Assembly (NCBI GenBank): GCA_022821065.1
Contig: JAJEEK010000109.1
Span: 62,001 to 126,000, forward strand
DNA: 64,000 nt
Source: Candidatus Poribacteria bacterium
GTDB lineage: Bacteria > Poribacteria > WGA-4E > WGA-3G
Direction: 5' to 3'
A program made the position numbers and the translations under genes. Below the pieces are notes generated by a model that was not told the origin of the DNA, did no database searches, and saw only the letters and a program-made list of their open reading frames with translations. The stretch's first letter is position 1; the number at the start of each line of letters is the position of its first letter. Below, in pieces: positions 1 to 64,000 of this stretch.

Positions 1-243
1 CCTTCCATGAGTCCAACGTACATAGATTTCTCCTGTTAAATGATGGTTTGCGGTAGGTTTAGCGTAAAAAAATAGGAATGTCACAGAAAATACAGCGATT
101 ATACAACACAAAGGATAAGATGACAAGCAAAATGGGGTGTCACGTCAGCGTCATTCAATTATAGGTTTTTAGTGTTTGGTGTTGTCCTTTTCGTAGGTGT
201 TAGTACTTTATATATGTTATGTTTTATAACAAACTGCAGAAAT

Positions 244-273
244 TTTCGCAGCGTTTCGCAGCATTTCGCAGCA
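244..273. repeat. three tandem 10-bp units tttcgcagc(g/a)
   Basis: Direct reading: tttcgcagcg tttcgcagca tttcgcagca, upstream of the first CDS. Confidence 0.8.
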
Positions 274-438
274 GATCGAAAAAAAAGATGTCCAATCGAA
301 TAATTTATTAAAATCGGATGACCCTGGTTGTCGCGTAGGTGAGTACCACTGAAGTACTTCGCTATTTTGGTATCTTGACATTATTTCTGCATTTATGATA
401 CGATACTTTTATTCAGCAGTGCGGAGGTATTGTTTGTG

Positions 439-1860
439 ATGAACTCAGAATTGATTATTACCAAAATATGCAGTGCCGTTGATCTGATGATCGAAAGTAG
501 CGTGCCATATAAAGGGTTATTTCCATCGATTCTACACGCGCAGACGGGTGAGATGCTAACAGAGAAACCGCCTAAGATTCCGGGACAACGGGATGGGGAT
601 CGCGCACATCTCGGTTGTAACCTGATTCACGACGAACCGCTGCTCGCCACGATGAACGTGCTTGCTGAAACCGAGTCGAAACCGGAATACGCTGAAGCGG
701 TAGATCAATACTTGGAACACTTTGCTCAGAATTGTACGGATACGACAACTGGATTGTTTCCTTGGGGTGAGCATTCGTTTTGGCAGCTGATCGAGGAACG
801 GGTCGGGTGTTCGCGCGATCCTGCGGGTGGTGCCGCCATTCACGACCATCTCCGTCAGGTACCATTATGGCTCTGGCAAAAATTGAGGACGTTTAACCCT
901 GCCTGCGTCCAAAGTTTTGCCGATGGATTGGATTACCACTGGACAGACGGAGAAGGACTCGAATACATCCGCCATGCAAATATTGATACAAAAGCACACC
1001 TCGTTCGCGGGGGACGAGCGTGCGATTTTCCACGGCATTCAGGCTTTTATATCTTCGATCTGGCGTTCGCGTACACGCAAGACCAACGTCCTGAAACCCT
1101 TCAACAAATTCAGCACTATACCGATTACTGGTGGGAAAAACAGGATGCGCGCGGACTTTTACGGATCGAAAGCCGTTCACCGAAGGACGACGCTCGATTT
1201 TTTGAGATGAATGCACCGACGCAAACATTCTCGTTGGGCGTCAGTCTACTTGAATCCGCAGTGCTGATAGAATCCCTTGATCCTGAATTGGCAGAGCAGA
1301 TGCGACGATACGGTTCGGTTTACATTGACGGATTCCTCGCGGCACCGCATAACCTCGAAACTCGTGAGTTCATCAGTTTATGCGAATGTGAGACAGATCG
1401 GATTGTTGAACGCATGTCGGTCTGGGGAAGCGTTTACGGTGCCGGGACAGCGTGCGGTGCAGGGGTGCTATGTCTCGGTGGATGGCGGTTGACCCAGAAT
1501 GAGAAATTGATGGCGTTGGCACACGCAATTGGCGACACCTATCTCAATGAGAAGTTTCCAGTGGATCGCGTTCAGACGGAAGCGTTCAAGATTCCAGCAT
1601 CGGATGCCGGTCTTACGCTTGAATTGTTTGCCGATCTCTACGACATCACCGGTGAATCGGTGTGGTTGGAAGGCGGGGTTGAACTTGCAGAGACAGTGTT
1701 GGAAGTCTATTTTCCAGAAACGCTTCCGTACGGTGCGTCTGCGATTGATTGGTATGAATCACAGATGGGACCCGCTTTCTTGATTCACGGCTTAACCCGC
1801 GTAGCATTATTATCGCGGCACCGAACTTGCCCGCTCGCGCCCAATTATACAGCGCGATAG
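439..1860 (+). CDS. hypothetical protein, possibly six-hairpin glycosidase / epimerase-like fold
   Basis: Long ORF; ATG at 439 preceded by a GGAGG-like site; helical repeats, family not firmly recognised. Confidence 0.6.
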   Translation: MNSELIITKICSAVDLMIESSVPYKGLFPSILHAQTGEMLTEKPPKIPGQRDGDRAHLGCNLIHDEPLLATMNVLAETESKPEYAEAVDQYLEHFAQNCTDTTTGLFPWGEHSFWQLIEERVGCSRDPAGGAAIHDHLRQVPLWLWQKLRTFNPACVQSFADGLDYHWTDGEGLEYIRHANIDTKAHLVRGGRACDFPRHSGFYIFDLAFAYTQDQRPETLQQIQHYTDYWWEKQDARGLLRIESRSPKDDARFFEMNAPTQTFSLGVSLLESAVLIESLDPELAEQMRRYGSVYIDGFLAAPHNLETREFISLCECETDRIVERMSVWGSVYGAGTACGAGVLCLGGWRLTQNEKLMALAHAIGDTYLNEKFPVDRVQTEAFKIPASDAGLTLELFADLYDITGESVWLEGGVELAETVLEVYFPETLPYGASAIDWYESQMGPAFLIHGLTRVALLSRHRTCPLAPNYTAR

Positions 1861-2008
1861 AAAGATCAATAGAAACGTTTGTAGCAGGGCGACTTTGCGG
1901 CGTACTCGCCCAAATGCAAAGTGCATTACCGCCCGTTGGCATTACAGCGTCCATCAATAATTGTAGACTTTACTATATACAGACTACATTAGAAAAGAAA
2001 GGAAAATT

Positions 2009-2785
2009 ATGTCAAGAGTACCAATTGGTTTAGAACTGTTTTCTGTCCGAAATGAGTTGGCAGAAGATGCCCGCGGCACAATAAAAGCGGTCGCAGAGAT
2101 GGGATACGAAGGCGTTGAATTCGCCGGTCCCCCGCAACATCCTGCCGAAGAATTGAAAGGCTATCTTGACGAGTTCGGTCTGGTCTGCTGCGGTTGGCAC
2201 ACACCGTTCAATCTCGTCCAAGAGGATACCCTCGCCGAAACGATTGAATTCAACAAGGTACTGGAGAACCGTTACGTCATCGTTCCGGGTATACCGGGCG
2301 AACTGCGTCAGTCAAAAGCAGATTGGTTGAAGTTAGCCAATACCTTCAACGAAATCGCCGATAAACTCGCAGCACACGATATGGTGACGGGGTATCATAA
2401 CCATCACGTCGAATTTACGCCACTGGACGGCGAGCAACCGTGGGACACCTTCTTTGGAAATACGAATGAAGGCGTTGTGATGCAGCTGGATATGGGCAAC
2501 GCGCTATCGGGCGGTGCGGATCTTGTTGGCATTCTGGAGAGATACCCCGGACGCGCTGGCACAGTTCATCTCAAGCCGTATGACGAATCAATAGGTGAGA
2601 CGGACAGACACGCCGGTTTCCGTCCGATTATCGGTGAAGACAGTGTCCCCTGGGACGAGATCTTCCGTATCTGCGAAACAACCGGTGGCACAGAGTGGTA
2701 TATCGTTGAATATGAAAGCGATGCATACCCACCACTTGAGTCTGTCGAACGCTGTCTAACTGCACTCAAGGAAATGGGTAAATAG
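2009..2785 (+). CDS. sugar phosphate isomerase/epimerase (xylose isomerase-like TIM barrel)
   Basis: Motifs GLELFSVRNEL, GYEGVEFAG, YHNHHVEF, MQLDMGN, HLKPY typical of the AP-endonuclease-2/xylose isomerase-like family. Confidence 0.9.
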   Translation: MSRVPIGLELFSVRNELAEDARGTIKAVAEMGYEGVEFAGPPQHPAEELKGYLDEFGLVCCGWHTPFNLVQEDTLAETIEFNKVLENRYVIVPGIPGELRQSKADWLKLANTFNEIADKLAAHDMVTGYHNHHVEFTPLDGEQPWDTFFGNTNEGVVMQLDMGNALSGGADLVGILERYPGRAGTVHLKPYDESIGETDRHAGFRPIIGEDSVPWDEIFRICETTGGTEWYIVEYESDAYPPLESVERCLTALKEMGK

Positions 2786-2824
2786 CCGTCAGCCATCAGT
2801 GGTCAGCAAGAGAATCCCGCGGCA

Positions 2825-3066
2825 GTAGGTTGGGTTGAACGGTGTTGAAAATCAAATGTTGGTATGCCAAAACCCATCAAATCTAACAAAACCGCTTATG
2901 CCTCCAAGAAAACAGTGAAACCCAACGCTCTTTGTATGAAACTCGAAACATGGCGGTAGGATGTCGTTGGGTTTCGCTATAACACTAATTTATTTGAGGG
3001 CGTAGGGCACTCAAATGTGCTTGTGTGCTCCATATCGTTTGTTCAGTTTCGCTCAACCCAACCTAC
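2825..3066. repeat. MITE-like element with nested inverted repeats (gtaggttgggttga.cg ... cg.tcaacccaacctac)
   Basis: Outer arms gtaggttgggttgaacg / cgctcaacccaacctac (one mismatch); inner arms gaaacccaacg (2917-2927) / cgttgggtttc (2965-2975). Confidence 0.65.
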
Positions 3067-3099
3067 AATGCTACGATGCTATGATGCGTTTTTTCTAAG

Positions 3100-3222
3100 A
3101 TAGGACTTACGCAATTTTGATTGTAGACTGTTTTGTTAGAAGAAAGTTTTCTGAAAACACGGCGTTCCTGTATCACAAACTAACAGTTTGTGGTACAAAA
3201 GAGCATGATGCGTAAGTCCTAT
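3100..3222. repeat. ~123-bp TIR element, copy 1 (ataggacttacgca...tgcgtaagtcctat)
   Basis: 14-bp perfect terminal inverted repeats; internal palindrome cacaaactaacagtttgtg; homologous to copies at 31603 and 33608. Confidence 0.9.
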
Positions 3223-3248
3223 AAGATTGACAATTATGGGGGAAAAAT

Positions 3249-4007
3249 ATGAAGGCCTATTGTGCGAGTACACTTCCGTTTTCTGCTTTTGATTTAACGG
3301 CGTTTGTGAGCGAGTTATCCGAAGGCGGTGTGTCCGCCATTGAACTCGCGCAACCCCATTTTTCGGATCTGGCAGCCGAGACGGTCGCTGAACTGCGCGA
3401 AGAGACTGGAATCCGTTTCAAATCTTTGCTAAGTACGGTACGGGTTGATGCACCAGATGGACCTGAAGCACTTATCTCAATTCTCGACACTGCACAAAGG
3501 CTTTCCGTTCCAATCGTCAGCATCGCGAGTGGTGGCAATGAAACCGCCACTGCTCGTGAGATTGACACGATTATTGGGCATCTCAAAACGATCACAGCAG
3601 AAGCAGAAGCACGCAATCTAACGCTTACGCTCTACGCACACGAAGGGAGTCTCGCTTACAACCTTGAACGCACACAGCAGATACTCAATGCGATCCCTTC
3701 CGAAAACTTCGGTTTTTACTACAGCCCTTACCATTTTCATCGCGCTGGAGACGATCCGGTTGTCGCCTTACGCACCTTGTCGGATCGGTTGCACAATGTC
3801 TATTTCAACTGCGGTGTCGATGCACAAACAGGCAGCGAACCGTTCTGGGGACCGGAGATGGATTTTCCTGCCATTTGTCAGGAGATAAACCGTGTCGGCT
3901 ACACCGAAGAAATCATGCTGATCTATTTGGGATTGAATGTGGAGACACCGCAACCGATTGTTGAAGGGGTCTTAAACGCGCTAGCGAAGTTAGAAACCTA
4001 TTTTTAA
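3249..4007 (+). CDS. sugar phosphate isomerase/epimerase-like TIM barrel protein
   Basis: GGVSAIELAQPHFSDL, ...FGFYYSPYHFHRAGDDP; family resemblance to the 2009 CDS. Confidence 0.75.
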   Translation: MKAYCASTLPFSAFDLTAFVSELSEGGVSAIELAQPHFSDLAAETVAELREETGIRFKSLLSTVRVDAPDGPEALISILDTAQRLSVPIVSIASGGNETATAREIDTIIGHLKTITAEAEARNLTLTLYAHEGSLAYNLERTQQILNAIPSENFGFYYSPYHFHRAGDDPVVALRTLSDRLHNVYFNCGVDAQTGSEPFWGPEMDFPAICQEINRVGYTEEIMLIYLGLNVETPQPIVEGVLNALAKLETYF

Positions 4008-4194
4008 GCAAAATATCTCATCTCCAATCCCCGCTATCGTCGAGCCTAATCCAAAATTTTCATTTTTTTCAGATTATGCACGTTTTCTGCATCCAAATTA
4101 CGTCTTTAAGATAATCAATCAAACGGTAAAACAATCGTCTCGTTTTATCGATTTTCGTTCAATGTTTAAAGACCTAATCTTTGGAGGTAAAAAG

Positions 4195-5502
4195 ATGATC
4201 TGTAGAATTAAACACGCCATCGTGGTACTATTCCTCCTTGGCAATTTTTCTCTCGCTTCCGCTGCACCGCCCGAAGTGACACGCTTTACATTAAGCAACG
4301 GCATCCAAGTTGTCAGTCTCTACGTTGAAGATTCCACAGATGTATGTATTTTCAGTTATCTGCCCCTCGGACTTGTTGCTGATGGAAAAGCAAAGACACA
4401 GTGGAGCCATCTGATTGAGCATTTGGTGTTACGAACTACGGGTCCCATTAAGAACTATGTAGAACGTAACGGACAAACAACGCACCACGGGATGCATCTG
4501 GACTTTATAGGCACAACGGACAATTGGAAGCACGGTTTAGAATTGCAAGCCAAATGGCTGTCCGATTCACCACTTTCAGAGACAGATTTAGCCGAAGAAT
4601 TACCCAAAGCCTTAAGCGAACTCGACTTTGTTACCAATAATCTGCATACTGGACTTTTCGCAATGGCAGCGTGGAACCAAGTTTTTCGGCATGGTGAGAC
4701 CGATATAGCGATGCGCGGGGCGATTGAATCCGCCGAATTGAATGAACTCCAAGCGTATAGAAACCGCCACTTGGTCCACGCAGATCGTGTACTCTTATGT
4801 GTCATCGGTGGCATCGAACCTGAAACATTGCAATCAGCGATGGAAGAACAACTCGGGGAAATTAAATTAACTGCTAACACGCTTCCCAGTGCGACAACAC
4901 CCGCAGCGGAAAAAAATCGGCGCGCGACTTGGGACGTGAACGTAACGCATTATATGGAAACATACCCGATTCCTGACCCGACACATGAAAACTACGCTGC
5001 ATTTTTCGTGGCGAATGTTCTTTTGAATCAGGCACTCATGATGGATTCGGAACTAAAGCAGTTGACAGGCAGCATCTTCTGCGGTGTAGACCTCATTACA
5101 CCCGAACAGACATATCTATACGTCACCACGGCACTCAAGCCGGATTCAGATATAGAAAAAGTTAAGCAACGGATTGGACAGTTGATAAACCAACTAAAAC
5201 AGCCAGAGAACAATTGGCAGGTTGCAATGACTGCTCCAGCACTCTCCCAGCAATTCAGTGCCCCCATGGATATAGAGATGGTAATGCAGCAGCACAAACC
5301 TGCGGGTATGACAGAAACTATGCTGCTCGGGAACCTGGGTTTACAGTGGGGATTGCTTGAATATCAACACGGTGATACCTTACCAGAGTTTGCAAGCGCG
5401 CTTGCCAATGTCTCCGCAGATGATGTTGCCGATGTTGTCAATCGGTATTTAACCGAAGCGGCACGGATGACGTTAGTTCTCACGCCGCGTGTGTCGGAGT
5501 GA
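4195..5502 (+). CDS. secreted M16-family (insulinase-like) peptidase
   Basis: Signal peptide; HLIEH (4408-4422) fits HxxEH; downstream EELPKALSE spacing matches the E..7..E pair of M16 enzymes; RBS GGAGG. Confidence 0.8.
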   Translation: MICRIKHAIVVLFLLGNFSLASAAPPEVTRFTLSNGIQVVSLYVEDSTDVCIFSYLPLGLVADGKAKTQWSHLIEHLVLRTTGPIKNYVERNGQTTHHGMHLDFIGTTDNWKHGLELQAKWLSDSPLSETDLAEELPKALSELDFVTNNLHTGLFAMAAWNQVFRHGETDIAMRGAIESAELNELQAYRNRHLVHADRVLLCVIGGIEPETLQSAMEEQLGEIKLTANTLPSATTPAAEKNRRATWDVNVTHYMETYPIPDPTHENYAAFFVANVLLNQALMMDSELKQLTGSIFCGVDLITPEQTYLYVTTALKPDSDIEKVKQRIGQLINQLKQPENNWQVAMTAPALSQQFSAPMDIEMVMQQHKPAGMTETMLLGNLGLQWGLLEYQHGDTLPEFASALANVSADDVADVVNRYLTEAARMTLVLTPRVSE

Positions 5503-5526
5503 TATGCGGCATTACGGAGGATTTTG

Positions 5527-7719
5527 ATGGAGAGAGACGACGTTCAGTTGATTCAAAGCATCTTATCTGGCGACGACGAGGCGTTCAGCACCTTGGTTCA
5601 GAAATACCAAAAGAGTGTTCACGCCTTGGCGTGGCGGAAGATCGGTGATTTTCACTATGCTGAAGAGATTACGCAAGACACCTTCCTTCAAGCATACCAG
5701 AAACTCCCGACCCTCAAGAATCGCAACCAGTTTGCAGGGTGGCTGTATGTCATTACAAATAATCTATGCACCGACTGGCTCCGAAAGAAGAGACCTGCGA
5801 TGCAATCGCTGGGAGACGCATCTGTGAGAGCAATGGATAAATTAACGTATGAGCGTTATATCTTGGAACAGCGCGAGAGAGAAGCAGGTGAACGTCGTCA
5901 TGAAATTGTTAAACAACTTCTGGAAAAATTGCCAGAGAGCGAACGCACAGTCGTAACGCTTTACTATCTTGGCGAGATGACCACAAAAGAAATTGGTAAG
6001 TTTCTGGGAGTATCGGTGAACACGATTACGAGCCGACTCCAGCGGGCACGAGAGCGTTTACAAGCATCAGATGAACGCTTGATTAACGAAACGCTCGGCG
6101 GTTGGCAATTGTCTAACAACCTACTCGATAAAATCATGCGGGAAGTTGCGAATATAAAACCGGTATCACCGCCAACTGGGAAACCGTTGCTGCCATGGAT
6201 GGCTCTCGGTACAGCAACAGTTTTGATTATATTGCTGCTCGGTGCGAGTCATCAATATCTTGCCAGATTCCAGCGACCCTATAGTTTCGAGGCACAATCC
6301 GAACCCACTATTGAAATCATTGAGGCACCAGTCGTTCTTGAGACCGATGCCAAACCGGATGTCCGCAATCAAATCGGACGGGCTGCCACCCCCGGCAAAA
6401 ACAGCAGCGCTGGTTCACAGGTTTCTGAGGAGGTCCTGGAACCTACCACTTCAGAGGATTTCCCTAATATTTTTACTTCTAATACCGCCCCTAAGGTGAC
6501 ACGCTTTACGTTAAGCAACGGTATCCGGGTTGTCAATCTCCATGTCGAAAATTCGACGGATGTCGGTATCTTCAGTTACTTACCCCTTGGACTCGTTACT
6601 GATGGGAAAGCAAGAGCGTATTGGAGCCATCTTATTAATCATCTGACAGTCCGAACCGCAGGGCCTATTGATTACAAAACAAGTAACGCAGAGACAATGG
6701 CTGATAATATACGCTTGGATTTCATGGGTAATACGGATAACTGGACACACGGATTGGAACGCCATGCTAAATGGCTTTCAGGACTTCCGTTTTCAGCAGA
6801 AACGCTCACTGAGGAACTTCCGAGAGTGTTATCGCAATTTGACTATATTGAAGCGAACTTGGTAACACATAAGTTGGCACACGTTGCGTGGAACCAAGTT
6901 TTTCGGCATGGTGAAACTGATATAGCGATGCGCCGGGGCATTCAAGCTGCGCAACTCAGTGAACTCCAAGAATATCGCGATCAGCATTTGGTTCAAGCCG
7001 ATCGCGTCCTTCTGTGTATTATTGGTGGTGTTGACCCGGAAACACTGAAAGACACAATGGAACAACAACTCGGAACTATCGGCTTAACTGAGAAGACATT
7101 TCCCGAACTGACAGTCTCCCCAGAGATAGCGAAAGATCAAAACGCTACTTGGGATATCAACGTAACGCATTACATGGAAACATACCCGATTCCTCGCCCT
7201 GAAAATGCAGACTACCCAGCACTCTATGTGGCGAGTCTGCTTTTACGGTTCGCTTGCATGCAGGACGCTCACTTGAAGGAATTGATAGGTTATATTCATT
7301 GTGGTGTTGATCTTGTCACACCGGAACAGGTATACTTATACGTCAGTGCTCCCGTCAAGCCGGATACAGATATAGAAAAGGTTAAACAGCGGATTGAACA
7401 ATTGATGAATCCGTTAAAACAACTGGAAAATAACACGCAGGTACCTATGATTGCCCAGTCCCTTTCGATGGAACTCAGTGCACCGCCGAATATAAAAAGG
7501 CTTATGCAACAGAAACCTGAGAATGTGCCAGAGAATCTGATGCTCCTGCAGCTGGGTGTGAGTTGGGGAACAGTGGAATACCAATATGGTGATACTTTAC
7601 CGCAGCTTGCAAGCGCATTCGCCGATGTCTCTGCGACTGATGTCACCGATGTTGTCAACCGATACCTCACTGAAGATCGTCGGATGACGTTAGTGCTCAC
7701 ACCACAAGCATCGGAATGA
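5527..7719 (+). CDS. ECF-type sigma-70 factor fused via a TM helix to a degenerate M16-like domain
   Basis: N-term sigma region 2 (AEEITQDTFLQAYQKL..FAGWLYVITNNLCTDWLRK) and region 4 (TTKEIGKFLGVSVNTITSRLQRARERL); TM LPWMALGTATVLIILLLGA; C-term paralogous to the 4195 CDS. Confidence 0.9.
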   Translation: MERDDVQLIQSILSGDDEAFSTLVQKYQKSVHALAWRKIGDFHYAEEITQDTFLQAYQKLPTLKNRNQFAGWLYVITNNLCTDWLRKKRPAMQSLGDASVRAMDKLTYERYILEQREREAGERRHEIVKQLLEKLPESERTVVTLYYLGEMTTKEIGKFLGVSVNTITSRLQRARERLQASDERLINETLGGWQLSNNLLDKIMREVANIKPVSPPTGKPLLPWMALGTATVLIILLLGASHQYLARFQRPYSFEAQSEPTIEIIEAPVVLETDAKPDVRNQIGRAATPGKNSSAGSQVSEEVLEPTTSEDFPNIFTSNTAPKVTRFTLSNGIRVVNLHVENSTDVGIFSYLPLGLVTDGKARAYWSHLINHLTVRTAGPIDYKTSNAETMADNIRLDFMGNTDNWTHGLERHAKWLSGLPFSAETLTEELPRVLSQFDYIEANLVTHKLAHVAWNQVFRHGETDIAMRRGIQAAQLSELQEYRDQHLVQADRVLLCIIGGVDPETLKDTMEQQLGTIGLTEKTFPELTVSPEIAKDQNATWDINVTHYMETYPIPRPENADYPALYVASLLLRFACMQDAHLKELIGYIHCGVDLVTPEQVYLYVSAPVKPDTDIEKVKQRIEQLMNPLKQLENNTQVPMIAQSLSMELSAPPNIKRLMQQKPENVPENLMLLQLGVSWGTVEYQYGDTLPQLASAFADVSATDVTDVVNRYLTEDRRMTLVLTPQASE

Positions 7720-7809
7720 ATGGAGATGTTTCATCTACAAAAAGTTGGTACTCTGAAAAGCGTTCATGCGATCCAGACAGAAACAGAGTGCATCGCCAAT
7801 AGCCTACTT

Positions 7810-8868
7810 TTAAGTCAAATCTGCGAGTTGTGGCATGACCTCGTTCTTGAGGAGTGTCATTGAGTTCAACCACTGCTCTTTGGGATCCCATTCGTGTCCC
7901 ATAGCGAGTAAGACGCCAAAGCCACCGACTTCATCGTAAAGTTCGCGCAGACGGTTTGCAACATGATCCGGACTTCCAACGATCCATAAGGTCTCTAACA
8001 GATGCTCGAGGCTCATGTCTGCGTCTTCTATATCTTGATTCGGTTTGAAGTGCGCCGGGCTAAATAACTTGAACCAATAGTCCCTAAAATCGCGTCCGAG
8101 CGTGCCTTCAAGTGCCTCTTTACGCGCCTGTTCGGTGGTATCGGCAACATAGACTTCACGTGCAATGCGCCACGTTGAACGAGATGGTGATAAGCCAGTC
8201 TTTTCTGCGCCTTCTGCCACCGCGTCCCAGTGTGTTTTGATGGTAGGCACATGCGCTAAATTAATACTCATCGGAATCCAGCCGCGCTCACCCGCGAAGA
8301 TTAGCGTGTCCGACCTTGCCGAAGACCCTGCCAACGCAATTGGCGGATGCGGTTTCTGGTACGGCTTCATGTGAACACTTACAATGTTCGGACGGTACTC
8401 GGGGATTTTGAATTCCCAAAAATCGCTTTTGTAATGTCCCGGTTCCGGGTCTGTCCAGATTTTGAGGACAGCATCGATCCCTTCTCGTGTTGCTCTACGC
8501 CTGTCTTCGCTTGCCATGAACATCTCCGCATCGCTCGGTGTGGAACTGGAACCGACCCCCCAATGAAACCGCCCGTGCGTTTGATGGTCAAGTTGCGCGA
8601 TGCGATGCGCGACAACAGCGGGGTTATGTATCGGCATACACGTAATCCCCGTGCCAAAAATAATATTCTCTGTCATCGCAGCCGCTTTTGCAATAAAAAG
8701 ATCGGGAGACGGGATATTCTCCCATGTAAATGTGAAATGCTCACCGACATAAGCTTCTTTGTAGCCCAATTCATCAAGGACTATCATCTGCTCAAGATCG
8801 TCGTCTAATGTCTGAGTCGTGTCACTGCCGGGTGGATGCAAAGGCATTGTGAAAAAACCGAGTTCCAT
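7810..8868 (-). CDS. LLM-class flavin-dependent oxidoreductase (luciferase-like monooxygenase)
   Basis: MELGFFTMPLHPPG, YVGEHF, GTGITCMPIHNPAVVAHRIAQLDHQTHGRFHWGVG. Confidence 0.92.
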   Translation of the reverse strand: MELGFFTMPLHPPGSDTTQTLDDDLEQMIVLDELGYKEAYVGEHFTFTWENIPSPDLFIAKAAAMTENIIFGTGITCMPIHNPAVVAHRIAQLDHQTHGRFHWGVGSSSTPSDAEMFMASEDRRRATREGIDAVLKIWTDPEPGHYKSDFWEFKIPEYRPNIVSVHMKPYQKPHPPIALAGSSARSDTLIFAGERGWIPMSINLAHVPTIKTHWDAVAEGAEKTGLSPSRSTWRIAREVYVADTTEQARKEALEGTLGRDFRDYWFKLFSPAHFKPNQDIEDADMSLEHLLETLWIVGSPDHVANRLRELYDEVGGFGVLLAMGHEWDPKEQWLNSMTLLKNEVMPQLADLT

Positions 8869-9145
8869 TTTTTAATTTTTCCTTGCGGAGCAGTAACGGC
8901 AATTTGGGCTTTGACGGTTTTCGCGTTAGAGTCGCCTGCGCCGTTGTTGCAGGCTGCGCGCTTTTGTTTAAGCTTTCAAAACGAATTTTTTAATTTCTCC
9001 TCAATAGATATGTTTCGATATGTTTCTAAACTTGACAAAATCGGTCAGATGTGTTACTGTTTTCACGAAGCTTGGGTATTAGGTAAAAGTTACCACAAAC
9101 CCGAATATTTTTCAAGCATTTTGTCAAAAGGAGAAAAGTTACATT

Positions 9146-10327
9146 ATGTCTACGAGAATTTTTATCTTAATTTCAGTTATTCTGCTCACTGCTCTGATCG
9201 GGTGTGAACGCGTAAATCAGGTAGTTCAGCCCGATGCTACCACCACCCCGACAGAAACAACATTAAAAATTGGTGTGATTCAGCCGTCAAACACCTTTAC
9301 AACCTTTAGCCAAGGTGCTGAAACCGCTCGCGTCCAAATCAATGAGAAGGGTGGCGTGCTGGGTATGGAAATAGCGTTTATCAGTCGAGATAATCAACCC
9401 GTGGCGAGTGAACCACCGACACCGGAAGCCAGCGTCACTGCTGCAAAAGAACTCATTGAGATGGAAGATGTCTTTGCACTATTGGGTCCCGTTTACTCCA
9501 GCAACTCCGTCGAAGTCGGTCCCATCGCGCAACAGGCGCAACGACTCATGCTTCCGGGTTCCAGCAGTTCAAACGTCCCAGAATCTGGAGATTATGTATT
9601 TCTCATTACAGTGCCAAACCCGTTTCAAGGGAAAGTGATGGCGAGTTTCGCGATGAATCCTGACGAACTTGGCGCAAAAAGGGCAGCAACGATTATCGAG
9701 GAAGACGATGCCTATACGACCGATCTTGTAGCGGCGTTCCAGGCGGCTTTTCAGGCAAATGGTGGAGAAATCGTCTATAGCGGTGCCTATACCGTAGGCG
9801 ATACCGACTTCACCGCACTGCTCAAAGAAATTCACGAGGCAGCGCCTGATGTTATCTTCTGTCCCGGTTTTCAGCCAGAAGTGCCATCGTTGATCAACGA
9901 AGCGCGGCAAATCGGTATCACGGCGACTTTCCTCGGCGGCAGCGCGTGGGATGATAGGGAACGATTCCTCAGCATATTAGACGATAACAGTGTGTTGGAT
10001 GGCAGCTACTATCCGACCAATTTCTCGGTTGCTACACAAGACGCGGATGTACAGGAATTCGTGAGTGGTTACACGGCATTGTTCGGAAGTCCACCGGACG
10101 GCATCGCCGCGTCGGGTTACGATGCCATGCGACTCTTGGCGCGCGCAATAGAGACTGCGGGTTCGCTTGATCCAGTTGCAGTTCGCGACGCATTCGCAGC
10201 AGTTAACGGTTACAAAGGCGCGACAACTATTTCGCATTACGATGAAAATCGACATCCTGTCAAAAGCCTCGCAATTCAAGTGATCCAAAACGGGCAGGTT
10301 GAACACTATAAAGTTGTAGAGCCCTAA
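9146..10327 (+). CDS. ABC transporter substrate-binding lipoprotein, branched-chain amino-acid (Leu/Ile/Val-binding) type
   Basis: Lipobox ALIGC; KIGVIQPSNTFTTFSQGAETARVQINEKGGVLG; GPVYSSNS; ASGYDAMRLLARAI. Confidence 0.9.
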   Translation: MSTRIFILISVILLTALIGCERVNQVVQPDATTTPTETTLKIGVIQPSNTFTTFSQGAETARVQINEKGGVLGMEIAFISRDNQPVASEPPTPEASVTAAKELIEMEDVFALLGPVYSSNSVEVGPIAQQAQRLMLPGSSSSNVPESGDYVFLITVPNPFQGKVMASFAMNPDELGAKRAATIIEEDDAYTTDLVAAFQAAFQANGGEIVYSGAYTVGDTDFTALLKEIHEAAPDVIFCPGFQPEVPSLINEARQIGITATFLGGSAWDDRERFLSILDDNSVLDGSYYPTNFSVATQDADVQEFVSGYTALFGSPPDGIAASGYDAMRLLARAIETAGSLDPVAVRDAFAAVNGYKGATTISHYDENRHPVKSLAIQVIQNGQVEHYKVVEP

Positions 10328-10350
10328 CCTACCGAGGACAATCGCAGAAA

Positions 10351-11121
10351 ATGGCACCAACACCACCTAAGGCTTTCTTAATCGATTTGGATGGAACGCT
10401 CTATTTTAAAGGTGAAACTTATCCGGGCGCAATTGAAACTGTCAACTACTTGCGTCAGGAAAAATACCAACTCCGGTTTTTGACAAACACGACTGCCAAA
10501 ACGCCAAAAATGCTTCACGTGCAGATGCAGGCACTCGGTTTTGATATCTATGAAGATGAGATTTTCAATGCAACTTACGCCTGTCTCCAATACTTACGTT
10601 CACAACCTAAGAACCGTTGTCACTTCATGGTTGATGATGCCGTCAAAGCGTTTTTCAAGGAGATACCGGTAGATAACGAGGCTCCCGATTTTGTCGTCGT
10701 TGGAGACTACGGCGAAGGGTTTGATTTTCACGCTTTAAATCACGCCTTTCGCCTGTTGATGAACGGCGCCGAACTGATAGCGTTGCAAAAGAACCTCTAT
10801 TGGTTCTCTGCTGAAGGCATGCTCTTGGATTGTGGCGCGTTCGTGACACTACTGGAGGCAGCTGCAGGTAAAACCGCTAAAGTCATGGGCAAACCGAGTG
10901 AGACGTTCTTCAAAATCGCGCTTGAAAGTCTTCAATGTTCTCCAAGTGAAGCAATTGTGGTCGGTGACGACATCACTTCCGACATAAGAGGTGCGGAAAA
11001 CACGAAGATGCGGAGTGTTCTTGTTAGGACTGGGAAGTTTAAGCCTGATCAATTGGAAAATCCTGTCGCGAAGCCGACATGGGTGCTGGATAGTATCTCA
11101 GAGTTACGACGACTGTTTTAA
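10351..11121 (+). CDS. HAD-superfamily hydrolase, class IIA (NagD-like)
   Basis: LIDLDGTLYFKGE, FLTNTTAKTP, MGKPSETFFKIAL, VVGDDITSDIRGA. Confidence 0.92.
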   Translation: MAPTPPKAFLIDLDGTLYFKGETYPGAIETVNYLRQEKYQLRFLTNTTAKTPKMLHVQMQALGFDIYEDEIFNATYACLQYLRSQPKNRCHFMVDDAVKAFFKEIPVDNEAPDFVVVGDYGEGFDFHALNHAFRLLMNGAELIALQKNLYWFSAEGMLLDCGAFVTLLEAAAGKTAKVMGKPSETFFKIALESLQCSPSEAIVVGDDITSDIRGAENTKMRSVLVRTGKFKPDQLENPVAKPTWVLDSISELRRLF

Positions 11122-11171
11122 AAGCGACATTTTCCCTACACCTTTCCTAAAAAGCGTTGGAGGCAATGTTT

Positions 11172-12212
11172 ATGACGAATCAAATTATTCAACTCGGAGT
11201 CGTTGGGTGTGGATGGGCAGGCAACCAAGCGATTCTCGCTGCCAATGCGACCTCTCGGCTCAATGTCATCGCGATTGCGGAGCAGGACGCAACCCGGCGT
11301 GAACAAGCGGGCGATGATAATGCTGTGCCACACCGATACGCCAACTATCAGGAACTCCTTGACAACCCTGCTGTTGAAGCCGTCTATCTTGCGACTTCTC
11401 CTGATGGTAGGCTACAGCAAGTCTTGGATACGCTTAATGCGGGTAAACACGTCTTGGTGCAAAAGCCACACGCCATCCGCGCGCCTGAAATTTTAGAGAT
11501 GGAGGAAGCCGCACAACAATCCGGGAAAACGCTCCAATTCTGCTATTTCATGCGTCATTTCCCGAACAACCGAAAGATACGGCGCGCCGTTCTGAACGGT
11601 GCAATTGGAGACCTATATCACGCCCGCGTCTTCGGGAAATATAACTTTATCCCAACGCTTGATGCTAACAGTCGCTGGCTGCACGTCTACGGACAGAAAG
11701 GGGGTTCGTTAGGGCAGCACTACTCCCATGAACTCAACCTAACGTGGTGGTGGATGGGATGTCCGAAACCGGAATGGGCGTTCGCTGCGAAACACGTGCT
11801 TTATCCGCAATACGACGGACCCGAAGGCGCAGCGGAGGACTATTTCACCGGTCTCCTCGGATGCGAAGGTGGAAAAACGATTCAGATTGACTGCTCCCGG
11901 ATGAGCCACTCGGACGCCGCGAGTGTCGTGGAACTTTACGGCACAACTGGGGCAATCACAAACGGCGGCATCGCCCGATTCAAAGATGGCGAGTTTATCC
12001 GCGAAGCCATTGATGAACCGCTTGAGATTGATCACGGTGAGCTGCCTGAAGAGGTACATGTTTTCTACTACGAACTCAATCACTTCGCAATGGCAATCGC
12101 CGGTGAGGTCAGACCCGATGTCGCTGCGCCAGATGCCTATACCTTCATGCAAATCTTAGATGCACTTTACGACAGTGCTAAAAGCGGCGAGAAAGTGGAC
12201 ATCTCCTCGTAG
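11172..12212 (+). CDS. Gfo/Idh/MocA family oxidoreductase
   Basis: LGVVGCGWAGNQA Rossmann motif; GKHVLVQKPHA at the EKP position. Confidence 0.9.
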   Translation: MTNQIIQLGVVGCGWAGNQAILAANATSRLNVIAIAEQDATRREQAGDDNAVPHRYANYQELLDNPAVEAVYLATSPDGRLQQVLDTLNAGKHVLVQKPHAIRAPEILEMEEAAQQSGKTLQFCYFMRHFPNNRKIRRAVLNGAIGDLYHARVFGKYNFIPTLDANSRWLHVYGQKGGSLGQHYSHELNLTWWWMGCPKPEWAFAAKHVLYPQYDGPEGAAEDYFTGLLGCEGGKTIQIDCSRMSHSDAASVVELYGTTGAITNGGIARFKDGEFIREAIDEPLEIDHGELPEEVHVFYYELNHFAMAIAGEVRPDVAAPDAYTFMQILDALYDSAKSGEKVDISS

Positions 12213-12329
12213 AAGCAATCCCGAAGTAACGCTTGACAAAAACATTTTCTATTGTTAATCTATACAATCTGTCATTTTTTACAGATGCGGTTAATTTTTC
12301 ACATCAAGGGTATTTAAGGAGCCAGTTCC

Positions 12330-13376
12330 ATGTATAAAACTGCGATGTTGGGGTGTGGGGGACGCGCCCGTGGGCATGCAGATGCCTATCGCTTCGTCAA
12401 ACGCGGGAAACTCGCCGCAATCTGTGATATGAACGAGGAACGCCTCAATAACTTCGGCGATGATTTCGGTATCTCATCACGCTACACCGACTTGGATGAG
12501 ATGCTTGAAAAAGAGAAACCGGATGTCCTCCACATCGTCACAACACCGGTGGTTCCGAATAGCCAAGAACGTCTCCGTTATCCGTTGATGAAACAGGCAT
12601 CCGACCACGGTGTTCCTGCGGCAATTATTGAAAAGCCGGTCGCGATTGAGGGTGAAGATTGGAAACAGATTGCAGGATTAGCAGCAGAGACAAAAACAAA
12701 ATTCGTCGTCAATACACAACTCGACTTCCATCCGAAGAATTTGGAGCTAAAAAAAGATGTCGCCGAAGGACGTATCGGTGAGATTCGGTTTATTGATGCC
12801 AGTACGCGTAGTAGGCCCTCTGAGCAGGGAGGGCATGTGCTACAGTTGGTGTCCTCTTACATTGACAACGCGCGTCCGGTGCGAGTTCTTGGACAAATCT
12901 CTGGAAAACAGGATTTAAATTCTGCCCCCGGTGGTCATCCGTCTCCGACGCATGCTGTCGCTCACGTTTTGCATGAAAATGGTGTCCACGTCTCTCTTGC
13001 ATTTGGAACAGAGATGGCACAAAAGGCATCCGATGATCCGGGTATCTACGGGCACAAACGTGTATTTGTTGCTGGCACGAAGGGCTTTGTTCATTGGCGT
13101 TTCAGTAGTTGGGAACGTTCAACGCTGGAGAGTGGCTACGAGGCGGGTCCGCTGAACTATGGAGAACAAGATGTCGTCGCGCAGGCGAACTTTACCGAAG
13201 CACTTTTTGATTGGTTAGAAGATGAGAGCAATGTGCATCCGACGCATCTCAAGCAATCACTCATCGAGAATAACCTCATCTTAGGAATGTACTACAGCGG
13301 GATAACAAACGAGATTGTCGAACTCCCATTTGAACCGCCCGATGGATTAATGGACGCGCTCCGAGAGAAGTTGTAA
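12330..13376 (+). CDS. Gfo/Idh/MocA family oxidoreductase, tandem paralogue 1
   Basis: AMLGCGGRARGHADAYRF; IIEKPVAIE; strongly similar to the next four CDSs. Confidence 0.9.
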   Translation: MYKTAMLGCGGRARGHADAYRFVKRGKLAAICDMNEERLNNFGDDFGISSRYTDLDEMLEKEKPDVLHIVTTPVVPNSQERLRYPLMKQASDHGVPAAIIEKPVAIEGEDWKQIAGLAAETKTKFVVNTQLDFHPKNLELKKDVAEGRIGEIRFIDASTRSRPSEQGGHVLQLVSSYIDNARPVRVLGQISGKQDLNSAPGGHPSPTHAVAHVLHENGVHVSLAFGTEMAQKASDDPGIYGHKRVFVAGTKGFVHWRFSSWERSTLESGYEAGPLNYGEQDVVAQANFTEALFDWLEDESNVHPTHLKQSLIENNLILGMYYSGITNEIVELPFEPPDGLMDALREKL

Positions 13377-13472
13377 TTTATTTATATTGTAGGCAGTGGT
13401 GTCAGCTTGTGTCCGCGTTATGTTTGGTATGCTGCTGGCGTGCTGTTGTTAACATTGAGAGGAAACAATTTT

Positions 13473-14510
13473 ATGTATAAAACAGCGATATTAGGGTGTA
13501 GAGGTCGCGCCCGTGCACACGCAAATGCTTACCAGTCCGTCAAAGGTGGTAAACTCGCTGCCATTTGCGATATGAACAAGGAACGGCTCAGCGAATTCGG
13601 AGACGAATTCGATATTTCTTCGCGTTATACCGACTTGGACGAGATGCTTGAAAAAGAGAAACCGGACGTTCTCCATATCGTCACAGCACCGGTGTTGCGC
13701 GGGACGAGTGAACGCATCCGCTATCCGCTGATGAAACAGGCATCTGATGCCGGTGTACCGGCAGTGATTATCGAAAAACCGATTGCTATTGAAAGTGAAG
13801 ACTGGAAGCAGATTGCAGGGTTGGCAGAAGAAACAAAAACGAAGTTTGCCATTAATACACAACTCAACTTTCACCCGAAAAATCTGGAATTAAAACAGGA
13901 TGTCGCCGAAGGACGGATCGGCGAGATTAAGTTCATTGATGCCAGTGCGCGTAGCACGCCTGTTGATCAAGGGCCGCATGTGCTTCAATTAGTATCCTCC
14001 TATATTGACAACGCGCGTCCCGTACGGGTGCTTGGGCAAATCGCTGGAAGCGAGCATTTAGATTCAGATCAACCCTCTCCGATGCATGCCGCTGGACAGG
14101 TGTTGTATGAGAACGGTCTTCACGTCTCTGTCGCGTTCGGGACAGGTATGGGGACGATGGCATCCGATAACCCAGGTATTTATGGTCACAAACGTGTCTT
14201 TGTCGTTGGGACGAAAGGATTCGTGCATTGGCGTTTCAGCAGTTGGGAGCGTGCTACGCAAGAAGGGGGCTATGAAGGCGGGCCACTCAACTACGGCGAG
14301 CAAAATAGCGTTGCACAGACGAACCTCACCGAAGCCGTCTTTGATTGGCTCGATGATGAGAACAACGTGCATCCGACACATCTCAAGCAGTCGCTCGCCG
14401 AGTTCAATCTCCTGTTAGGATTATATTACAGTGGCATAACAAACGAAATTATTGACCTCCCGTTTGAGCCACCCGATGGGTTGATGGATTCGCTCCGAGA
14501 AAGGCTATAG
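13473..14510 (+). CDS. Gfo/Idh/MocA family oxidoreductase, tandem paralogue 2
   Basis: MYKTAILGCRGRARAHANAY; IIEKPIAIE; start set to the ATG aligned with the paralogues. Confidence 0.9.
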   Translation: MYKTAILGCRGRARAHANAYQSVKGGKLAAICDMNKERLSEFGDEFDISSRYTDLDEMLEKEKPDVLHIVTAPVLRGTSERIRYPLMKQASDAGVPAVIIEKPIAIESEDWKQIAGLAEETKTKFAINTQLNFHPKNLELKQDVAEGRIGEIKFIDASARSTPVDQGPHVLQLVSSYIDNARPVRVLGQIAGSEHLDSDQPSPMHAAGQVLYENGLHVSVAFGTGMGTMASDNPGIYGHKRVFVVGTKGFVHWRFSSWERATQEGGYEGGPLNYGEQNSVAQTNLTEAVFDWLDDENNVHPTHLKQSLAEFNLLLGLYYSGITNEIIDLPFEPPDGLMDSLRERL

Positions 14511-14570
14511 GCAACATTAAGAAACAAGTTTCAACTAACCATTTGGCTTCATATTGAAGGAGACATTTTT

Positions 14571-15614
14571 ATGTATAAAACTGCGTTCTTAGGGTGCGGT
14601 GGGCGCGCCCGTGCGCATGCAGATGCGTATCGCTTCGTTAAACGCGGCAAAATCGCCGCAATCTGTGATATGAACGAAGAACTACTCAACAGTTTTGGGG
14701 ACGACTTTGACGTTTCATCACGCTACACCGATCTTGATGAGATGCTCGAAAAAGAGAAACCGGATGTCCTTCACATCGTCACTGCCCCAGTGTTACGCGG
14801 CACCAACCAACGGATTCGGTATCCACTGATGAAACAGGCATCCGATGCCGGGGTGCCAGCGGCGATTGTCGAAAAACCGATTGCCGTTGAAACCGAAGAC
14901 TGGAAGCAGCTTGCCGGATTAGCAGAAGAGACGAAAACGAAGTTTGTTGTTAACACACAACTCAATTTCCATCCGAAAAACTTGGAACTGAAGCGAGATG
15001 TCGCAGAGGGCAGAATCGGTGAAATCAAATTTATTGATGCCAGTGCACGTAGCACGCCGGTAGATCAAGCACCGCACGTGTTGCAACTCGTCTCTTCCTA
15101 CATTGACAACTCGCGTCCCGTACGGGTACTCGGGCAGGTTTCTGGGGCACAGGATTTGGACTCCACGCAGCCCTCGCCGATGCATGCCGCCGCTCAGGCA
15201 CTATATGCAAACGGGCTTCACGTCTCTCTCGCATTCGGGACAGGGTTAGGACAAAAAGTACCTAAAGAACCGGACGCCGGGAATCACACCCACAAACGTG
15301 TCTTTGTTGTCGGCACGAAAGGGTTTGTCCACTGGCGGTTTAGCAGTTGGGAGCGCGCAACGCCAGAGGGTGGGTACGAAAGCGGTCCACTTGACTACGG
15401 TGAGCAGGATGTCGTCGCACAGGGGAACCTCACCGAAGCCGTTTTCGATTGGCTCGATGATGAGAACAAGCAGCATCCGACACATCTCAAACAGTCGCTC
15501 GCGGAATTCAACCTACTTTTAGGGATTTACTACAGCGGAGTAACCAATCAGATTATTGACCTCCCGTTTGAACCACCTGATGGCTTGATTGATCTACTCC
15601 GAGAGAAATTATAA
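14571..15614 (+). CDS. Gfo/Idh/MocA family oxidoreductase, tandem paralogue 3
   Basis: MYKTAFLGCGGRARAHADAY; IVEKPIAVE; RBS aaggagacatttttatg. Confidence 0.9.
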   Translation: MYKTAFLGCGGRARAHADAYRFVKRGKIAAICDMNEELLNSFGDDFDVSSRYTDLDEMLEKEKPDVLHIVTAPVLRGTNQRIRYPLMKQASDAGVPAAIVEKPIAVETEDWKQLAGLAEETKTKFVVNTQLNFHPKNLELKRDVAEGRIGEIKFIDASARSTPVDQAPHVLQLVSSYIDNSRPVRVLGQVSGAQDLDSTQPSPMHAAAQALYANGLHVSLAFGTGLGQKVPKEPDAGNHTHKRVFVVGTKGFVHWRFSSWERATPEGGYESGPLDYGEQDVVAQGNLTEAVFDWLDDENKQHPTHLKQSLAEFNLLLGIYYSGVTNQIIDLPFEPPDGLIDLLREKL

Positions 15615-15675
15615 AAAGTTAATCTGTATTTTTCTTGTTAACATCTAACTATATAGTATTGAAGGAGATATTTTT

Positions 15676-16713
15676 ATGTATAAAACTGCGTTCTTAGGGT
15701 GTGGAGGCCGTGCTCGCGCCCATGCAAGAGCCTACCGTTTTGTCAAACGTGGCAAAATCGCCGCAATCTGCGACATGAACGAAGAGCTGCTCAACAACTT
15801 TGGAGACGAATTTGATGTGTCTTCGCGTTACACCGATTTAGACGAGATGCTTGAAAAGGAGAAACCGGATGTTCTCCACATCGTCACCGCACCGGTGCTA
15901 CGTGGGACAAGTGAACGCATCCGCTATCCGCTGATGAAGCAAGCCTCCGATCACGGCGTGCCTGCAGCCATTGTTGAGAAACCGATTGCTGTGGAAAGTG
16001 AAGACTGGAAACAGATTGCTGGATTAGCAGAGGAGACGAAAACGAAGTTTGTCGTCAACACGCAACTTAACTTCCATCCACAAAACTTAGAGTTGAAGCG
16101 GGATGTCGCGGAAGGCAAAATCGGTGAGATTAAGTTCATTGATGCGAGTGCGCGCAGCACACCCGTTGATCAAGCACCACACGTGCTACAGTTGGTATCC
16201 TCCTATATTGATAACTCACGTCCGGTCAGGGTGCTCGGTCAAATCGCTGGAAAAGAACAGTTAGATTCAGCCCAACCGTCTCCGATGCATGCCGCTGGAC
16301 AGGCTATATATGAGAACGGTCTGCATGTCTCCCTCGCATTTGGCACTGGTATGGGGACGTTGGCATCCGACAGCGAGAGTCGGGTTGCGCATAAACGTGT
16401 CTTTGTTGTTGGCCCGAAAGGATTCGTGCATTGGCGTTTCAGCAGTTGGGAACGTGCTACGCAAGAAGGGGGCTATGAAGGCGGTCCACTGAACTATGGC
16501 GAACAAGATACTGCTGCACAAGGCAACCTCACAGAGGCGGTCTTTGATTGGCTCGATGATGAGAACAACGTGCATCCGACACATCTCAAGCAGTCCCTCG
16601 CTGAGTTTAATCTTCTCTTAGGACTGTATTACAGTGGCATAACGAACGAAATTATTGATCTTCCGTTTGAACCCCCTAATGGGTTGATGGATTCGCTCCG
16701 AGAGCATTTATAA
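15676..16713 (+). CDS. Gfo/Idh/MocA family oxidoreductase, tandem paralogue 4
   Basis: MYKTAFLGCGGRARAHARAY; IVEKPIAVE; RBS aaggagatatttttatg. Confidence 0.9.
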   Translation: MYKTAFLGCGGRARAHARAYRFVKRGKIAAICDMNEELLNNFGDEFDVSSRYTDLDEMLEKEKPDVLHIVTAPVLRGTSERIRYPLMKQASDHGVPAAIVEKPIAVESEDWKQIAGLAEETKTKFVVNTQLNFHPQNLELKRDVAEGKIGEIKFIDASARSTPVDQAPHVLQLVSSYIDNSRPVRVLGQIAGKEQLDSAQPSPMHAAGQAIYENGLHVSLAFGTGMGTLASDSESRVAHKRVFVVGPKGFVHWRFSSWERATQEGGYEGGPLNYGEQDTAAQGNLTEAVFDWLDDENNVHPTHLKQSLAEFNLLLGLYYSGITNEIIDLPFEPPNGLMDSLREHL

Positions 16714-16819
16714 ACCGACAAACATAGCGGCAGGCGAATAGTTTTCAAGCTTGTTGTTCTATGTTTTATTAGTTTTCATCTATTTGCTGAGTATTTTAAA
16801 TATTAAAGGAGACATTTCT

Positions 16820-17857
16820 GTGTATAAAACCGCAATGTTAGGGTGTGGTGGCCGCGCCCGCGCACACGCAGATGCATACCGTTTCGTCAAAGGCGGAAAA
16901 CTCGCCGCAGTCTGCGATATGAACACCGAACTGCTTAACAAATTTGGAGACGACTTCGGCATCTCATCACGCTACACCGACTTGGACGAGATGCTCGAAA
17001 AAGAGAAACCGGACGTTCTCCATATCGTCACCGCACCCGTCCTTAGAGGCAGCAACGAGCGTATCCGGTACCCATTGATGAAACAGGCATCCGATGCCGG
17101 GGTGCCAGCAGCAATTGTCGAAAAACCGATTGCCGTTGAAAGCGAGGACTGGAAACAGATATCAGAACTTTCTAAAGAGACAAAAACAAAATTTGTCGTC
17201 AATACGCAGCTCAACTTCCATCCGCAAAACCTCGAATTGAAGCGGGATGTCGCGGAAGGCAAAATCGGTGAGATTAAATTCATTGACGCCAGTGCACGCA
17301 GTACACCTGTTGACCAAGGTCCGCACGTGTTGCAGTTGGTGTCGTCTTATATTGACAACTCCCGTCCGGTTCGAGTCCTCGGTCAAATTTCTGGTGGCGA
17401 TCACTTGGATTCAGCACAACCGTCTCCGCAATACGCGTCCGCGCGCGTCCAATACGAGAACGGACTGCACGTCTCTGTGGCATTCGGTACCGCCATCGCC
17501 CCGACAGCGTCCGATGATCCGGTCGTCTTTTTTCACAAACGGGTTTTTGTCGTCGGAACGAAAGGCTTTGTACATTGGCGTTTCAGCAGCTGGGAACGTT
17601 CAACCCCGGACGGCGGCTATGAAGGCGGTCCACTGAATTACGGCGAACAAGATGTCGCCGCACAAGGCAACCTCACAGAAGCGGTCTTCGATTGGCTTGA
17701 TGACGAAAGCAAAGTACATCCGACACATCTTGAACAATCACTCGCGGAGTTCAATCTGCTGCTCGGAATCTATTACAGCGGTATCACCAACGAAGTGATT
17801 GATCTCCCGTTCGATCCACCTGATGGATTGATGGATCAACTGAGAGCCAAGCTGTAA
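16820..17857 (+). CDS. Gfo/Idh/MocA family oxidoreductase, tandem paralogue 5 (GTG start)
   Basis: VYKTAMLGCGGRARAHADAY; IVEKPIAVE; leader aaaggagacatttctgtg aligns with the paralogues. Confidence 0.88.
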   Translation: MYKTAMLGCGGRARAHADAYRFVKGGKLAAVCDMNTELLNKFGDDFGISSRYTDLDEMLEKEKPDVLHIVTAPVLRGSNERIRYPLMKQASDAGVPAAIVEKPIAVESEDWKQISELSKETKTKFVVNTQLNFHPQNLELKRDVAEGKIGEIKFIDASARSTPVDQGPHVLQLVSSYIDNSRPVRVLGQISGGDHLDSAQPSPQYASARVQYENGLHVSVAFGTAIAPTASDDPVVFFHKRVFVVGTKGFVHWRFSSWERSTPDGGYEGGPLNYGEQDVAAQGNLTEAVFDWLDDESKVHPTHLEQSLAEFNLLLGIYYSGITNEVIDLPFDPPDGLMDQLRAKL

Positions 17858-17899
17858 CACAAACGCCTATCCTTCTGCCCATCTTGTCCTCCGTTCACT

Positions 17900-17928
17900 G
17901 TATGGTGAGGTATTGCACCTCACCATAC
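17900..17928. terminator. perfect 12-bp stem hairpin downstream of the Gfo array
   Basis: gtatggtgaggt-attgc-acctcaccatac; no clear T-tract, so possibly a REP-like hairpin instead. Confidence 0.45.
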
Positions 17929-18113
17929 GCGTTCATAAATAATCGTCCCACCTCTATTTCAAAAAGCGTTGTATTTATATTTTTTTTGTGTTATAATCTT
18001 TGTTTAAATTAGACGGCAAAGCGAATACCTGTCGCGCAGAGGCGCGGTAGAGGTAAAACGGAAACTTGTTGTTACATGCGGAAGCGGAAAAAATAAACAA
18101 GGAGATTGGTAAA

Positions 18114-18821
18114 ATGAACCCTCAAAGAATATGGATTGTGAGTGTGTGTGCCGTTCTTTTGTTGTTTGGAAACGCGACAGCGAAAACACTGTTCTTCGAC
18201 GACTTTGAGGGAAATGCTGAAGTCAAATGGCAGATCATGCCGACGCTAACATTTGAGAAAGACCCAGACAATCCGGATAACAACGTCCTTGTCTTCGACA
18301 CAACGAATGACAACAACAACGTCGATGCGCTCTTCCTTGAAGGGTTCGAGGATTTGACAGACTACACAATGCGCGCAAAATTCAACATCGTTGGCGAGAC
18401 AGCAAATTTTGCTGCATTCGGTCTGATTGTACGCGCAGAGTTGGCAACCAAGTATATGCTCATCGAGCCCGCACATAAACGGTTATGTTGCGGCGATCCA
18501 CGCGAAAACGTTCTCAATGTTTTTGAACGCGGTGAGGCTTGGCCGATTGTCGCCCAGGCGGATATCAAGGTCGACCTCAATGAATGGCATGAGCTGTCGG
18601 TCACTGTAGAGGACAAGAAATTAACAATCTCACTTGATGGTAAACAGGTTGCTGAGTACGGTAAAGTCCCGTATCCGAAAGGTGGGTTCGGCATCAGGGA
18701 ATGGCAGTCGAAAACGCTCATCGACGATGTGGAAATCTTTGATAAGGGTGGTTCAAGCCTCGCAGTGGCACCCCGCGATAAACTGACCGTTACATGGGGC
18801 CTGTTGAAGTCAGGTCAATAG
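18114..18821 (+). CDS. secreted LamG/DUF1080-like protein with C-terminal WGxxK motif
   Basis: Signal peptide MNPQRIWIVSVCAVLLLFGNATA; FFDDFEGNAEVKWQ...LTISLDGKQVAEY; C-term LAVAPRDKLTVTWGLLKSGQ. Confidence 0.8.
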   Translation: MNPQRIWIVSVCAVLLLFGNATAKTLFFDDFEGNAEVKWQIMPTLTFEKDPDNPDNNVLVFDTTNDNNNVDALFLEGFEDLTDYTMRAKFNIVGETANFAAFGLIVRAELATKYMLIEPAHKRLCCGDPRENVLNVFERGEAWPIVAQADIKVDLNEWHELSVTVEDKKLTISLDGKQVAEYGKVPYPKGGFGIREWQSKTLIDDVEIFDKGGSSLAVAPRDKLTVTWGLLKSGQ

Positions 18822-18858
18822 CCTCTAAAAACTGGATATAGCGTAAGGACCGTAACAC

Positions 18859-19647
18859 ATGGAGTTAGGACTCAACGGAAAACGGGCAATTGTCACCGGT
18901 GGCAGCCGGGGTATCGGTAAGCAATGCGCGCTGGCCCTCGCGCGAGAAGGTGTTCAGGTCTGTATCGCTGCTCGAACACAAGAGACACTACACCAAACCC
19001 TCAGAGAAATCAATCAGGCTGGACCTGAAGGGCATGCCGTCGCTGGAAACTTAACCACACCGGAGAATTGTGAAAAGGTCGTGCAGGCGACAATCAATCG
19101 CTTCGGTGGTGTTGACATTCTCGTCAATAATGTCGGTGCCGCTCGGAACGCCGATATTTTGGAACTGTCGCCGGAACTAATTGACGACGCACTTGGGTTG
19201 AAAACGTACAGTTATCTACGAATGGCCCAATTGGTTATTCCATCTATGAAGAAAAATCGGTGGGGACGAATTATCAACATCGCAGGTTCAGCAGGTACCA
19301 GTCCTACCCGTGCGAACGTACCCACCGGCGCTGCCAATATTACTATTCTGAATATAACACGCGCACTTTCGGATGCGGTTTCAGGGGATGGTATCTTGGT
19401 TAACACCGTTTGTCCAGGGTTGACCGATACCGGTCGAGCGCGTACCCAGCAAGGGGCAAGAGCCGAGCGCGAAGGACGCGATGTTGAGGAATTGTTGCAG
19501 GCACTTGGACAAGAACTTCCGGCAGGTCGTATCGCGGAACCCCAAGAGATTGCGAATGTCGTAACATTCTTAGCCTCTGAAGCCTGTTCCTACATGTTTG
19601 GAACCGCATTGTATATGGATGGCGGCAAACGCCGCGCCACACCATAA
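18859..19647 (+). CDS. SDR family oxidoreductase
   Basis: GKRAIVTGGSRGIGKQCA; NNVGAARNAD; VCPGLTDT; MDGG. The usual YxxxK site is atypical (PTGAANITILN). Confidence 0.88.
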   Translation: MELGLNGKRAIVTGGSRGIGKQCALALAREGVQVCIAARTQETLHQTLREINQAGPEGHAVAGNLTTPENCEKVVQATINRFGGVDILVNNVGAARNADILELSPELIDDALGLKTYSYLRMAQLVIPSMKKNRWGRIINIAGSAGTSPTRANVPTGAANITILNITRALSDAVSGDGILVNTVCPGLTDTGRARTQQGARAEREGRDVEELLQALGQELPAGRIAEPQEIANVVTFLASEACSYMFGTALYMDGGKRRATP

Positions 19648-19689
19648 ACGTACACTTTCACACCCAAAATCTATAGGAGATTTCTCAAT

Positions 19690-20463
19690 ATGAACAATGC
19701 TAAGAGTGGAACCTTCTACAAATATATCCTTTTCGCCTTGGTATATGTCGCTATCTTTGCTTGGACTTTCAACAGTGATGGCGAAGTTTTATACCTGGAC
19801 GACTTTGAGGATGGAAAGATTGATGCGAAGTATGAGTTCAAAAACCACGATGGCGACTGGGTAGAAGAAGGTGGTGTTATCAGCCAAACTCACGAAGCCC
19901 CTGGTGACCATACTTATCTCGTTTTGGATGGCGGTTTTGAAGAACCGCATACAGGATTGGTGATGATTCGCGTTGACGACTGGGGAGACGGTGACCTCGC
20001 ACGTTGCGGTATCGGTTTTCGTCTTGACCCCGGTGACGGCTCTGGATACGCATTTCTGATCCATCATTTTCTCAACAACATGGAGTTCCTCAACGACCAT
20101 CTCGCTTGGAAGCAGAATGATACCGAACCTCCATTCGGTGCAGTAGAAATCGGCACATGGTACTGGATGAAGGCTGAGATATCTGAGGACGGTTTTACCG
20201 GAAAAATCTGGGAAGACGGTAAAACAGAACCCAAAGATTGGTTGCTTGAAAGCAAACTCGATTTTGGGAACGTCAGACCTGAAAGCGGGCAAGTCGGGCT
20301 TAACGGCGGGTCAAGCAGAGGCGCGCCCGCGTTAACGATCGTCTCTTTCGACAACTGGGCAATCTGTGAAACCGCAGACGAATGTACACCCGATGAGATT
20401 CTTGCTGTTCAAGCCGCTGGAAAACTTCCAACAGTTTGGGGCGCGCTTAAAGCGAGCTACTAA
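19690..20463 (+). CDS. secreted LamG/DUF1080-like protein with C-terminal WGxxK motif
   Basis: Signal-like N-terminus; YLDDFEDGKIDAKYEFKNHDGDWVEEGGVISQ; C-term LAVQAAGKLPTVWGALKASY. Confidence 0.75.
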   Translation: MNNAKSGTFYKYILFALVYVAIFAWTFNSDGEVLYLDDFEDGKIDAKYEFKNHDGDWVEEGGVISQTHEAPGDHTYLVLDGGFEEPHTGLVMIRVDDWGDGDLARCGIGFRLDPGDGSGYAFLIHHFLNNMEFLNDHLAWKQNDTEPPFGAVEIGTWYWMKAEISEDGFTGKIWEDGKTEPKDWLLESKLDFGNVRPESGQVGLNGGSSRGAPALTIVSFDNWAICETADECTPDEILAVQAAGKLPTVWGALKASY

Positions 20464-20506
20464 TCCATCCGTTCCTCAACGAAATCATGCGGAGTTTCAA
20501 CAATAT

Positions 20507-20539
20507 CAGTGTCGCGCATCCATGAATCGCGCGACACTG
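20507..20539. terminator. 11-bp perfect-stem hairpin between two secreted-protein genes
   Basis: cagtgtcgcgc-...-gcgcgacactg; no T-tract. Confidence 0.35.
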
Positions 20540-20687
20540 CCACACACGGATTACAGTCCGTATACATTGCATAACCGACGTATGGGAAGCATCTTACTTA
20601 CTGTTTTCGGGATATTCATCTTTATTCTCAGTGTCCTGATTCTGTTCCAATTTCCCATACCTTCAAGTGATCAAAGGAGATTCCATC

Positions 20688-21476
20688 ATGTTAAGAAAAG
20701 TTAACTTTGTGGTATTAATTATCGGTATTACGCTTATCGCAACGAACCTACCTGCCCAAATCGTTGAGGATGGATTGGTCAGTTACTGGAGTTTCGATGC
20801 GGACAAAGTCAGTGGAAAAAATGTCACAGACGGAACAGGCAACTATAACGGAACTATCAACGGCAACCTCAAAAAGGTCGCTGGCAAAATCGGCGATGCG
20901 TTAGAGTTTGATGGAGATGAGACGAATTTCGTCGAAATTGACAAACCTGAAGATTTCGATTTCAACAGCGATTTCACTTGGTCGGCATGGATTAAGACCG
21001 GTGAGTCAGGTCCCGGCGTAATCTTCGCAAAAACCGGCGGTCCCGGTACCGATGACAAAGGCCCCAAAACCCTATGGGTTCGCAATGGCGTTCTTAACTT
21101 GGATACCGGTTGGGTCGGCAACGTCGCAGATACAGAAAGCATTGCTGATAATAAATGGCACCACATCTCTGTCGTCGGTATCCCGGAAGACAGTGCAGTC
21201 CAATACTATGTTGACGGTAAAGCGACAGGTAAAGGCGTACTTAATCTTGCCCAATTCCCAGAAGACGAATGGGAAAATCACGTTTTTATCGGTTTGGATG
21301 GCAGAGCGGATGGTGAATTCGGAGTGTTCTCCGGTATCATTGATGAATTCAGCGTCTACAACCGGGTCCTTGAGGAAGCCGAAGTCAATCAGAACTTCAA
21401 CGCTGACACGGGGTTGGCAGTCGATCCGAACGGGAAACTCGCTGCAACGTGGGGTGCCATTAAAGCACAACGATAG
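20688..21476 (+). CDS. secreted LamG (concanavalin-like) domain protein with C-terminal WGxxK motif
   Basis: Signal peptide; GLVSYWSFDADKVSGKNVTDGTGNYNGTING, FTWSAWIKTG, IDEFSVYNRVLEEAEV; C-term LAVDPNGKLAATWGAIKAQR. Confidence 0.9.
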   Translation: MLRKVNFVVLIIGITLIATNLPAQIVEDGLVSYWSFDADKVSGKNVTDGTGNYNGTINGNLKKVAGKIGDALEFDGDETNFVEIDKPEDFDFNSDFTWSAWIKTGESGPGVIFAKTGGPGTDDKGPKTLWVRNGVLNLDTGWVGNVADTESIADNKWHHISVVGIPEDSAVQYYVDGKATGKGVLNLAQFPEDEWENHVFIGLDGRADGEFGVFSGIIDEFSVYNRVLEEAEVNQNFNADTGLAVDPNGKLAATWGAIKAQR

Positions 21477-21542
21477 AAACAGCAAGATTCCGAGTAGGCG
21501 CGCCTCAAAAGCGCGTCTACATACTGGAATACAGGAGATAGA

Positions 21543-22928
21543 ATGAAGGTCGAGAACCGAACCCTCTTTGAAAACGATAACCTTCATGTACTTCGCGGGC
21601 TTGACACGAATTCTATCGATCTGATTTATCTCGATCCGCCTTTCAATTCTAATCGAACCTTTGAGGCATCAGTAGGGAGCGAAGCTGCAGGTGCAACATT
21701 CAAAGATTTTTGGACATTGGAGGATCTCGATAACGCATCTCACGGTGAACTCGCGGAGAGAGAACCAAAGCTCTATGAGATCATCAAGGCTGCCGAGTTT
21801 AGTCATGGAAAATCCATGAAAGCCTATCTCATCATGATGAGCATCCGGCTTCTGGAGATGTTCCGAATCCTCAGACCGACTGGGACACTCTACCTCCACT
21901 GCGATGATAACGCCAGCCATTACCTCAAAACCGTGATGGATACCGTCTTCGGGAAAGACAACTTCAGAAACGAGATTATCTGGCAACGGGCAGCAACCAC
22001 CAAAGGCAATCTCAAAAAAGGGTTAGCCCGGGATTCCGATAGTATCTTCCGCTACTCAAAAAGCGATACATACATCTGGAACGTTGAAGCGGTCACGATA
22101 CCCTACGATATGGCAAATTTGGACGAGAAAACGAAACGCCAGTATTATTGTGTTGAACCGGAAACCGGACGCCGTTTTTCTCTCACTTCCCTAACCGCGC
22201 AGACCTACGATCCTGATTCTCACCTGACTTATGACGTGATGGGTGTCGTCAGAACATGGCGTTGGGCGGAAGTACGTATGCGTAAAGAGATTGCGGCAGG
22301 ACGCATCGTTCAGACGCGCCCTGGAAATGTCCCGCGCTATAAGCGGTATCTTGATGAACAAAAGGGCAAACGATTGAACAATATCTGGGTGGATATTCCC
22401 AATTTGACTGCCAGAAGCAAAGAACGTATCGGATACCCTACACAGAAACCGATCGCACTGTTAGAACGCATTATTGCAGCGAGCAGCAAACCGGGGGATA
22501 GGGTACTCGATCCGTTCTGTGGGTGCGCCACGACGTGTGTAGCTGCTGAACGACTCCAACGCCAATGGATCGGTATAGATTTAAGTTCCAAATCTTATGA
22601 ATTAGTGCAGTCGCGTCTCGAACAGAGCGGTATTACCGAGCCGGTCATCCACCGGAAGGACAATCTTAAACTTTACAAACAGAAAAAAACCGATAAACAC
22701 ATACTGTTCGGTATTCAGGACGGTAAATGCAACGGCTGTCAAGCCGTGTTTCCGTTTCGTAGTATGAGCGTCGCTTACATTGTCGCAAAATCGAACGGCG
22801 GCACCAATGCCGCTGACAACCTTCAGTTGTTATGCAGTGCGTGCGGCTCAACCAAGAAAAACCGGACGCAGAAACAACTGATTCAAAAATTAGAAAACAA
22901 AGGAGTTCTCAAATGCCAAAGGTTATGA
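21543..22928 (+). CDS. site-specific DNA methyltransferase with degenerate C-terminal HNH-like domain
   Basis: DLIYLDPPFNSNRTF (DPPF, 21633-21644); VLDPFCGCATTCVAAERLQRQWIGIDL; C-term CNGCQAVFPFRSMSVAYIVAKSNGGTNAADNLQLLCSACGSTKKNRT. Confidence 0.92.
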   Translation: MKVENRTLFENDNLHVLRGLDTNSIDLIYLDPPFNSNRTFEASVGSEAAGATFKDFWTLEDLDNASHGELAEREPKLYEIIKAAEFSHGKSMKAYLIMMSIRLLEMFRILRPTGTLYLHCDDNASHYLKTVMDTVFGKDNFRNEIIWQRAATTKGNLKKGLARDSDSIFRYSKSDTYIWNVEAVTIPYDMANLDEKTKRQYYCVEPETGRRFSLTSLTAQTYDPDSHLTYDVMGVVRTWRWAEVRMRKEIAAGRIVQTRPGNVPRYKRYLDEQKGKRLNNIWVDIPNLTARSKERIGYPTQKPIALLERIIAASSKPGDRVLDPFCGCATTCVAAERLQRQWIGIDLSSKSYELVQSRLEQSGITEPVIHRKDNLKLYKQKKTDKHILFGIQDGKCNGCQAVFPFRSMSVAYIVAKSNGGTNAADNLQLLCSACGSTKKNRTQKQLIQKLENKGVLKCQRL

Positions 22929-23692
22929 AGTTTAAAATCACAGTAGGGATAATAACAGCAGTCGCGCTGTTGCTCTACACAACGAGCCTACCTGTTGATG
23001 CAAAACGTGATAAGGAATACGTTGCTAAACAGTTGAAGAACCTCAAAATAGATGGAAATCTTGACGAATGGGAACGCGCTGAAATCGTTGCTTTTGATGA
23101 ATTAAAAGATGTAGGAGGTGGTATCCCGAAAGCCAGTGATTTTACCGGTCAAGGTAGAGTTGCCTGGAATTCGCAAGATCCGACCCGCATCTACTTCGCT
23201 GTTGAAATCACTGACGACGAACTCCAAGACGTTAATCCTCCTGATGCCAGATGGTGGGAAGATGATAGCGTCGAGTTTATGTTTGATTTTGATAACGGCA
23301 TGGTCCGCGACAGTCTCGTTCAGTGGACGCTCGGTGCCAACGGTAAGGACCTATCCGCTGCGGCATCAAAGGAAAATACTGAATGGGTACTTATCAAAGA
23401 TGGGAACGATTACATCTACGAGGTCGCTATTGACCCGACGAAGCCGCGCGGCAATCCCGCGTTTGCAAATCCGGGGGTCGGCGATAATTTCAAAGCGAAA
23501 CACGGGTTGACAATCGGACTCAGTTTCCACATGAACGATTGTGAGAACGGCAAACGCGAACACCAGATCGGATGGACACCCGGTGGCGCATGGGATGGCC
23601 TCTCCTATGGAGACCTCACTTTTGACGACGAGATCTTAGCCGTCGAGCCTTCAGGGAAACTCGCAGTGGTTTGGGGTTCCCTGAAACAGTAG
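22913..23692 (+). CDS. secreted CBM9/DOMON-like sugar-binding protein with C-terminal WGxxK motif
   Basis: Signal peptide; LKIDGNLDEWERAEIVAFDEL, RVAWNSQDPTRIYFAVEITDDELQD, WWEDDSVEFMFDFDN; C-term LAVEPSGKLAVVWGSLKQ. Confidence 0.85.
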   Translation: MPKVMKFKITVGIITAVALLLYTTSLPVDAKRDKEYVAKQLKNLKIDGNLDEWERAEIVAFDELKDVGGGIPKASDFTGQGRVAWNSQDPTRIYFAVEITDDELQDVNPPDARWWEDDSVEFMFDFDNGMVRDSLVQWTLGANGKDLSAAASKENTEWVLIKDGNDYIYEVAIDPTKPRGNPAFANPGVGDNFKAKHGLTIGLSFHMNDCENGKREHQIGWTPGGAWDGLSYGDLTFDDEILAVEPSGKLAVVWGSLKQ

Positions 23693-23696
23693 AGAG

Positions 23697-23831
23697 GTTA
23701 TCAGCCATCAGCAATCGGCTATCAGCAAGATAGCTATCAGCCATCAGCAATCGGAAACTATCAGCAATAAGAGGTTTTTGATGAAGTTATGCTCTCTGGC
23801 TGACGGCTGATGGCTGACGGCTGACCGCTAT
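23697..23831. repeat. dense intergenic cluster of (t)atcagccatcagc / gctgatggctgac repeats in both orientations
   Basis: tatcagccatcagcaatcgg occurs twice; ggctgacggctgatggctgacggctgacc on the other arm; related gtcagccatcagtggtcagc at ~2789. Confidence 0.8.
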
Positions 23832-23837
23832 TTAAAC

Positions 23838-25766
23838 ATGCCAGAATCTCGTGCCTCCTTCACATCTGGAATCACATTCCGTGCGCTCCTGATTGGTACA
23901 CTCCTCGTTATCGGGAACGCCTATTGGCTTGCCTACGCTGCGGAGATGATTCAACCGCAGTTCCTCCTCAACTTCGTCTCGCTCTTCTTCAACGCTATTT
24001 TCACGCTTTTTGTTGTCATCTGCTTCAATTTCGCGTGGAAAAAAATCGCGCCTCGCAATGCGTTAACCACACAGGAACTCCTCGTCATCTACATCATGGT
24101 CGTCATGGTCTCCACAATCGGTGGGCACTCAATGATGACTTTCCTCATCGGAACACTGGCACACCCGTTCCGATTTGCGACCCCCGAAAACGAGTGGTCA
24201 TCTCTCTTCTGGCGTTATATCCCAACATGGTTTGTTCCTGAGGATTACGCCCTGGATGCCTACTTTAAGGGCGGTTCGACCTTTCATCTGCCGAAACATC
24301 TACGCGGCTGGTTGGTGCCGATCCTTGTCTGGACGGGGTTTGTTACGCTTCTCTGGTTCACACTGATATGTCTCATTACCATCATCCGTGTGCAGTGGAC
24401 AGAACGTGAAAAGTTAGCGTATCCGATCATCCAATTACCACTTCAGATGGCACAGGGAGGGAAAAGCTTTTACAGAAACAAAACGATGTGGATAGGCTTT
24501 TCGGTCGCCGCATTTATTGAAATTCTCGCTGGATTGAGCTACCTGTTTCCACAGGTCCCGGCTATCCAGCTCAGTTCCTATTCCATCACACATCTGTTCA
24601 CGGACAAACCGTGGAATGCAGTCGGGTGGGTCCCTCTGTCAATCTATCCGTTCATTATAGGACTTACATTCTTCGTGCCGTTGGACATCTCAATGTCGGC
24701 ATGGTTCTTCTATCTGTTTGGTAAAGCGGAGCGTGTCGTGCGTATGGGGATGTTGGGAGAAGGTGAGCTCTACTTTGCTGAGCGAGCAGGTGGCGCATGG
24801 CTCGCCGTCGGTGTTTTGGCGTTGTGGGGGACGCGTAAGCATCTCCGCGATGTCATTCAAAATTGCTTGACAACCCAAAAAGCGTTTGATGATTCAAACG
24901 AGCCGATGCCTTACCGTGTTGCTATCATCGGGCTAATTTTGGGCGGTGTCGGGCTGACGCTATTTTCGGTGAAGGCAGGGATGTCCTTGGGTGGTGTGTT
25001 CGGTTTTATCGTTATTTTTATTCTGATGGCACTCGGCGTTACACGCGTCCGTGCCGAATTCGGTCCGCCATCGCATGAGATTCTCGCGCTTGACCCCGCA
25101 CGCCTGATGGCTGTCACTTTTGGACCGCGGTTCGTCGGAACCGGGAACCTTACGATTATCTCTTTCTATTACTGGCTCAATCGACTCAACGTTTCACATC
25201 CGATGCCGAACCAGTTGGAGGGATTCAAACTCGCCGAACGCGCAGGCATAAACAGCCGAAAACTCGTCTGGGTGATGATGTTCGCAATTGTTATCGGGAC
25301 CCTTGCGTCGTTTTGGGCGTTCCTTTACCTCCTTTATGAGACGGGTGCGTTTGCTGTACACGGCTACATCCTCGGTATCGGCGAGGAGGTTTTCGGGAGA
25401 CGCTTAGTCCAGTGGATCAACAATCCGACCGGTCCGAATTGGGACGGCACACAATCTATGGGGATCGGCGCAGCAATGACGTGGATCCTCTATTTCCTAC
25501 GGCATAAATTTATGTGGTGGCCCTTCCATCCGATCGGGTATGTGATGACAGCGGCAACATGGGGTGGCCTCGCGGATTTCTGGTTCTCTGTCTATATCGG
25601 TTGGATGATAAAGTTTATTATCGTCGCAATCTTCGGTCTACGTGCCCACCAACGTGCAATCCCGTTCTTTTTAGGGTTGGTGATGGGCGATTACGTGTTT
25701 GTAGGACTCTGGGCATTCATCGGTATGCTGTTCGACATGCCGACGTACGTCCTCTGGTCGCCTTAG
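23838..25766 (+). CDS. polytopic membrane protein (DUF6785-like)
   Basis: Multiple hydrophobic segments over 642 aa; family recalled from poribacterial/planctomycete proteins. Confidence 0.7.
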   Translation: MPESRASFTSGITFRALLIGTLLVIGNAYWLAYAAEMIQPQFLLNFVSLFFNAIFTLFVVICFNFAWKKIAPRNALTTQELLVIYIMVVMVSTIGGHSMMTFLIGTLAHPFRFATPENEWSSLFWRYIPTWFVPEDYALDAYFKGGSTFHLPKHLRGWLVPILVWTGFVTLLWFTLICLITIIRVQWTEREKLAYPIIQLPLQMAQGGKSFYRNKTMWIGFSVAAFIEILAGLSYLFPQVPAIQLSSYSITHLFTDKPWNAVGWVPLSIYPFIIGLTFFVPLDISMSAWFFYLFGKAERVVRMGMLGEGELYFAERAGGAWLAVGVLALWGTRKHLRDVIQNCLTTQKAFDDSNEPMPYRVAIIGLILGGVGLTLFSVKAGMSLGGVFGFIVIFILMALGVTRVRAEFGPPSHEILALDPARLMAVTFGPRFVGTGNLTIISFYYWLNRLNVSHPMPNQLEGFKLAERAGINSRKLVWVMMFAIVIGTLASFWAFLYLLYETGAFAVHGYILGIGEEVFGRRLVQWINNPTGPNWDGTQSMGIGAAMTWILYFLRHKFMWWPFHPIGYVMTAATWGGLADFWFSVYIGWMIKFIIVAIFGLRAHQRAIPFFLGLVMGDYVFVGLWAFIGMLFDMPTYVLWSP

Positions 25767-25784
25767 CCCCTGAAGACAAAACGC

Positions 25785-28700
25785 CTACAATTCGGGCAAA
25801 CTCTTAACAATTTCCACAGTCTTTAGGCTGACGGTGATAACACGCGCAATTAAATCCACAATATACCGAGGCTCGTCGGCGCGGTTCGGATCGTTGACGA
25901 TGCCGCTGCGTTTGTCTGTCTTGACACGATACTGATCCACGATCCACTCCAACGCAGAACGTGTGCCTAACCGATAGTCAAATACCTCCGCAGGGATACC
26001 ATCCAACGTCAAGAAATCGTTATATTTTAGCTGCGTCTTGTCTTTAGAGAGTTTCATCTTCTCCACATCCCAATTGACCTGCATGCCGGGGGTTTCAACC
26101 TTTCGGAGTTTATCGTATTTCGGAACGGATTCATAGTTGACGTGGAGGTCCGCTAACGCCGCACCGGCTTTGACGAATCCCCAGAAGTCCTTAGCAAAGG
26201 GGATATGCGGCAGGTCGCGCTTGAGGTTCATCTCGTATTTCTCACGGTAAACAGGATGATGCAAGAGGGCGTAGGTATAGTGGAAGATATCCCACTTGGT
26301 AATAGTATCATCGCTATAGTGGGTTCGGAATTCCGCCAATGCCCAATCGGTGATGTTTTCTTGTCGGTTCGTGCCGTCTTCGTTGTAGGTATAGAAAGGA
26401 AAACATTGGGAATCGCCTGTGAGATGTACATCTGCCAACTGCTGTGTCATCAAGCAATGAAATGACTTCTTACTTCCGGGTGCCTTGACACAAATTACTC
26501 TATTTTCTGTCTCTGTCTCTGGTGTAGGGAAGATAGATGGAAAAACATACACGACATCGTTTATTGTTCGGTCAAAATAAAGATTTGATTTCGTAAACGG
26601 ACGATAGACGGATGTTCTTACCTTATGTTCCTCATACTTAGTAACTGTGCCCCGTTTTAATTTCACTTTTAGGTCGCGACTCCAACTGATTTTTGTGTCA
26701 TCATACACAACAAAATTATCAACGTTGATTTCCTTCTGATTTTCTTGACGTTTCCACCTATCCACCTCTGTGTTGTACGTATCACTCATCCGCAGAATAT
26801 TTTCAGTGAGGACGTTTTGATTAAAGTTGTAAGCCCACGCATCGCGACAGGTTATAACCCCGCGACTATAAGTCTTAAAAACCACATCTGTCGTAGTACC
26901 CTTTTTCGCTTTTGCCTCTTTTGTGCCCATCGGAATAAAGGTGTCAAATTCAGCGTGGAGACCTTCCGTGAGCCATGTATAACGGCTGTCAGGTGTTACC
27001 CGTCGCCAGTCAATGTTTTGACAATGCTCTTTTGAATCGAGATAGTGATATTTATCTTCCTTCCGCCAAAATTCGTCAACATGCGCGTAAAAGATTTCGG
27101 AAGGCTTCGCTTTAGGTTTTGAACCGTTACTACCAGTACCTTTCTTGACGAAAAAGTTGATACTCACGCCGACTTGAATCCCAAAGACATTATGCGTTGT
27201 TCCTGACAACTTCGGATTCTTACGGACGTTCCCAGCCAAATCCAGAATGTAGATTGTGTTGAAATCGTCTGCAAGATGTTTCCGCATCCCATCAAATGCG
27301 ATACCGTCAAGAAACCCATTGTTCGTCACAAATGCGACAACGCCTTCGTTTCCAATGCGTTTTGATGCCCACAGAATCGCTTTCACATACGGATCCGAGA
27401 GCGCATTTTTATTTCTCGCTTTTGAGTCTTGGGAATACGTCTCCTTTAGCAGCGCGTCTATCGTCTTATATTTCCGATTTTTATTGTTGTCGTTTTCATT
27501 AATCTGCCCCATATTGTAAGGTGGGTTACCGATAACGACAAACATATCCGCCTCTTTCTGCCGCTCCACCCGTTTTGTGTTCTCACGCGTGAAGAGTTCG
27601 CCTTGTTGCTGCTCAAGCAACTCAAACGTATCCGCAAGCGCGATGCCCTCAAACGGCAGATACGTCCCCGTGCGTTGAAAGTATTCCTGCTCGATGTTCA
27701 GACTGGCGATATAGTAGGGCAGGAGCATCACCTCGTTGCAATGCAGCTCGTGGCGGTATTTCTCCTCCAATGCGGTGCCTTGGATGTCCTGCATGAGCCG
27801 GACGATGAAATTGCCAGTGCCGACAAACGGATCGATAATATGCACGCCGGTATCCGATAACGACCGACCAAACTCAGTTTTCAAGATGTGTTCAACGCTA
27901 TTCACCATGAAATCGACGATCGGTTGCGGCGTATAGACGATGCCGTGCGTATCCGCGACGTCTTCAGAGAACCCTTGAAAGAATTTCTCATAGAACGCAT
28001 TGAGGAAGTGCTGTTTTTGGGCGAAGTCTTTGCAGAGCGTTGCTGCCTGCTCGATAGCAACATAAAACCGATCTAAGGGTTCAAGAAACACGTCTCGACT
28101 CACCTCATGCCGCATGAGGGCGTAGCTGACGTTTTCAATCTCACGGGCGATAATGTTCCGGTGGGTAAAGTCTGACCGATTGAAAACGGTACGGAAAATA
28201 CGTTCAGTAAGGATGTGTTGAATGAGCATCTCCTCGACAGCATCTTGTGAGAGTTCCGGGTTAATGGAGGCGCGGCAGATGTCATAGAAATCGGTGAACG
28301 CCTCCTTAAACGTCGGATCCATTTCGTGGCGTTGATCAATAAGTGCTTTCAATGCGCTTGCGAGGTCCGGTACATACGCTCTGAAATCGGAGACAGCCGT
28401 TTGCCAATTGTCAAGCGCGGGCGGGACGTAAGAAAATAGATATTGAAGTGCAGCAATCAGGCGTGCCGGTTCGGTGATGTCCACGTCTAATGCGACCTGT
28501 CCATTTTGGTATAGGATGGCGCGCTGCGGTGTTTGGAAAAGGATATTGTCGAGTGGATAACCTGCCTCACGCTTCTCCACTACTGCTTTAAGGAGATCGT
28601 CATCTATATCCTTTGCTTCCCAATAGGCGAAGGGGAGTCCGTATTCATCGAGGACTGCGCCATCAATGACGATCCGGTTGCCCTTTGGCGTGTGCATCCC

Positions 28701-28871
28701 ATATTGCGGGATGAGCGTAGCGTCTATTTGTTTTGCACAGGTATCCAGTAAGAAGGCAAAGGGGTTGCTGACCGCGCCTTCGTGTGTTGCATTGTGTTGA
28801 TCGTATTGCTGGAGCGTACCGTAATAGTCTCGGATCGGTTTATGAGAGGGTTTTAGGTTCAGTTTCGGCAT
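25785..28871 (-). CDS. single-polypeptide restriction-modification enzyme (type IIG/ISP-like): PD-ExK-like N-terminus plus N6-adenine methylase
   Basis: N-term IDGAVLDEYGLPFAYWEAKD; DPFVGTGNFIVRLMQD (motif I); VVIGNPPYNMGQ (motif IV, 27517-27528). Confidence 0.88.
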   Translation of the reverse strand: MPKLNLKPSHKPIRDYYGTLQQYDQHNATHEGAVSNPFAFLLDTCAKQIDATLIPQYGMHTPKGNRIVIDGAVLDEYGLPFAYWEAKDIDDDLLKAVVEKREAGYPLDNILFQTPQRAILYQNGQVALDVDITEPARLIAALQYLFSYVPPALDNWQTAVSDFRAYVPDLASALKALIDQRHEMDPTFKEAFTDFYDICRASINPELSQDAVEEMLIQHILTERIFRTVFNRSDFTHRNIIAREIENVSYALMRHEVSRDVFLEPLDRFYVAIEQAATLCKDFAQKQHFLNAFYEKFFQGFSEDVADTHGIVYTPQPIVDFMVNSVEHILKTEFGRSLSDTGVHIIDPFVGTGNFIVRLMQDIQGTALEEKYRHELHCNEVMLLPYYIASLNIEQEYFQRTGTYLPFEGIALADTFELLEQQQGELFTRENTKRVERQKEADMFVVIGNPPYNMGQINENDNNKNRKYKTIDALLKETYSQDSKARNKNALSDPYVKAILWASKRIGNEGVVAFVTNNGFLDGIAFDGMRKHLADDFNTIYILDLAGNVRKNPKLSGTTHNVFGIQVGVSINFFVKKGTGSNGSKPKAKPSEIFYAHVDEFWRKEDKYHYLDSKEHCQNIDWRRVTPDSRYTWLTEGLHAEFDTFIPMGTKEAKAKKGTTTDVVFKTYSRGVITCRDAWAYNFNQNVLTENILRMSDTYNTEVDRWKRQENQKEINVDNFVVYDDTKISWSRDLKVKLKRGTVTKYEEHKVRTSVYRPFTKSNLYFDRTINDVVYVFPSIFPTPETETENRVICVKAPGSKKSFHCLMTQQLADVHLTGDSQCFPFYTYNEDGTNRQENITDWALAEFRTHYSDDTITKWDIFHYTYALLHHPVYREKYEMNLKRDLPHIPFAKDFWGFVKAGAALADLHVNYESVPKYDKLRKVETPGMQVNWDVEKMKLSKDKTQLKYNDFLTLDGIPAEVFDYRLGTRSALEWIVDQYRVKTDKRSGIVNDPNRADEPRYIVDLIARVITVSLKTVEIVKSLPEL

Positions 28872-28919
28872 AGGGATATGATAGCGGATTTAAGGGGTTG
28901 GTATCCAGGACGATATGCA

Positions 28920-29219
28920 TCAGGACGGTAATTTACTCCTTTTATGTATTTTCTCGGCGCGTGCCTCGACAATTGCTTGCTCGATATCGTCTTGTGCTTC
29001 TTCTTGACTCACGCCTGGCACTTTTTCCCATATTCTGTCCAATACCGAGAAAGCTTGCTCTCGCTGCTGAAGCATCTCTTGATATGCTTCGATTGGAACA
29101 ATCGCGGCGAGTGGTGTGTCGGCGCGTTTGACTATCAGCCGATCCCCGTTACGGTGGACCCCGTCGAGCAATTCACCAAGTTTCTGATGTAATTCTGTTG
29201 TTGAAACTTCTTTTTTCAT
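28920..29219 (-). CDS. Phd/YefM-family antitoxin-like protein
   Basis: MKKEVSTTELHQKLGELLDGVHRNGDRLIVKRADTPLAAIVPIEAYQEML; ATG at 29219 with upstream ggagag. Confidence 0.85.
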   Translation of the reverse strand: MKKEVSTTELHQKLGELLDGVHRNGDRLIVKRADTPLAAIVPIEAYQEMLQQREQAFSVLDRIWEKVPGVSQEEAQDDIEQAIVEARAEKIHKRSKLPS

Positions 29220-29234
29220 TGTTCTCTCCAATTA

Positions 29235-29600
29235 CTAAAGTTTGGACAATTTATATCGGTCGAACGTTATGTTTTTCAACGTTTTTTATTTTTTCATGAG
29301 TTTTGAATGTGGATATAAGATCCGAAAAAGCATATCTATGCGCCTCACAGGCATCTTGACATAGCACTCCGCTGGAGTGCAGCCGATGTTCAATGAATAT
29401 CCTATAGACATGTTGCTCCGCTGGAGCAAGGAGACCGATTTTTTCAGAGACACCCTTTCAACGCTTTGCGTCTATAGGTTGGACCTCGGTTTATAGGTTT
29501 CGGTTCCTCACGCCAGAGGCGTGATATGTCTATAGAAACAGGTTGTAGACATTCTCGCACTCCAGCGGAGTGCTATGTCTGAAAATTGTCCAAACTTTAG
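29235..29600. mobile_element. MITE-like element: 18-bp perfect TIRs, 8-bp direct repeats tccaatta, internal palindromic modules
   Basis: ctaaagtttggacaattt (29235-29252) / aaattgtccaaactttag (29583-29600); tccaatta at 29227-29234 and 29601-29608. Confidence 0.85.
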
Positions 29601-29823
29601 TCCAATTAGTGTTGTTAGTATACAAGGCGGGAAGTGTATTACAAAGTATATCATAGATTCCCCGAAAAATCAAAGGTTTTTGGGCTGTCTACGCTACCTG
29701 ACTTGTCAATTTGACATCGTCTCAGAAATCTGCTACACTCTGCACACCTCAATAGACACCACAAATTGAACCTTTATGAACATACCTATAAGAAATAACA
29801 AAATGCAAAGGAGTTATACCTGA

Positions 29824-30660
29824 ATGTACAACTTAGATGGAAAAGTCGCTTTGGTGACAGGCGCGGGGGGTAAAAACGGCATCGGACGGGCGATTGCGAC
29901 GCGCTTGGCGAAAGAGGGTGCCGATGTCGCCGTCAACGATATTACCGAGCATCCGTACGTAGCAGATCAAACGGACTGGCAAGGGCTGCCCGATGTCGTC
30001 CGCGAAATTGAAGCGATGGGACGACGTGCGATCAGCGTCGTAGCAGACGTTTCGGATGCAAAACAGGTCGCCGAAATGGTAGACAAAACCGTTACACATT
30101 TCGGCAAAATCGATATTCTCGTCAACAACGCTGGTACGAAAGCCGATAAAGATCGGGTGCTTGTCGTTGATCTTACCGAAGCGGATTGGGATCGGGTGCA
30201 ACGGGTCAATGTGAAAGGCGTGTTTCTCTGTTCTCAGGCGACGGCACGCCATCTCGTTAAGCAGGGAACGGGTGGTAAGATTATCAACATCTCGTCAATA
30301 ACCGGTAAACAAGGCTCAGCACGCTACGCCGCGTATAGTGCTTCAAAGTTCGCCGTGATCGGTTTCACGCAGTCGCTTGCACATGAATTGGCACCTTATG
30401 GTGTTAATGTGAACGCAATCTGTCCGAGCCTTGTGGATACGGAGCGCGTCGGGCATTTGGCAGCTGCCTTGATGCCGGAAAACCTCTCTCCCGACGAACA
30501 ACGCGCAGAATTCGCAGGACGTGCCGAAGCATCGGTACCGTTAGGAAGACTCGCCGAAGGCGAAGACGTCGCCAAAATGGCAGCATTCCTCGCTTCAGAC
30601 GAAGCCGCGTATCTAACAGGACTCGCCGTCACGGTCGCTGGCGGTTCGATGATGTATTAG
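29824..30660 (+). CDS. SDR family oxidoreductase
   Basis: GKVALVTGAGGKNGIGRAIA; LVNNAG; YAAYSASKFAVIG. Confidence 0.93.
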   Translation: MYNLDGKVALVTGAGGKNGIGRAIATRLAKEGADVAVNDITEHPYVADQTDWQGLPDVVREIEAMGRRAISVVADVSDAKQVAEMVDKTVTHFGKIDILVNNAGTKADKDRVLVVDLTEADWDRVQRVNVKGVFLCSQATARHLVKQGTGGKIINISSITGKQGSARYAAYSASKFAVIGFTQSLAHELAPYGVNVNAICPSLVDTERVGHLAAALMPENLSPDEQRAEFAGRAEASVPLGRLAEGEDVAKMAAFLASDEAAYLTGLAVTVAGGSMMY

Positions 30661-31505
30661 CGTAGAATCCGTTGATCGCTGAGGTCTTTTCCCCCGACGG
30701 TTCTCACAATAGAAGCACCTCGCCACTCCTTGATTTCCAGTTCATGGAAGGCATTGACGATGTTGTATTGTGTTGGCAGGTCTTCCCAACGGGCTTTGTG
30801 GAATTGCACCGTACCTTCACCGCGCCAATGCTCCTTTACAACTCGGTTCGGCGCACTTGCCGGTGTTAGCACGGCGTAGGCGACATCGGCGACACCCCAT
30901 TCACCGGTTCTCGGCATATATTTATAGTGGAGGGTGCCGGTAAGCCGTTGTTCGGCACCCGGTTGTTTTCGAGGCGCGGACGGCGGCTGCACCTGTACCC
31001 GCTCCGTCGCTTTCACGTGCATGTCCATAAACTTAAAACCGAGCCAACTGGCGGTGCAGTGCGTCTCACCGTTGAAAGTTAGCGGTTCCGGCAGTTCGCA
31101 ATAGATTTTGGAGAACCCTAATTCCTCGCGTCCTGTCAAAATCGGATCCGTCAGATTTTCCCAGAGTACCGTCAAGAACGATCCTGTCGCGCGGTCAACT
31201 TCGCCGTTGAAAGCTGCGGGGAAACTAACCCCAAGGGTGTTATAGCCGCGGCCTGCTAACCACTCAATTTCCTTCATATAGCCTCCAGACACGGATACGA
31301 CAGGTTCGCCGTTCAGCGAGAACCCTGGGGGCAGAAAAGCCTCCAGCTGCTCGCTATTTGTTAGGAAACTGACTGTGATTGAGGTCGATTTCGGGTTGTC
31401 TTTACATTCAAATTTTCTGCCATCGGGTCCGTATCTCGGTCCTGTTCTCGGTCCAAAGTGCGTCGGCATCCGGTACATTGCGTTTGGGTCAAACTTGTAT
31501 CCCAT
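30657..31505 (-). CDS. acetoacetate decarboxylase family protein
   Basis: TVSFLTNSEQLEAFLPPGFSLNGEPVVSVSGGYMKEIEWLAGRGYNTLGV. Confidence 0.8.
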   Translation of the reverse strand: MGYKFDPNAMYRMPTHFGPRTGPRYGPDGRKFECKDNPKSTSITVSFLTNSEQLEAFLPPGFSLNGEPVVSVSGGYMKEIEWLAGRGYNTLGVSFPAAFNGEVDRATGSFLTVLWENLTDPILTGREELGFSKIYCELPEPLTFNGETHCTASWLGFKFMDMHVKATERVQVQPPSAPRKQPGAEQRLTGTLHYKYMPRTGEWGVADVAYAVLTPASAPNRVVKEHWRGEGTVQFHKARWEDLPTQYNIVNAFHELEIKEWRGASIVRTVGGKDLSDQRILR

Positions 31506-31602
31506 CTAATTCCCTCCATCTTTTTGGTAATGATGCTTTCATTGTATCAGTACGCGTTGAGATGTCAAGTACGAATCAGGTGCCATTTTGTTCACTCATA
31601 GA

Positions 31603-31723
31603 TAGGACTTACGCAATTTTGGCAGTAGGCGGCTATGTTAGGTGAAATTTCTCGGAAAACATAGCGTTCTTGTGTCACAAACTAACAGTTTGTGGTACAA
31701 AAGAGTGTGATGCGTGAGTCCTA
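31603..31723. repeat. ~121-bp TIR element, copy 2
   Basis: ataggacttacgcaattttg...cacaaactaacagtttgtggtacaaaagagtgtgatgcgtgagtccta. Confidence 0.9.
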
Positions 31724-31821
31724 ATAGGATCAATTTTCGAGTTGCGCATCCGAATTTCTGTGTGATATTATATATCCAAGACCTCAATTGAATATAAAAA
31801 TAAAACAAGAAAGGGAAATTC

Positions 31822-32243
31822 ATGAAAATAGAAAAAAAGGTGGGAGTTGCGATTCTCGTCCTCTTTTTTTCTGGAAACGCCGTAGGCGTATTTGCGAATG
31901 GAACTCACACCTCTTCAGACGAAAAATCCACTGACCAAACAACATCAACTCGACCGGATAGCCATGCCCCGCTCGGTGTTATGGGGGACCATGCACACGG
32001 CGCAGGAGAACTGATGCTCTCGTACCGATTCATGGGGATGGCGATGGAAGAACTTGTGGAACACGCGCGAACTTAGCCGCGGGTGTAAATTTCATCGTGC
32101 CGGACAGGTTCGGCAGTATTTTGGCAGGTCAACGGTTCGCTGTTGAACTTCAGATGCCTGTCTATCAGAACCTTGACGGTCCCCAGATGGCGTTAGGATG
32201 GACAATCGTTGCCGGTTGGCAGTACGTTTTTAGCTTATGGTAA
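31822..32243 (+). pseudogene. internally deleted and frameshifted secreted protein; both termini retained
   Basis: Signal peptide plus [28 protein letters not shown], stop at 32074-32076; a second frame encodes GVNFIVPDRFGSILAGQRFAVELQMPVYQNLDGPQMALGWTIVAGWQYVFSLW* at 32082-32243. Confidence 0.7.
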
Positions 32244-32292
32244 ACATTTTTTGAACTATGCCATAAAACTGAAAGGAACAATTTGACTCTCT

Positions 32293-33546
32293 ATGCGTAT
32301 AAAATACAGCACATACACAGCGTTAATAATCATTATTATCACGGCATGCCTCATGAGCGGTTGTGAAAGAATCCCGACACAGGTTGTTGTCCCAGAAGCA
32401 CCTGTTGTCCCAGAAGCACCTGAAGAAAAATTTTTCATCCCAACTCTCGATATCTCTGAAAAAGATGGGAGCGGTCTGACGATCGCAGTTGCCGCTATCT
32501 CTGAAAAAGATGGGAGCGGTCTGGCGGGTGAAGCCGTATTCATTGAAACAGATGGAGTGGTTCACGTCAGGATTGAAATCCAGAATGCGACGCCGGGTTT
32601 GCACGCCACGCATCTCCATGAAGGCACTTGCACCGATGTGGACCCGCACTGGCATCCTATGGGGGTTCCTGCAGGGATGGTCGGTGTCCCCGTCGCCGAA
32701 GCAACACCTGAAATGCCGCCTATCGGGGTCGGCGAAATCGGCAACATTTCAGTCGGTGAAGATGGGACAGGTGCCTTAGAATTTGCAACGCCGCTCTGGT
32801 CCCTTGGTGGTGAACCGAGTACCGATATTCTCGGTAAGTTGATGCTTATCCACGAAACAGGCGACACGTTCCAGACCCATCCGCATGCAGGCACAGCCGC
32901 GCATACTCACAATACAGCACCAATGCAGATGGAAACGGAGATGGCAATGGTGGAAGCCGCGCACGTTTGCACGCTGACAGTGCTTGGTCAACAGGTTGAC
33001 TTGGAACTCGATCACCATCTTCCGGGCGAGACAATGGATCAGCATAGCCACGATCCGCTGGAGTTGATGCTGAGTTGCTTCTTTACTGCCGAACAACTGC
33101 TGGATCTGGAATTTTTATCTGTGATTCAGATGACGGAATCGCCAGAGTTTCAAGCACTTTTGGGAAGTAGATCGAGCGGCTTGGCTGCTTACCACGATTT
33201 TCTGCTGTCTCAAGGCGCACCTATCGATCCCGATTTCTTCACCAATCAGTATCGTAGCACTTTCGAGACCGGAGCCCCTGAAGCATTTGAACAGGAGATG
33301 CGAATGCGGTTAGTGCACCTCTACATCGCGTCAGGGATAGATTTTGAAAATCCTGCTGATATTGTTGGCTATAACCATCTCCTCACCACTTTTCTGGATG
33401 CTCGGACGACCGCGTGGGTGTTAGGCTATTTCCAAGGAGACGATACAACGTTCGGTGAGTGGATTGTTACGGTGCTTAAAGACATGCAAGTGAGAGCAGG
33501 TGGCGGCGCACGCATCGGCTGCGGTGTGATTGCATTGATACAATGA
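32293..33546 (+). CDS. lipoprotein with Cu/Zn-superoxide-dismutase-like domain interrupted by a large insertion
   Basis: Lipobox MSGC; GLHATHLHEGTC..DPHWHP; GEIGNISVGEDGTG; KLMLIHETGD; C-term GGGARIGCGVIALIQ. Confidence 0.8.
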   Translation: MRIKYSTYTALIIIIITACLMSGCERIPTQVVVPEAPVVPEAPEEKFFIPTLDISEKDGSGLTIAVAAISEKDGSGLAGEAVFIETDGVVHVRIEIQNATPGLHATHLHEGTCTDVDPHWHPMGVPAGMVGVPVAEATPEMPPIGVGEIGNISVGEDGTGALEFATPLWSLGGEPSTDILGKLMLIHETGDTFQTHPHAGTAAHTHNTAPMQMETEMAMVEAAHVCTLTVLGQQVDLELDHHLPGETMDQHSHDPLELMLSCFFTAEQLLDLEFLSVIQMTESPEFQALLGSRSSGLAAYHDFLLSQGAPIDPDFFTNQYRSTFETGAPEAFEQEMRMRLVHLYIASGIDFENPADIVGYNHLLTTFLDARTTAWVLGYFQGDDTTFGEWIVTVLKDMQVRAGGGARIGCGVIALIQ

Positions 33547-33607
33547 ACGGTTCAAATTTCTTGAATTAAACGCCACGTTATGGTATCATGCCACAAATCC
33601 TAAACGG

Positions 33608-33730
33608 ATAGGACTTACGCAATTTTGACTATAGTTCGTTTTGTTAGATGAAATTTTTCGGAAAACACAGCGTTTTTTGTGTCACAAACTAACAGTTTGT
33701 GGCACAAAAAGAGGATTATGCGTAAGTCCT
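33608..33730. repeat. ~123-bp TIR element, copy 3
   Basis: ataggacttacgcaattttg...cacaaactaacagtttgtgg...tgcgtaagtcct. Confidence 0.9.
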
Positions 33731-33744
33731 GACGGAGTGAATGC

Positions 33745-34914
33745 ATGAAAATCAAAGATATACAGACAGTCCGCATCAATGTGCCGCCGCGTGACATCAA
33801 ACGCACGGAACCGCGCCGCGAACCGTGGAACGTCCACGCCGAAGTCGCAAACCCGATGTCACGCTACCCGCAATACAAACGCCACCGTTCGAGTTGGATG
33901 CCGAAATGGGATCAGGTTTACGTTAAGGTCACTGCTGAAGACGGGACTTGGGGAATCGGTGAGACATCGTTCGGTACGCCAGTCGCTGCAATCATAGATG
34001 AACATTTCGCACCGATGTTGATCGGTGAAAACTGCTTCGCTGTTGAGAAGATTTCGGATATGATGTTCCGTATGTCTAAACCTTATGGTTCACAAGGTTT
34101 AACGAGTTGCGCGATGAGTGGGATCGACATCGCCTTGTGGGATCTCAACGGCAAGATTAAGAACCAACCGGTCTACGAACTGCTCGGTGGTCCTGTGCGT
34201 GATAAACTCTTTGCCTACGCGACTGGAAACGATACCGATTGGCAATTAGAGCTCGGCTTCAAGGCGGTGAAATTGGCATGTCCGTACGGACCAGTAGACG
34301 GTGAATGGGGATTGAAAGAGAATGAAAAACTCGTAGCGAAAACCAGAGAGACCGTCGGCGACGATGTCGAAATTATGCTCGACTGCTATATGGCCTTCGA
34401 TGTCGATTACACCATCCGCTTGGCACAACGGCTTCGCCCGTATCGTCTTAAGTGGATTGAAGAGTTCCTCATTCCAGAAGATATTGACGGTTTGGTGAAA
34501 GTCAGAGGGACTGTCGATTGGGTGAGCCTCGCGAGTGGCGAGCATCACTACACCCGCTTCCCGTTTCAGCAGATCATTAAGAGACGCTGCTTGGACATCC
34601 TACAACCGGATACCTTCTGGGTCGGTGGTATCACCGAATGCGTCAAGATCTGTCATCTCGCGGACGCTGCAGGACTTACGGTTATCTTTCACGGTGGCGG
34701 TCTCCGTCAATCTGGCCTCCACTTGTCTGCCGCTATGCCAAATACGCCTTGGGTAGAATACTATCTCGGTACTGCCCCCGGTGTGCCGCTGGAGGAGACA
34801 AAATTGTTTGAAGGTGAATCGCTCCCGAAAGATAGTTATATATTTCCAAACGATGGACCCGGACTCGGTCTACATATTGAAGAGGAATGGATGACACCGA
34901 GAAATCCGAGATAG
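33745..34914 (+). CDS. mandelate racemase/muconate lactonizing enzyme family protein (enolase superfamily)
   Basis: CAMSGIDIALWDLNGKIKNQPVYELLGG; LDCYMAFDVDYTIRLAQRL; ITECVKICHLADAAGL. Confidence 0.92.
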   Translation: MKIKDIQTVRINVPPRDIKRTEPRREPWNVHAEVANPMSRYPQYKRHRSSWMPKWDQVYVKVTAEDGTWGIGETSFGTPVAAIIDEHFAPMLIGENCFAVEKISDMMFRMSKPYGSQGLTSCAMSGIDIALWDLNGKIKNQPVYELLGGPVRDKLFAYATGNDTDWQLELGFKAVKLACPYGPVDGEWGLKENEKLVAKTRETVGDDVEIMLDCYMAFDVDYTIRLAQRLRPYRLKWIEEFLIPEDIDGLVKVRGTVDWVSLASGEHHYTRFPFQQIIKRRCLDILQPDTFWVGGITECVKICHLADAAGLTVIFHGGGLRQSGLHLSAAMPNTPWVEYYLGTAPGVPLEETKLFEGESLPKDSYIFPNDGPGLGLHIEEEWMTPRNPR

Positions 34915-34915
34915 T

Positions 34916-35578
34916 ATGCACCGTTCTATACTCTTTTTGCTCTTACTCTATATCGGCGGTAACGTTTACGCGCAGGTGCTCATTGATTCCATTGTCGCCG
35001 TTGTCAACACGGAGGCTATCACACGTAGCGAACTCGAAAATGAGTTCCGAATCGCCGCTATCGTAGGTAAACCCCCCGCTGACCCCTCGAAACTTACCAT
35101 TCTTGAAAGCATCGTTAACCGCAAATTTGTCTTGCAGGAAGCGGAACGGATTGGCATCGTCATCGCCGAGCGAGATGATCGGATTACAGAAAAAATTACA
35201 GAGATCCGCACACGATTCGCCTCCAACACTGATTTTGAAAACGCTTTACAGCAGCACCAGTTGGAAATCGAAACCTTGAGGAGATGGGTCTATGAACAGC
35301 TCATTTATGACGACTTCTTCCGACGTATCTTTTTCAACGCCGTCAGCAGTGCGGAGGTTGAGCGGTTAGCTAAATCATACTACGAAACAAACAAAACAGA
35401 ATTCACTGACTCGGAACGTCAGAAAGAATATTCGGAGGTCCGCGAGGAGATTATAGAACAGATTCGACAAACGCAATCGGAAAAAGAATTTGAAGTATGG
35501 TTAAATAGACAGAAAGAAGAAGGGACGTGGCATATCTTGGACGATGCGCTCACACACGCAGAGAACGAGGCGAGGTAA
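34916..35578 (+). CDS. SurA N-terminal-like periplasmic protein without a recognisable parvulin domain
   Basis: Signal peptide; VLIDSIVAVVNTEAITRSELENEFR; helical C-terminus. Confidence 0.7.
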   Translation: MHRSILFLLLLYIGGNVYAQVLIDSIVAVVNTEAITRSELENEFRIAAIVGKPPADPSKLTILESIVNRKFVLQEAERIGIVIAERDDRITEKITEIRTRFASNTDFENALQQHQLEIETLRRWVYEQLIYDDFFRRIFFNAVSSAEVERLAKSYYETNKTEFTDSERQKEYSEVREEIIEQIRQTQSEKEFEVWLNRQKEEGTWHILDDALTHAENEAR

Positions 35579-35581
35579 GAC

Positions 35582-37240
35582 ATGCTGAATTATCAAGACT
35601 TGAACTGGCGCGGAAATCGACACTCGCGAAACCCTATATTTCGATCCGTTGTTGTTGGAGTCTCTCTATTTCTGTTCGTTGTATCAGTGTCCTTAGACGT
35701 TTCGTCAGCGGATATAACGGATTACCCAGCAACGTTTCAGAAGCGATTGAAAGACGCGCAGCATGCGTTTCAAGCAGAACGATGGAAAGAAGCACTCCGT
35801 TTGTATCATGAACTTGCCAAAGAGGCTCCTGAATTGCCGATTGTTTACATCGGTGAAGGCGATGCCTCCGCAAAGTTGAAAGACTATCCCGCCGCGATTA
35901 CCGCCTTCCAACGCGCCTTAGAACGCCTCACAACCCAACAACAGACCGATATCGCTATTGCACGCCTGCAATCTATTGTGCAAGCTAAACTCGCGACGGC
36001 GTATCACCGGAACAAGCAGCTGGATGAAGCCGATATGTGGTTCCAAAAAGCCGTCAAAGGTGCCGGTGAAGAGACACCGGCGGCGTGGTACATCGCTTTA
36101 GGTCAGATTGAAACTGAACGTGGGAATTTAGAGCAGGCACGTAGATATTATATTGTCGCCGTGCAGCTACACCCCGACACAACCGCCGCTTATAACAATC
36201 TTGGACATCTCCTTCTCAAGCTTAACCGTATTGACGAAGCCGATGCCGTATTTCGGGAGGCACTTACGCAGGATGAAACACTCGCCAGTGCTGCGTTCGG
36301 GCGCGGTGAGGTAGCAAGCAGGCGTGGACAACCCGACATCGCCCAACATTTTTACGAACACGCTATCCAACAAGCACCACAAGAACCGACATTTCACAAA
36401 TCACTCGCCGTTGTGCTACGCAATATAGGTAACATTTCAAAAGCCGAAGCAGCCGAAGCGCGCTATCGTCGAACGCTTGCCGAACGTTATCTCCGTCAGG
36501 CACATTGGTTCATTGAGCAACGGCAGCTGCAGCGTGCTTTAGAACCTCTCAAAAAGGCACTTGAAACAGATGGAACATTCGTACCTGCGTTGAAAGATTA
36601 CGCTTATGTTCAGATGCAACTCGGCGAATGGAGTCCTGCTAAACAGGTGTATCAGCGTGTGCTAACGTTAGAACCAACTTCACGTCAGGCACTTTTGCAT
36701 CTCGGCATAATAGAAGCCAAACTCGGTGACAGACAAGCCGCTGCCGCATACTATCTGACGCTTATCAAGCACGAACCGGATTATATGGATGCCTACGTGC
36801 AGCTCGCGAACTTGCACGAGAAGTCAGGCGACTCGGCCGCTGCTGAACAGGCGTTTACTATGGGGATACAACACGAACCGAGATGGGCACCCGGATATTT
36901 ATGGCGTGGAAAACTTTACCAAAAACAGGGCGCGTCGGGTATGGCAGAAGCGGATTTCCGGCAAGCGATCCGACTTGCACCGAATATACCGTTCCCGAAA
37001 GAGGCGTTAGCATCTTTGCTTGCGACAGAAAACAGGCTGCTTGCCGAGGCACAGACGCTTGCTGAAGCTGCTGTTGCCCATGATAAACGTCCGACGCACC
37101 TTGCAACGCTTGCTTTCGTCTATTACCGTCTCAATCGCACCTCCGACGCACAACGTGAAATTGAAGCTGCTTTCGCCCAAGCACCGGAACACCCCTATGT
37201 CCTAAAAATTCGGGCGCAAATCTTGAAAACCGAGAAATAG
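35582..37240 (+). CDS. tetratricopeptide-repeat protein
   Basis: Repeated TPR signatures such as AAYNNLGHLLLKLNRIDEADAVFREAL and AYVQLANLHEKSGDSAAAEQAF. Confidence 0.92.
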   Translation: MLNYQDLNWRGNRHSRNPIFRSVVVGVSLFLFVVSVSLDVSSADITDYPATFQKRLKDAQHAFQAERWKEALRLYHELAKEAPELPIVYIGEGDASAKLKDYPAAITAFQRALERLTTQQQTDIAIARLQSIVQAKLATAYHRNKQLDEADMWFQKAVKGAGEETPAAWYIALGQIETERGNLEQARRYYIVAVQLHPDTTAAYNNLGHLLLKLNRIDEADAVFREALTQDETLASAAFGRGEVASRRGQPDIAQHFYEHAIQQAPQEPTFHKSLAVVLRNIGNISKAEAAEARYRRTLAERYLRQAHWFIEQRQLQRALEPLKKALETDGTFVPALKDYAYVQMQLGEWSPAKQVYQRVLTLEPTSRQALLHLGIIEAKLGDRQAAAAYYLTLIKHEPDYMDAYVQLANLHEKSGDSAAAEQAFTMGIQHEPRWAPGYLWRGKLYQKQGASGMAEADFRQAIRLAPNIPFPKEALASLLATENRLLAEAQTLAEAAVAHDKRPTHLATLAFVYYRLNRTSDAQREIEAAFAQAPEHPYVLKIRAQILKTEK

Positions 37241-37564
37241 AGGTCCTCTTTTTATCAGAACATCTCTAAAGTCATTCGGACTTACGCACGCTGCTATTTT
37301 GTAGCACGATGCACTTCGCATCTGGGGCTTCTTGTCGCTCGCGATTTGTAACTTACAGTAAATGGAGTTACAAACCCCGCTGCAAAGCGGAACGTGTAAA
37401 TTCCAAGTACTTTTAATTTTTTCTTGTAAATTATTAGAAAATATCGTATTATTTAAGTAGGTTGTGTATACATGAACCAGAAGAGTCGGATGGGCGAATC
37501 GGTTTATCGCTCTAAAAACCACCACTCTTCATTAATTTTTTTCTATGAAGAAGGAGCATTGATA

Positions 37565-38380
37565 ATGCTTAGATTACAGATAGCCTTGGCTATTATTTTG
37601 GTTAGTTGTATTGCTTTCCTATCTTGCGGACGAACACAGGATATGTTACAAGATCCGGTTGCCGAGGAAATGGACATGGATATGCCCATGGACATGATGC
37701 CGGAAATGATGGAGCTCGCGCACAGGTCGTGGGATCATGTTATGCTTGACGCACCAACGATGACCGTTGACGAAGCTAAGGCAGCCATGAATCCTGGCGG
37801 CACCGGCGCAGCACACGGCATGGGCCCCCGTATCGTCTATTTCAACGAGATCGGTGCCATGGCAAATAGGGCAGGGATAGTATCTCCTGCAGAGTATCCA
37901 GTAGGGACCGTGATTGTCAAGGAAGTCATGGATGCTACCGACACGTCTGTCATCACAGGAGTCGTAACAATGATGAAAACCGACGACTCGATGTATGACG
38001 CGCATAACGGCTGGATCTATGGAACACCAGAGCCGCTTAGCGTTGCGGACAGCACAGGATGCTACAGTTGCCACGCAAAAGCCTCGGTAACACTTACAAC
38101 TGACAGCGTCTTCGTCTCACTTCCTCCTGCGATGATGGAAGAACCCATGGATGACATGGAAGGCATGGACGACATGGATGACATGGACGACATGGACGAC
38201 ATGGATGACATGGATGACATGGATGACATGGACGACATGGAAGGCATGGACGACGGCATGAACGGCAACGGTGCCGCTAATGGTAATGGCAACGGTAATG
38301 GCAACGGTAACGGTAATGGCAATGGTAACGGTAATGGCAACGGTAATGGTAATGGCAATGGTAACGGTAATGGCCAGTAG
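37565..38380 (+). CDS. lipoprotein, cytochrome P460-like with CxxCH heme motif and (DDM)n/(GN)n C-terminal tail
   Basis: Lipobox FLSC; IVYFNEIGAMANRAG...PVGTVIVKEV...GWIYGTPEP..CYSCHAKA; tandem DDM then GN repeats. Confidence 0.75.
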   Translation: MLRLQIALAIILVSCIAFLSCGRTQDMLQDPVAEEMDMDMPMDMMPEMMELAHRSWDHVMLDAPTMTVDEAKAAMNPGGTGAAHGMGPRIVYFNEIGAMANRAGIVSPAEYPVGTVIVKEVMDATDTSVITGVVTMMKTDDSMYDAHNGWIYGTPEPLSVADSTGCYSCHAKASVTLTTDSVFVSLPPAMMEEPMDDMEGMDDMDDMDDMDDMDDMDDMDDMDDMEGMDDGMNGNGAANGNGNGNGNGNGNGNGNGNGNGNGNGNGNGNGQ

Positions 38381-38411
38381 CCTCACCTCATAACGGTTAC
38401 ATAACGTTGAT

Positions 38412-38460
38412 AAAAAAACGGATTGGTTATCGCATTCTGTGATAGCCAATCCGTTTTTTT
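38412..38460 (+). terminator. rho-independent terminator
   Basis: aaaaaaacggattggttatc-gcattctgt-gatagccaatccgttttttt. Confidence 0.9.
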
Positions 38461-38730
38461 CATTATCGTCTTTCGCACTTTGAAAAAGTAACCGACTCGA
38501 CTTGAAACACCAGAGCCGTTACCTTGCTCAATTTCGCCCTCAAGAAAAATAACTTTGACTTTTTTTAACAAATGTTTTATCATTTAAACAAGAAGATTGT
38601 AGTAGCAAGCGGTTGAAGGGTTGCCGCGGCTTCGGCACAATATCACTTCACAACTCAGACAAAACCCTCCGAAATAGATTGACAACTCTTTGTCAGCTTA
38701 CTTCAAATATAGAGGAAGGAACAACTCATA

Positions 38731-39246
38731 ATGGCTAAATTTCAGATAGCTTTGATGCTTATTTTGATCGCTTGTGTCGCCTTTGTGTCCTGTGAGCGGG
38801 TACAAGATGTGATACTTGACGACGTCCCTATGGAAGAACCTATGGAAGAACCCATGGATGACATGGATGACATGGATGACATGGATGACATGGATGACAT
38901 GGACGATACTATGGACGACACTATGGACGATACCATGGACGATACCATGGACGACACTGACACTATGGACGATACCATGGACGATACCATGGACGACACT
39001 ATGGACGACACCATGGACGACACTATGGACGATACCATGGACGACACTATGGACGACACCATGGACGACACTATGGACGACACTATGGACGATACCATGG
39101 ATGACATGGGCGATGATGCCACGAATGGTGCTGGCGATGGCACGAACGGTGCCAACGGTGCTAATGGTGACGGCAATGGTAACGGTGCCGGAAATGGTAA
39201 TGGCAACGGTGCCGGTAATGGAAACGGCAATGGCAACGGTGCTTAG
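38731..39246 (+). CDS. low-complexity acidic lipoprotein (MDDT)n/(GN)n
   Basis: Lipobox FVSC; 12-bp coding repeats atggacgayac(c/t); N-term similar to the 37565 CDS. Confidence 0.75.
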   Translation: MAKFQIALMLILIACVAFVSCERVQDVILDDVPMEEPMEEPMDDMDDMDDMDDMDDMDDTMDDTMDDTMDDTMDDTDTMDDTMDDTMDDTMDDTMDDTMDDTMDDTMDDTMDDTMDDTMDDTMDDMGDDATNGAGDGTNGANGANGDGNGNGAGNGNGNGAGNGNGNGNGA

Positions 39247-39273
39247 TAGTCACATTCTACTCAACACCTATAG

Positions 39274-39325
39274 GAAGGGGACTGGCAACAATATTCTATA
39301 GTTGCCGATCCCCTTCTTCTTTTTT
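39274..39325 (+). terminator. rho-independent terminator
   Basis: gaaggggactggcaac...gttgccgatccccttcttctttttt. Confidence 0.88.
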
Positions 39326-39330
39326 ATTTT

Positions 39331-39703
39331 TTATGCGATAAATGCACCACTCTGTGCTGGCAGCGAAATTTTTACGGAATCTTCTGATACTACCACTTGG
39401 CTTCCATTGAGTAGATCTTCCGCAGAACTTTGAAATGATGAAATCGGTATTTCGATCGTTTGAAAACGCCTACTTGTATTCAGGACGATCAAGACAGGAT
39501 TATCTCCCCACGTTCATCCAACAACGAACCGAATCGTAAGCGATACCTCCAGAGGTTGTCACACGAAGCGTGATCGGTTCATTCAGTTGAGGGCGCGATG
39601 CATAAGCCGACGATAGTTTCAATCGATGCAAGTGCTTGATGCCTGTTAAACTGCCGCGGTACTCAACAAGGCGATTCTCAAAATCCTTTTGCCTACCAAA
39701 CAT
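39331..39703 (-). pseudogene. remnant of an alpha-amylase-family-like gene: N- and C-terminal pieces joined out of frame
   Basis: 39500-39703: YRGSLTGIKHLHRL..PQLNEPITLRVTTSGGIAYDSVRCW; second frame ending at 39331: TWGDNPVLIVLNTSRRFQTIEIPISSFQSSAEDLLNGSQVVVSEDSVKISLPAQSGAFIA*. Confidence 0.6.
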
Positions 39704-39740
39704 AATATCCCTCTACGACTTACTGTTATATTAAAAAATA

Positions 39741-39770
39741 AAAAAGCCGTGTCACGTGTACACGGCTTTT
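39741..39770 (-). terminator. terminator-like hairpin (bidirectional) downstream of the 39794 CDS
   Basis: aaaaagccgtgt-cacgtgt-acacggctttt with A/T tracts on both sides. Confidence 0.8.
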
Positions 39771-39793
39771 CTGTTTTCTATTCTGGGTTCTGG

Positions 39794-40720
39794 CTATTTA
39801 TCGCCCCAAGCAGGGCCACGTGGTATCCATAAACGTTGTCCGACACTCAGCCTCGTCCGGTCAAAGATGTAGTCGTCCTGATTCGCTGCGACCAATCGTT
39901 TCCACATCTCTGGATCGTCAAAAATCTCAGGACGTGCAGCGATGCGCTTGAGAGCTGCTTCACCGTTTTCTTCCTGAATGTCTTCTTCCTGGACACGATA
40001 CCTGTCGAGTCTCTCAGGACTGGTTATGCTAAAGCTGAAACTATGCGGGTTCACAAGCACATTACCAGCCATGTCTGCGGCTCCGGAGACAGTGACAGTA
40101 TACATGCGTCCTGCGCGCATCGGCATATCAGATGTGAAGGTCACAGAATCACCGCTTCCGGTCACTGTACCTGACAGTGCTGCTTGCATCGGTTCGCTCA
40201 TCGAATCTTCCGTTTTCGCAACGGCTACACTGATAGAGACGCTATCGCTATTGACTGCTTCACTAAACGAGACTGAGACGCTGTTCATCACATTGAGGGA
40301 ATCTTCGTACTCAGAGATAACTGTACCGTCAGTCGGTTCGTTCATCGTTACAGTTGGTGGCGTTGCGTCGGTGTAGGTAAACTGTTGTGGCAGCGTGACG
40401 GGAACTTCAGGTTTTCCGCCATTGGTAACAACGACACTGACAGATTGTCCTGCCATACCGGCTGGCGTTACTGCTGTAATTTGTGTCTCACTCGGAACTG
40501 TTACACTTTGTGCATTTTTTCCACCGAACGTCACGGTTACACCGTTTTTCATATCAAATTTTTCGCCGCTAATTTGAACGGTTGTTCCGCCGGTTTCGGG
40601 TCCTTGTGTGGGACTCATTCCCGTTGGTAACGGTTCTGGGTTACAGCCAGCGCAACCCGCCATCCACGCGCAGACAATCGTGAGGACAGCCAGCACCGCT
40701 ATGTTTCTGGGTTTTTTCAT
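39794..40720 (-). CDS. lipoprotein with IPT/TIG domain, Ig-like domain and C-terminal LysM-like domain
   Basis: MAGCAGC lipobox; PTGMSPTQGPETGGTTVQISGEKF; PPTVTMNEPTDGTVISEYEDSLN; YRVQEEDIQEENGEAALKRIA...LSVGQRLWIP. Confidence 0.8.
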   Translation of the reverse strand: MKKPRNIAVLAVLTIVCAWMAGCAGCNPEPLPTGMSPTQGPETGGTTVQISGEKFDMKNGVTVTFGGKNAQSVTVPSETQITAVTPAGMAGQSVSVVVTNGGKPEVPVTLPQQFTYTDATPPTVTMNEPTDGTVISEYEDSLNVMNSVSVSFSEAVNSDSVSISVAVAKTEDSMSEPMQAALSGTVTGSGDSVTFTSDMPMRAGRMYTVTVSGAADMAGNVLVNPHSFSFSITSPERLDRYRVQEEDIQEENGEAALKRIAARPEIFDDPEMWKRLVAANQDDYIFDRTRLSVGQRLWIPRGPAWGDK

Positions 40721-40770
40721 TAATTCGGTCTCCTTATCGTCAAAAAAGTCTCATTCCGTACCGCGGTTTT

Positions 40771-40840
40771 GGCGCAGCTTGCTGGTTCCTAAAACATGCT
40801 ATGCTATAAGGTAGTGGCGCAGCTTGCTGGTTTCCAAAAC
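40771..40840. repeat. direct repeat pair ggcgcagcttgctggtt(t)cc(t)aaaac, 45 bp apart
   Basis: 40771-40795 and 40816-40840. Confidence 0.75.
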
Positions 40841-40961
40841 GTACTACTACATAGGATCTTGTGGATTAGAAAGAAGCCTCTAACTTACACCTTAAACTAT
40901 TATACACATAATTAGACGGAGTTGTCAACATTTTTTTCTTTGATCTATATTCCACGCGTAG

Positions 40962-41810
40962 TTACCCGCGCCAACTCGTCCGTTTTAATGGGTCTTGGAC
41001 GGAAACGGACAATTCAGGGCCGAAGCTCTCTATTGACAATCGAACTGTATCGCCGTCGCCAACTGCGGTGAGTGCTTCGTGGTGTGTCCCTGTGGAGACA
41101 ACGTCTCCCGGTTCCAGCGTTAGAACATTGGTTACCTCGGCGAGGAGTTCGGGAATGAAACGTGCCATGGAATTGGTTGAGAAATCGTGTTGTAGACCGT
41201 CGTTAATCCAGAGTTGTACGCCGAGTGCGTTCCCATCGGCTACTTCGTCAGCAGTAACGAGTGCTGGTCCCATCGGTGCGAATGTGTGCCAACTCTTTCC
41301 TAAGAAAAACCCACCGGGTAGACCGCGCGCCGATACGTCAATAAATTGTGTGTACCCGAATACGCAGTCTAACGCATTCTCTTCGGAGAGATGTTTCGCT
41401 GTTTTACCGATAACGATCGCTAATTCGGGTTCAAAATGAAACACAGTCACATCTGCTTCTGGCAGTTGGACTGTCCCTTCTGTAGGAATGATACCGGTTG
41501 GCGACTTCAGAAATGCGTTGAATTCGCCGCGGGATGGACTGTCTGGTTCGATGTAATTGCCTGCGAGACAGACGAGTTGGCCTGGACGCGGCAGCGGTGC
41601 CTTGAAGCTGACACTGTCTAAGGCAGTAGCAGTTCCATTTTTAGCAGCATCCGTTATCGCTGGATGCAGATTGTCAAAGTCCTCAATCACCATGCGTATC
41701 AGTTCCTGTGGCGTGTGATACGAAATACCGTTCAGTGCATCACTGATGTCAACAATCCCGTTTTCTGTGATGACCCCGAGTTGGTAGTCGTTAAAGAACG
41801 CAAGTTTCAT
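40962..41810 (-). CDS. fumarylacetoacetate hydrolase family protein
   Basis: PGQLVCLAGNYIEP; FEPELAIVIGKTAKHLSEENALDCVFGYTQFIDVSAR; LEPGDVVSTGT. Confidence 0.93.
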   Translation of the reverse strand: MKLAFFNDYQLGVITENGIVDISDALNGISYHTPQELIRMVIEDFDNLHPAITDAAKNGTATALDSVSFKAPLPRPGQLVCLAGNYIEPDSPSRGEFNAFLKSPTGIIPTEGTVQLPEADVTVFHFEPELAIVIGKTAKHLSEENALDCVFGYTQFIDVSARGLPGGFFLGKSWHTFAPMGPALVTADEVADGNALGVQLWINDGLQHDFSTNSMARFIPELLAEVTNVLTLEPGDVVSTGTHHEALTAVGDGDTVRLSIESFGPELSVSVQDPLKRTSWRG

Positions 41811-42935
41811 CTAAGTTTTTGCTCCTTTATTAAGACGTTTTACAAGCGGATGGCTCCGCTCCTCCAACGGCAGTTGCACTTTTTCGCTACTGAAATGCGA
41901 AGCGTAGGTTGCACTTACACATTCAAGCGATGTAAGTGCATTGCGACCACCGAGTTCAGGTTGATTACCGTTAAGAATTGCGTCTCGTATATTTTTCGCG
42001 CTCCAAATAGTGTGGCGAGACCGCCACGCCTTTCCTGAGATAAGAAACGCCGAGGCATCGAGTTCTATCTGTCCCCATTCGGGGGTATGTGCAGCAAATG
42101 AAACATCGAACGGACAGTACCACATTTCATCTACGCCTGTGTCCGGGTTCGGTTTGATCATCAGCTGCCCTTCTGATCCGAGCAGGTGTGGTCCCATCAT
42201 CCACGCGTGTCTGGGTTCTCGACAATACAGTTCCATAATACCGTAGGCACTTCGTGCACCGCCGATATGCACGAGCATTGTATCACCAGCAACGATACCG
42301 TTATCGCGCCGATCGGTTTTACACAATTCACTGCTATGCATAATATCGACTTCCGTCACATCGTGTCCCTGATACGTGATATGCGCTTGGAGCCAAGAGA
42401 TACCGTCTAAGAAGAAATCCATCTCGTCGAAATAGTGGACTCCCATTTCCATCAATTCAAATCCTGCTTCTCGCCCCTTACCGACTTCTCGAATTGAACG
42501 GAGTTCCCCGATTTTGCCAGCATCAACTAAGGTTTTGGCATGCCGAAAGAGGGGTGTGAATCGGAATTGATGACTGACTGCCAAGTGGACCCCTGATTCT
42601 TGACATACCGAGAGCATCTGATCAGCGGTTTCTAAATCAACAGACAACGGTTTTTCACACAAAACATGGATACCGGCTTTTGCAGCAGCAATCGTGATCG
42701 GGGCATGCAGCGGTGCGTGTGTACACACGCTTATGAGATCCAGCGACTCGTGGGCGAACATCTCTGAGTAGTCTGTGTATCGTTTCGAGACATCGTATTC
42801 GTCTGTGCGGTTGTTGAGGGCATCGAGATTGATGTCGCACATTGCGACGATGTCAATTTCCTCAAGATTGGCGTAAGCGGCAGCGTGGCTTCGACTAATC
42901 CCGCCGCAACCGACGATTCCTGCTCGTAAAGCCAT
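41811..42935 (-). CDS. Gfo/Idh/MocA family oxidoreductase
   Basis: AGIVGCGGISRSHAAAY; GIHVLCEKPLSVDLETAD. Confidence 0.93.
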   Translation of the reverse strand: MALRAGIVGCGGISRSHAAAYANLEEIDIVAMCDINLDALNNRTDEYDVSKRYTDYSEMFAHESLDLISVCTHAPLHAPITIAAAKAGIHVLCEKPLSVDLETADQMLSVCQESGVHLAVSHQFRFTPLFRHAKTLVDAGKIGELRSIREVGKGREAGFELMEMGVHYFDEMDFFLDGISWLQAHITYQGHDVTEVDIMHSSELCKTDRRDNGIVAGDTMLVHIGGARSAYGIMELYCREPRHAWMMGPHLLGSEGQLMIKPNPDTGVDEMWYCPFDVSFAAHTPEWGQIELDASAFLISGKAWRSRHTIWSAKNIRDAILNGNQPELGGRNALTSLECVSATYASHFSSEKVQLPLEERSHPLVKRLNKGAKT

Positions 42936-42970
42936 AAACGTCTCCTAAGCGCAATGGTGACAGATGTCGT

Positions 42971-43978
42971 CTATCGGTTCATCTCTAATAGTGTCTGCCA
43001 CTGCGTCTCGTCCACGAGCACCCCTTTTTCGAGACTCTCCTGCCGTGTCCGTAACATGCCTTCGCCCGGATACCTAACCTCTTCATTTTCATCTAACGGT
43101 GTAGCCGTATGGAAATCGTTAATAATCGCTGCCACTGTTTCATTTAGCACCGCTTGTCCCATCAACCCTGTGGCATTAATCGCGATGTAGACCTGCGAAA
43201 CGGCGTATTCTGATCCCTGCTTTCCGATTTCGTGTGTGGCTTGTCCACCTGAGATAACGGATGCCATCGTGTCAAGGACAAGTGCCAGCCCTGAGCCTTT
43301 CCAATAACCGATGGGGAGTGCCCTTTTGGAATCAAGGATTTCACCCGGGTCAACGGTTAGTTCGCCTTTGGTGTCGTACCCGCCGGGTAGCGGTAATTCT
43401 TTTCCTTGTAATTTCAGGACTTCCAATTTTCCGTTTGAATACTGGCTCATCGCCATATCAAGTAAGATGTGTCCGTCTTCGCGCGGCACGGCAATCGCCA
43501 TCGGGTTGTTTCCGATAATTTTTTCAGCAGACCCCCACGGCGGCATCAGTCGCGTTGTGTTCGTCCAACAGATGCCGATATATCCGGCTTCCGCTGCCTG
43601 TAGTGCATAAGCACCGGCACGCATCCAGTGGTTTGTATTTGAAAGTCCGACGCACCCGATACCGTGAATTTCAGCGAGTTCTGTTGCCCGCCGCATGCAA
43701 ACATGCGCGTTGACAAGCCCGACCCCCATCTTACCGTCCCACCGTTCTAACGCACCGAACCCCTCAATTTTCTCTGGTTCTGCACGGAAATTAATCTGTT
43801 TGCTTTCCAATCCGGCAACGAATCCAGGAAAACGATTGAGTCCGTGTGAATACACACCATCGCGTTGATTTTCGGCGAAGAGTCGCGCACATAGCATTGC
43901 TCGCTCATCGGCAAAACCGACTGAAGCGAGTACACGATAAAATTCACCACATAAAGTTTGGAAAGGCACACGTTTCAT
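42971..43978 (-). CDS. Ldh family oxidoreductase (malate/L-lactate/diketogulonate reductase-like)
   Basis: RDGVYSHGLNRFPGFV; GLSNTNHWMRAGAYALQAAEAGYIGICWTNT; PMAIAVPRE; YWKGSGLALVLD. Confidence 0.9.
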   Translation of the reverse strand: MKRVPFQTLCGEFYRVLASVGFADERAMLCARLFAENQRDGVYSHGLNRFPGFVAGLESKQINFRAEPEKIEGFGALERWDGKMGVGLVNAHVCMRRATELAEIHGIGCVGLSNTNHWMRAGAYALQAAEAGYIGICWTNTTRLMPPWGSAEKIIGNNPMAIAVPREDGHILLDMAMSQYSNGKLEVLKLQGKELPLPGGYDTKGELTVDPGEILDSKRALPIGYWKGSGLALVLDTMASVISGGQATHEIGKQGSEYAVSQVYIAINATGLMGQAVLNETVAAIINDFHTATPLDENEEVRYPGEGMLRTRQESLEKGVLVDETQWQTLLEMNR

Positions 43979-44029
43979 AGGTTATAGTAGGCTGTTATTC
44001 CAGCATTCGCTGCTTTTATATAGTGGTCG

Positions 44030-44887
44030 CTACCACATTTTGATCCATTGTGCGAAAGGTGTCACGGGTTGCGTTTCGCTACGGATGACCCATTTGAAAT
44101 CGGGATCTCCCCAGTAGATTGTGCCCGGATGGTCACCGTCACGGAGATAACGGATATCAATCGCCCAACGGACGATTTCACTTGTGGTGTGAGGTAGCGA
44201 TCGATGAAGGGTCAGATTGTGGAACACTAAAGCATCCCCTAATTCCATTGGGCACGTCACGATACGGGAATCTTCAATAAGTTCGTCCATCACCTCAAGA
44301 AACTTACCTTCCCGTTCCTCTGTGTGATGATTGACCACACCTAACCGATGTGAACCCGCAACCACTTGTAGACAACCGTTGGTCTCATCTACCGGTACCA
44401 GCGGTATCCATGCCGTCGGAATAAGCGAAGTTTCGCTGGCTGTGCCGAAATAGCCGCTGTCTTGGTGCCACGGGACGACAGTCAATTGTTGACCCGGAAG
44501 TTTCGGACGCGCATTGAAAACGGGATGTCCAATCACGTCTGTTCCTGTGAGTTGCCCGATTGCGTCCACGAGAGGACCAGCGTGGTGAAGATCGAAAATT
44601 TCGGGGGTTGCCACTTGGTTCCGCCAAGAACGACCAAAGCGATTAGCATATTCGCCAGCGACTTGCGCGAATCGCGTTTCAAACGGGAGTTCCGTCCCTT
44701 CATCTTCAATAATTCCGTCCGCTTTCAACTCGTGAATGATGCCATCTACGACACCGGCAAAACTATCGCGCACGCCATTGATGGCAGTCTCTGGAACAAC
44801 GCCTTTTAGTAGCAAGTATCCATCATTTTCCCACTGATCCATCTGTTCGGGCGATAGTGGGGTTCCCTGTTTTTGATTGTTTTTCAT
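44030..44887 (-). CDS. phytanoyl-CoA dioxygenase family protein
   Basis: WENDGYLLLKGVVPE; VVPWHQDSGYFG; PLVPVDETNGCLQVVAGSHRLG; GDALVFHNLTLHRSLPH. Confidence 0.93.
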   Translation of the reverse strand: MKNNQKQGTPLSPEQMDQWENDGYLLLKGVVPETAINGVRDSFAGVVDGIIHELKADGIIEDEGTELPFETRFAQVAGEYANRFGRSWRNQVATPEIFDLHHAGPLVDAIGQLTGTDVIGHPVFNARPKLPGQQLTVVPWHQDSGYFGTASETSLIPTAWIPLVPVDETNGCLQVVAGSHRLGVVNHHTEEREGKFLEVMDELIEDSRIVTCPMELGDALVFHNLTLHRSLPHTTSEIVRWAIDIRYLRDGDHPGTIYWGDPDFKWVIRSETQPVTPFAQWIKMW

Positions 44888-45056
44888 TTTTATTTAATTC
44901 CAAAGCTTGGACAATTTTGAGAATTAAGATGACAAAAGTCGAAAAGATTGTAAAATAATAGCATATTTGACGAAAAGAGTCAAAGAAAATAGCCTCAATA
45001 GCAGAGCCCTTCAGTTCTCGGTTTTTTCGTCCAATTATAGAAGGTGAACGCGTTAA

Positions 45057-45233
45057 TTATGAAGATGCTGACAATGGAAACAGTTGAGCGTCAGGTATCG
45101 CGATCACCCTATTGCTGAAGTCCGGTTGAGGTTCGGCATAGATGTTATATTTCTCTTTGAACGTGTTGCTCTGTTGGTGATGTATGCAGCTACAGAGACT
45201 CACAACGAGTAAAATGCACAAAAATCTAAACAT
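45057..45233 (-). CDS. small putative lipoprotein
   Basis: MFRFLCILLVVSLCSC lipobox; short ORF. Confidence 0.4.
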   Translation of the reverse strand: MFRFLCILLVVSLCSCIHHQQSNTFKEKYNIYAEPQPDFSNRVIAIPDAQLFPLSASS

Positions 45234-45434
45234 TGAAATAATCTCCGAACATTTCATTTTAGAGACTATTTTATCATAAAAGGTAAAGTCAATTCATGGC
45301 AAATGTAGAAGTCATTTTGATTTTTGACGGTTTGCCATAATTGGATGAAAAGGAGAATTTTGTCATTTTTTTTAAAGTCTCGGACCTTGACATTTCGTTA
45401 AGAAGATGATACGTTACGAGTCAAAGGAGGACTT

Positions 45435-46811
45435 ATGATGGCAACTTTAACGCAAACGGAAAACCGAATCAGACCGCTTTATATTGATGGATATACCGAT
45501 CAGTTGAGTTATGCTCCCGGTGAAGAAATTGCATTCCACATCTCAACGAGCGCGGGCAGCTACTCACTTGAGATTGCACGTATCGGTGCGACGCGCGAGG
45601 TCGTCTGGAGCCAAGCCGAGCTGCCCGGTGAAGCACAACCGATCCCCGCGGATGCATCATCGCAGGGATGTGGATGGTCTCCCGTCTTTACGCTTGAAGT
45701 ACCTGAATCGTGGCAGAGCGGTTATTATGAAGGCACACTCCGCGCAACAGACGGTGGCGGTGATGTTGTCTATCGGAACCATCGTACCGCCGAAAGCACA
45801 CTTTTCTTTATTATTCGTCCCGCGAAACCGGGGGCAAACACGCCGATTCTGCTCCAACTCTCTACCAATACCTATAACGCCTACAACAACTGGGGTGGCT
45901 TCAGTCTCTACGGATATCACGGGGCAAGTAAGATACAGGGCAACCGTGTCTCGTTTGATCGACCCACTCGCGGCATTTTCGCTAACTGGGAAGCGGCTTT
46001 TGTCGTCTGGGCAGAAAAGAACGGATGGACGCTTGATTACGCCGCGAATAGTGATTTGGAATTCCATCCTGAGATGTTAGAGCACTACAAACTTGTCTTG
46101 AGTGTCGGACACGATGAGTACTGGTCTGCCCCGATGCGCGATCACCTTGAAGCGTTCATCGCGAACGGTGGTAACGCTGCCTTCTTTAGCGGGAATTCCG
46201 TCTGCTGGCAGGTACGTTCGGAAGATAACGGTAGGGCACTCGTCTGTTGGAAACAGACCTACAACCAAGACCCCGTCTACAAAACTGATGATCACAGTAC
46301 CCTCAGCACCCTCTGGAGCCACTATCTGGTCGATCGTCCTGAGAACCAATTGACAGGTGTCGGTTTCCTTCAAGGCGGTTATCATCTGAGTCACGGACAG
46401 TTTATGGATGGTGCAGGTGAATACACCGTCCATCGCCCGGAACATTGGGTGTTTGAAGGGACGAATCTCTCACAAGATGACACCTTTGGTGGCGCAAATA
46501 CGATTGTCGGGTACGAATGCGACGGGTGTGAGTGGACACTTGAAAACGGTTTGCCGGTCCCGACCTATCAAGACGGCACACCTGAAAGTTTCAGGATTCT
46601 TGCGACAGCACCTGTCCGTTGGCATCCTGATGATTGTGAGTGGTATGAGCGTTGGGAAAGAGGGAGAACCGGTGCCGCAACGATGGGCATCTATACACAA
46701 GGCGGGACAGTCTTCACTGCTGCTACAACCGATTGGTCGCATGGATTAGCAGGTGGCGATACGGTGGTTGAACGGATTACACATAATGTTCTGCAACGGC
46801 TTGCAGAATAA
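45435..46811 (+). CDS. N,N-dimethylformamidase beta-subunit-like protein
   Basis: LLQLSTNTYNAYNNWGGFSLYGY; LVLSVGHDEYWSAPMRDHLEAFIANGGNAAFFSGNSVCWQVR. Confidence 0.85.
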   Translation: MMATLTQTENRIRPLYIDGYTDQLSYAPGEEIAFHISTSAGSYSLEIARIGATREVVWSQAELPGEAQPIPADASSQGCGWSPVFTLEVPESWQSGYYEGTLRATDGGGDVVYRNHRTAESTLFFIIRPAKPGANTPILLQLSTNTYNAYNNWGGFSLYGYHGASKIQGNRVSFDRPTRGIFANWEAAFVVWAEKNGWTLDYAANSDLEFHPEMLEHYKLVLSVGHDEYWSAPMRDHLEAFIANGGNAAFFSGNSVCWQVRSEDNGRALVCWKQTYNQDPVYKTDDHSTLSTLWSHYLVDRPENQLTGVGFLQGGYHLSHGQFMDGAGEYTVHRPEHWVFEGTNLSQDDTFGGANTIVGYECDGCEWTLENGLPVPTYQDGTPESFRILATAPVRWHPDDCEWYERWERGRTGAATMGIYTQGGTVFTAATTDWSHGLAGGDTVVERITHNVLQRLAE

Positions 46812-46821
46812 GCACGCTCGA

Positions 46822-47190
46822 TTATATTTCTTTCCGCTGGAATGAGACGTGTGCCGCCGTAAACAACACTATAAAAAAGAGTAACAATAGCATCACGTCC
46901 AAGATCGCACCTTTGAATGCGTCTCCTAAACGTACGCTGTCTTGAAATTTCGGGATACTTTCAAAGGAGACGGGTTTATCAGACATACCCTCCCTAACAA
47001 AAGGAGCGTGTGGACTGTCTGGATCCGCGCGGTCGGCAGAGATAAGAAAATCGTTGAAAGTATCGGCATAACGCTCAACGTTTTTCAAGAAATTCAGAAA
47101 AACTGAGCACAATGGAGTTGAATCAGTGTCCAAAGCATCGTGTTTGTCTTCCCTAACCTTTTCGGTAGTAACTTGGGTAGAGTCTATCAC
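46822..47190 (-). pseudogene. probable C-terminal remnant of an ABC-2-type permease
   Basis: DPDSPHAPFVREGMSDKPVSFESIPKFQ...AILDVMLLLLFFIVLFTAAHVSFQRKEI; only one TM, no N-terminal TMs. Confidence 0.5.
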
Positions 47191-47257
47191 ATTTTGATGC
47201 CAAAATCAACAGCGAATTGTGTTGTCAATTCTATGACGACGTGCTATCCTATTTAAC

Positions 47258-48667
47258 ATGGAAACGGAAACGCGAACCTCCTCAGCGATGCATGCCCCTG
47301 GTGCAATCCTCCTGATCTCCTGCTACGAACTTGGACACCGACCTGCAGGACTTACGCGTCCACGCCGCGCACTTGAAACAGCAGGGTTCACACCCAATGT
47401 CATTGATATTGCTGTCGAACCGTTGGATACTGAAAAGGTTGTCCGCGCCCGGTTCATCGGTATCTCCGTGCCGATGCATACTGCACTGCGACTCGGTATT
47501 CATCTCGTACATCGTATCCGGCAAATCAATCCGGATGCTTTGATATGTATGTACGGACTTTATGCGACACTCAACGCCGACTATCTACTTTCACAAGGTG
47601 TCAATTTTTGTATCGCTAACACAGCATCAACAGAACTCGTTGCGTTGGTAACATCCGTTGGAAAGAAAGAGCGGATTAAGACATATAGTGATGATGTCTC
47701 TGTTGGAAAACTACCGCCTCTGGATGTATATGCCCAGTTTGAGGATGACGGTGAGACACGAACCGTCGGGTATACAGAGACGACACACGGGTGTAAGCAT
47801 CTCTGCACACACTGTCCGATACCGCCGGTTTACAATGGCAAATTTTTCGTTGTCCAACCCGATACCGTACTTGCTGAGATACAGGAGCAGGTGGCGCAAG
47901 GTGCGACACATATTACGTTCGGAGATCCCGATTTCCTCAACGGACCGATGCACGGACTCCGTATCCTGCGTGCAATGCACGACGCTTTTCCGAACCTTAC
48001 CTTCGATTTTACGACGAAGGTTGAGCACATCCTGAAACACAGAAAACATTTCCGAGAATTCGCGCAACTCGGATGTCGGTTTATTATCTCCGCTGTGGAG
48101 TCGTTGAGTGAAACGGTTCTAACGATTTTGGAGAAACACCACACACGCGCCGATGTCGAAACCGCAATCGACATCGTTCACGGTGCGGGGATTGCCCTAC
48201 GCCCGACATGGGTGCCGTTTACACCGTGGACAACCTTAGACGACTATCTTGAGGTTTTCCAGTTTGTTGAGACGCACCGTCTTGTGTATCACGTGGATCC
48301 GGTGCAGTATGCCGTTCGATTGTTAATTCCGCCGGGTTCATATCTCCTCAATCGTCCAGAAACAAAGACGCTTTCACGGACGCTTGATGAGACCGCCTTT
48401 AGTTATATTTGGGAACATCCAGATGTGCGGATGGATGAACTCCATAAAACAGTCAGTGCGCTTGTAGAAAACGACGCGCGAATGGGTGTTGACCCACTGG
48501 ACACCTTTTATCGGATATGGGAACTCGCTGCCGGTATGCACGGTAGCAGGCACACGCCGTTGTACCATAGCAAAGCGGCGCATCCACACGCACCACGGAT
48601 TACCGAAGCATGGTTCTGCTGAGCGGAACCCACCGAAGGGCAGTTGGCCCCGATTCAATTTTTTTAA
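47258..48667 (+). CDS. B12-binding-type radical SAM protein, probable CUAEP-tail selenoprotein (Sec at TGA 48620-48622)
   Basis: LLISCYELGHRPAGL..VEPLDTEKV; TTHGCKHLCTHCP (CxxxCxxC); tail AWFC-[TGA]-AEPTEGQLAPIQFF-TAA. The ORF track stops at the TGA. Confidence 0.85.
48623..48655 (+). promoter_or_regulatory. candidate bacterial SECIS hairpin
   Basis: gggc(48638-48641)-agttg-gccc(48647-48650), loop 19 nt after the TGA; short stem, not folded computationally. Confidence 0.45.
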
Positions 48668-48682
48668 CGATTGAGTTCTGCT

Positions 48683-48712
48683 CCGATTGGTTGAACAGCC
48701 CAATCGGGTTTT
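48683..48712 (+). terminator. rho-independent terminator after the radical SAM gene
   Basis: ccgattgg-ttgaacagc-ccaatcgg-gtttt. Confidence 0.7.
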
Positions 48713-48947
48713 AAATAAAAATTTCATAGTACTATGAAAAAACGTTGAGTGAAAATCTCCGTTAAACATAGTTTGGTCTGAGTTCACGATATTTCTTGGA
48801 ATTCGTACTCTTCGGGTTTACTATGAAAACACGCAGTTATTCTGTTGTCAATAACCGATTTTGGTGATAGAATAACGCTCCATGAAATATTTTAGGTCTA
48901 ATAAACTATCTGTTTTTACTATAGAATTTTAGATGTAAAGGAGAACT

Positions 48948-49634
48948 ATGTCGGAACAATTACAACAATTACTTAATTTGGAAACTGCCTCTGTTGCCGT
49001 AACATTTCACGATACTCAACCTGATAGCATCTCCCGTGTAGAGAAAACGGAAGCCTCTGGTTGTACCTATTGGCGACGCGCTGCCGAAGGCAAAACTTTT
49101 TATACTGAGGCATCCGACCACTACAACTGTCCGATCGGATGTTATACACACAACGTTGAACTCCCGCCTGCGCAGATGGAGGAACTCGAAAATACACTCG
49201 GACTGATGGGTGAACTCGGCTATATTACGATGGAAGAGGTACCCGGTATTCCGAGGCGGGAAACGTCGTTTAAAAGCGCAGTCTATTCGCCTTTGGCGGA
49301 TGCATCTGACACTCCCGATGTCGTTATTATCTCTGGTACACCGAGACAGATGATGCTCTTGATGGAGGCTGCAACCGCTGCTGGTATCGGTACGGAGAAT
49401 GGTGTTATGGGCAGACCGACGTGTGCTGCTATTCCTGCCGTCATACAGAGTAGGCGAAGTGTGAGCAGTTTAGGGTGTATCGGTAACCGCGTGTATACCG
49501 CACTCTCTGATGACGATTTCTACTTCGCTTTCCCGGGTGAACACATTGACGTGCTTGTTGAGAAATTAGAGACGATTGTGAACGCGAACCGTGCGTTAGA
49601 GGAATATCACCAGCAACGCCAAGCGGAGATTTAA
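48948..49634 (+). CDS. DUF169 family protein
   Basis: LLNLETASVAVTFHDTQP; SGCTYWRRAAEGKTFYTEASDHYNCPIGCYTHNVELP; GRPTCAAIPAVIQSRRSVSSLGCIGNRVYT. Confidence 0.8.
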   Translation: MSEQLQQLLNLETASVAVTFHDTQPDSISRVEKTEASGCTYWRRAAEGKTFYTEASDHYNCPIGCYTHNVELPPAQMEELENTLGLMGELGYITMEEVPGIPRRETSFKSAVYSPLADASDTPDVVIISGTPRQMMLLMEAATAAGIGTENGVMGRPTCAAIPAVIQSRRSVSSLGCIGNRVYTALSDDDFYFAFPGEHIDVLVEKLETIVNANRALEEYHQQRQAEI

Positions 49635-49639
49635 GTATC

Positions 49640-50449
49640 ATGCAAAAGGTTGCTGTTATTACGGGTGCAGCGAGTGGCATCGGACAGGGTCTGGCGGAGC
49701 GGTTTGCTGCGGAAGGTATGAATGTCGTCCTTGCGGATGTCGAAGAAACGGCATTAGCCAAACTTGCAGCAGCGTTAGAAACTAAAGGTGCGACAGTGCT
49801 CACTGTCCAAACGGATGTTTCAAATGCTGCCGAGGTCGAAAACCTTGCAGTGCAGACGCTGGACACTTTTGGTGCGGTACATATTCTTTGTAATAATGCC
49901 GGTGTTGTCTGTAGTCGTCCGATCTGGGAGCATACCGTTGCCGATTGGGAATGGGTGTTAGGCGTTAATCTTTGGGGTGTGATTCACGGTATCCGAGCGT
50001 TTGTGCCGCGTATGCTTGCCCAAGGGGATGCGTGTCATATCGTAAATACCGCTTCCATCTTGGGTCTGATCGGCGGTGGTGGAACAGGCATCTATAAGGT
50101 GAGTAAACACGGTGTCGTCGTCCTTTCTGAGGCACTTGCTGATGAATTGGCACAGAAAGGCGCAAATATTCAGGTGCATGTGCTGTGTCCCGGGTGGGTC
50201 CGTACAGGGATTTTGGATTCTGATCGGAACCGTCCAGATGCGTTGCAAAATCCAGATATGGAAGAGCCTCCGCTTCAACAAACACTTGGCGGTTCTGGAA
50301 ATGCCCGAGCTGAGATGGAAGCGGGGATGTCGCCTGCGGAAGTGGCGGAACATGTTTATAACGCTATTCAGAATGGGACCTTCTATATCCACACGCACCC
50401 TGAACACAAAGCGGCAATTCGTGAACGTATGGAGCGTATCCTTGAATAA
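49640..50449 (+). CDS. SDR family oxidoreductase
   Basis: VAVITGAASGIGQGLAERFA; LCNNAGVV; IYKVSKHGVVVLSEAL. Confidence 0.93.
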   Translation: MQKVAVITGAASGIGQGLAERFAAEGMNVVLADVEETALAKLAAALETKGATVLTVQTDVSNAAEVENLAVQTLDTFGAVHILCNNAGVVCSRPIWEHTVADWEWVLGVNLWGVIHGIRAFVPRMLAQGDACHIVNTASILGLIGGGGTGIYKVSKHGVVVLSEALADELAQKGANIQVHVLCPGWVRTGILDSDRNRPDALQNPDMEEPPLQQTLGGSGNARAEMEAGMSPAEVAEHVYNAIQNGTFYIHTHPEHKAAIRERMERILE

Positions 50450-50492
50450 CCATTTTGAATCCCAATAGGACGAGATACTGTCTACTTTCATT

Positions 50493-51020
50493 TTAGTCAG
50501 TCTCGCTGTCCCCTATTATCTGAACCCAAATAATAAAGACTCCACCTGTTAGGGTCACGCAACCGAAAATGGATCCTGCAGCGACTGATTTAATTTGATA
50601 TGATCGCATCTTCGCCCGATAGGCATCGGCGTAAGATTTGACATATTCAGGCGATTTTCCGATCAATCTTTCAGGTGGCGGATTTGATGGACGGATATAA
50701 TATGGAATCAGCAAACTTAAGGTTCCCACAGCACTCATTGAAGCAGTTAGGTAAAAAAGATCGTCCTGTCCATACCCAAGGGTCAAGTCGGCAATGAATC
50801 CAGTCATCAAACCACACATCGCTGCGGCGAAAGTCGCACTCATGCCCGATCCAAAATAAGCCAGCACATCAACATCGCTTTTCGCATCCGATTCAGCATC
50901 GGCTTTTGCCTGAAAATGTATAGCGTCGTGTGGCATATTCTTATAATGTTTAGAACCGCAGCCAGCAAACCCGATGCCCCACATAATTGACAAACAACAG
51001 AAATATAGCAAGAATTTCAC
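50493..51020 (-). CDS. hypothetical membrane lipoprotein
   Basis: Lipobox GFAGC, three hydrophobic segments. Confidence 0.65.
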   Translation of the reverse strand: MKFLLYFCCLSIMWGIGFAGCGSKHYKNMPHDAIHFQAKADAESDAKSDVDVLAYFGSGMSATFAAAMCGLMTGFIADLTLGYGQDDLFYLTASMSAVGTLSLLIPYYIRPSNPPPERLIGKSPEYVKSYADAYRAKMRSYQIKSVAAGSIFGCVTLTGGVFIIWVQIIGDSETD

Positions 51021-51047
51021 AACAAATCTCCTTCATATCGCGGAAAG

Positions 51048-51605
51048 TTAGCTGCTAAAATAGAGGCTATCCTGAAGGAAAGGGATTAAGGCAAACGTTA
51101 CGGCTTGTGTATAGTTTTGTAATCTGTCTACTGCACCTTTTGTAAAAAAACCGCTGGCACTCTGTTTCTCTCTCGTGTTGACATCTCCGGTCAGTTCATC
51201 GATGATGTGTCCTAATTCGATGCCTGCCAAGAGTTTTTCAACAATCCAGTTTGGTAACTCGTACAATCCAGATGTGCCAACACTTTCTCGGTGCTGTTGA
51301 TCCAATATGTGGATGACGGTAAATTGGAACCATCTGTTATGTAGTTGAAGGACCCCACCCTCAATACCGACGAAAAAGCTGGCGTTTAGATGCTGTTCAT
51401 CGTTGATCCGCTTTGCATGCTCAGCACGGTTCTTAGCACCGACGAAAGTATCTTCATTAAAAGGTTGAGCAGAAACGCCAGAGTCAACGGATAATCCGTG
51501 AATCTCCAACGGACTGAAAAATCTTGAGAAACTTTGTCGGGTGCTCTCAATTTTTACGCGGTTTTCCGAGCCGATTAAAACTTTAGTAGGTTTCATGCGT
51601 ATCAT
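51048..51605 (-). CDS. inosine/xanthosine triphosphatase-like (DUF84/YjjX family)
   Basis: VLIGSENRVKIESTRQSF; SGVSAQPFNEDTFVGAKNRAEHA; FVGIEGG. Confidence 0.88.
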   Translation of the reverse strand: MIRMKPTKVLIGSENRVKIESTRQSFSRFFSPLEIHGLSVDSGVSAQPFNEDTFVGAKNRAEHAKRINDEQHLNASFFVGIEGGVLQLHNRWFQFTVIHILDQQHRESVGTSGLYELPNWIVEKLLAGIELGHIIDELTGDVNTREKQSASGFFTKGAVDRLQNYTQAVTFALIPFLQDSLYFSS

Positions 51606-51740
51606 TATAGCACTTCTGAATAGAAAAACAAAGATTTAAAATTGACATTTATCACCTGAAAGAGATATAATAAATTAGATGGACTTCTTGATACGTGAGG
51701 TCCGCAAGCTGCACTTAAAACGTAGAATAGGAGAATTGAT

Positions 51741-52241
51741 GTGTTTCGCTTTAATTGGCAATTAGGAAAAGTCGCTATTGTCGGGACCTGTATGCTTGTC
51801 ATGTTCTCATGCGGGAGTGGTGAGATTCAGAATTTTGAGGGCATCGCGATCCACGCAGATCCGAGGACTGATAGGATCGATTTGCGGATTTATCTGACCG
51901 ACAGATACGGTACACCGTTAATATGGAACCAGAGCATTCTCAGTCCGAATGTTGGTGTGAGTACAATCTCCGAAGGGGATTTTACAACCAACGTTAAAGT
52001 CTACTCCATACGCAACGGCGAAAAACATAGGAAAGTCTACGATGGACGGTTGGTTGATCTGCGTTGGGCACAAGAACTCAATAGGCTGGATCGCCTCATG
52101 ACTGCGGAGATCCCGCGCTTCTTCATTGAAGAAGACCCAGAACGGGATACACATTTAGGCATTATCACAGTTGAAATCCAGACGGAAAAACAGGGACCTT
52201 TCATAGATACTTTAGAAAACGCTGAGATTTATAAGTTTTAA
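51741..52241 (+). CDS. hypothetical lipoprotein (GTG start)
   Basis: Lipobox VMFSC; immediately upstream of an ABC permease. Confidence 0.6.
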   Translation: MFRFNWQLGKVAIVGTCMLVMFSCGSGEIQNFEGIAIHADPRTDRIDLRIYLTDRYGTPLIWNQSILSPNVGVSTISEGDFTTNVKVYSIRNGEKHRKVYDGRLVDLRWAQELNRLDRLMTAEIPRFFIEEDPERDTHLGIITVEIQTEKQGPFIDTLENAEIYKF

Positions 52242-52279
52242 GCCGACATCACGTAAGAAACGAGGCGACATCAGAAGAT

Positions 52280-53146
52280 ATGCCTATTCACACACAAGAC
52301 TACCGGCATTGGGAAGGCTCCCTCAAACCGCGCAATTATACGCGGTGGTGGATCATTGCAAAGGCTGAGCTCAAACTGCTTGCCCAGCGCAAAATTGTCC
52401 GATTAATCGTCGCCGTTCCGCCTGTTATCTACATCATCGTTCACGCGATACTTATCTATATCTCCAATCAAGTACCGGATGCGTTGCTCTGGTTTGAAGT
52501 TGATGCCGAGTTTTTTCAGCAATTCCTATTCCGAAACCCGAGTACGGGGCCCCCTTCCTCATTTCTCATCGCGCTGATCGCTATTTTCGGGGGTTCTGGA
52601 TTAATAGCCACAGATTTAAAGAACAACGCGCTCGCCCTTTACCTCTCCAAACCTATCTCATGGATAGATTACTTAATCGGAAAGCTCGCTGTTATAGGCA
52701 TCTTAATCGGTTGCTTGACGTTGGTTCCCGGACTCTTGCTGTTTCTTGAACACGCGCTACTGACCGATATCGCTTTTCTGAAAGAAAACTACTGGGTCCC
52801 GCTTTCGATCATCATCTACTCGGGCGTGATTACGGTGTCTGCGGGGTTATTGATGTTGCTATTCTCATCACTAACTTCCAATCCTCGCTACGCGACGATC
52901 GGTTTTTGCGCTGTGTGGTTCGGGTCACCTGTTATCTACGAGATACTTAAAGAGATTACGCGTACCAGCAGAACGGCGATTGTCTCGATTTGGGCGAACT
53001 ACGACATTCTCGGTTCAGCACTCTTTAACGCCCCACACAGCCATGTTGTGCATTGGGGTTGGTCGCTCCTCGTGCTGCTTGCGCTGATAGCTCTCTGTCT
53101 ATTCGTGCTCCACCGTCGGATTCGTGCAGTTGAGATCGTCAAGTAA
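52280..53146 (+). CDS. ABC-2-type transporter permease
   Basis: Six hydrophobic segments; KNNALALYLSKPISWIDYLIGKLAVIGILIG. Confidence 0.8.
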   Translation: MPIHTQDYRHWEGSLKPRNYTRWWIIAKAELKLLAQRKIVRLIVAVPPVIYIIVHAILIYISNQVPDALLWFEVDAEFFQQFLFRNPSTGPPSSFLIALIAIFGGSGLIATDLKNNALALYLSKPISWIDYLIGKLAVIGILIGCLTLVPGLLLFLEHALLTDIAFLKENYWVPLSIIIYSGVITVSAGLLMLLFSSLTSNPRYATIGFCAVWFGSPVIYEILKEITRTSRTAIVSIWANYDILGSALFNAPHSHVVHWGWSLLVLLALIALCLFVLHRRIRAVEIVK

Positions 53147-53149
53147 CGG

Positions 53150-54088
53150 TTAGTACAACCTTGCGCCGTTTGCATCCCACATCTCGTCCTGAGAATAAAT
53201 CTGTGGGGGTGCTATAGGTGCCAGTGTTGGCAGCCAGTCTTGGCGGAATTGTTGGACGAGTCGCACTGCGTTCTGGTAGGCGATGCGTTCCTTTATTTCA
53301 TCGTCAAGCCGTGCTGTCTCAATCTGATTTTGGACCAGCCGAAAATCATAATACGGCAAATCACTGCCGAACATAAGCCTATCGCTACCGAGGTTGTTAA
53401 CAAGGTGTACAAGATCCCAACTCTCATCCGCGCCTTCCGGTTTCTGTGCTACGTCAAACCAGACGTTTTCACACCTTCCGCATTGCTCAATGGCATCAAG
53501 ATGTCCGGCTTTGTTCATCGACACATGTCCGATGATAAACGTTATTGACGGAAATCGCTTTGCGTACGCGGCAATATTTCGGGTGGAACCTGCTTGATGG
53601 AGTAGGCAGAGACCCCCGTGCATCGCGACAACTTCGAGGAATGCGTGAAGTTCACCGCCGAGTGAATGTCCAGACAGAGCGGGATGACAGACGAACCCAA
53701 CCAAACCGTCTTCCTGCATGGCTCGCGCTAATTCATTAACCCCTGCTTGTTCATGTCGGACTTCCACGATTCCCAATCCAATCGGAAAACGTTCTGGATG
53801 CAGTCTGCACGCGTTGGCGATTGTCTCGTTTTGGGTTCGCGTGTCGCGTACGCCGTTCGCTTGTGGTCCGCCCGCTGTTGGACACGGGATCGCACCGATA
53901 ACGTTTGCCGAAGCCATCCGGGCAAGGCATCGTCCAACACTCTGTCCAACAACCGGTGCACGTGATACCGTCATACCAATATGGCAATGAACATCAAAAT
54001 AGGGATGCATTTTTTTATTTTTCCTTGTGGTTCGATGAGGCGAGTTTAGGCATTGCGTGCTTTTCCGTAGCGTTGAAGAAACACCCAA
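53150..54088 (-). CDS. amidohydrolase family protein (TIM-barrel metal-dependent hydrolase)
   Basis: YFDVHCHIG; GFVCHPALSGH; ITFIIGHVSMNKAGHLDAI; RLMFGSDLPYYDF. Confidence 0.9.
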   Translation of the reverse strand: MGVSSTLRKSTQCLNSPHRTTRKNKKMHPYFDVHCHIGMTVSRAPVVGQSVGRCLARMASANVIGAIPCPTAGGPQANGVRDTRTQNETIANACRLHPERFPIGLGIVEVRHEQAGVNELARAMQEDGLVGFVCHPALSGHSLGGELHAFLEVVAMHGGLCLLHQAGSTRNIAAYAKRFPSITFIIGHVSMNKAGHLDAIEQCGRCENVWFDVAQKPEGADESWDLVHLVNNLGSDRLMFGSDLPYYDFRLVQNQIETARLDDEIKERIAYQNAVRLVQQFRQDWLPTLAPIAPPQIYSQDEMWDANGARLY

Positions 54089-54144
54089 GCAAAAACCCCT
54101 CCATTTTACTACGGGCTACGTGTTCTATGTGTGCAGTTCCGCCG

Positions 54145-54912
54145 TTAGAATTCTGGCACAGGTGCGTAGGTGTTAAAGCCGTCTGTTCTATCTTTGCCGT
54201 GCAAGAGATAGATGTGATGTTTCCGTCGCCACTCCGCCCCTGGGTAACGGACGTTTGCTGGCATATAGCGCATTGTGTAGCCACATCGCCGTTTCTGAGA
54301 AACGTTTGGACTCGAATTGTGGATTGTCCACGCGTCATGGAAATGGCACTCACCGACCTCTAACTCCAAGTCAACTGCTTTGGATAGGTCTAAGTCCTCA
54401 TCGACAACTTCGCTGCCAAAGAGCATGTTTTTCCGGTCAACAGTTTCATAGCGACGGTCGCGTAGACTGTGGCTTCCAGGGATGACACGCATACACCCGT
54501 TTTCAACTTTCGATTCATCGACCGCGAGCCACATCGTAATAACGTGCATCGGTTCAAGCGATTTGCCCCAGTAAACACCGTCCTGATGCCACGGGACCTC
54601 CATGCCGTCGTTTTCACGTTTGCTGATAAAGTGGCTCGACCAGAGGATGATGTCCGGTCCGATGAACCGTTCGATGACCTTCAACACGCGTGGGTGTGTC
54701 AGGTATTTGAAGAGATACGGATGCTCAAAATGTGGAACATCCATCTGCTCCGGACGTCTATCTGCTGGCAGATTTGCGATCATTTCGTCCACATAGTCTC
54801 GAAGTTCGTCTAACTCCGGTTCCGTGAAGATACGTCCGAATTTAATATACCCGTTTTCCTTGTAAAATTTGACCTGCTCATCAGAGACGGTCGTTTCCAA
54901 TTGCCAATCCAT
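54145..54912 (-). CDS. phytanoyl-CoA dioxygenase family protein
   Basis: FYKENGYIKFGRIFTEPELDEL; EVPWHQDGVYWGKSLEPM; VENGCMRVIPGSHSLRD; CHFHDAWTIHNSSPN. Confidence 0.93.
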   Translation of the reverse strand: MDWQLETTVSDEQVKFYKENGYIKFGRIFTEPELDELRDYVDEMIANLPADRRPEQMDVPHFEHPYLFKYLTHPRVLKVIERFIGPDIILWSSHFISKRENDGMEVPWHQDGVYWGKSLEPMHVITMWLAVDESKVENGCMRVIPGSHSLRDRRYETVDRKNMLFGSEVVDEDLDLSKAVDLELEVGECHFHDAWTIHNSSPNVSQKRRCGYTMRYMPANVRYPGAEWRRKHHIYLLHGKDRTDGFNTYAPVPEF

Positions 54913-54957
54913 GTGTCACCTATTTTTCAGTTTTTGATTTGTTATAATTTCTGAAAC

Positions 54958-55028
54958 TATACTCAGCACTTACGACGCATATCAAAGCATAACAACACAG
55001 CACAAACTAAAAGTTCGTGGTACAATAA
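54958..55028. repeat. degenerate partial copy of the ~122-bp TIR element
   Basis: cacttacgacgcatat...cacaaactaaaagttcgtggtacaataagg resembles the element's left end and internal palindrome. Confidence 0.4.
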
Positions 55029-55031
55029 GGT

Positions 55032-55871
55032 TTACTCTATTTTTATTTTTCCCCAAACAGTAGCGAGTTTATCGTTTGGTGAGACAGCCTCTGCTCCTAA
55101 CGTCCGTGCAAGCCCTTTTTCGGCGATGTCAGTTATCTGATCTTCTGTTAGCACGACATTGAAGAGTGCGACCTCATCCATAACACCGTCTGTGAGACTT
55201 CGGGAAGCGACACTAGGCTCACCGCCAATAGAGAAAGGGCTTAGATTATCCTCATTCTCATCGGCTTGTGCAGCAATATCTTTTTCCGATTCTAATTTCC
55301 CATTCCGATACAACTTCATCGCGCCTTTTCGGTCAGCAGTTGCAGCGAGATGGTGCCACTTCCCATCATTGATCGGTGATGTGCCGAAGAGATGGATACC
55401 TGCGCCTTGTGCTAATCCGACCCAAAACAGCGGCTTTCCTTTGTTGTTCGGATCAAGGTTACCGCGAACCGCCAAAAGATAGCCGTGTCTCGGCATAGCG
55501 AAATCAGCCTTTTCGATGAGGGTTGCGTGCCAATCGTCGGGTGTCCTCGAATACTTGAACCATGCGACCATAGAAAAATTCGCTTTTCCGACGTTCAGGA
55601 TCGGGGAAATGCCAGCGTTAGCCAAGCCGCCGCTTTTGAATTCCAATCCACCTTCAAATTTGCCATCCGTCCACTTCACAGGTTCTAAAAATTCCGCATC
55701 AAGTGCGTTTTCCGTTAAGTCCTTGGCGAGATCGCCGCCATCCTCGTTGAAAAGCCAGACGGCTACTGCCGTAGTGGGATCAACTGCGGTATGTCCTTGT
55801 GTGGTAAACAGTAGGACGGCAACACCTATAACAGACCAGAAAATGCTCGGTTTTTGATATCTACCTCTCAT
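55032..55871 (-). CDS. secreted LamG domain protein with C-terminal WGxxK motif
   Basis: Signal peptide; AVAVWLFNEDGGDLAKDLTENALDAEF; FSMVAWFKYSRTPDDW; MDEVALFNVVLTEDQI; C-term AEAVSPNDKLATVWGKIKIE. Confidence 0.9.
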   Translation of the reverse strand: MRGRYQKPSIFWSVIGVAVLLFTTQGHTAVDPTTAVAVWLFNEDGGDLAKDLTENALDAEFLEPVKWTDGKFEGGLEFKSGGLANAGISPILNVGKANFSMVAWFKYSRTPDDWHATLIEKADFAMPRHGYLLAVRGNLDPNNKGKPLFWVGLAQGAGIHLFGTSPINDGKWHHLAATADRKGAMKLYRNGKLESEKDIAAQADENEDNLSPFSIGGEPSVASRSLTDGVMDEVALFNVVLTEDQITDIAEKGLARTLGAEAVSPNDKLATVWGKIKIE

Positions 55872-55956
55872 CTACGTTACCCCCAAGATTATTTGCTTTG
55901 GATTTTGACACACCTTTGTATCAGATGTCAAGCAATTTTTTCGTTTTCGGTAAACG

Positions 55957-56020
55957 TCGCGACCGGAGATCGCTCCTACAAAGAATACACTAATGAATCG
56001 CGACCGGAGATCGCTCCTAC
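55957..56020. repeat. direct repeat of tcgcgaccggagatcgctcctac (23 bp, x2)
   Basis: 55957-55979 and 55998-56020. Confidence 0.85.
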
Positions 56021-56155
56021 CGGAGAAAATCTGTCATTGACTTTTTAGTTGAGTATGCTACAATATTGTTCGTAGCTATGCAATATTACGATGTGGATTC
56101 TACGGTCACATCACTGTTTTATCCGAAACCCAACATATCTTATATTGAGGAATAC

Positions 56156-58387
56156 ATGAATTTTAGCAGACAATTTTATGGTTTGGTTCTCTTAATACTA
56201 ATGTCGGTATGTTTAACTGCTGTTGCCGAAGAAGAAATCAAAGAGGTTGTTCGATTGGAAGAGATCGTGGTTACGGCGCGTAAACGTGAGCAGCGATCCT
56301 TTGAGGTGCCGCTCTCCGTCTCTACACTCCGTGGCGATCGGTTTGACACGCTGCGTTCCTCGGGTATGGATGTGCGTTTTTTATCGAATCGCACGCCGAG
56401 TTTGCAGGTAGAGTCGTCGTTTGGACGTATCTTTCCGCGCTTCTATATTCGTGGTCTCGGCAATACAGACTTTGATCTCAACGCTTCACAGCCGGTTTCG
56501 CTGCTCTATGACGGCGTTGTACTCGAAAATGCGTTGTTAAAAGGATTTCCAGCCTTTGATTTGGATAGAGTTGAAGTCCTACGGGGACCGCAAGGTACGT
56601 TGTTTGGACGTAATACGCCTGCTGGTACTGTGAAGTTTGAATCGGCACGTCCGACACAGAACTTGGAAGGATACGGACGGGTGAGTTACGGACGGTTCAA
56701 TAGCAGTAATTTTGAGAGTGCTATATCGGGTCCGATCATTCCTTCTGTGCTTTCCGCGCGGCTTTCGCTGCTTACACAGTGGCGAGACGACTGGGTAGAT
56801 AACGAGCACACCGGTGAAGACGACGTTTTGGGTGGGCATCGGGATTTGGCGGGTCGTTTACAGTTGTTGTGGACCCCCATGCCAGCGTTGGAAGCACGGT
56901 TCAAAGCCCATGCCCGCGATCTCGATGGCACGGCGCGCCTGTTTCGTGCCAATATCTTATCAAAGGGTGAAGGCGGCTTGGTGCAGGATTTTGCCCGTGA
57001 CCGCATCGCACACGACGGACCCAATGAACAAACACTGCGTACGCAGGGGCTGTCGGCTGAAGTCCGCTACGATATTGGGGACTTCCAACTCGTTTCATTG
57101 ACAGGATTTGAACGCCTGACGAATTTCTCGCGTGGAGATATTGACGGCGGATACGGTGCAGCGTTTCTTCCTGTGAGCGGTCCCGGCGAGATTCCCTTCC
57201 CTTCTGAAACCGCTTCTGGTATTCCGAACCTACGGCAATTTAGCCAAGAAGTCCGCCTGATGAGTCCAGCAGTGCACCGACTCGCCTACCAATTCGGTTT
57301 ATACTATTTTTCGGAGTTCGTGGAGATGGAAGATTTCAACTACGATACACTGGCGGGTGGTACCTTAGATGGCGTGGCGCGCCAAGAGCAAAAATCTACA
57401 GCACGGGCGGCGTTCGCAGCACTAACCTTCCAAATGCTTGAGAACCTCGAACTCGGTGCCGGTCTACGATTGTCGCACGGTGCGAAGGACTATACAGCAT
57501 GGCGGGATGAGGCACCCGCTGTTACCGAGGCAGGTCCACTCGGTCCTATCCACGAGAACCCCGAAGATACCGTCTGGAGCGGGGATATGAGCCTCCGCTA
57601 TCAAGTGGCTTCTAATGTGCAAACGTATCTGCGCGCGGCGCGCGGATTTCGGGCACCGAGCATTCAGGGACGCTTGTTGTTTGGTGATACTGTTACAGTC
57701 GCCGATACCGAGACGATTCTCTCCTTTGAAGGCGGCACGAAGTTCCGCGTGTGGGGCCAGCGGTTGCATCTGAATATGGCGGCATTCCAGTACCTTATGC
57801 AGGATCAGCAGTTGACTGCAGTCGGCGGCGAAACCAATTTCAATCGGTTGGTAAACGCCGATAGCACGATTGGACGCGGTGTTGAAGCAGAGTTGATTTT
57901 TATGCCAATCACGGCATTGGAAATTTCAGCAGGCTTCAGCTACAACCACACACGCATTGACGATCCGAATTTGACGATACAGGGATGTGGTGCACCGTGT
58001 ACGATGTTGGACCCGTCTGTTGCTGAAGGAATTTTCTCTATTGATGGCAACAGTCTGCCACAAGCACCGGGATGGATCGCAGATGTGGCACTGAGCTACG
58101 CGCTCTCGCTGCCATCGGACATCCGCCTTGTTGCATCCACAGATTGGGCATATCGTAGCCGGGTACGGTTCTTCCTCTACGATTCGGTGGAATTCGGCGA
58201 TGATTGGATCCTGATTGGTGGTGTTCGGCTTGCCTGCCTATTACCGTCCAGCGATATAGAAGTCGCACTTGTCGGGCGCAATATCCTCAACGATACGTCT
58301 CCGACAGGGGGCATTGATTTCAACAATCTGACGGGTTTTGTCAATGAACCGCGGTTTTGGAGCCTGGAATTGGTGCGGCGTTTTTGA
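56156..58387 (+). CDS. TonB-dependent receptor
   Basis: LEEIVVTARKREQRSFEVPLSVSTL TonB box/plug; FDLDRVEVLRGPQGTLFGRNTPAGTVKF; C-terminal FWSLELVRRF. Confidence 0.95.
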   Translation: MNFSRQFYGLVLLILMSVCLTAVAEEEIKEVVRLEEIVVTARKREQRSFEVPLSVSTLRGDRFDTLRSSGMDVRFLSNRTPSLQVESSFGRIFPRFYIRGLGNTDFDLNASQPVSLLYDGVVLENALLKGFPAFDLDRVEVLRGPQGTLFGRNTPAGTVKFESARPTQNLEGYGRVSYGRFNSSNFESAISGPIIPSVLSARLSLLTQWRDDWVDNEHTGEDDVLGGHRDLAGRLQLLWTPMPALEARFKAHARDLDGTARLFRANILSKGEGGLVQDFARDRIAHDGPNEQTLRTQGLSAEVRYDIGDFQLVSLTGFERLTNFSRGDIDGGYGAAFLPVSGPGEIPFPSETASGIPNLRQFSQEVRLMSPAVHRLAYQFGLYYFSEFVEMEDFNYDTLAGGTLDGVARQEQKSTARAAFAALTFQMLENLELGAGLRLSHGAKDYTAWRDEAPAVTEAGPLGPIHENPEDTVWSGDMSLRYQVASNVQTYLRAARGFRAPSIQGRLLFGDTVTVADTETILSFEGGTKFRVWGQRLHLNMAAFQYLMQDQQLTAVGGETNFNRLVNADSTIGRGVEAELIFMPITALEISAGFSYNHTRIDDPNLTIQGCGAPCTMLDPSVAEGIFSIDGNSLPQAPGWIADVALSYALSLPSDIRLVASTDWAYRSRVRFFLYDSVEFGDDWILIGGVRLACLLPSSDIEVALVGRNILNDTSPTGGIDFNNLTGFVNEPRFWSLELVRRF

Positions 58388-58394
58388 TATCCGA

Positions 58395-60284
58395 CTACTC
58401 AAAAGCATTCGCCACCGCAACCAGATCAAGGATATTAATAACCCCATCCTTATTCACATCTGCGTGTCGATCACTGGGATTCAGTGTTCCGATATGCTGT
58501 GCGACGAGTGTGAGGTCGAGGATGTTGACGACTCCATCGCTGTTAACGTCGCCAAATCTGTAGTTTTGCCGTTCTCTTACAAGTTCCAGTAATCTATGTG
58601 TTTTAACGCGGTCGGGGTCTAAATCCGATATTCCCACAAGGTTTAGGAATGGGCGCGCATGCCACATTTCATATTTTTCTTGATTTTCTTCAAAGTTTGC
58701 ATCTCTATCAGGGTTTGGCACGCCGAGATGTCCATAGCGTAGCACATAAGGCGAGAATAAAAAGGAACTGATCGGGTGCGGATGCTCTTTGGGCGAAGCA
58801 GGCAATCGTGCTAAACTTTCGTATAAAAAGGTGACTTCATGAAGACCTTCCCCACCCAACACAACACCAGGCATGGCTGCTCTGAGTTCTTGATGAAGTC
58901 GTATACTCCCCTCTGGCACTGTCAAGCCGTCAATCGGCACATTGTTTATCATGAAATGGCTAATGTCAAGATGAAAGGCATCCACAGGGTAAGTCTCCCA
59001 TACACTTTTTACGCGATCCACCAGCAACTTTCTAAACTCGCTTGACGCGGGATTGATCCAAGCATACTGTCGGTGCAATGGGTATTCATCACTCAATCTC
59101 GATCCTATCTTTTTACCTGTTTGCGGGTGGTACGTTTGGTATTTCTCAAATACCGCATAAAGCGGGTTAGACAGTGAAACGGCTACCACATTCACGTGTG
59201 GCATCACTCTGAAACCATAGCGTTTAGCCTCCCTAAAAAAGACCTCAAAATTGGCGAAACTCGTTACAGGTGTATAATCGGGATAATTGAGTGCCCAACC
59301 GGATTCTCGCCAGTCAATGACATATAAGAGTGTTTTTTTTGGATCTACGAGTCGACTGAGTTTCTCTAAAATGCCTGCCTCCATATCCACTGGATAAAAA
59401 GGGAAATTTACGATCAGTTCAATATCATTCACCCATGCCGGCATCTGGGTGCGATCAGCAGGTTTGAATGCCTTGTGCATCCATTCTCTATATGCAAGTG
59501 CTGGTACTTGCCAATCGCCTTGGTAGGCGTTCAATCGCCATGTCCCTGTTGTGGCCTGTTTGTGTTGATCGTAAGGCACGGGCGGATGTTGCCCAAGAGA
59601 AACAATAAAACTCCCACCTTCGGATACATATTCAAGTGTTTTAAACTGGTATTGGGTATCATCGCTACGAACAAAAACACCACCGTGTTGTCCTTGAAGG
59701 ATCGCAAGTTGTGCTTCCCAACTGCTCATTGGATAGGAGTACGTATCGGAATCATTTCTATTCCGCGAAATGATCCTACCACCACGAGTAGGAAGGATAA
59801 CTTCTACCGCTGCGTGTGAAAGATTTGAGAACCCCCATATAATATGTTCAATACCACCTACTTTTGATACCCCTTTTTGGCGGATAAGCAGATCACCTGT
59901 TTCTGCATCTATGCTGATAAACAAGTGAAACATCATATCGTTGTCTCGCGGAACACTCCAGCTATCCTGATAGATCAGTTCGCATTGTAGCGGTGAAAGT
60001 TGCCTTATCTCTGGTGTGATCTCATGGACCCTTAGAGCTCGTCCTTCCACGACAAGCCGTGTGAGCCGTGTGTGCGCTTCAAACTCACCTTGGGTATAGG
60101 TTTCCTTGGTGAGTTTGTTATGAAAATGCATCAGCACACCATTTTCAAAGCGTGCTACATACCGATCCGTCTCCGCAAGCACTTCGCCCCCTTCACTGAT
60201 CGCCAAAGTGTTCGCCAACCCAGCAGCCACCAAAACAAACTGTAGTATCAAAATATGGACACATTTACTCCAGATATTTCTCAC
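58395..60284 (-). CDS. secreted glycoside-hydrolase-like protein (DUF6259-like) with C-terminal dockerin type I
   Basis: Signal peptide; TIM-barrel-like central region; FGDVNSDGVVNILDLTLVAQHIG..DVNKDGVINILDLVAVANAFE. Confidence 0.85.
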   Translation of the reverse strand: MRNIWSKCVHILILQFVLVAAGLANTLAISEGGEVLAETDRYVARFENGVLMHFHNKLTKETYTQGEFEAHTRLTRLVVEGRALRVHEITPEIRQLSPLQCELIYQDSWSVPRDNDMMFHLFISIDAETGDLLIRQKGVSKVGGIEHIIWGFSNLSHAAVEVILPTRGGRIISRNRNDSDTYSYPMSSWEAQLAILQGQHGGVFVRSDDTQYQFKTLEYVSEGGSFIVSLGQHPPVPYDQHKQATTGTWRLNAYQGDWQVPALAYREWMHKAFKPADRTQMPAWVNDIELIVNFPFYPVDMEAGILEKLSRLVDPKKTLLYVIDWRESGWALNYPDYTPVTSFANFEVFFREAKRYGFRVMPHVNVVAVSLSNPLYAVFEKYQTYHPQTGKKIGSRLSDEYPLHRQYAWINPASSEFRKLLVDRVKSVWETYPVDAFHLDISHFMINNVPIDGLTVPEGSIRLHQELRAAMPGVVLGGEGLHEVTFLYESLARLPASPKEHPHPISSFLFSPYVLRYGHLGVPNPDRDANFEENQEKYEMWHARPFLNLVGISDLDPDRVKTHRLLELVRERQNYRFGDVNSDGVVNILDLTLVAQHIGTLNPSDRHADVNKDGVINILDLVAVANAFE

Positions 60285-60317
60285 AACCTTATTACCTTCT
60301 TATGTTATTTCGTGTTT

Positions 60318-60420
60318 CTATTCAAAAGCATTCGTCACAATCACCAAGTCCTGAATATTAACAACACCATCACCGTTTAAGTCCGGCTCCGCTTCACTAA
60401 ACGCATTTGCCACAGCATAC
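60318..60420 (-). pseudogene. orphan dockerin-repeat tail remnant
   Basis: Minus-strand reading YAVANAFSEAEPDLNGDGVVNIQDLVIVTNAFE* with no attached upstream ORF. Confidence 0.75.
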
Positions 60421-60513
60421 GACCTACTTTCGTAGCACACCATTTCTGTGGTTCTGTTGTTTTGTTTTCGGTTTGAAAACCATGTTAGCACCCTCTTGAC
60501 AAGACATTCATCT

Positions 60514-62391
60514 TCAATTCAAAGCGTTTGCAACGATCACAAGATCCAAAATGTTCACAACACCATCAAAGTTGAAATCAAATTTTAAATCGGAGTCTAT
60601 TGAAATACCAAAAGCGTTTGCAATGATCACAAGGTCCAAAATGTTCACAATACCATCGAAGTTCAAATCTTCACGAGGGCTATTCACCATCTGTTCTAAT
60701 TCTTCCCAAAATTCGGCATTTGAAGAGGTGCGATGCAGTATAGAAATCGCTTGTTGTATTTCCAGATGATGCTCAAAATAATACCGGATTGTCGGAATCA
60801 CGGGTACCTGTTTATACGTCTTAATATGTGCGTTCAATATTTCCAGTTCTTGTGCTTTATATCTGTCCCCCAAATAGGCAAAAGTACCGCTATAAGCAAG
60901 GGACCACTGCGAAAATAAGAAATCCGTGATCGGGTGCGGATCTCCGTAATCCAAATTGTCCGCGGTCCCATAAAAAGCGACATACGGAGCTGTCACCGCG
61001 TGAATAAATTCGCCAGAAAAAACAATATCTGGCATCGCTTCAATAAGTTCTTCATGTAAAAGCATGTTCCCTTGAATTGGTGTCAATCCATCAATTTTAG
61101 CGTGATTTCTGATAAGTCCGTTACCGTCAAGATGGATAGCATCAATGTTATATGTCTCTTGCACGTTTTTCAATAATTGCACGTAATATTCTCTATAACT
61201 TGAAGCTGCAGAATTTATATAGGCGGGGCCTCCCTGTTCCAATTCCCATCCCTGTATGTTTCCATCGCCATCTCGATAGAAATAGGGTTCCCACTCAGCG
61301 TACCGCGGGTGGTCTTGATCAACAAACGGAAAACCTGCATAGACCATTACCCTAAACCCGAGAGCCTTTGCCTTAGATACAAACGATCCGAAGTGTTCCT
61401 GTCTCCAACCGCCGCGACAGTAAATTAACACATTTTGCGGGTTGATCTGTTGTGGTAAAAAATCTAACATTCTAATGTAGTTGCGATTCAGTGAACAGTA
61501 CATAACAACGAGTTGAATATCTCTAACCCACGCCGGCGGACGAGCGACACGCGATTCATTTCGCTCCATCATCCCTTGACGATACCTTTCCGCAGGCACC
61601 TGCCAATCGCCCCTATATGTATTAAATCTCCAAATCGCTGAAGTAATATGTTGACGATTTTCAAAAGGGAGGAAATTGTGCGTGTTAAAAGCAATAGCGA
61701 AGAGATTTGGCTTTTTTCTCTCTGGCCAGTGACCGAGTGCTTTAAATTGATCTGTTTCATCCTCACTCATCACAAAACATCCGCCCAATGTTCCTTGCAC
61801 GACAGCAAGAGGGGCTTCCCATAGACCCGGATACATCCAATACAAATCCACTGTGTGTTCTTCACTCATTATGTTTCCGCTGCGTCCTGGCACAATCGGA
61901 GAGACCTGATCATAGTCTAAATTTCCGATTCCCCATCCGATAGTGGAAATTCCTGTTTGATCAGAAAAACCCTCCTGTCTAATTATTAAATCTCCAGTGG
62001 GCACATCAATAACCACCCACATAATAAGTGTACTCTGATGCCACCGAGCCGTCAACTTCACTGCTAAGGGTGAAATCTTTTCAACTTCTAAGGACTCAGC
62101 ACCACCTATTTCCCACTCAGGTTCCAAGTAATCTTCACGGTCTATTTCTGACTTATGGAACTGGGGCCCACGCATCCCTGAAAGTCTTGCATCTGGCCTT
62201 CCTGAAAGTGTATAAGTTTCTTGAGTGAGTTTGTTATGCACGTGTATGACGTTACCATTTCTAAACCGCACCTGATAGCGATCCGTTTCAGCGAAAATAT
62301 CACCCGCTTCGTCAACCAAAAGTGTATTAGAATAGCCATCACCGACAAAGATAAAAAGCAACACAACAATCGCAATTATCAACTTTCGCAT
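60514..62391 (-). CDS. secreted glycoside-hydrolase-like protein (paralogue of 58395) with C-terminal dockerin type I
   Basis: Signal peptide; AETDRYQVRFRNGNVIHVHNKLTQETYT shared with the 58395 CDS; LNFDGIVNILDLVIIANAFG..FNFDGVVNILDLVIVANALN. Confidence 0.85.
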   Translation of the reverse strand: MRKLIIAIVVLLFIFVGDGYSNTLLVDEAGDIFAETDRYQVRFRNGNVIHVHNKLTQETYTLSGRPDARLSGMRGPQFHKSEIDREDYLEPEWEIGGAESLEVEKISPLAVKLTARWHQSTLIMWVVIDVPTGDLIIRQEGFSDQTGISTIGWGIGNLDYDQVSPIVPGRSGNIMSEEHTVDLYWMYPGLWEAPLAVVQGTLGGCFVMSEDETDQFKALGHWPERKKPNLFAIAFNTHNFLPFENRQHITSAIWRFNTYRGDWQVPAERYRQGMMERNESRVARPPAWVRDIQLVVMYCSLNRNYIRMLDFLPQQINPQNVLIYCRGGWRQEHFGSFVSKAKALGFRVMVYAGFPFVDQDHPRYAEWEPYFYRDGDGNIQGWELEQGGPAYINSAASSYREYYVQLLKNVQETYNIDAIHLDGNGLIRNHAKIDGLTPIQGNMLLHEELIEAMPDIVFSGEFIHAVTAPYVAFYGTADNLDYGDPHPITDFLFSQWSLAYSGTFAYLGDRYKAQELEILNAHIKTYKQVPVIPTIRYYFEHHLEIQQAISILHRTSSNAEFWEELEQMVNSPREDLNFDGIVNILDLVIIANAFGISIDSDLKFDFNFDGVVNILDLVIVANALN

Positions 62392-62789
62392 TGTCCTTCC
62401 CCCAGGCCCGGTAGGTGCGGTTTCCTAACCGCATCGGACTTCACAATAAATTACCAAATTAATATATAACCTTCAGAAGGAGTTCTTTAATGAGTATTGT
62501 ATCACTTTTCTGTAAAACTGACGACTTTTTTTAGCATACGAAGCACATTTGGTACCCGCTTGAGGACGGTAAACCCACGGAAATCCGCGGGTGTTCCCGA
62601 AGTCTACATCCCACTTATCAATGAGAAAGACGACCTGTTAGGTTTTGAGTTGATCCCGGGAATACTGATGACCGTCACCCTCTTTGGGAGTTGTCTCGGG
62701 ATAGGTTCTTCGTATCTCTGAGCTTCAGGGAAACAGCGACTTACCTGTGATTTTCTAACGGATAAACTTTTTTCAAAATCACGTTGTTT

Positions 62790-64000
62790 CTATTCAAAAG
62801 CACTTGCGACAATAACCAAATCCTGTATATTTACAACGCCATCACCATTCAGGTCAGGTTCTGCTTTGCCAAAAGCATTTGCGACAATAACCAAATCCTG
62901 TATATTTATGACATCATCACCGTTGACATCCGCGAATGCCCCAGTTTCTTGTTTTAGATACATTTCACCATCCAAATCGGGGAGCGTGTGTGTTATACTT
63001 GTAATACCACTTTCTACACCGGTGGCTTGCATCGGGAGTTGGATTTCTTGTTCCGTCCCGCTGCGATTATAGACCGCCCAGCCGTTGGTGAACTCACGGA
63101 TAAATAACCCCTCGCGATTCTCATAAAGCTGTCCTTTCTCTCCTATCGGACGGCCTAAGTCGGCATCATAGAAGTCGTACCAGTAGTTTGAATGATCAAG
63201 ACCGTTATTCCAAAGAACATATCCGTTGGAAAAAACTAAACTCATTGCTGTAAAGATTCGCATAAATCTGCGGTTTGTCGGGCTATCCGGGGGTTCGTTG
63301 GGATTCCCCCAACCCTCCAAGCAATTTGCCTGTGGTTCGCGAAGATTCTCTTCCGCCCATCTCAAGGTATCTTCAACACCAAGAAGTCCTTCCCTCGAAT
63401 AGCCATCACTCCGATTGCCACCATCTCTGAGAGTTTCCATAAAAAGACCATTGACATATTTCGCAGAAATCGGAATTTTTCCGCGGTTGGGATTGACGAA
63501 GATCAAAAAATCATCGCCAGCATATTCCCGTATACGATAGAGTATTGAAAGTAAAGCATCTATCTGAGAACGTGTTGACCGCAGTTGTCCTGTCGACGCG
63601 CTTAGCATAGATCCGTCTTCCTTATACCAATCGAGCATAATTCCGTCAAAGAGTCCGCATCTTGCTATTGTTAGTGCCTTTTCTACAATCCAATCTTGTG
63701 CACCCGGGAGCGTAAAATCAATCATACCCGCGTTCCAACCTAACTCATATACCCGGTTTCCTTCGGTATCTCTCATCCAATAGGGCCAATCGTCAGGCTG
63801 ATCATCTTTACCAACATAAAGGAGAGGTGTCGCAACAATGAAAAGCATATTTGGGTTTAGAGCCATAAATTGATCGCGAATCTGTTGTGCTCTATCAAGG
63901 TCTCCCAAGATACGCACCTCAGGTCTTTCTGGTATAGAAGTGTCTAATCCTGCAAATTTAAATACATGATTTTCGGCACCCGTTATCACGAGATCATAAT
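62790..64000 (-). CDS. putative glycosidase with C-terminal dockerin type I (5' end beyond the window)
   Basis: DGIMLDWYKEDG; FLIFVNPNRGKIP; ADVNGDDVINIQDLVIVANAFG..DLNGDGVVNIQDLVIVASAFE; reading frame stays open to the window edge. Confidence 0.8.
   Translation of the reverse strand, partial: YDLVITGAENHVFKFAGLDTSIPERPEVRILGDLDRAQQIRDQFMALNPNMLFIVATPLLYVGKDDQPDDWPYWMRDTEGNRVYELGWNAGMIDFTLPGAQDWIVEKALTIARCGLFDGIMLDWYKEDGSMLSASTGQLRSTRSQIDALLSILYRIREYAGDDFLIFVNPNRGKIPISAKYVNGLFMETLRDGGNRSDGYSREGLLGVEDTLRWAEENLREPQANCLEGWGNPNEPPDSPTNRRFMRIFTAMSLVFSNGYVLWNNGLDHSNYWYDFYDADLGRPIGEKGQLYENREGLFIREFTNGWAVYNRSGTEQEIQLPMQATGVESGITSITHTLPDLDGEMYLKQETGAFADVNGDDVINIQDLVIVANAFGKAEPDLNGDGVVNIQDLVIVASAFE

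Follow-up and report, generated by a model that had tools for sequence, protein, structure and literature searches.

A radical SAM gene in the window (64,000 nucleotides of a Candidatus Poribacteria genome of the sponge-symbiont type, contig JAJEEK010000109.1, positions 62001-126000) is very probably a real selenoprotein gene. Comparison with its homologues indicates that the UGA at 48620-48622 is read as selenocysteine (Sec) and that the protein ends at the TAA at 48665-48667. The gene lies at 47258-48667 on the forward strand, as do all window features given below unless stated otherwise, and it runs from ATG to TAA through 469 codons, including the one for Sec. The six-frame open reading frame (47258-48622) gives 454 amino acids and closes at the TGA. 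Beyond it the same frame stays open to the TAA, so that the protein gains the tail CUAEPTEGQLAPIQFF, in the frame and with the residues proposed in an earlier sequence-only reading. The codons TGC TGA GCG GAA CCC at 48617-48631 spell C-U-A-E-P, with Sec as residue 455. In the proposed mechanism, SelB with Sec-tRNA would decode the UGA, a hairpin at 48638-48650 would direct the insertion, and translation would terminate at the TAA.

The protein matched the NCBIfam family NF040546 with 614.6 bits (cut-off 500), its residues 17-464 falling on profile positions 1-467/468. This family is named "CUAEP/CCAEP-tail radical SAM (seleno)protein" in NCBIfam and is the one that the sequence-only reading had named; the N-terminal motifs and the CxxxCxxC motif to which that reading pointed also agree with it. 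The radical SAM [4Fe-4S] motif (C179, C183, and C186; 47792-47815) is invariant in the alignment, and the Pfam Radical_SAM model scored 52.4 bits. Residues 17-130 (47306-47647) form an N-terminal B12-binding-like (Rossmann) domain, with a Pfam match (PF02310, 28.0 bits) that is under the cut-off of 32.1 and does not imply cobalamin binding. The full-length match above cut-off, the radical SAM motif, the invariant WFC(U/C)AEP, and a TGA at the named Sec site are all shared with NF040546, and nothing excludes membership. As the Sec form found in Poribacteria, the window gene adds a new member to a family that NCBIfam already names as a (seleno)protein. TIGR04167 (rSAM_SeCys) and TrsS (NF045646) are likewise radical SAM proteins with a predicted Sec, but they are other families with Sec in other contexts.

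A search by sequence found no relative of the window protein with a solved structure. The structure model had a pLDDT of 91 and a pTM of 0.90, and its tail was ordered (residues 441-450 had a mean pLDDT of 93, residues 451-460 one of 82). AprD4 was the best fold neighbour, followed by the cobalamin enzymes OxsB and TsrM; MgmA and MiaB-type enzymes were also among the neighbours.

Homologues with a CC/CU-AEP tail are numerous. Among 169 with a readable tail, the codon at the Sec position was TGA in 86 (37 loci of Poribacteria and 49 on the Chloroflexota side); the other 83 had a Cys codon, TGC or TGT, and nothing else occurred at this position. In 60 poribacterial relatives, each full-length gene copy had one in-frame TGA, and all the TGA copies examined continued with AEPT(E/Q) to a later stop; a search for orthologues ending plainly at the TGA found none. 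W452, F453, C454, C/U455, A456, E457, and P458 were invariant in 72 aligned proteins. Additional in-frame TGAs in three loci (L126, L152, and L156) were discarded, as they are located 5′ of the start codon. An apparent restriction of Sec to Poribacteria was an artefact of the pattern EAWFCCAE, which matched Cys codons only. A profile search recovered the TGA forms of Chloroflexota, where 98 of 400 genomes had the gene, about half of them with TGA. One Chloroflexota group that changed from Sec to Cys (L132, L133, L134, L136, and L140) has an extended tail that finishes with a second Cys-Cys, for example SSSCCGVGG.

The hairpin downstream of the TGA has a stem of GGGC (48638-48641) and GCCC (48647-48650) and the loop AGTTG (48642-48646). 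In the poribacterial set the loop, AGTTN, follows the TGA after 19 nucleotides. All four pairs formed in each of 34 distinct poribacterial sequences through G-C, A-U, U-A, or wobble pairing, a level that none of 500 shuffles reached, and slid registers were far worse. When 57 sequences of Poribacteria and Chloroflexota were considered, 95% of the cells paired, and at two pairs both partners had changed in 53 cells. Pair 21-29 was C-G in 20, U-A in 14, and G-C in 12 sequences across phyla. Covariation across phyla was 0.555, against 0.256 in shuffled and at most 0.21 in slid alignments. Ten TGA rows outside Poribacteria had a one-pair mismatch in the register used. The codons of the loop are constrained as well: CAG was used in 34 of 34 poribacterial genes (CAG usage in the gene, 0.54), and the Leu codon was TTR in 10 of 10 (TTR usage, 0.22). 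All hairpin pairs were present in only three of 59 Cys homologues, and in seven of 82 in a larger set.

The bSECIS model describes a loop of 3-9 nucleotides with G in the first two places, a stem of 4-16 bp, a distance of 16-37 nucleotides from the UGA, and a minimum free energy of at most −7.5 (PMC13188914). The window hairpin agrees with these constraints (loop AGUUG of 5 nucleotides, 4 bp, 19 nucleotides from the UGA), and the energy of −9.4 kcal/mol, calculated for 48 nucleotides that include a second small stem, is within the limit. The stem is short, and by itself the window sequence folds no better than its shuffles (z −0.03). This bSECIS-type element, which the sequence-only reading did not mention, is the structure that matters. 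The terminator-like hairpin that the reading placed after the TAA and not after the TGA was found in part: an 8-bp inverted repeat is present at 48683-48707 (arms 48683-48690 and 48700-48707, 9-nucleotide loop), but it has only four T and was not reported by the terminator scan. It is a possible weak terminator. Folding and codon analysis also revealed an 8-bp hairpin at 48612-48630, GGTTCTGC-TGA-GCGGAACC, whose loop is the UGA. It appears to be largely forced by the WFC-AEP codons, and its weight as a functional element is small and uncertain.

The genome encodes the complete Sec machinery. Contig 5 has selB (362 bits) and a tRNA-Sec (76 bits; anticodon tca by ARAGORN) side by side, contig 67 has a selA match of 597 bits, and contig 4 has a selD match of 362 bits. 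SelD is itself a selenoprotein, with an in-frame TGA at the usual Sec place (CAGUASK; L084:1483-2526). About eight of 85 TGA-bearing genomes were without a tRNA-Sec match, probably due to draft gaps. In Chloroflexota, tRNA-Sec does not separate the Sec from the Cys forms, as it was present in 74 of 80 genomes or records; outside this phylum many Cys forms had no strong tRNA-Sec match. Co-loss of the machinery with the CUAEP gene was rejected: genomes that lack the gene retain the machinery, which must therefore be maintained by other selenoproteins, SelD at least.

If the TGA were an ordinary stop, the protein would end at AWFC and the AEP beyond it would be chance or a fossil. Gene finders do end the gene at this codon, and in the cultivated Thermomicrobium roseum the plasmid copy (CDS TRD_RS12835, NC_011961.1; L120:7944-9380) is annotated to finish exactly at the Sec TGA, which shows in a relative the loss of the tail by standard annotation that had been expected for the window gene. 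A chance reading is contradicted because all 86 TGA homologues enter AEP and W452 to P458 are invariant. The 86 tails read on with synonymous changes in the Pro and Thr codons, the Cys homologues run on through the same residues, the hairpin after the TGA covaries, and the genome holds the whole Sec machinery. An ordinary stop is thus extremely improbable.

A tree of the 169 proteins was rooted with ArsL-family sequences. The Sec/Cys state changed 12 times on it, at least nine of them on well-supported branches. Equal costs gave seven gains and five losses of Sec; other costs reverse the direction, so the state at the root depends on the costs.

The sequences also pointed to a partner enzyme. 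Within 200 nucleotides of the radical SAM gene, upstream or downstream, an ATP-grasp ligase gene was found in 51 of 132 non-poribacterial loci from several phyla. The ligase carries an L-amino-acid-ligase C-terminal domain (LAL_C2). In the window genome the ATP-grasp L-amino-acid ligase is unlinked, on contig 91 (33072-34427; loci L193/L195). Among 60 poribacterial genomes it was present in all 37 that carry the radical SAM gene, but in only four of the 23 that lack it (Fisher 4e-12, ignoring kinship). Within the genus the counts were 26 of 26 and four of 10 (p 1e-4, again ignoring kinship), and among its more complete genomes 22 of 22 and one of six, also with kinship ignored.

Other genes recur near the family. 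On the 3′ side of the radical SAM gene, a DUF169 protein (48948-49634) and an SDR dehydrogenase (49640-50449) are encoded in 23-25 poribacterial loci, and a promoter-like site at 48845 belongs to these two genes. On the reverse strand, 46822-47190 encodes a 122-amino acid C-terminal remnant of an ABC-2-like permease; in L004 and other loci the permease gene is intact (473 amino acids) and lies upstream of the radical SAM gene. Of the Chloroflexota loci (L123-L192), about 24 have a gene for a YggX-like iron protein that directly adjoins the radical SAM gene at its start or overlaps it there, and 40 have an Fmt-like formyltransferase paralogue in the vicinity; both are possible further parts of the pathway.

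The nearest characterised family is ArsL, of which an RCCLKC-tail protein was 38% identical over the core. ArsL has been proposed to use SAM as the donor of a 3-amino-3-carboxypropyl group that it transfers to arsenite, and hydroxyarsinothricin is its predicted product (PMC8552651). The two families have the same two domains and a vicinal Cys-Cys at the C-terminus, and in several plasmid clusters an ATP-grasp gene is close by: ArsL-family genes on plasmids of Priestia, Pantoea, and Alicyclobacillus are accompanied by such a gene, and the Alicyclobacillus ATP-grasp is distantly similar to the poribacterial one (23% identity). The terminal Cys-Cys of ArsL aligns with the C-C/U of the CUAEP proteins, a match that an end-to-end alignment can force. 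The window protein differs by its extra residues before the tail, the lack of a third tail Cys and of an ars cluster, and Sec in place of Cys. It has FCUAEP instead of RCCLKC, with only the two adjacent Cys/Sec positions corresponding.

Adjacent Cys and Sec near the C-terminus are also found in thioredoxin reductase, in its C-terminal Gly-Cys-Sec-Gly. That is an unrelated flavoenzyme, and the likeness is one of analogy only.

We tentatively propose, at somewhat under an even chance, that the CUAEP enzyme is an ArsL-like radical SAM enzyme that would make an unusual L-α-amino acid. By analogy with ArsL, it would probably do so through transfer of a 3-amino-3-carboxypropyl group from SAM onto an acceptor. 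The ATP-grasp L-amino-acid ligase of contig 91 would then couple the product. It is plausible that the CUAEP enzymes and ArsL share this logic, in which an L-amino acid is produced by a radical enzyme and then coupled by a ligase. The C-terminal Cys-Sec pair might fold back to the catalytic core and either serve there as a redox dyad like that of thioredoxin reductase or hold a soft atom that the radical step would use.

Two other roles for the pair have to be weighed. It could be purely a redox dyad that regenerates the enzyme or protects its Fe-S cluster in aerobes, in which case the cluster chemistry need not be ArsL-like. YggX-like and NfuA-like neighbours, which point to care of Fe-S in oxygen, speak for such a role, as does an extra Cys after AEP, often as CC, in 29 of 83 Cys forms and in none of 86 Sec forms, as if it replaced the lost Sec. 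After pairing on the tree this excess is one-directional but not significant (3.3 vs. 0.0 of nine pairs, median p 0.25), and the SECIS codon constraint may by itself bar Cys codons from Sec tails. We consider a purely redox pair a serious possibility, though short of probable. The pair could also be a site for arsenite or another metalloid, giving an organoarsenical product as with ArsL. That the nearest characterised family likewise ends in Cys-Cys and is predicted to make hydroxyarsinothricin (PMC8552651) favours this. ArsL-family genes sit in ars clusters, however, whereas no arsenic genes were found among the conserved neighbour clusters of the CUAEP genes, so the context does not support a metalloid substrate; the window protein also scored 316.1 bits with the ArsL model (NF040542), under its cut-off of 450. 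We consider a metalloid site unlikely.

The window gene is a solid case of a hidden Sec in a family that the 2026 inventory of 119 prokaryotic selenoprotein families (PMC13188914) does not include, and public annotation still removes the Sec tail, as in T. roseum. None of the literature searched contained the family name. It already existed in NCBIfam, and what is new here is the functional context, that is, the ATP-grasp partner and the kinship with ArsL. The comparisons suggest that the enzyme has a partner and belongs to an amino acid-making pathway that would be related to arsinothricin synthesis. More tentatively than for the enzyme itself, we suggest that this pathway could be widespread and undescribed: ArsL-type SAM chemistry would yield an L-amino acid that is coupled to a peptide or other amine, and the Cys-Sec dyad would act in the radical step. 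With the repeated exchange of Sec and Cys and the linked ATP-grasp ligase, a family without a function becomes a testable two-enzyme pathway.
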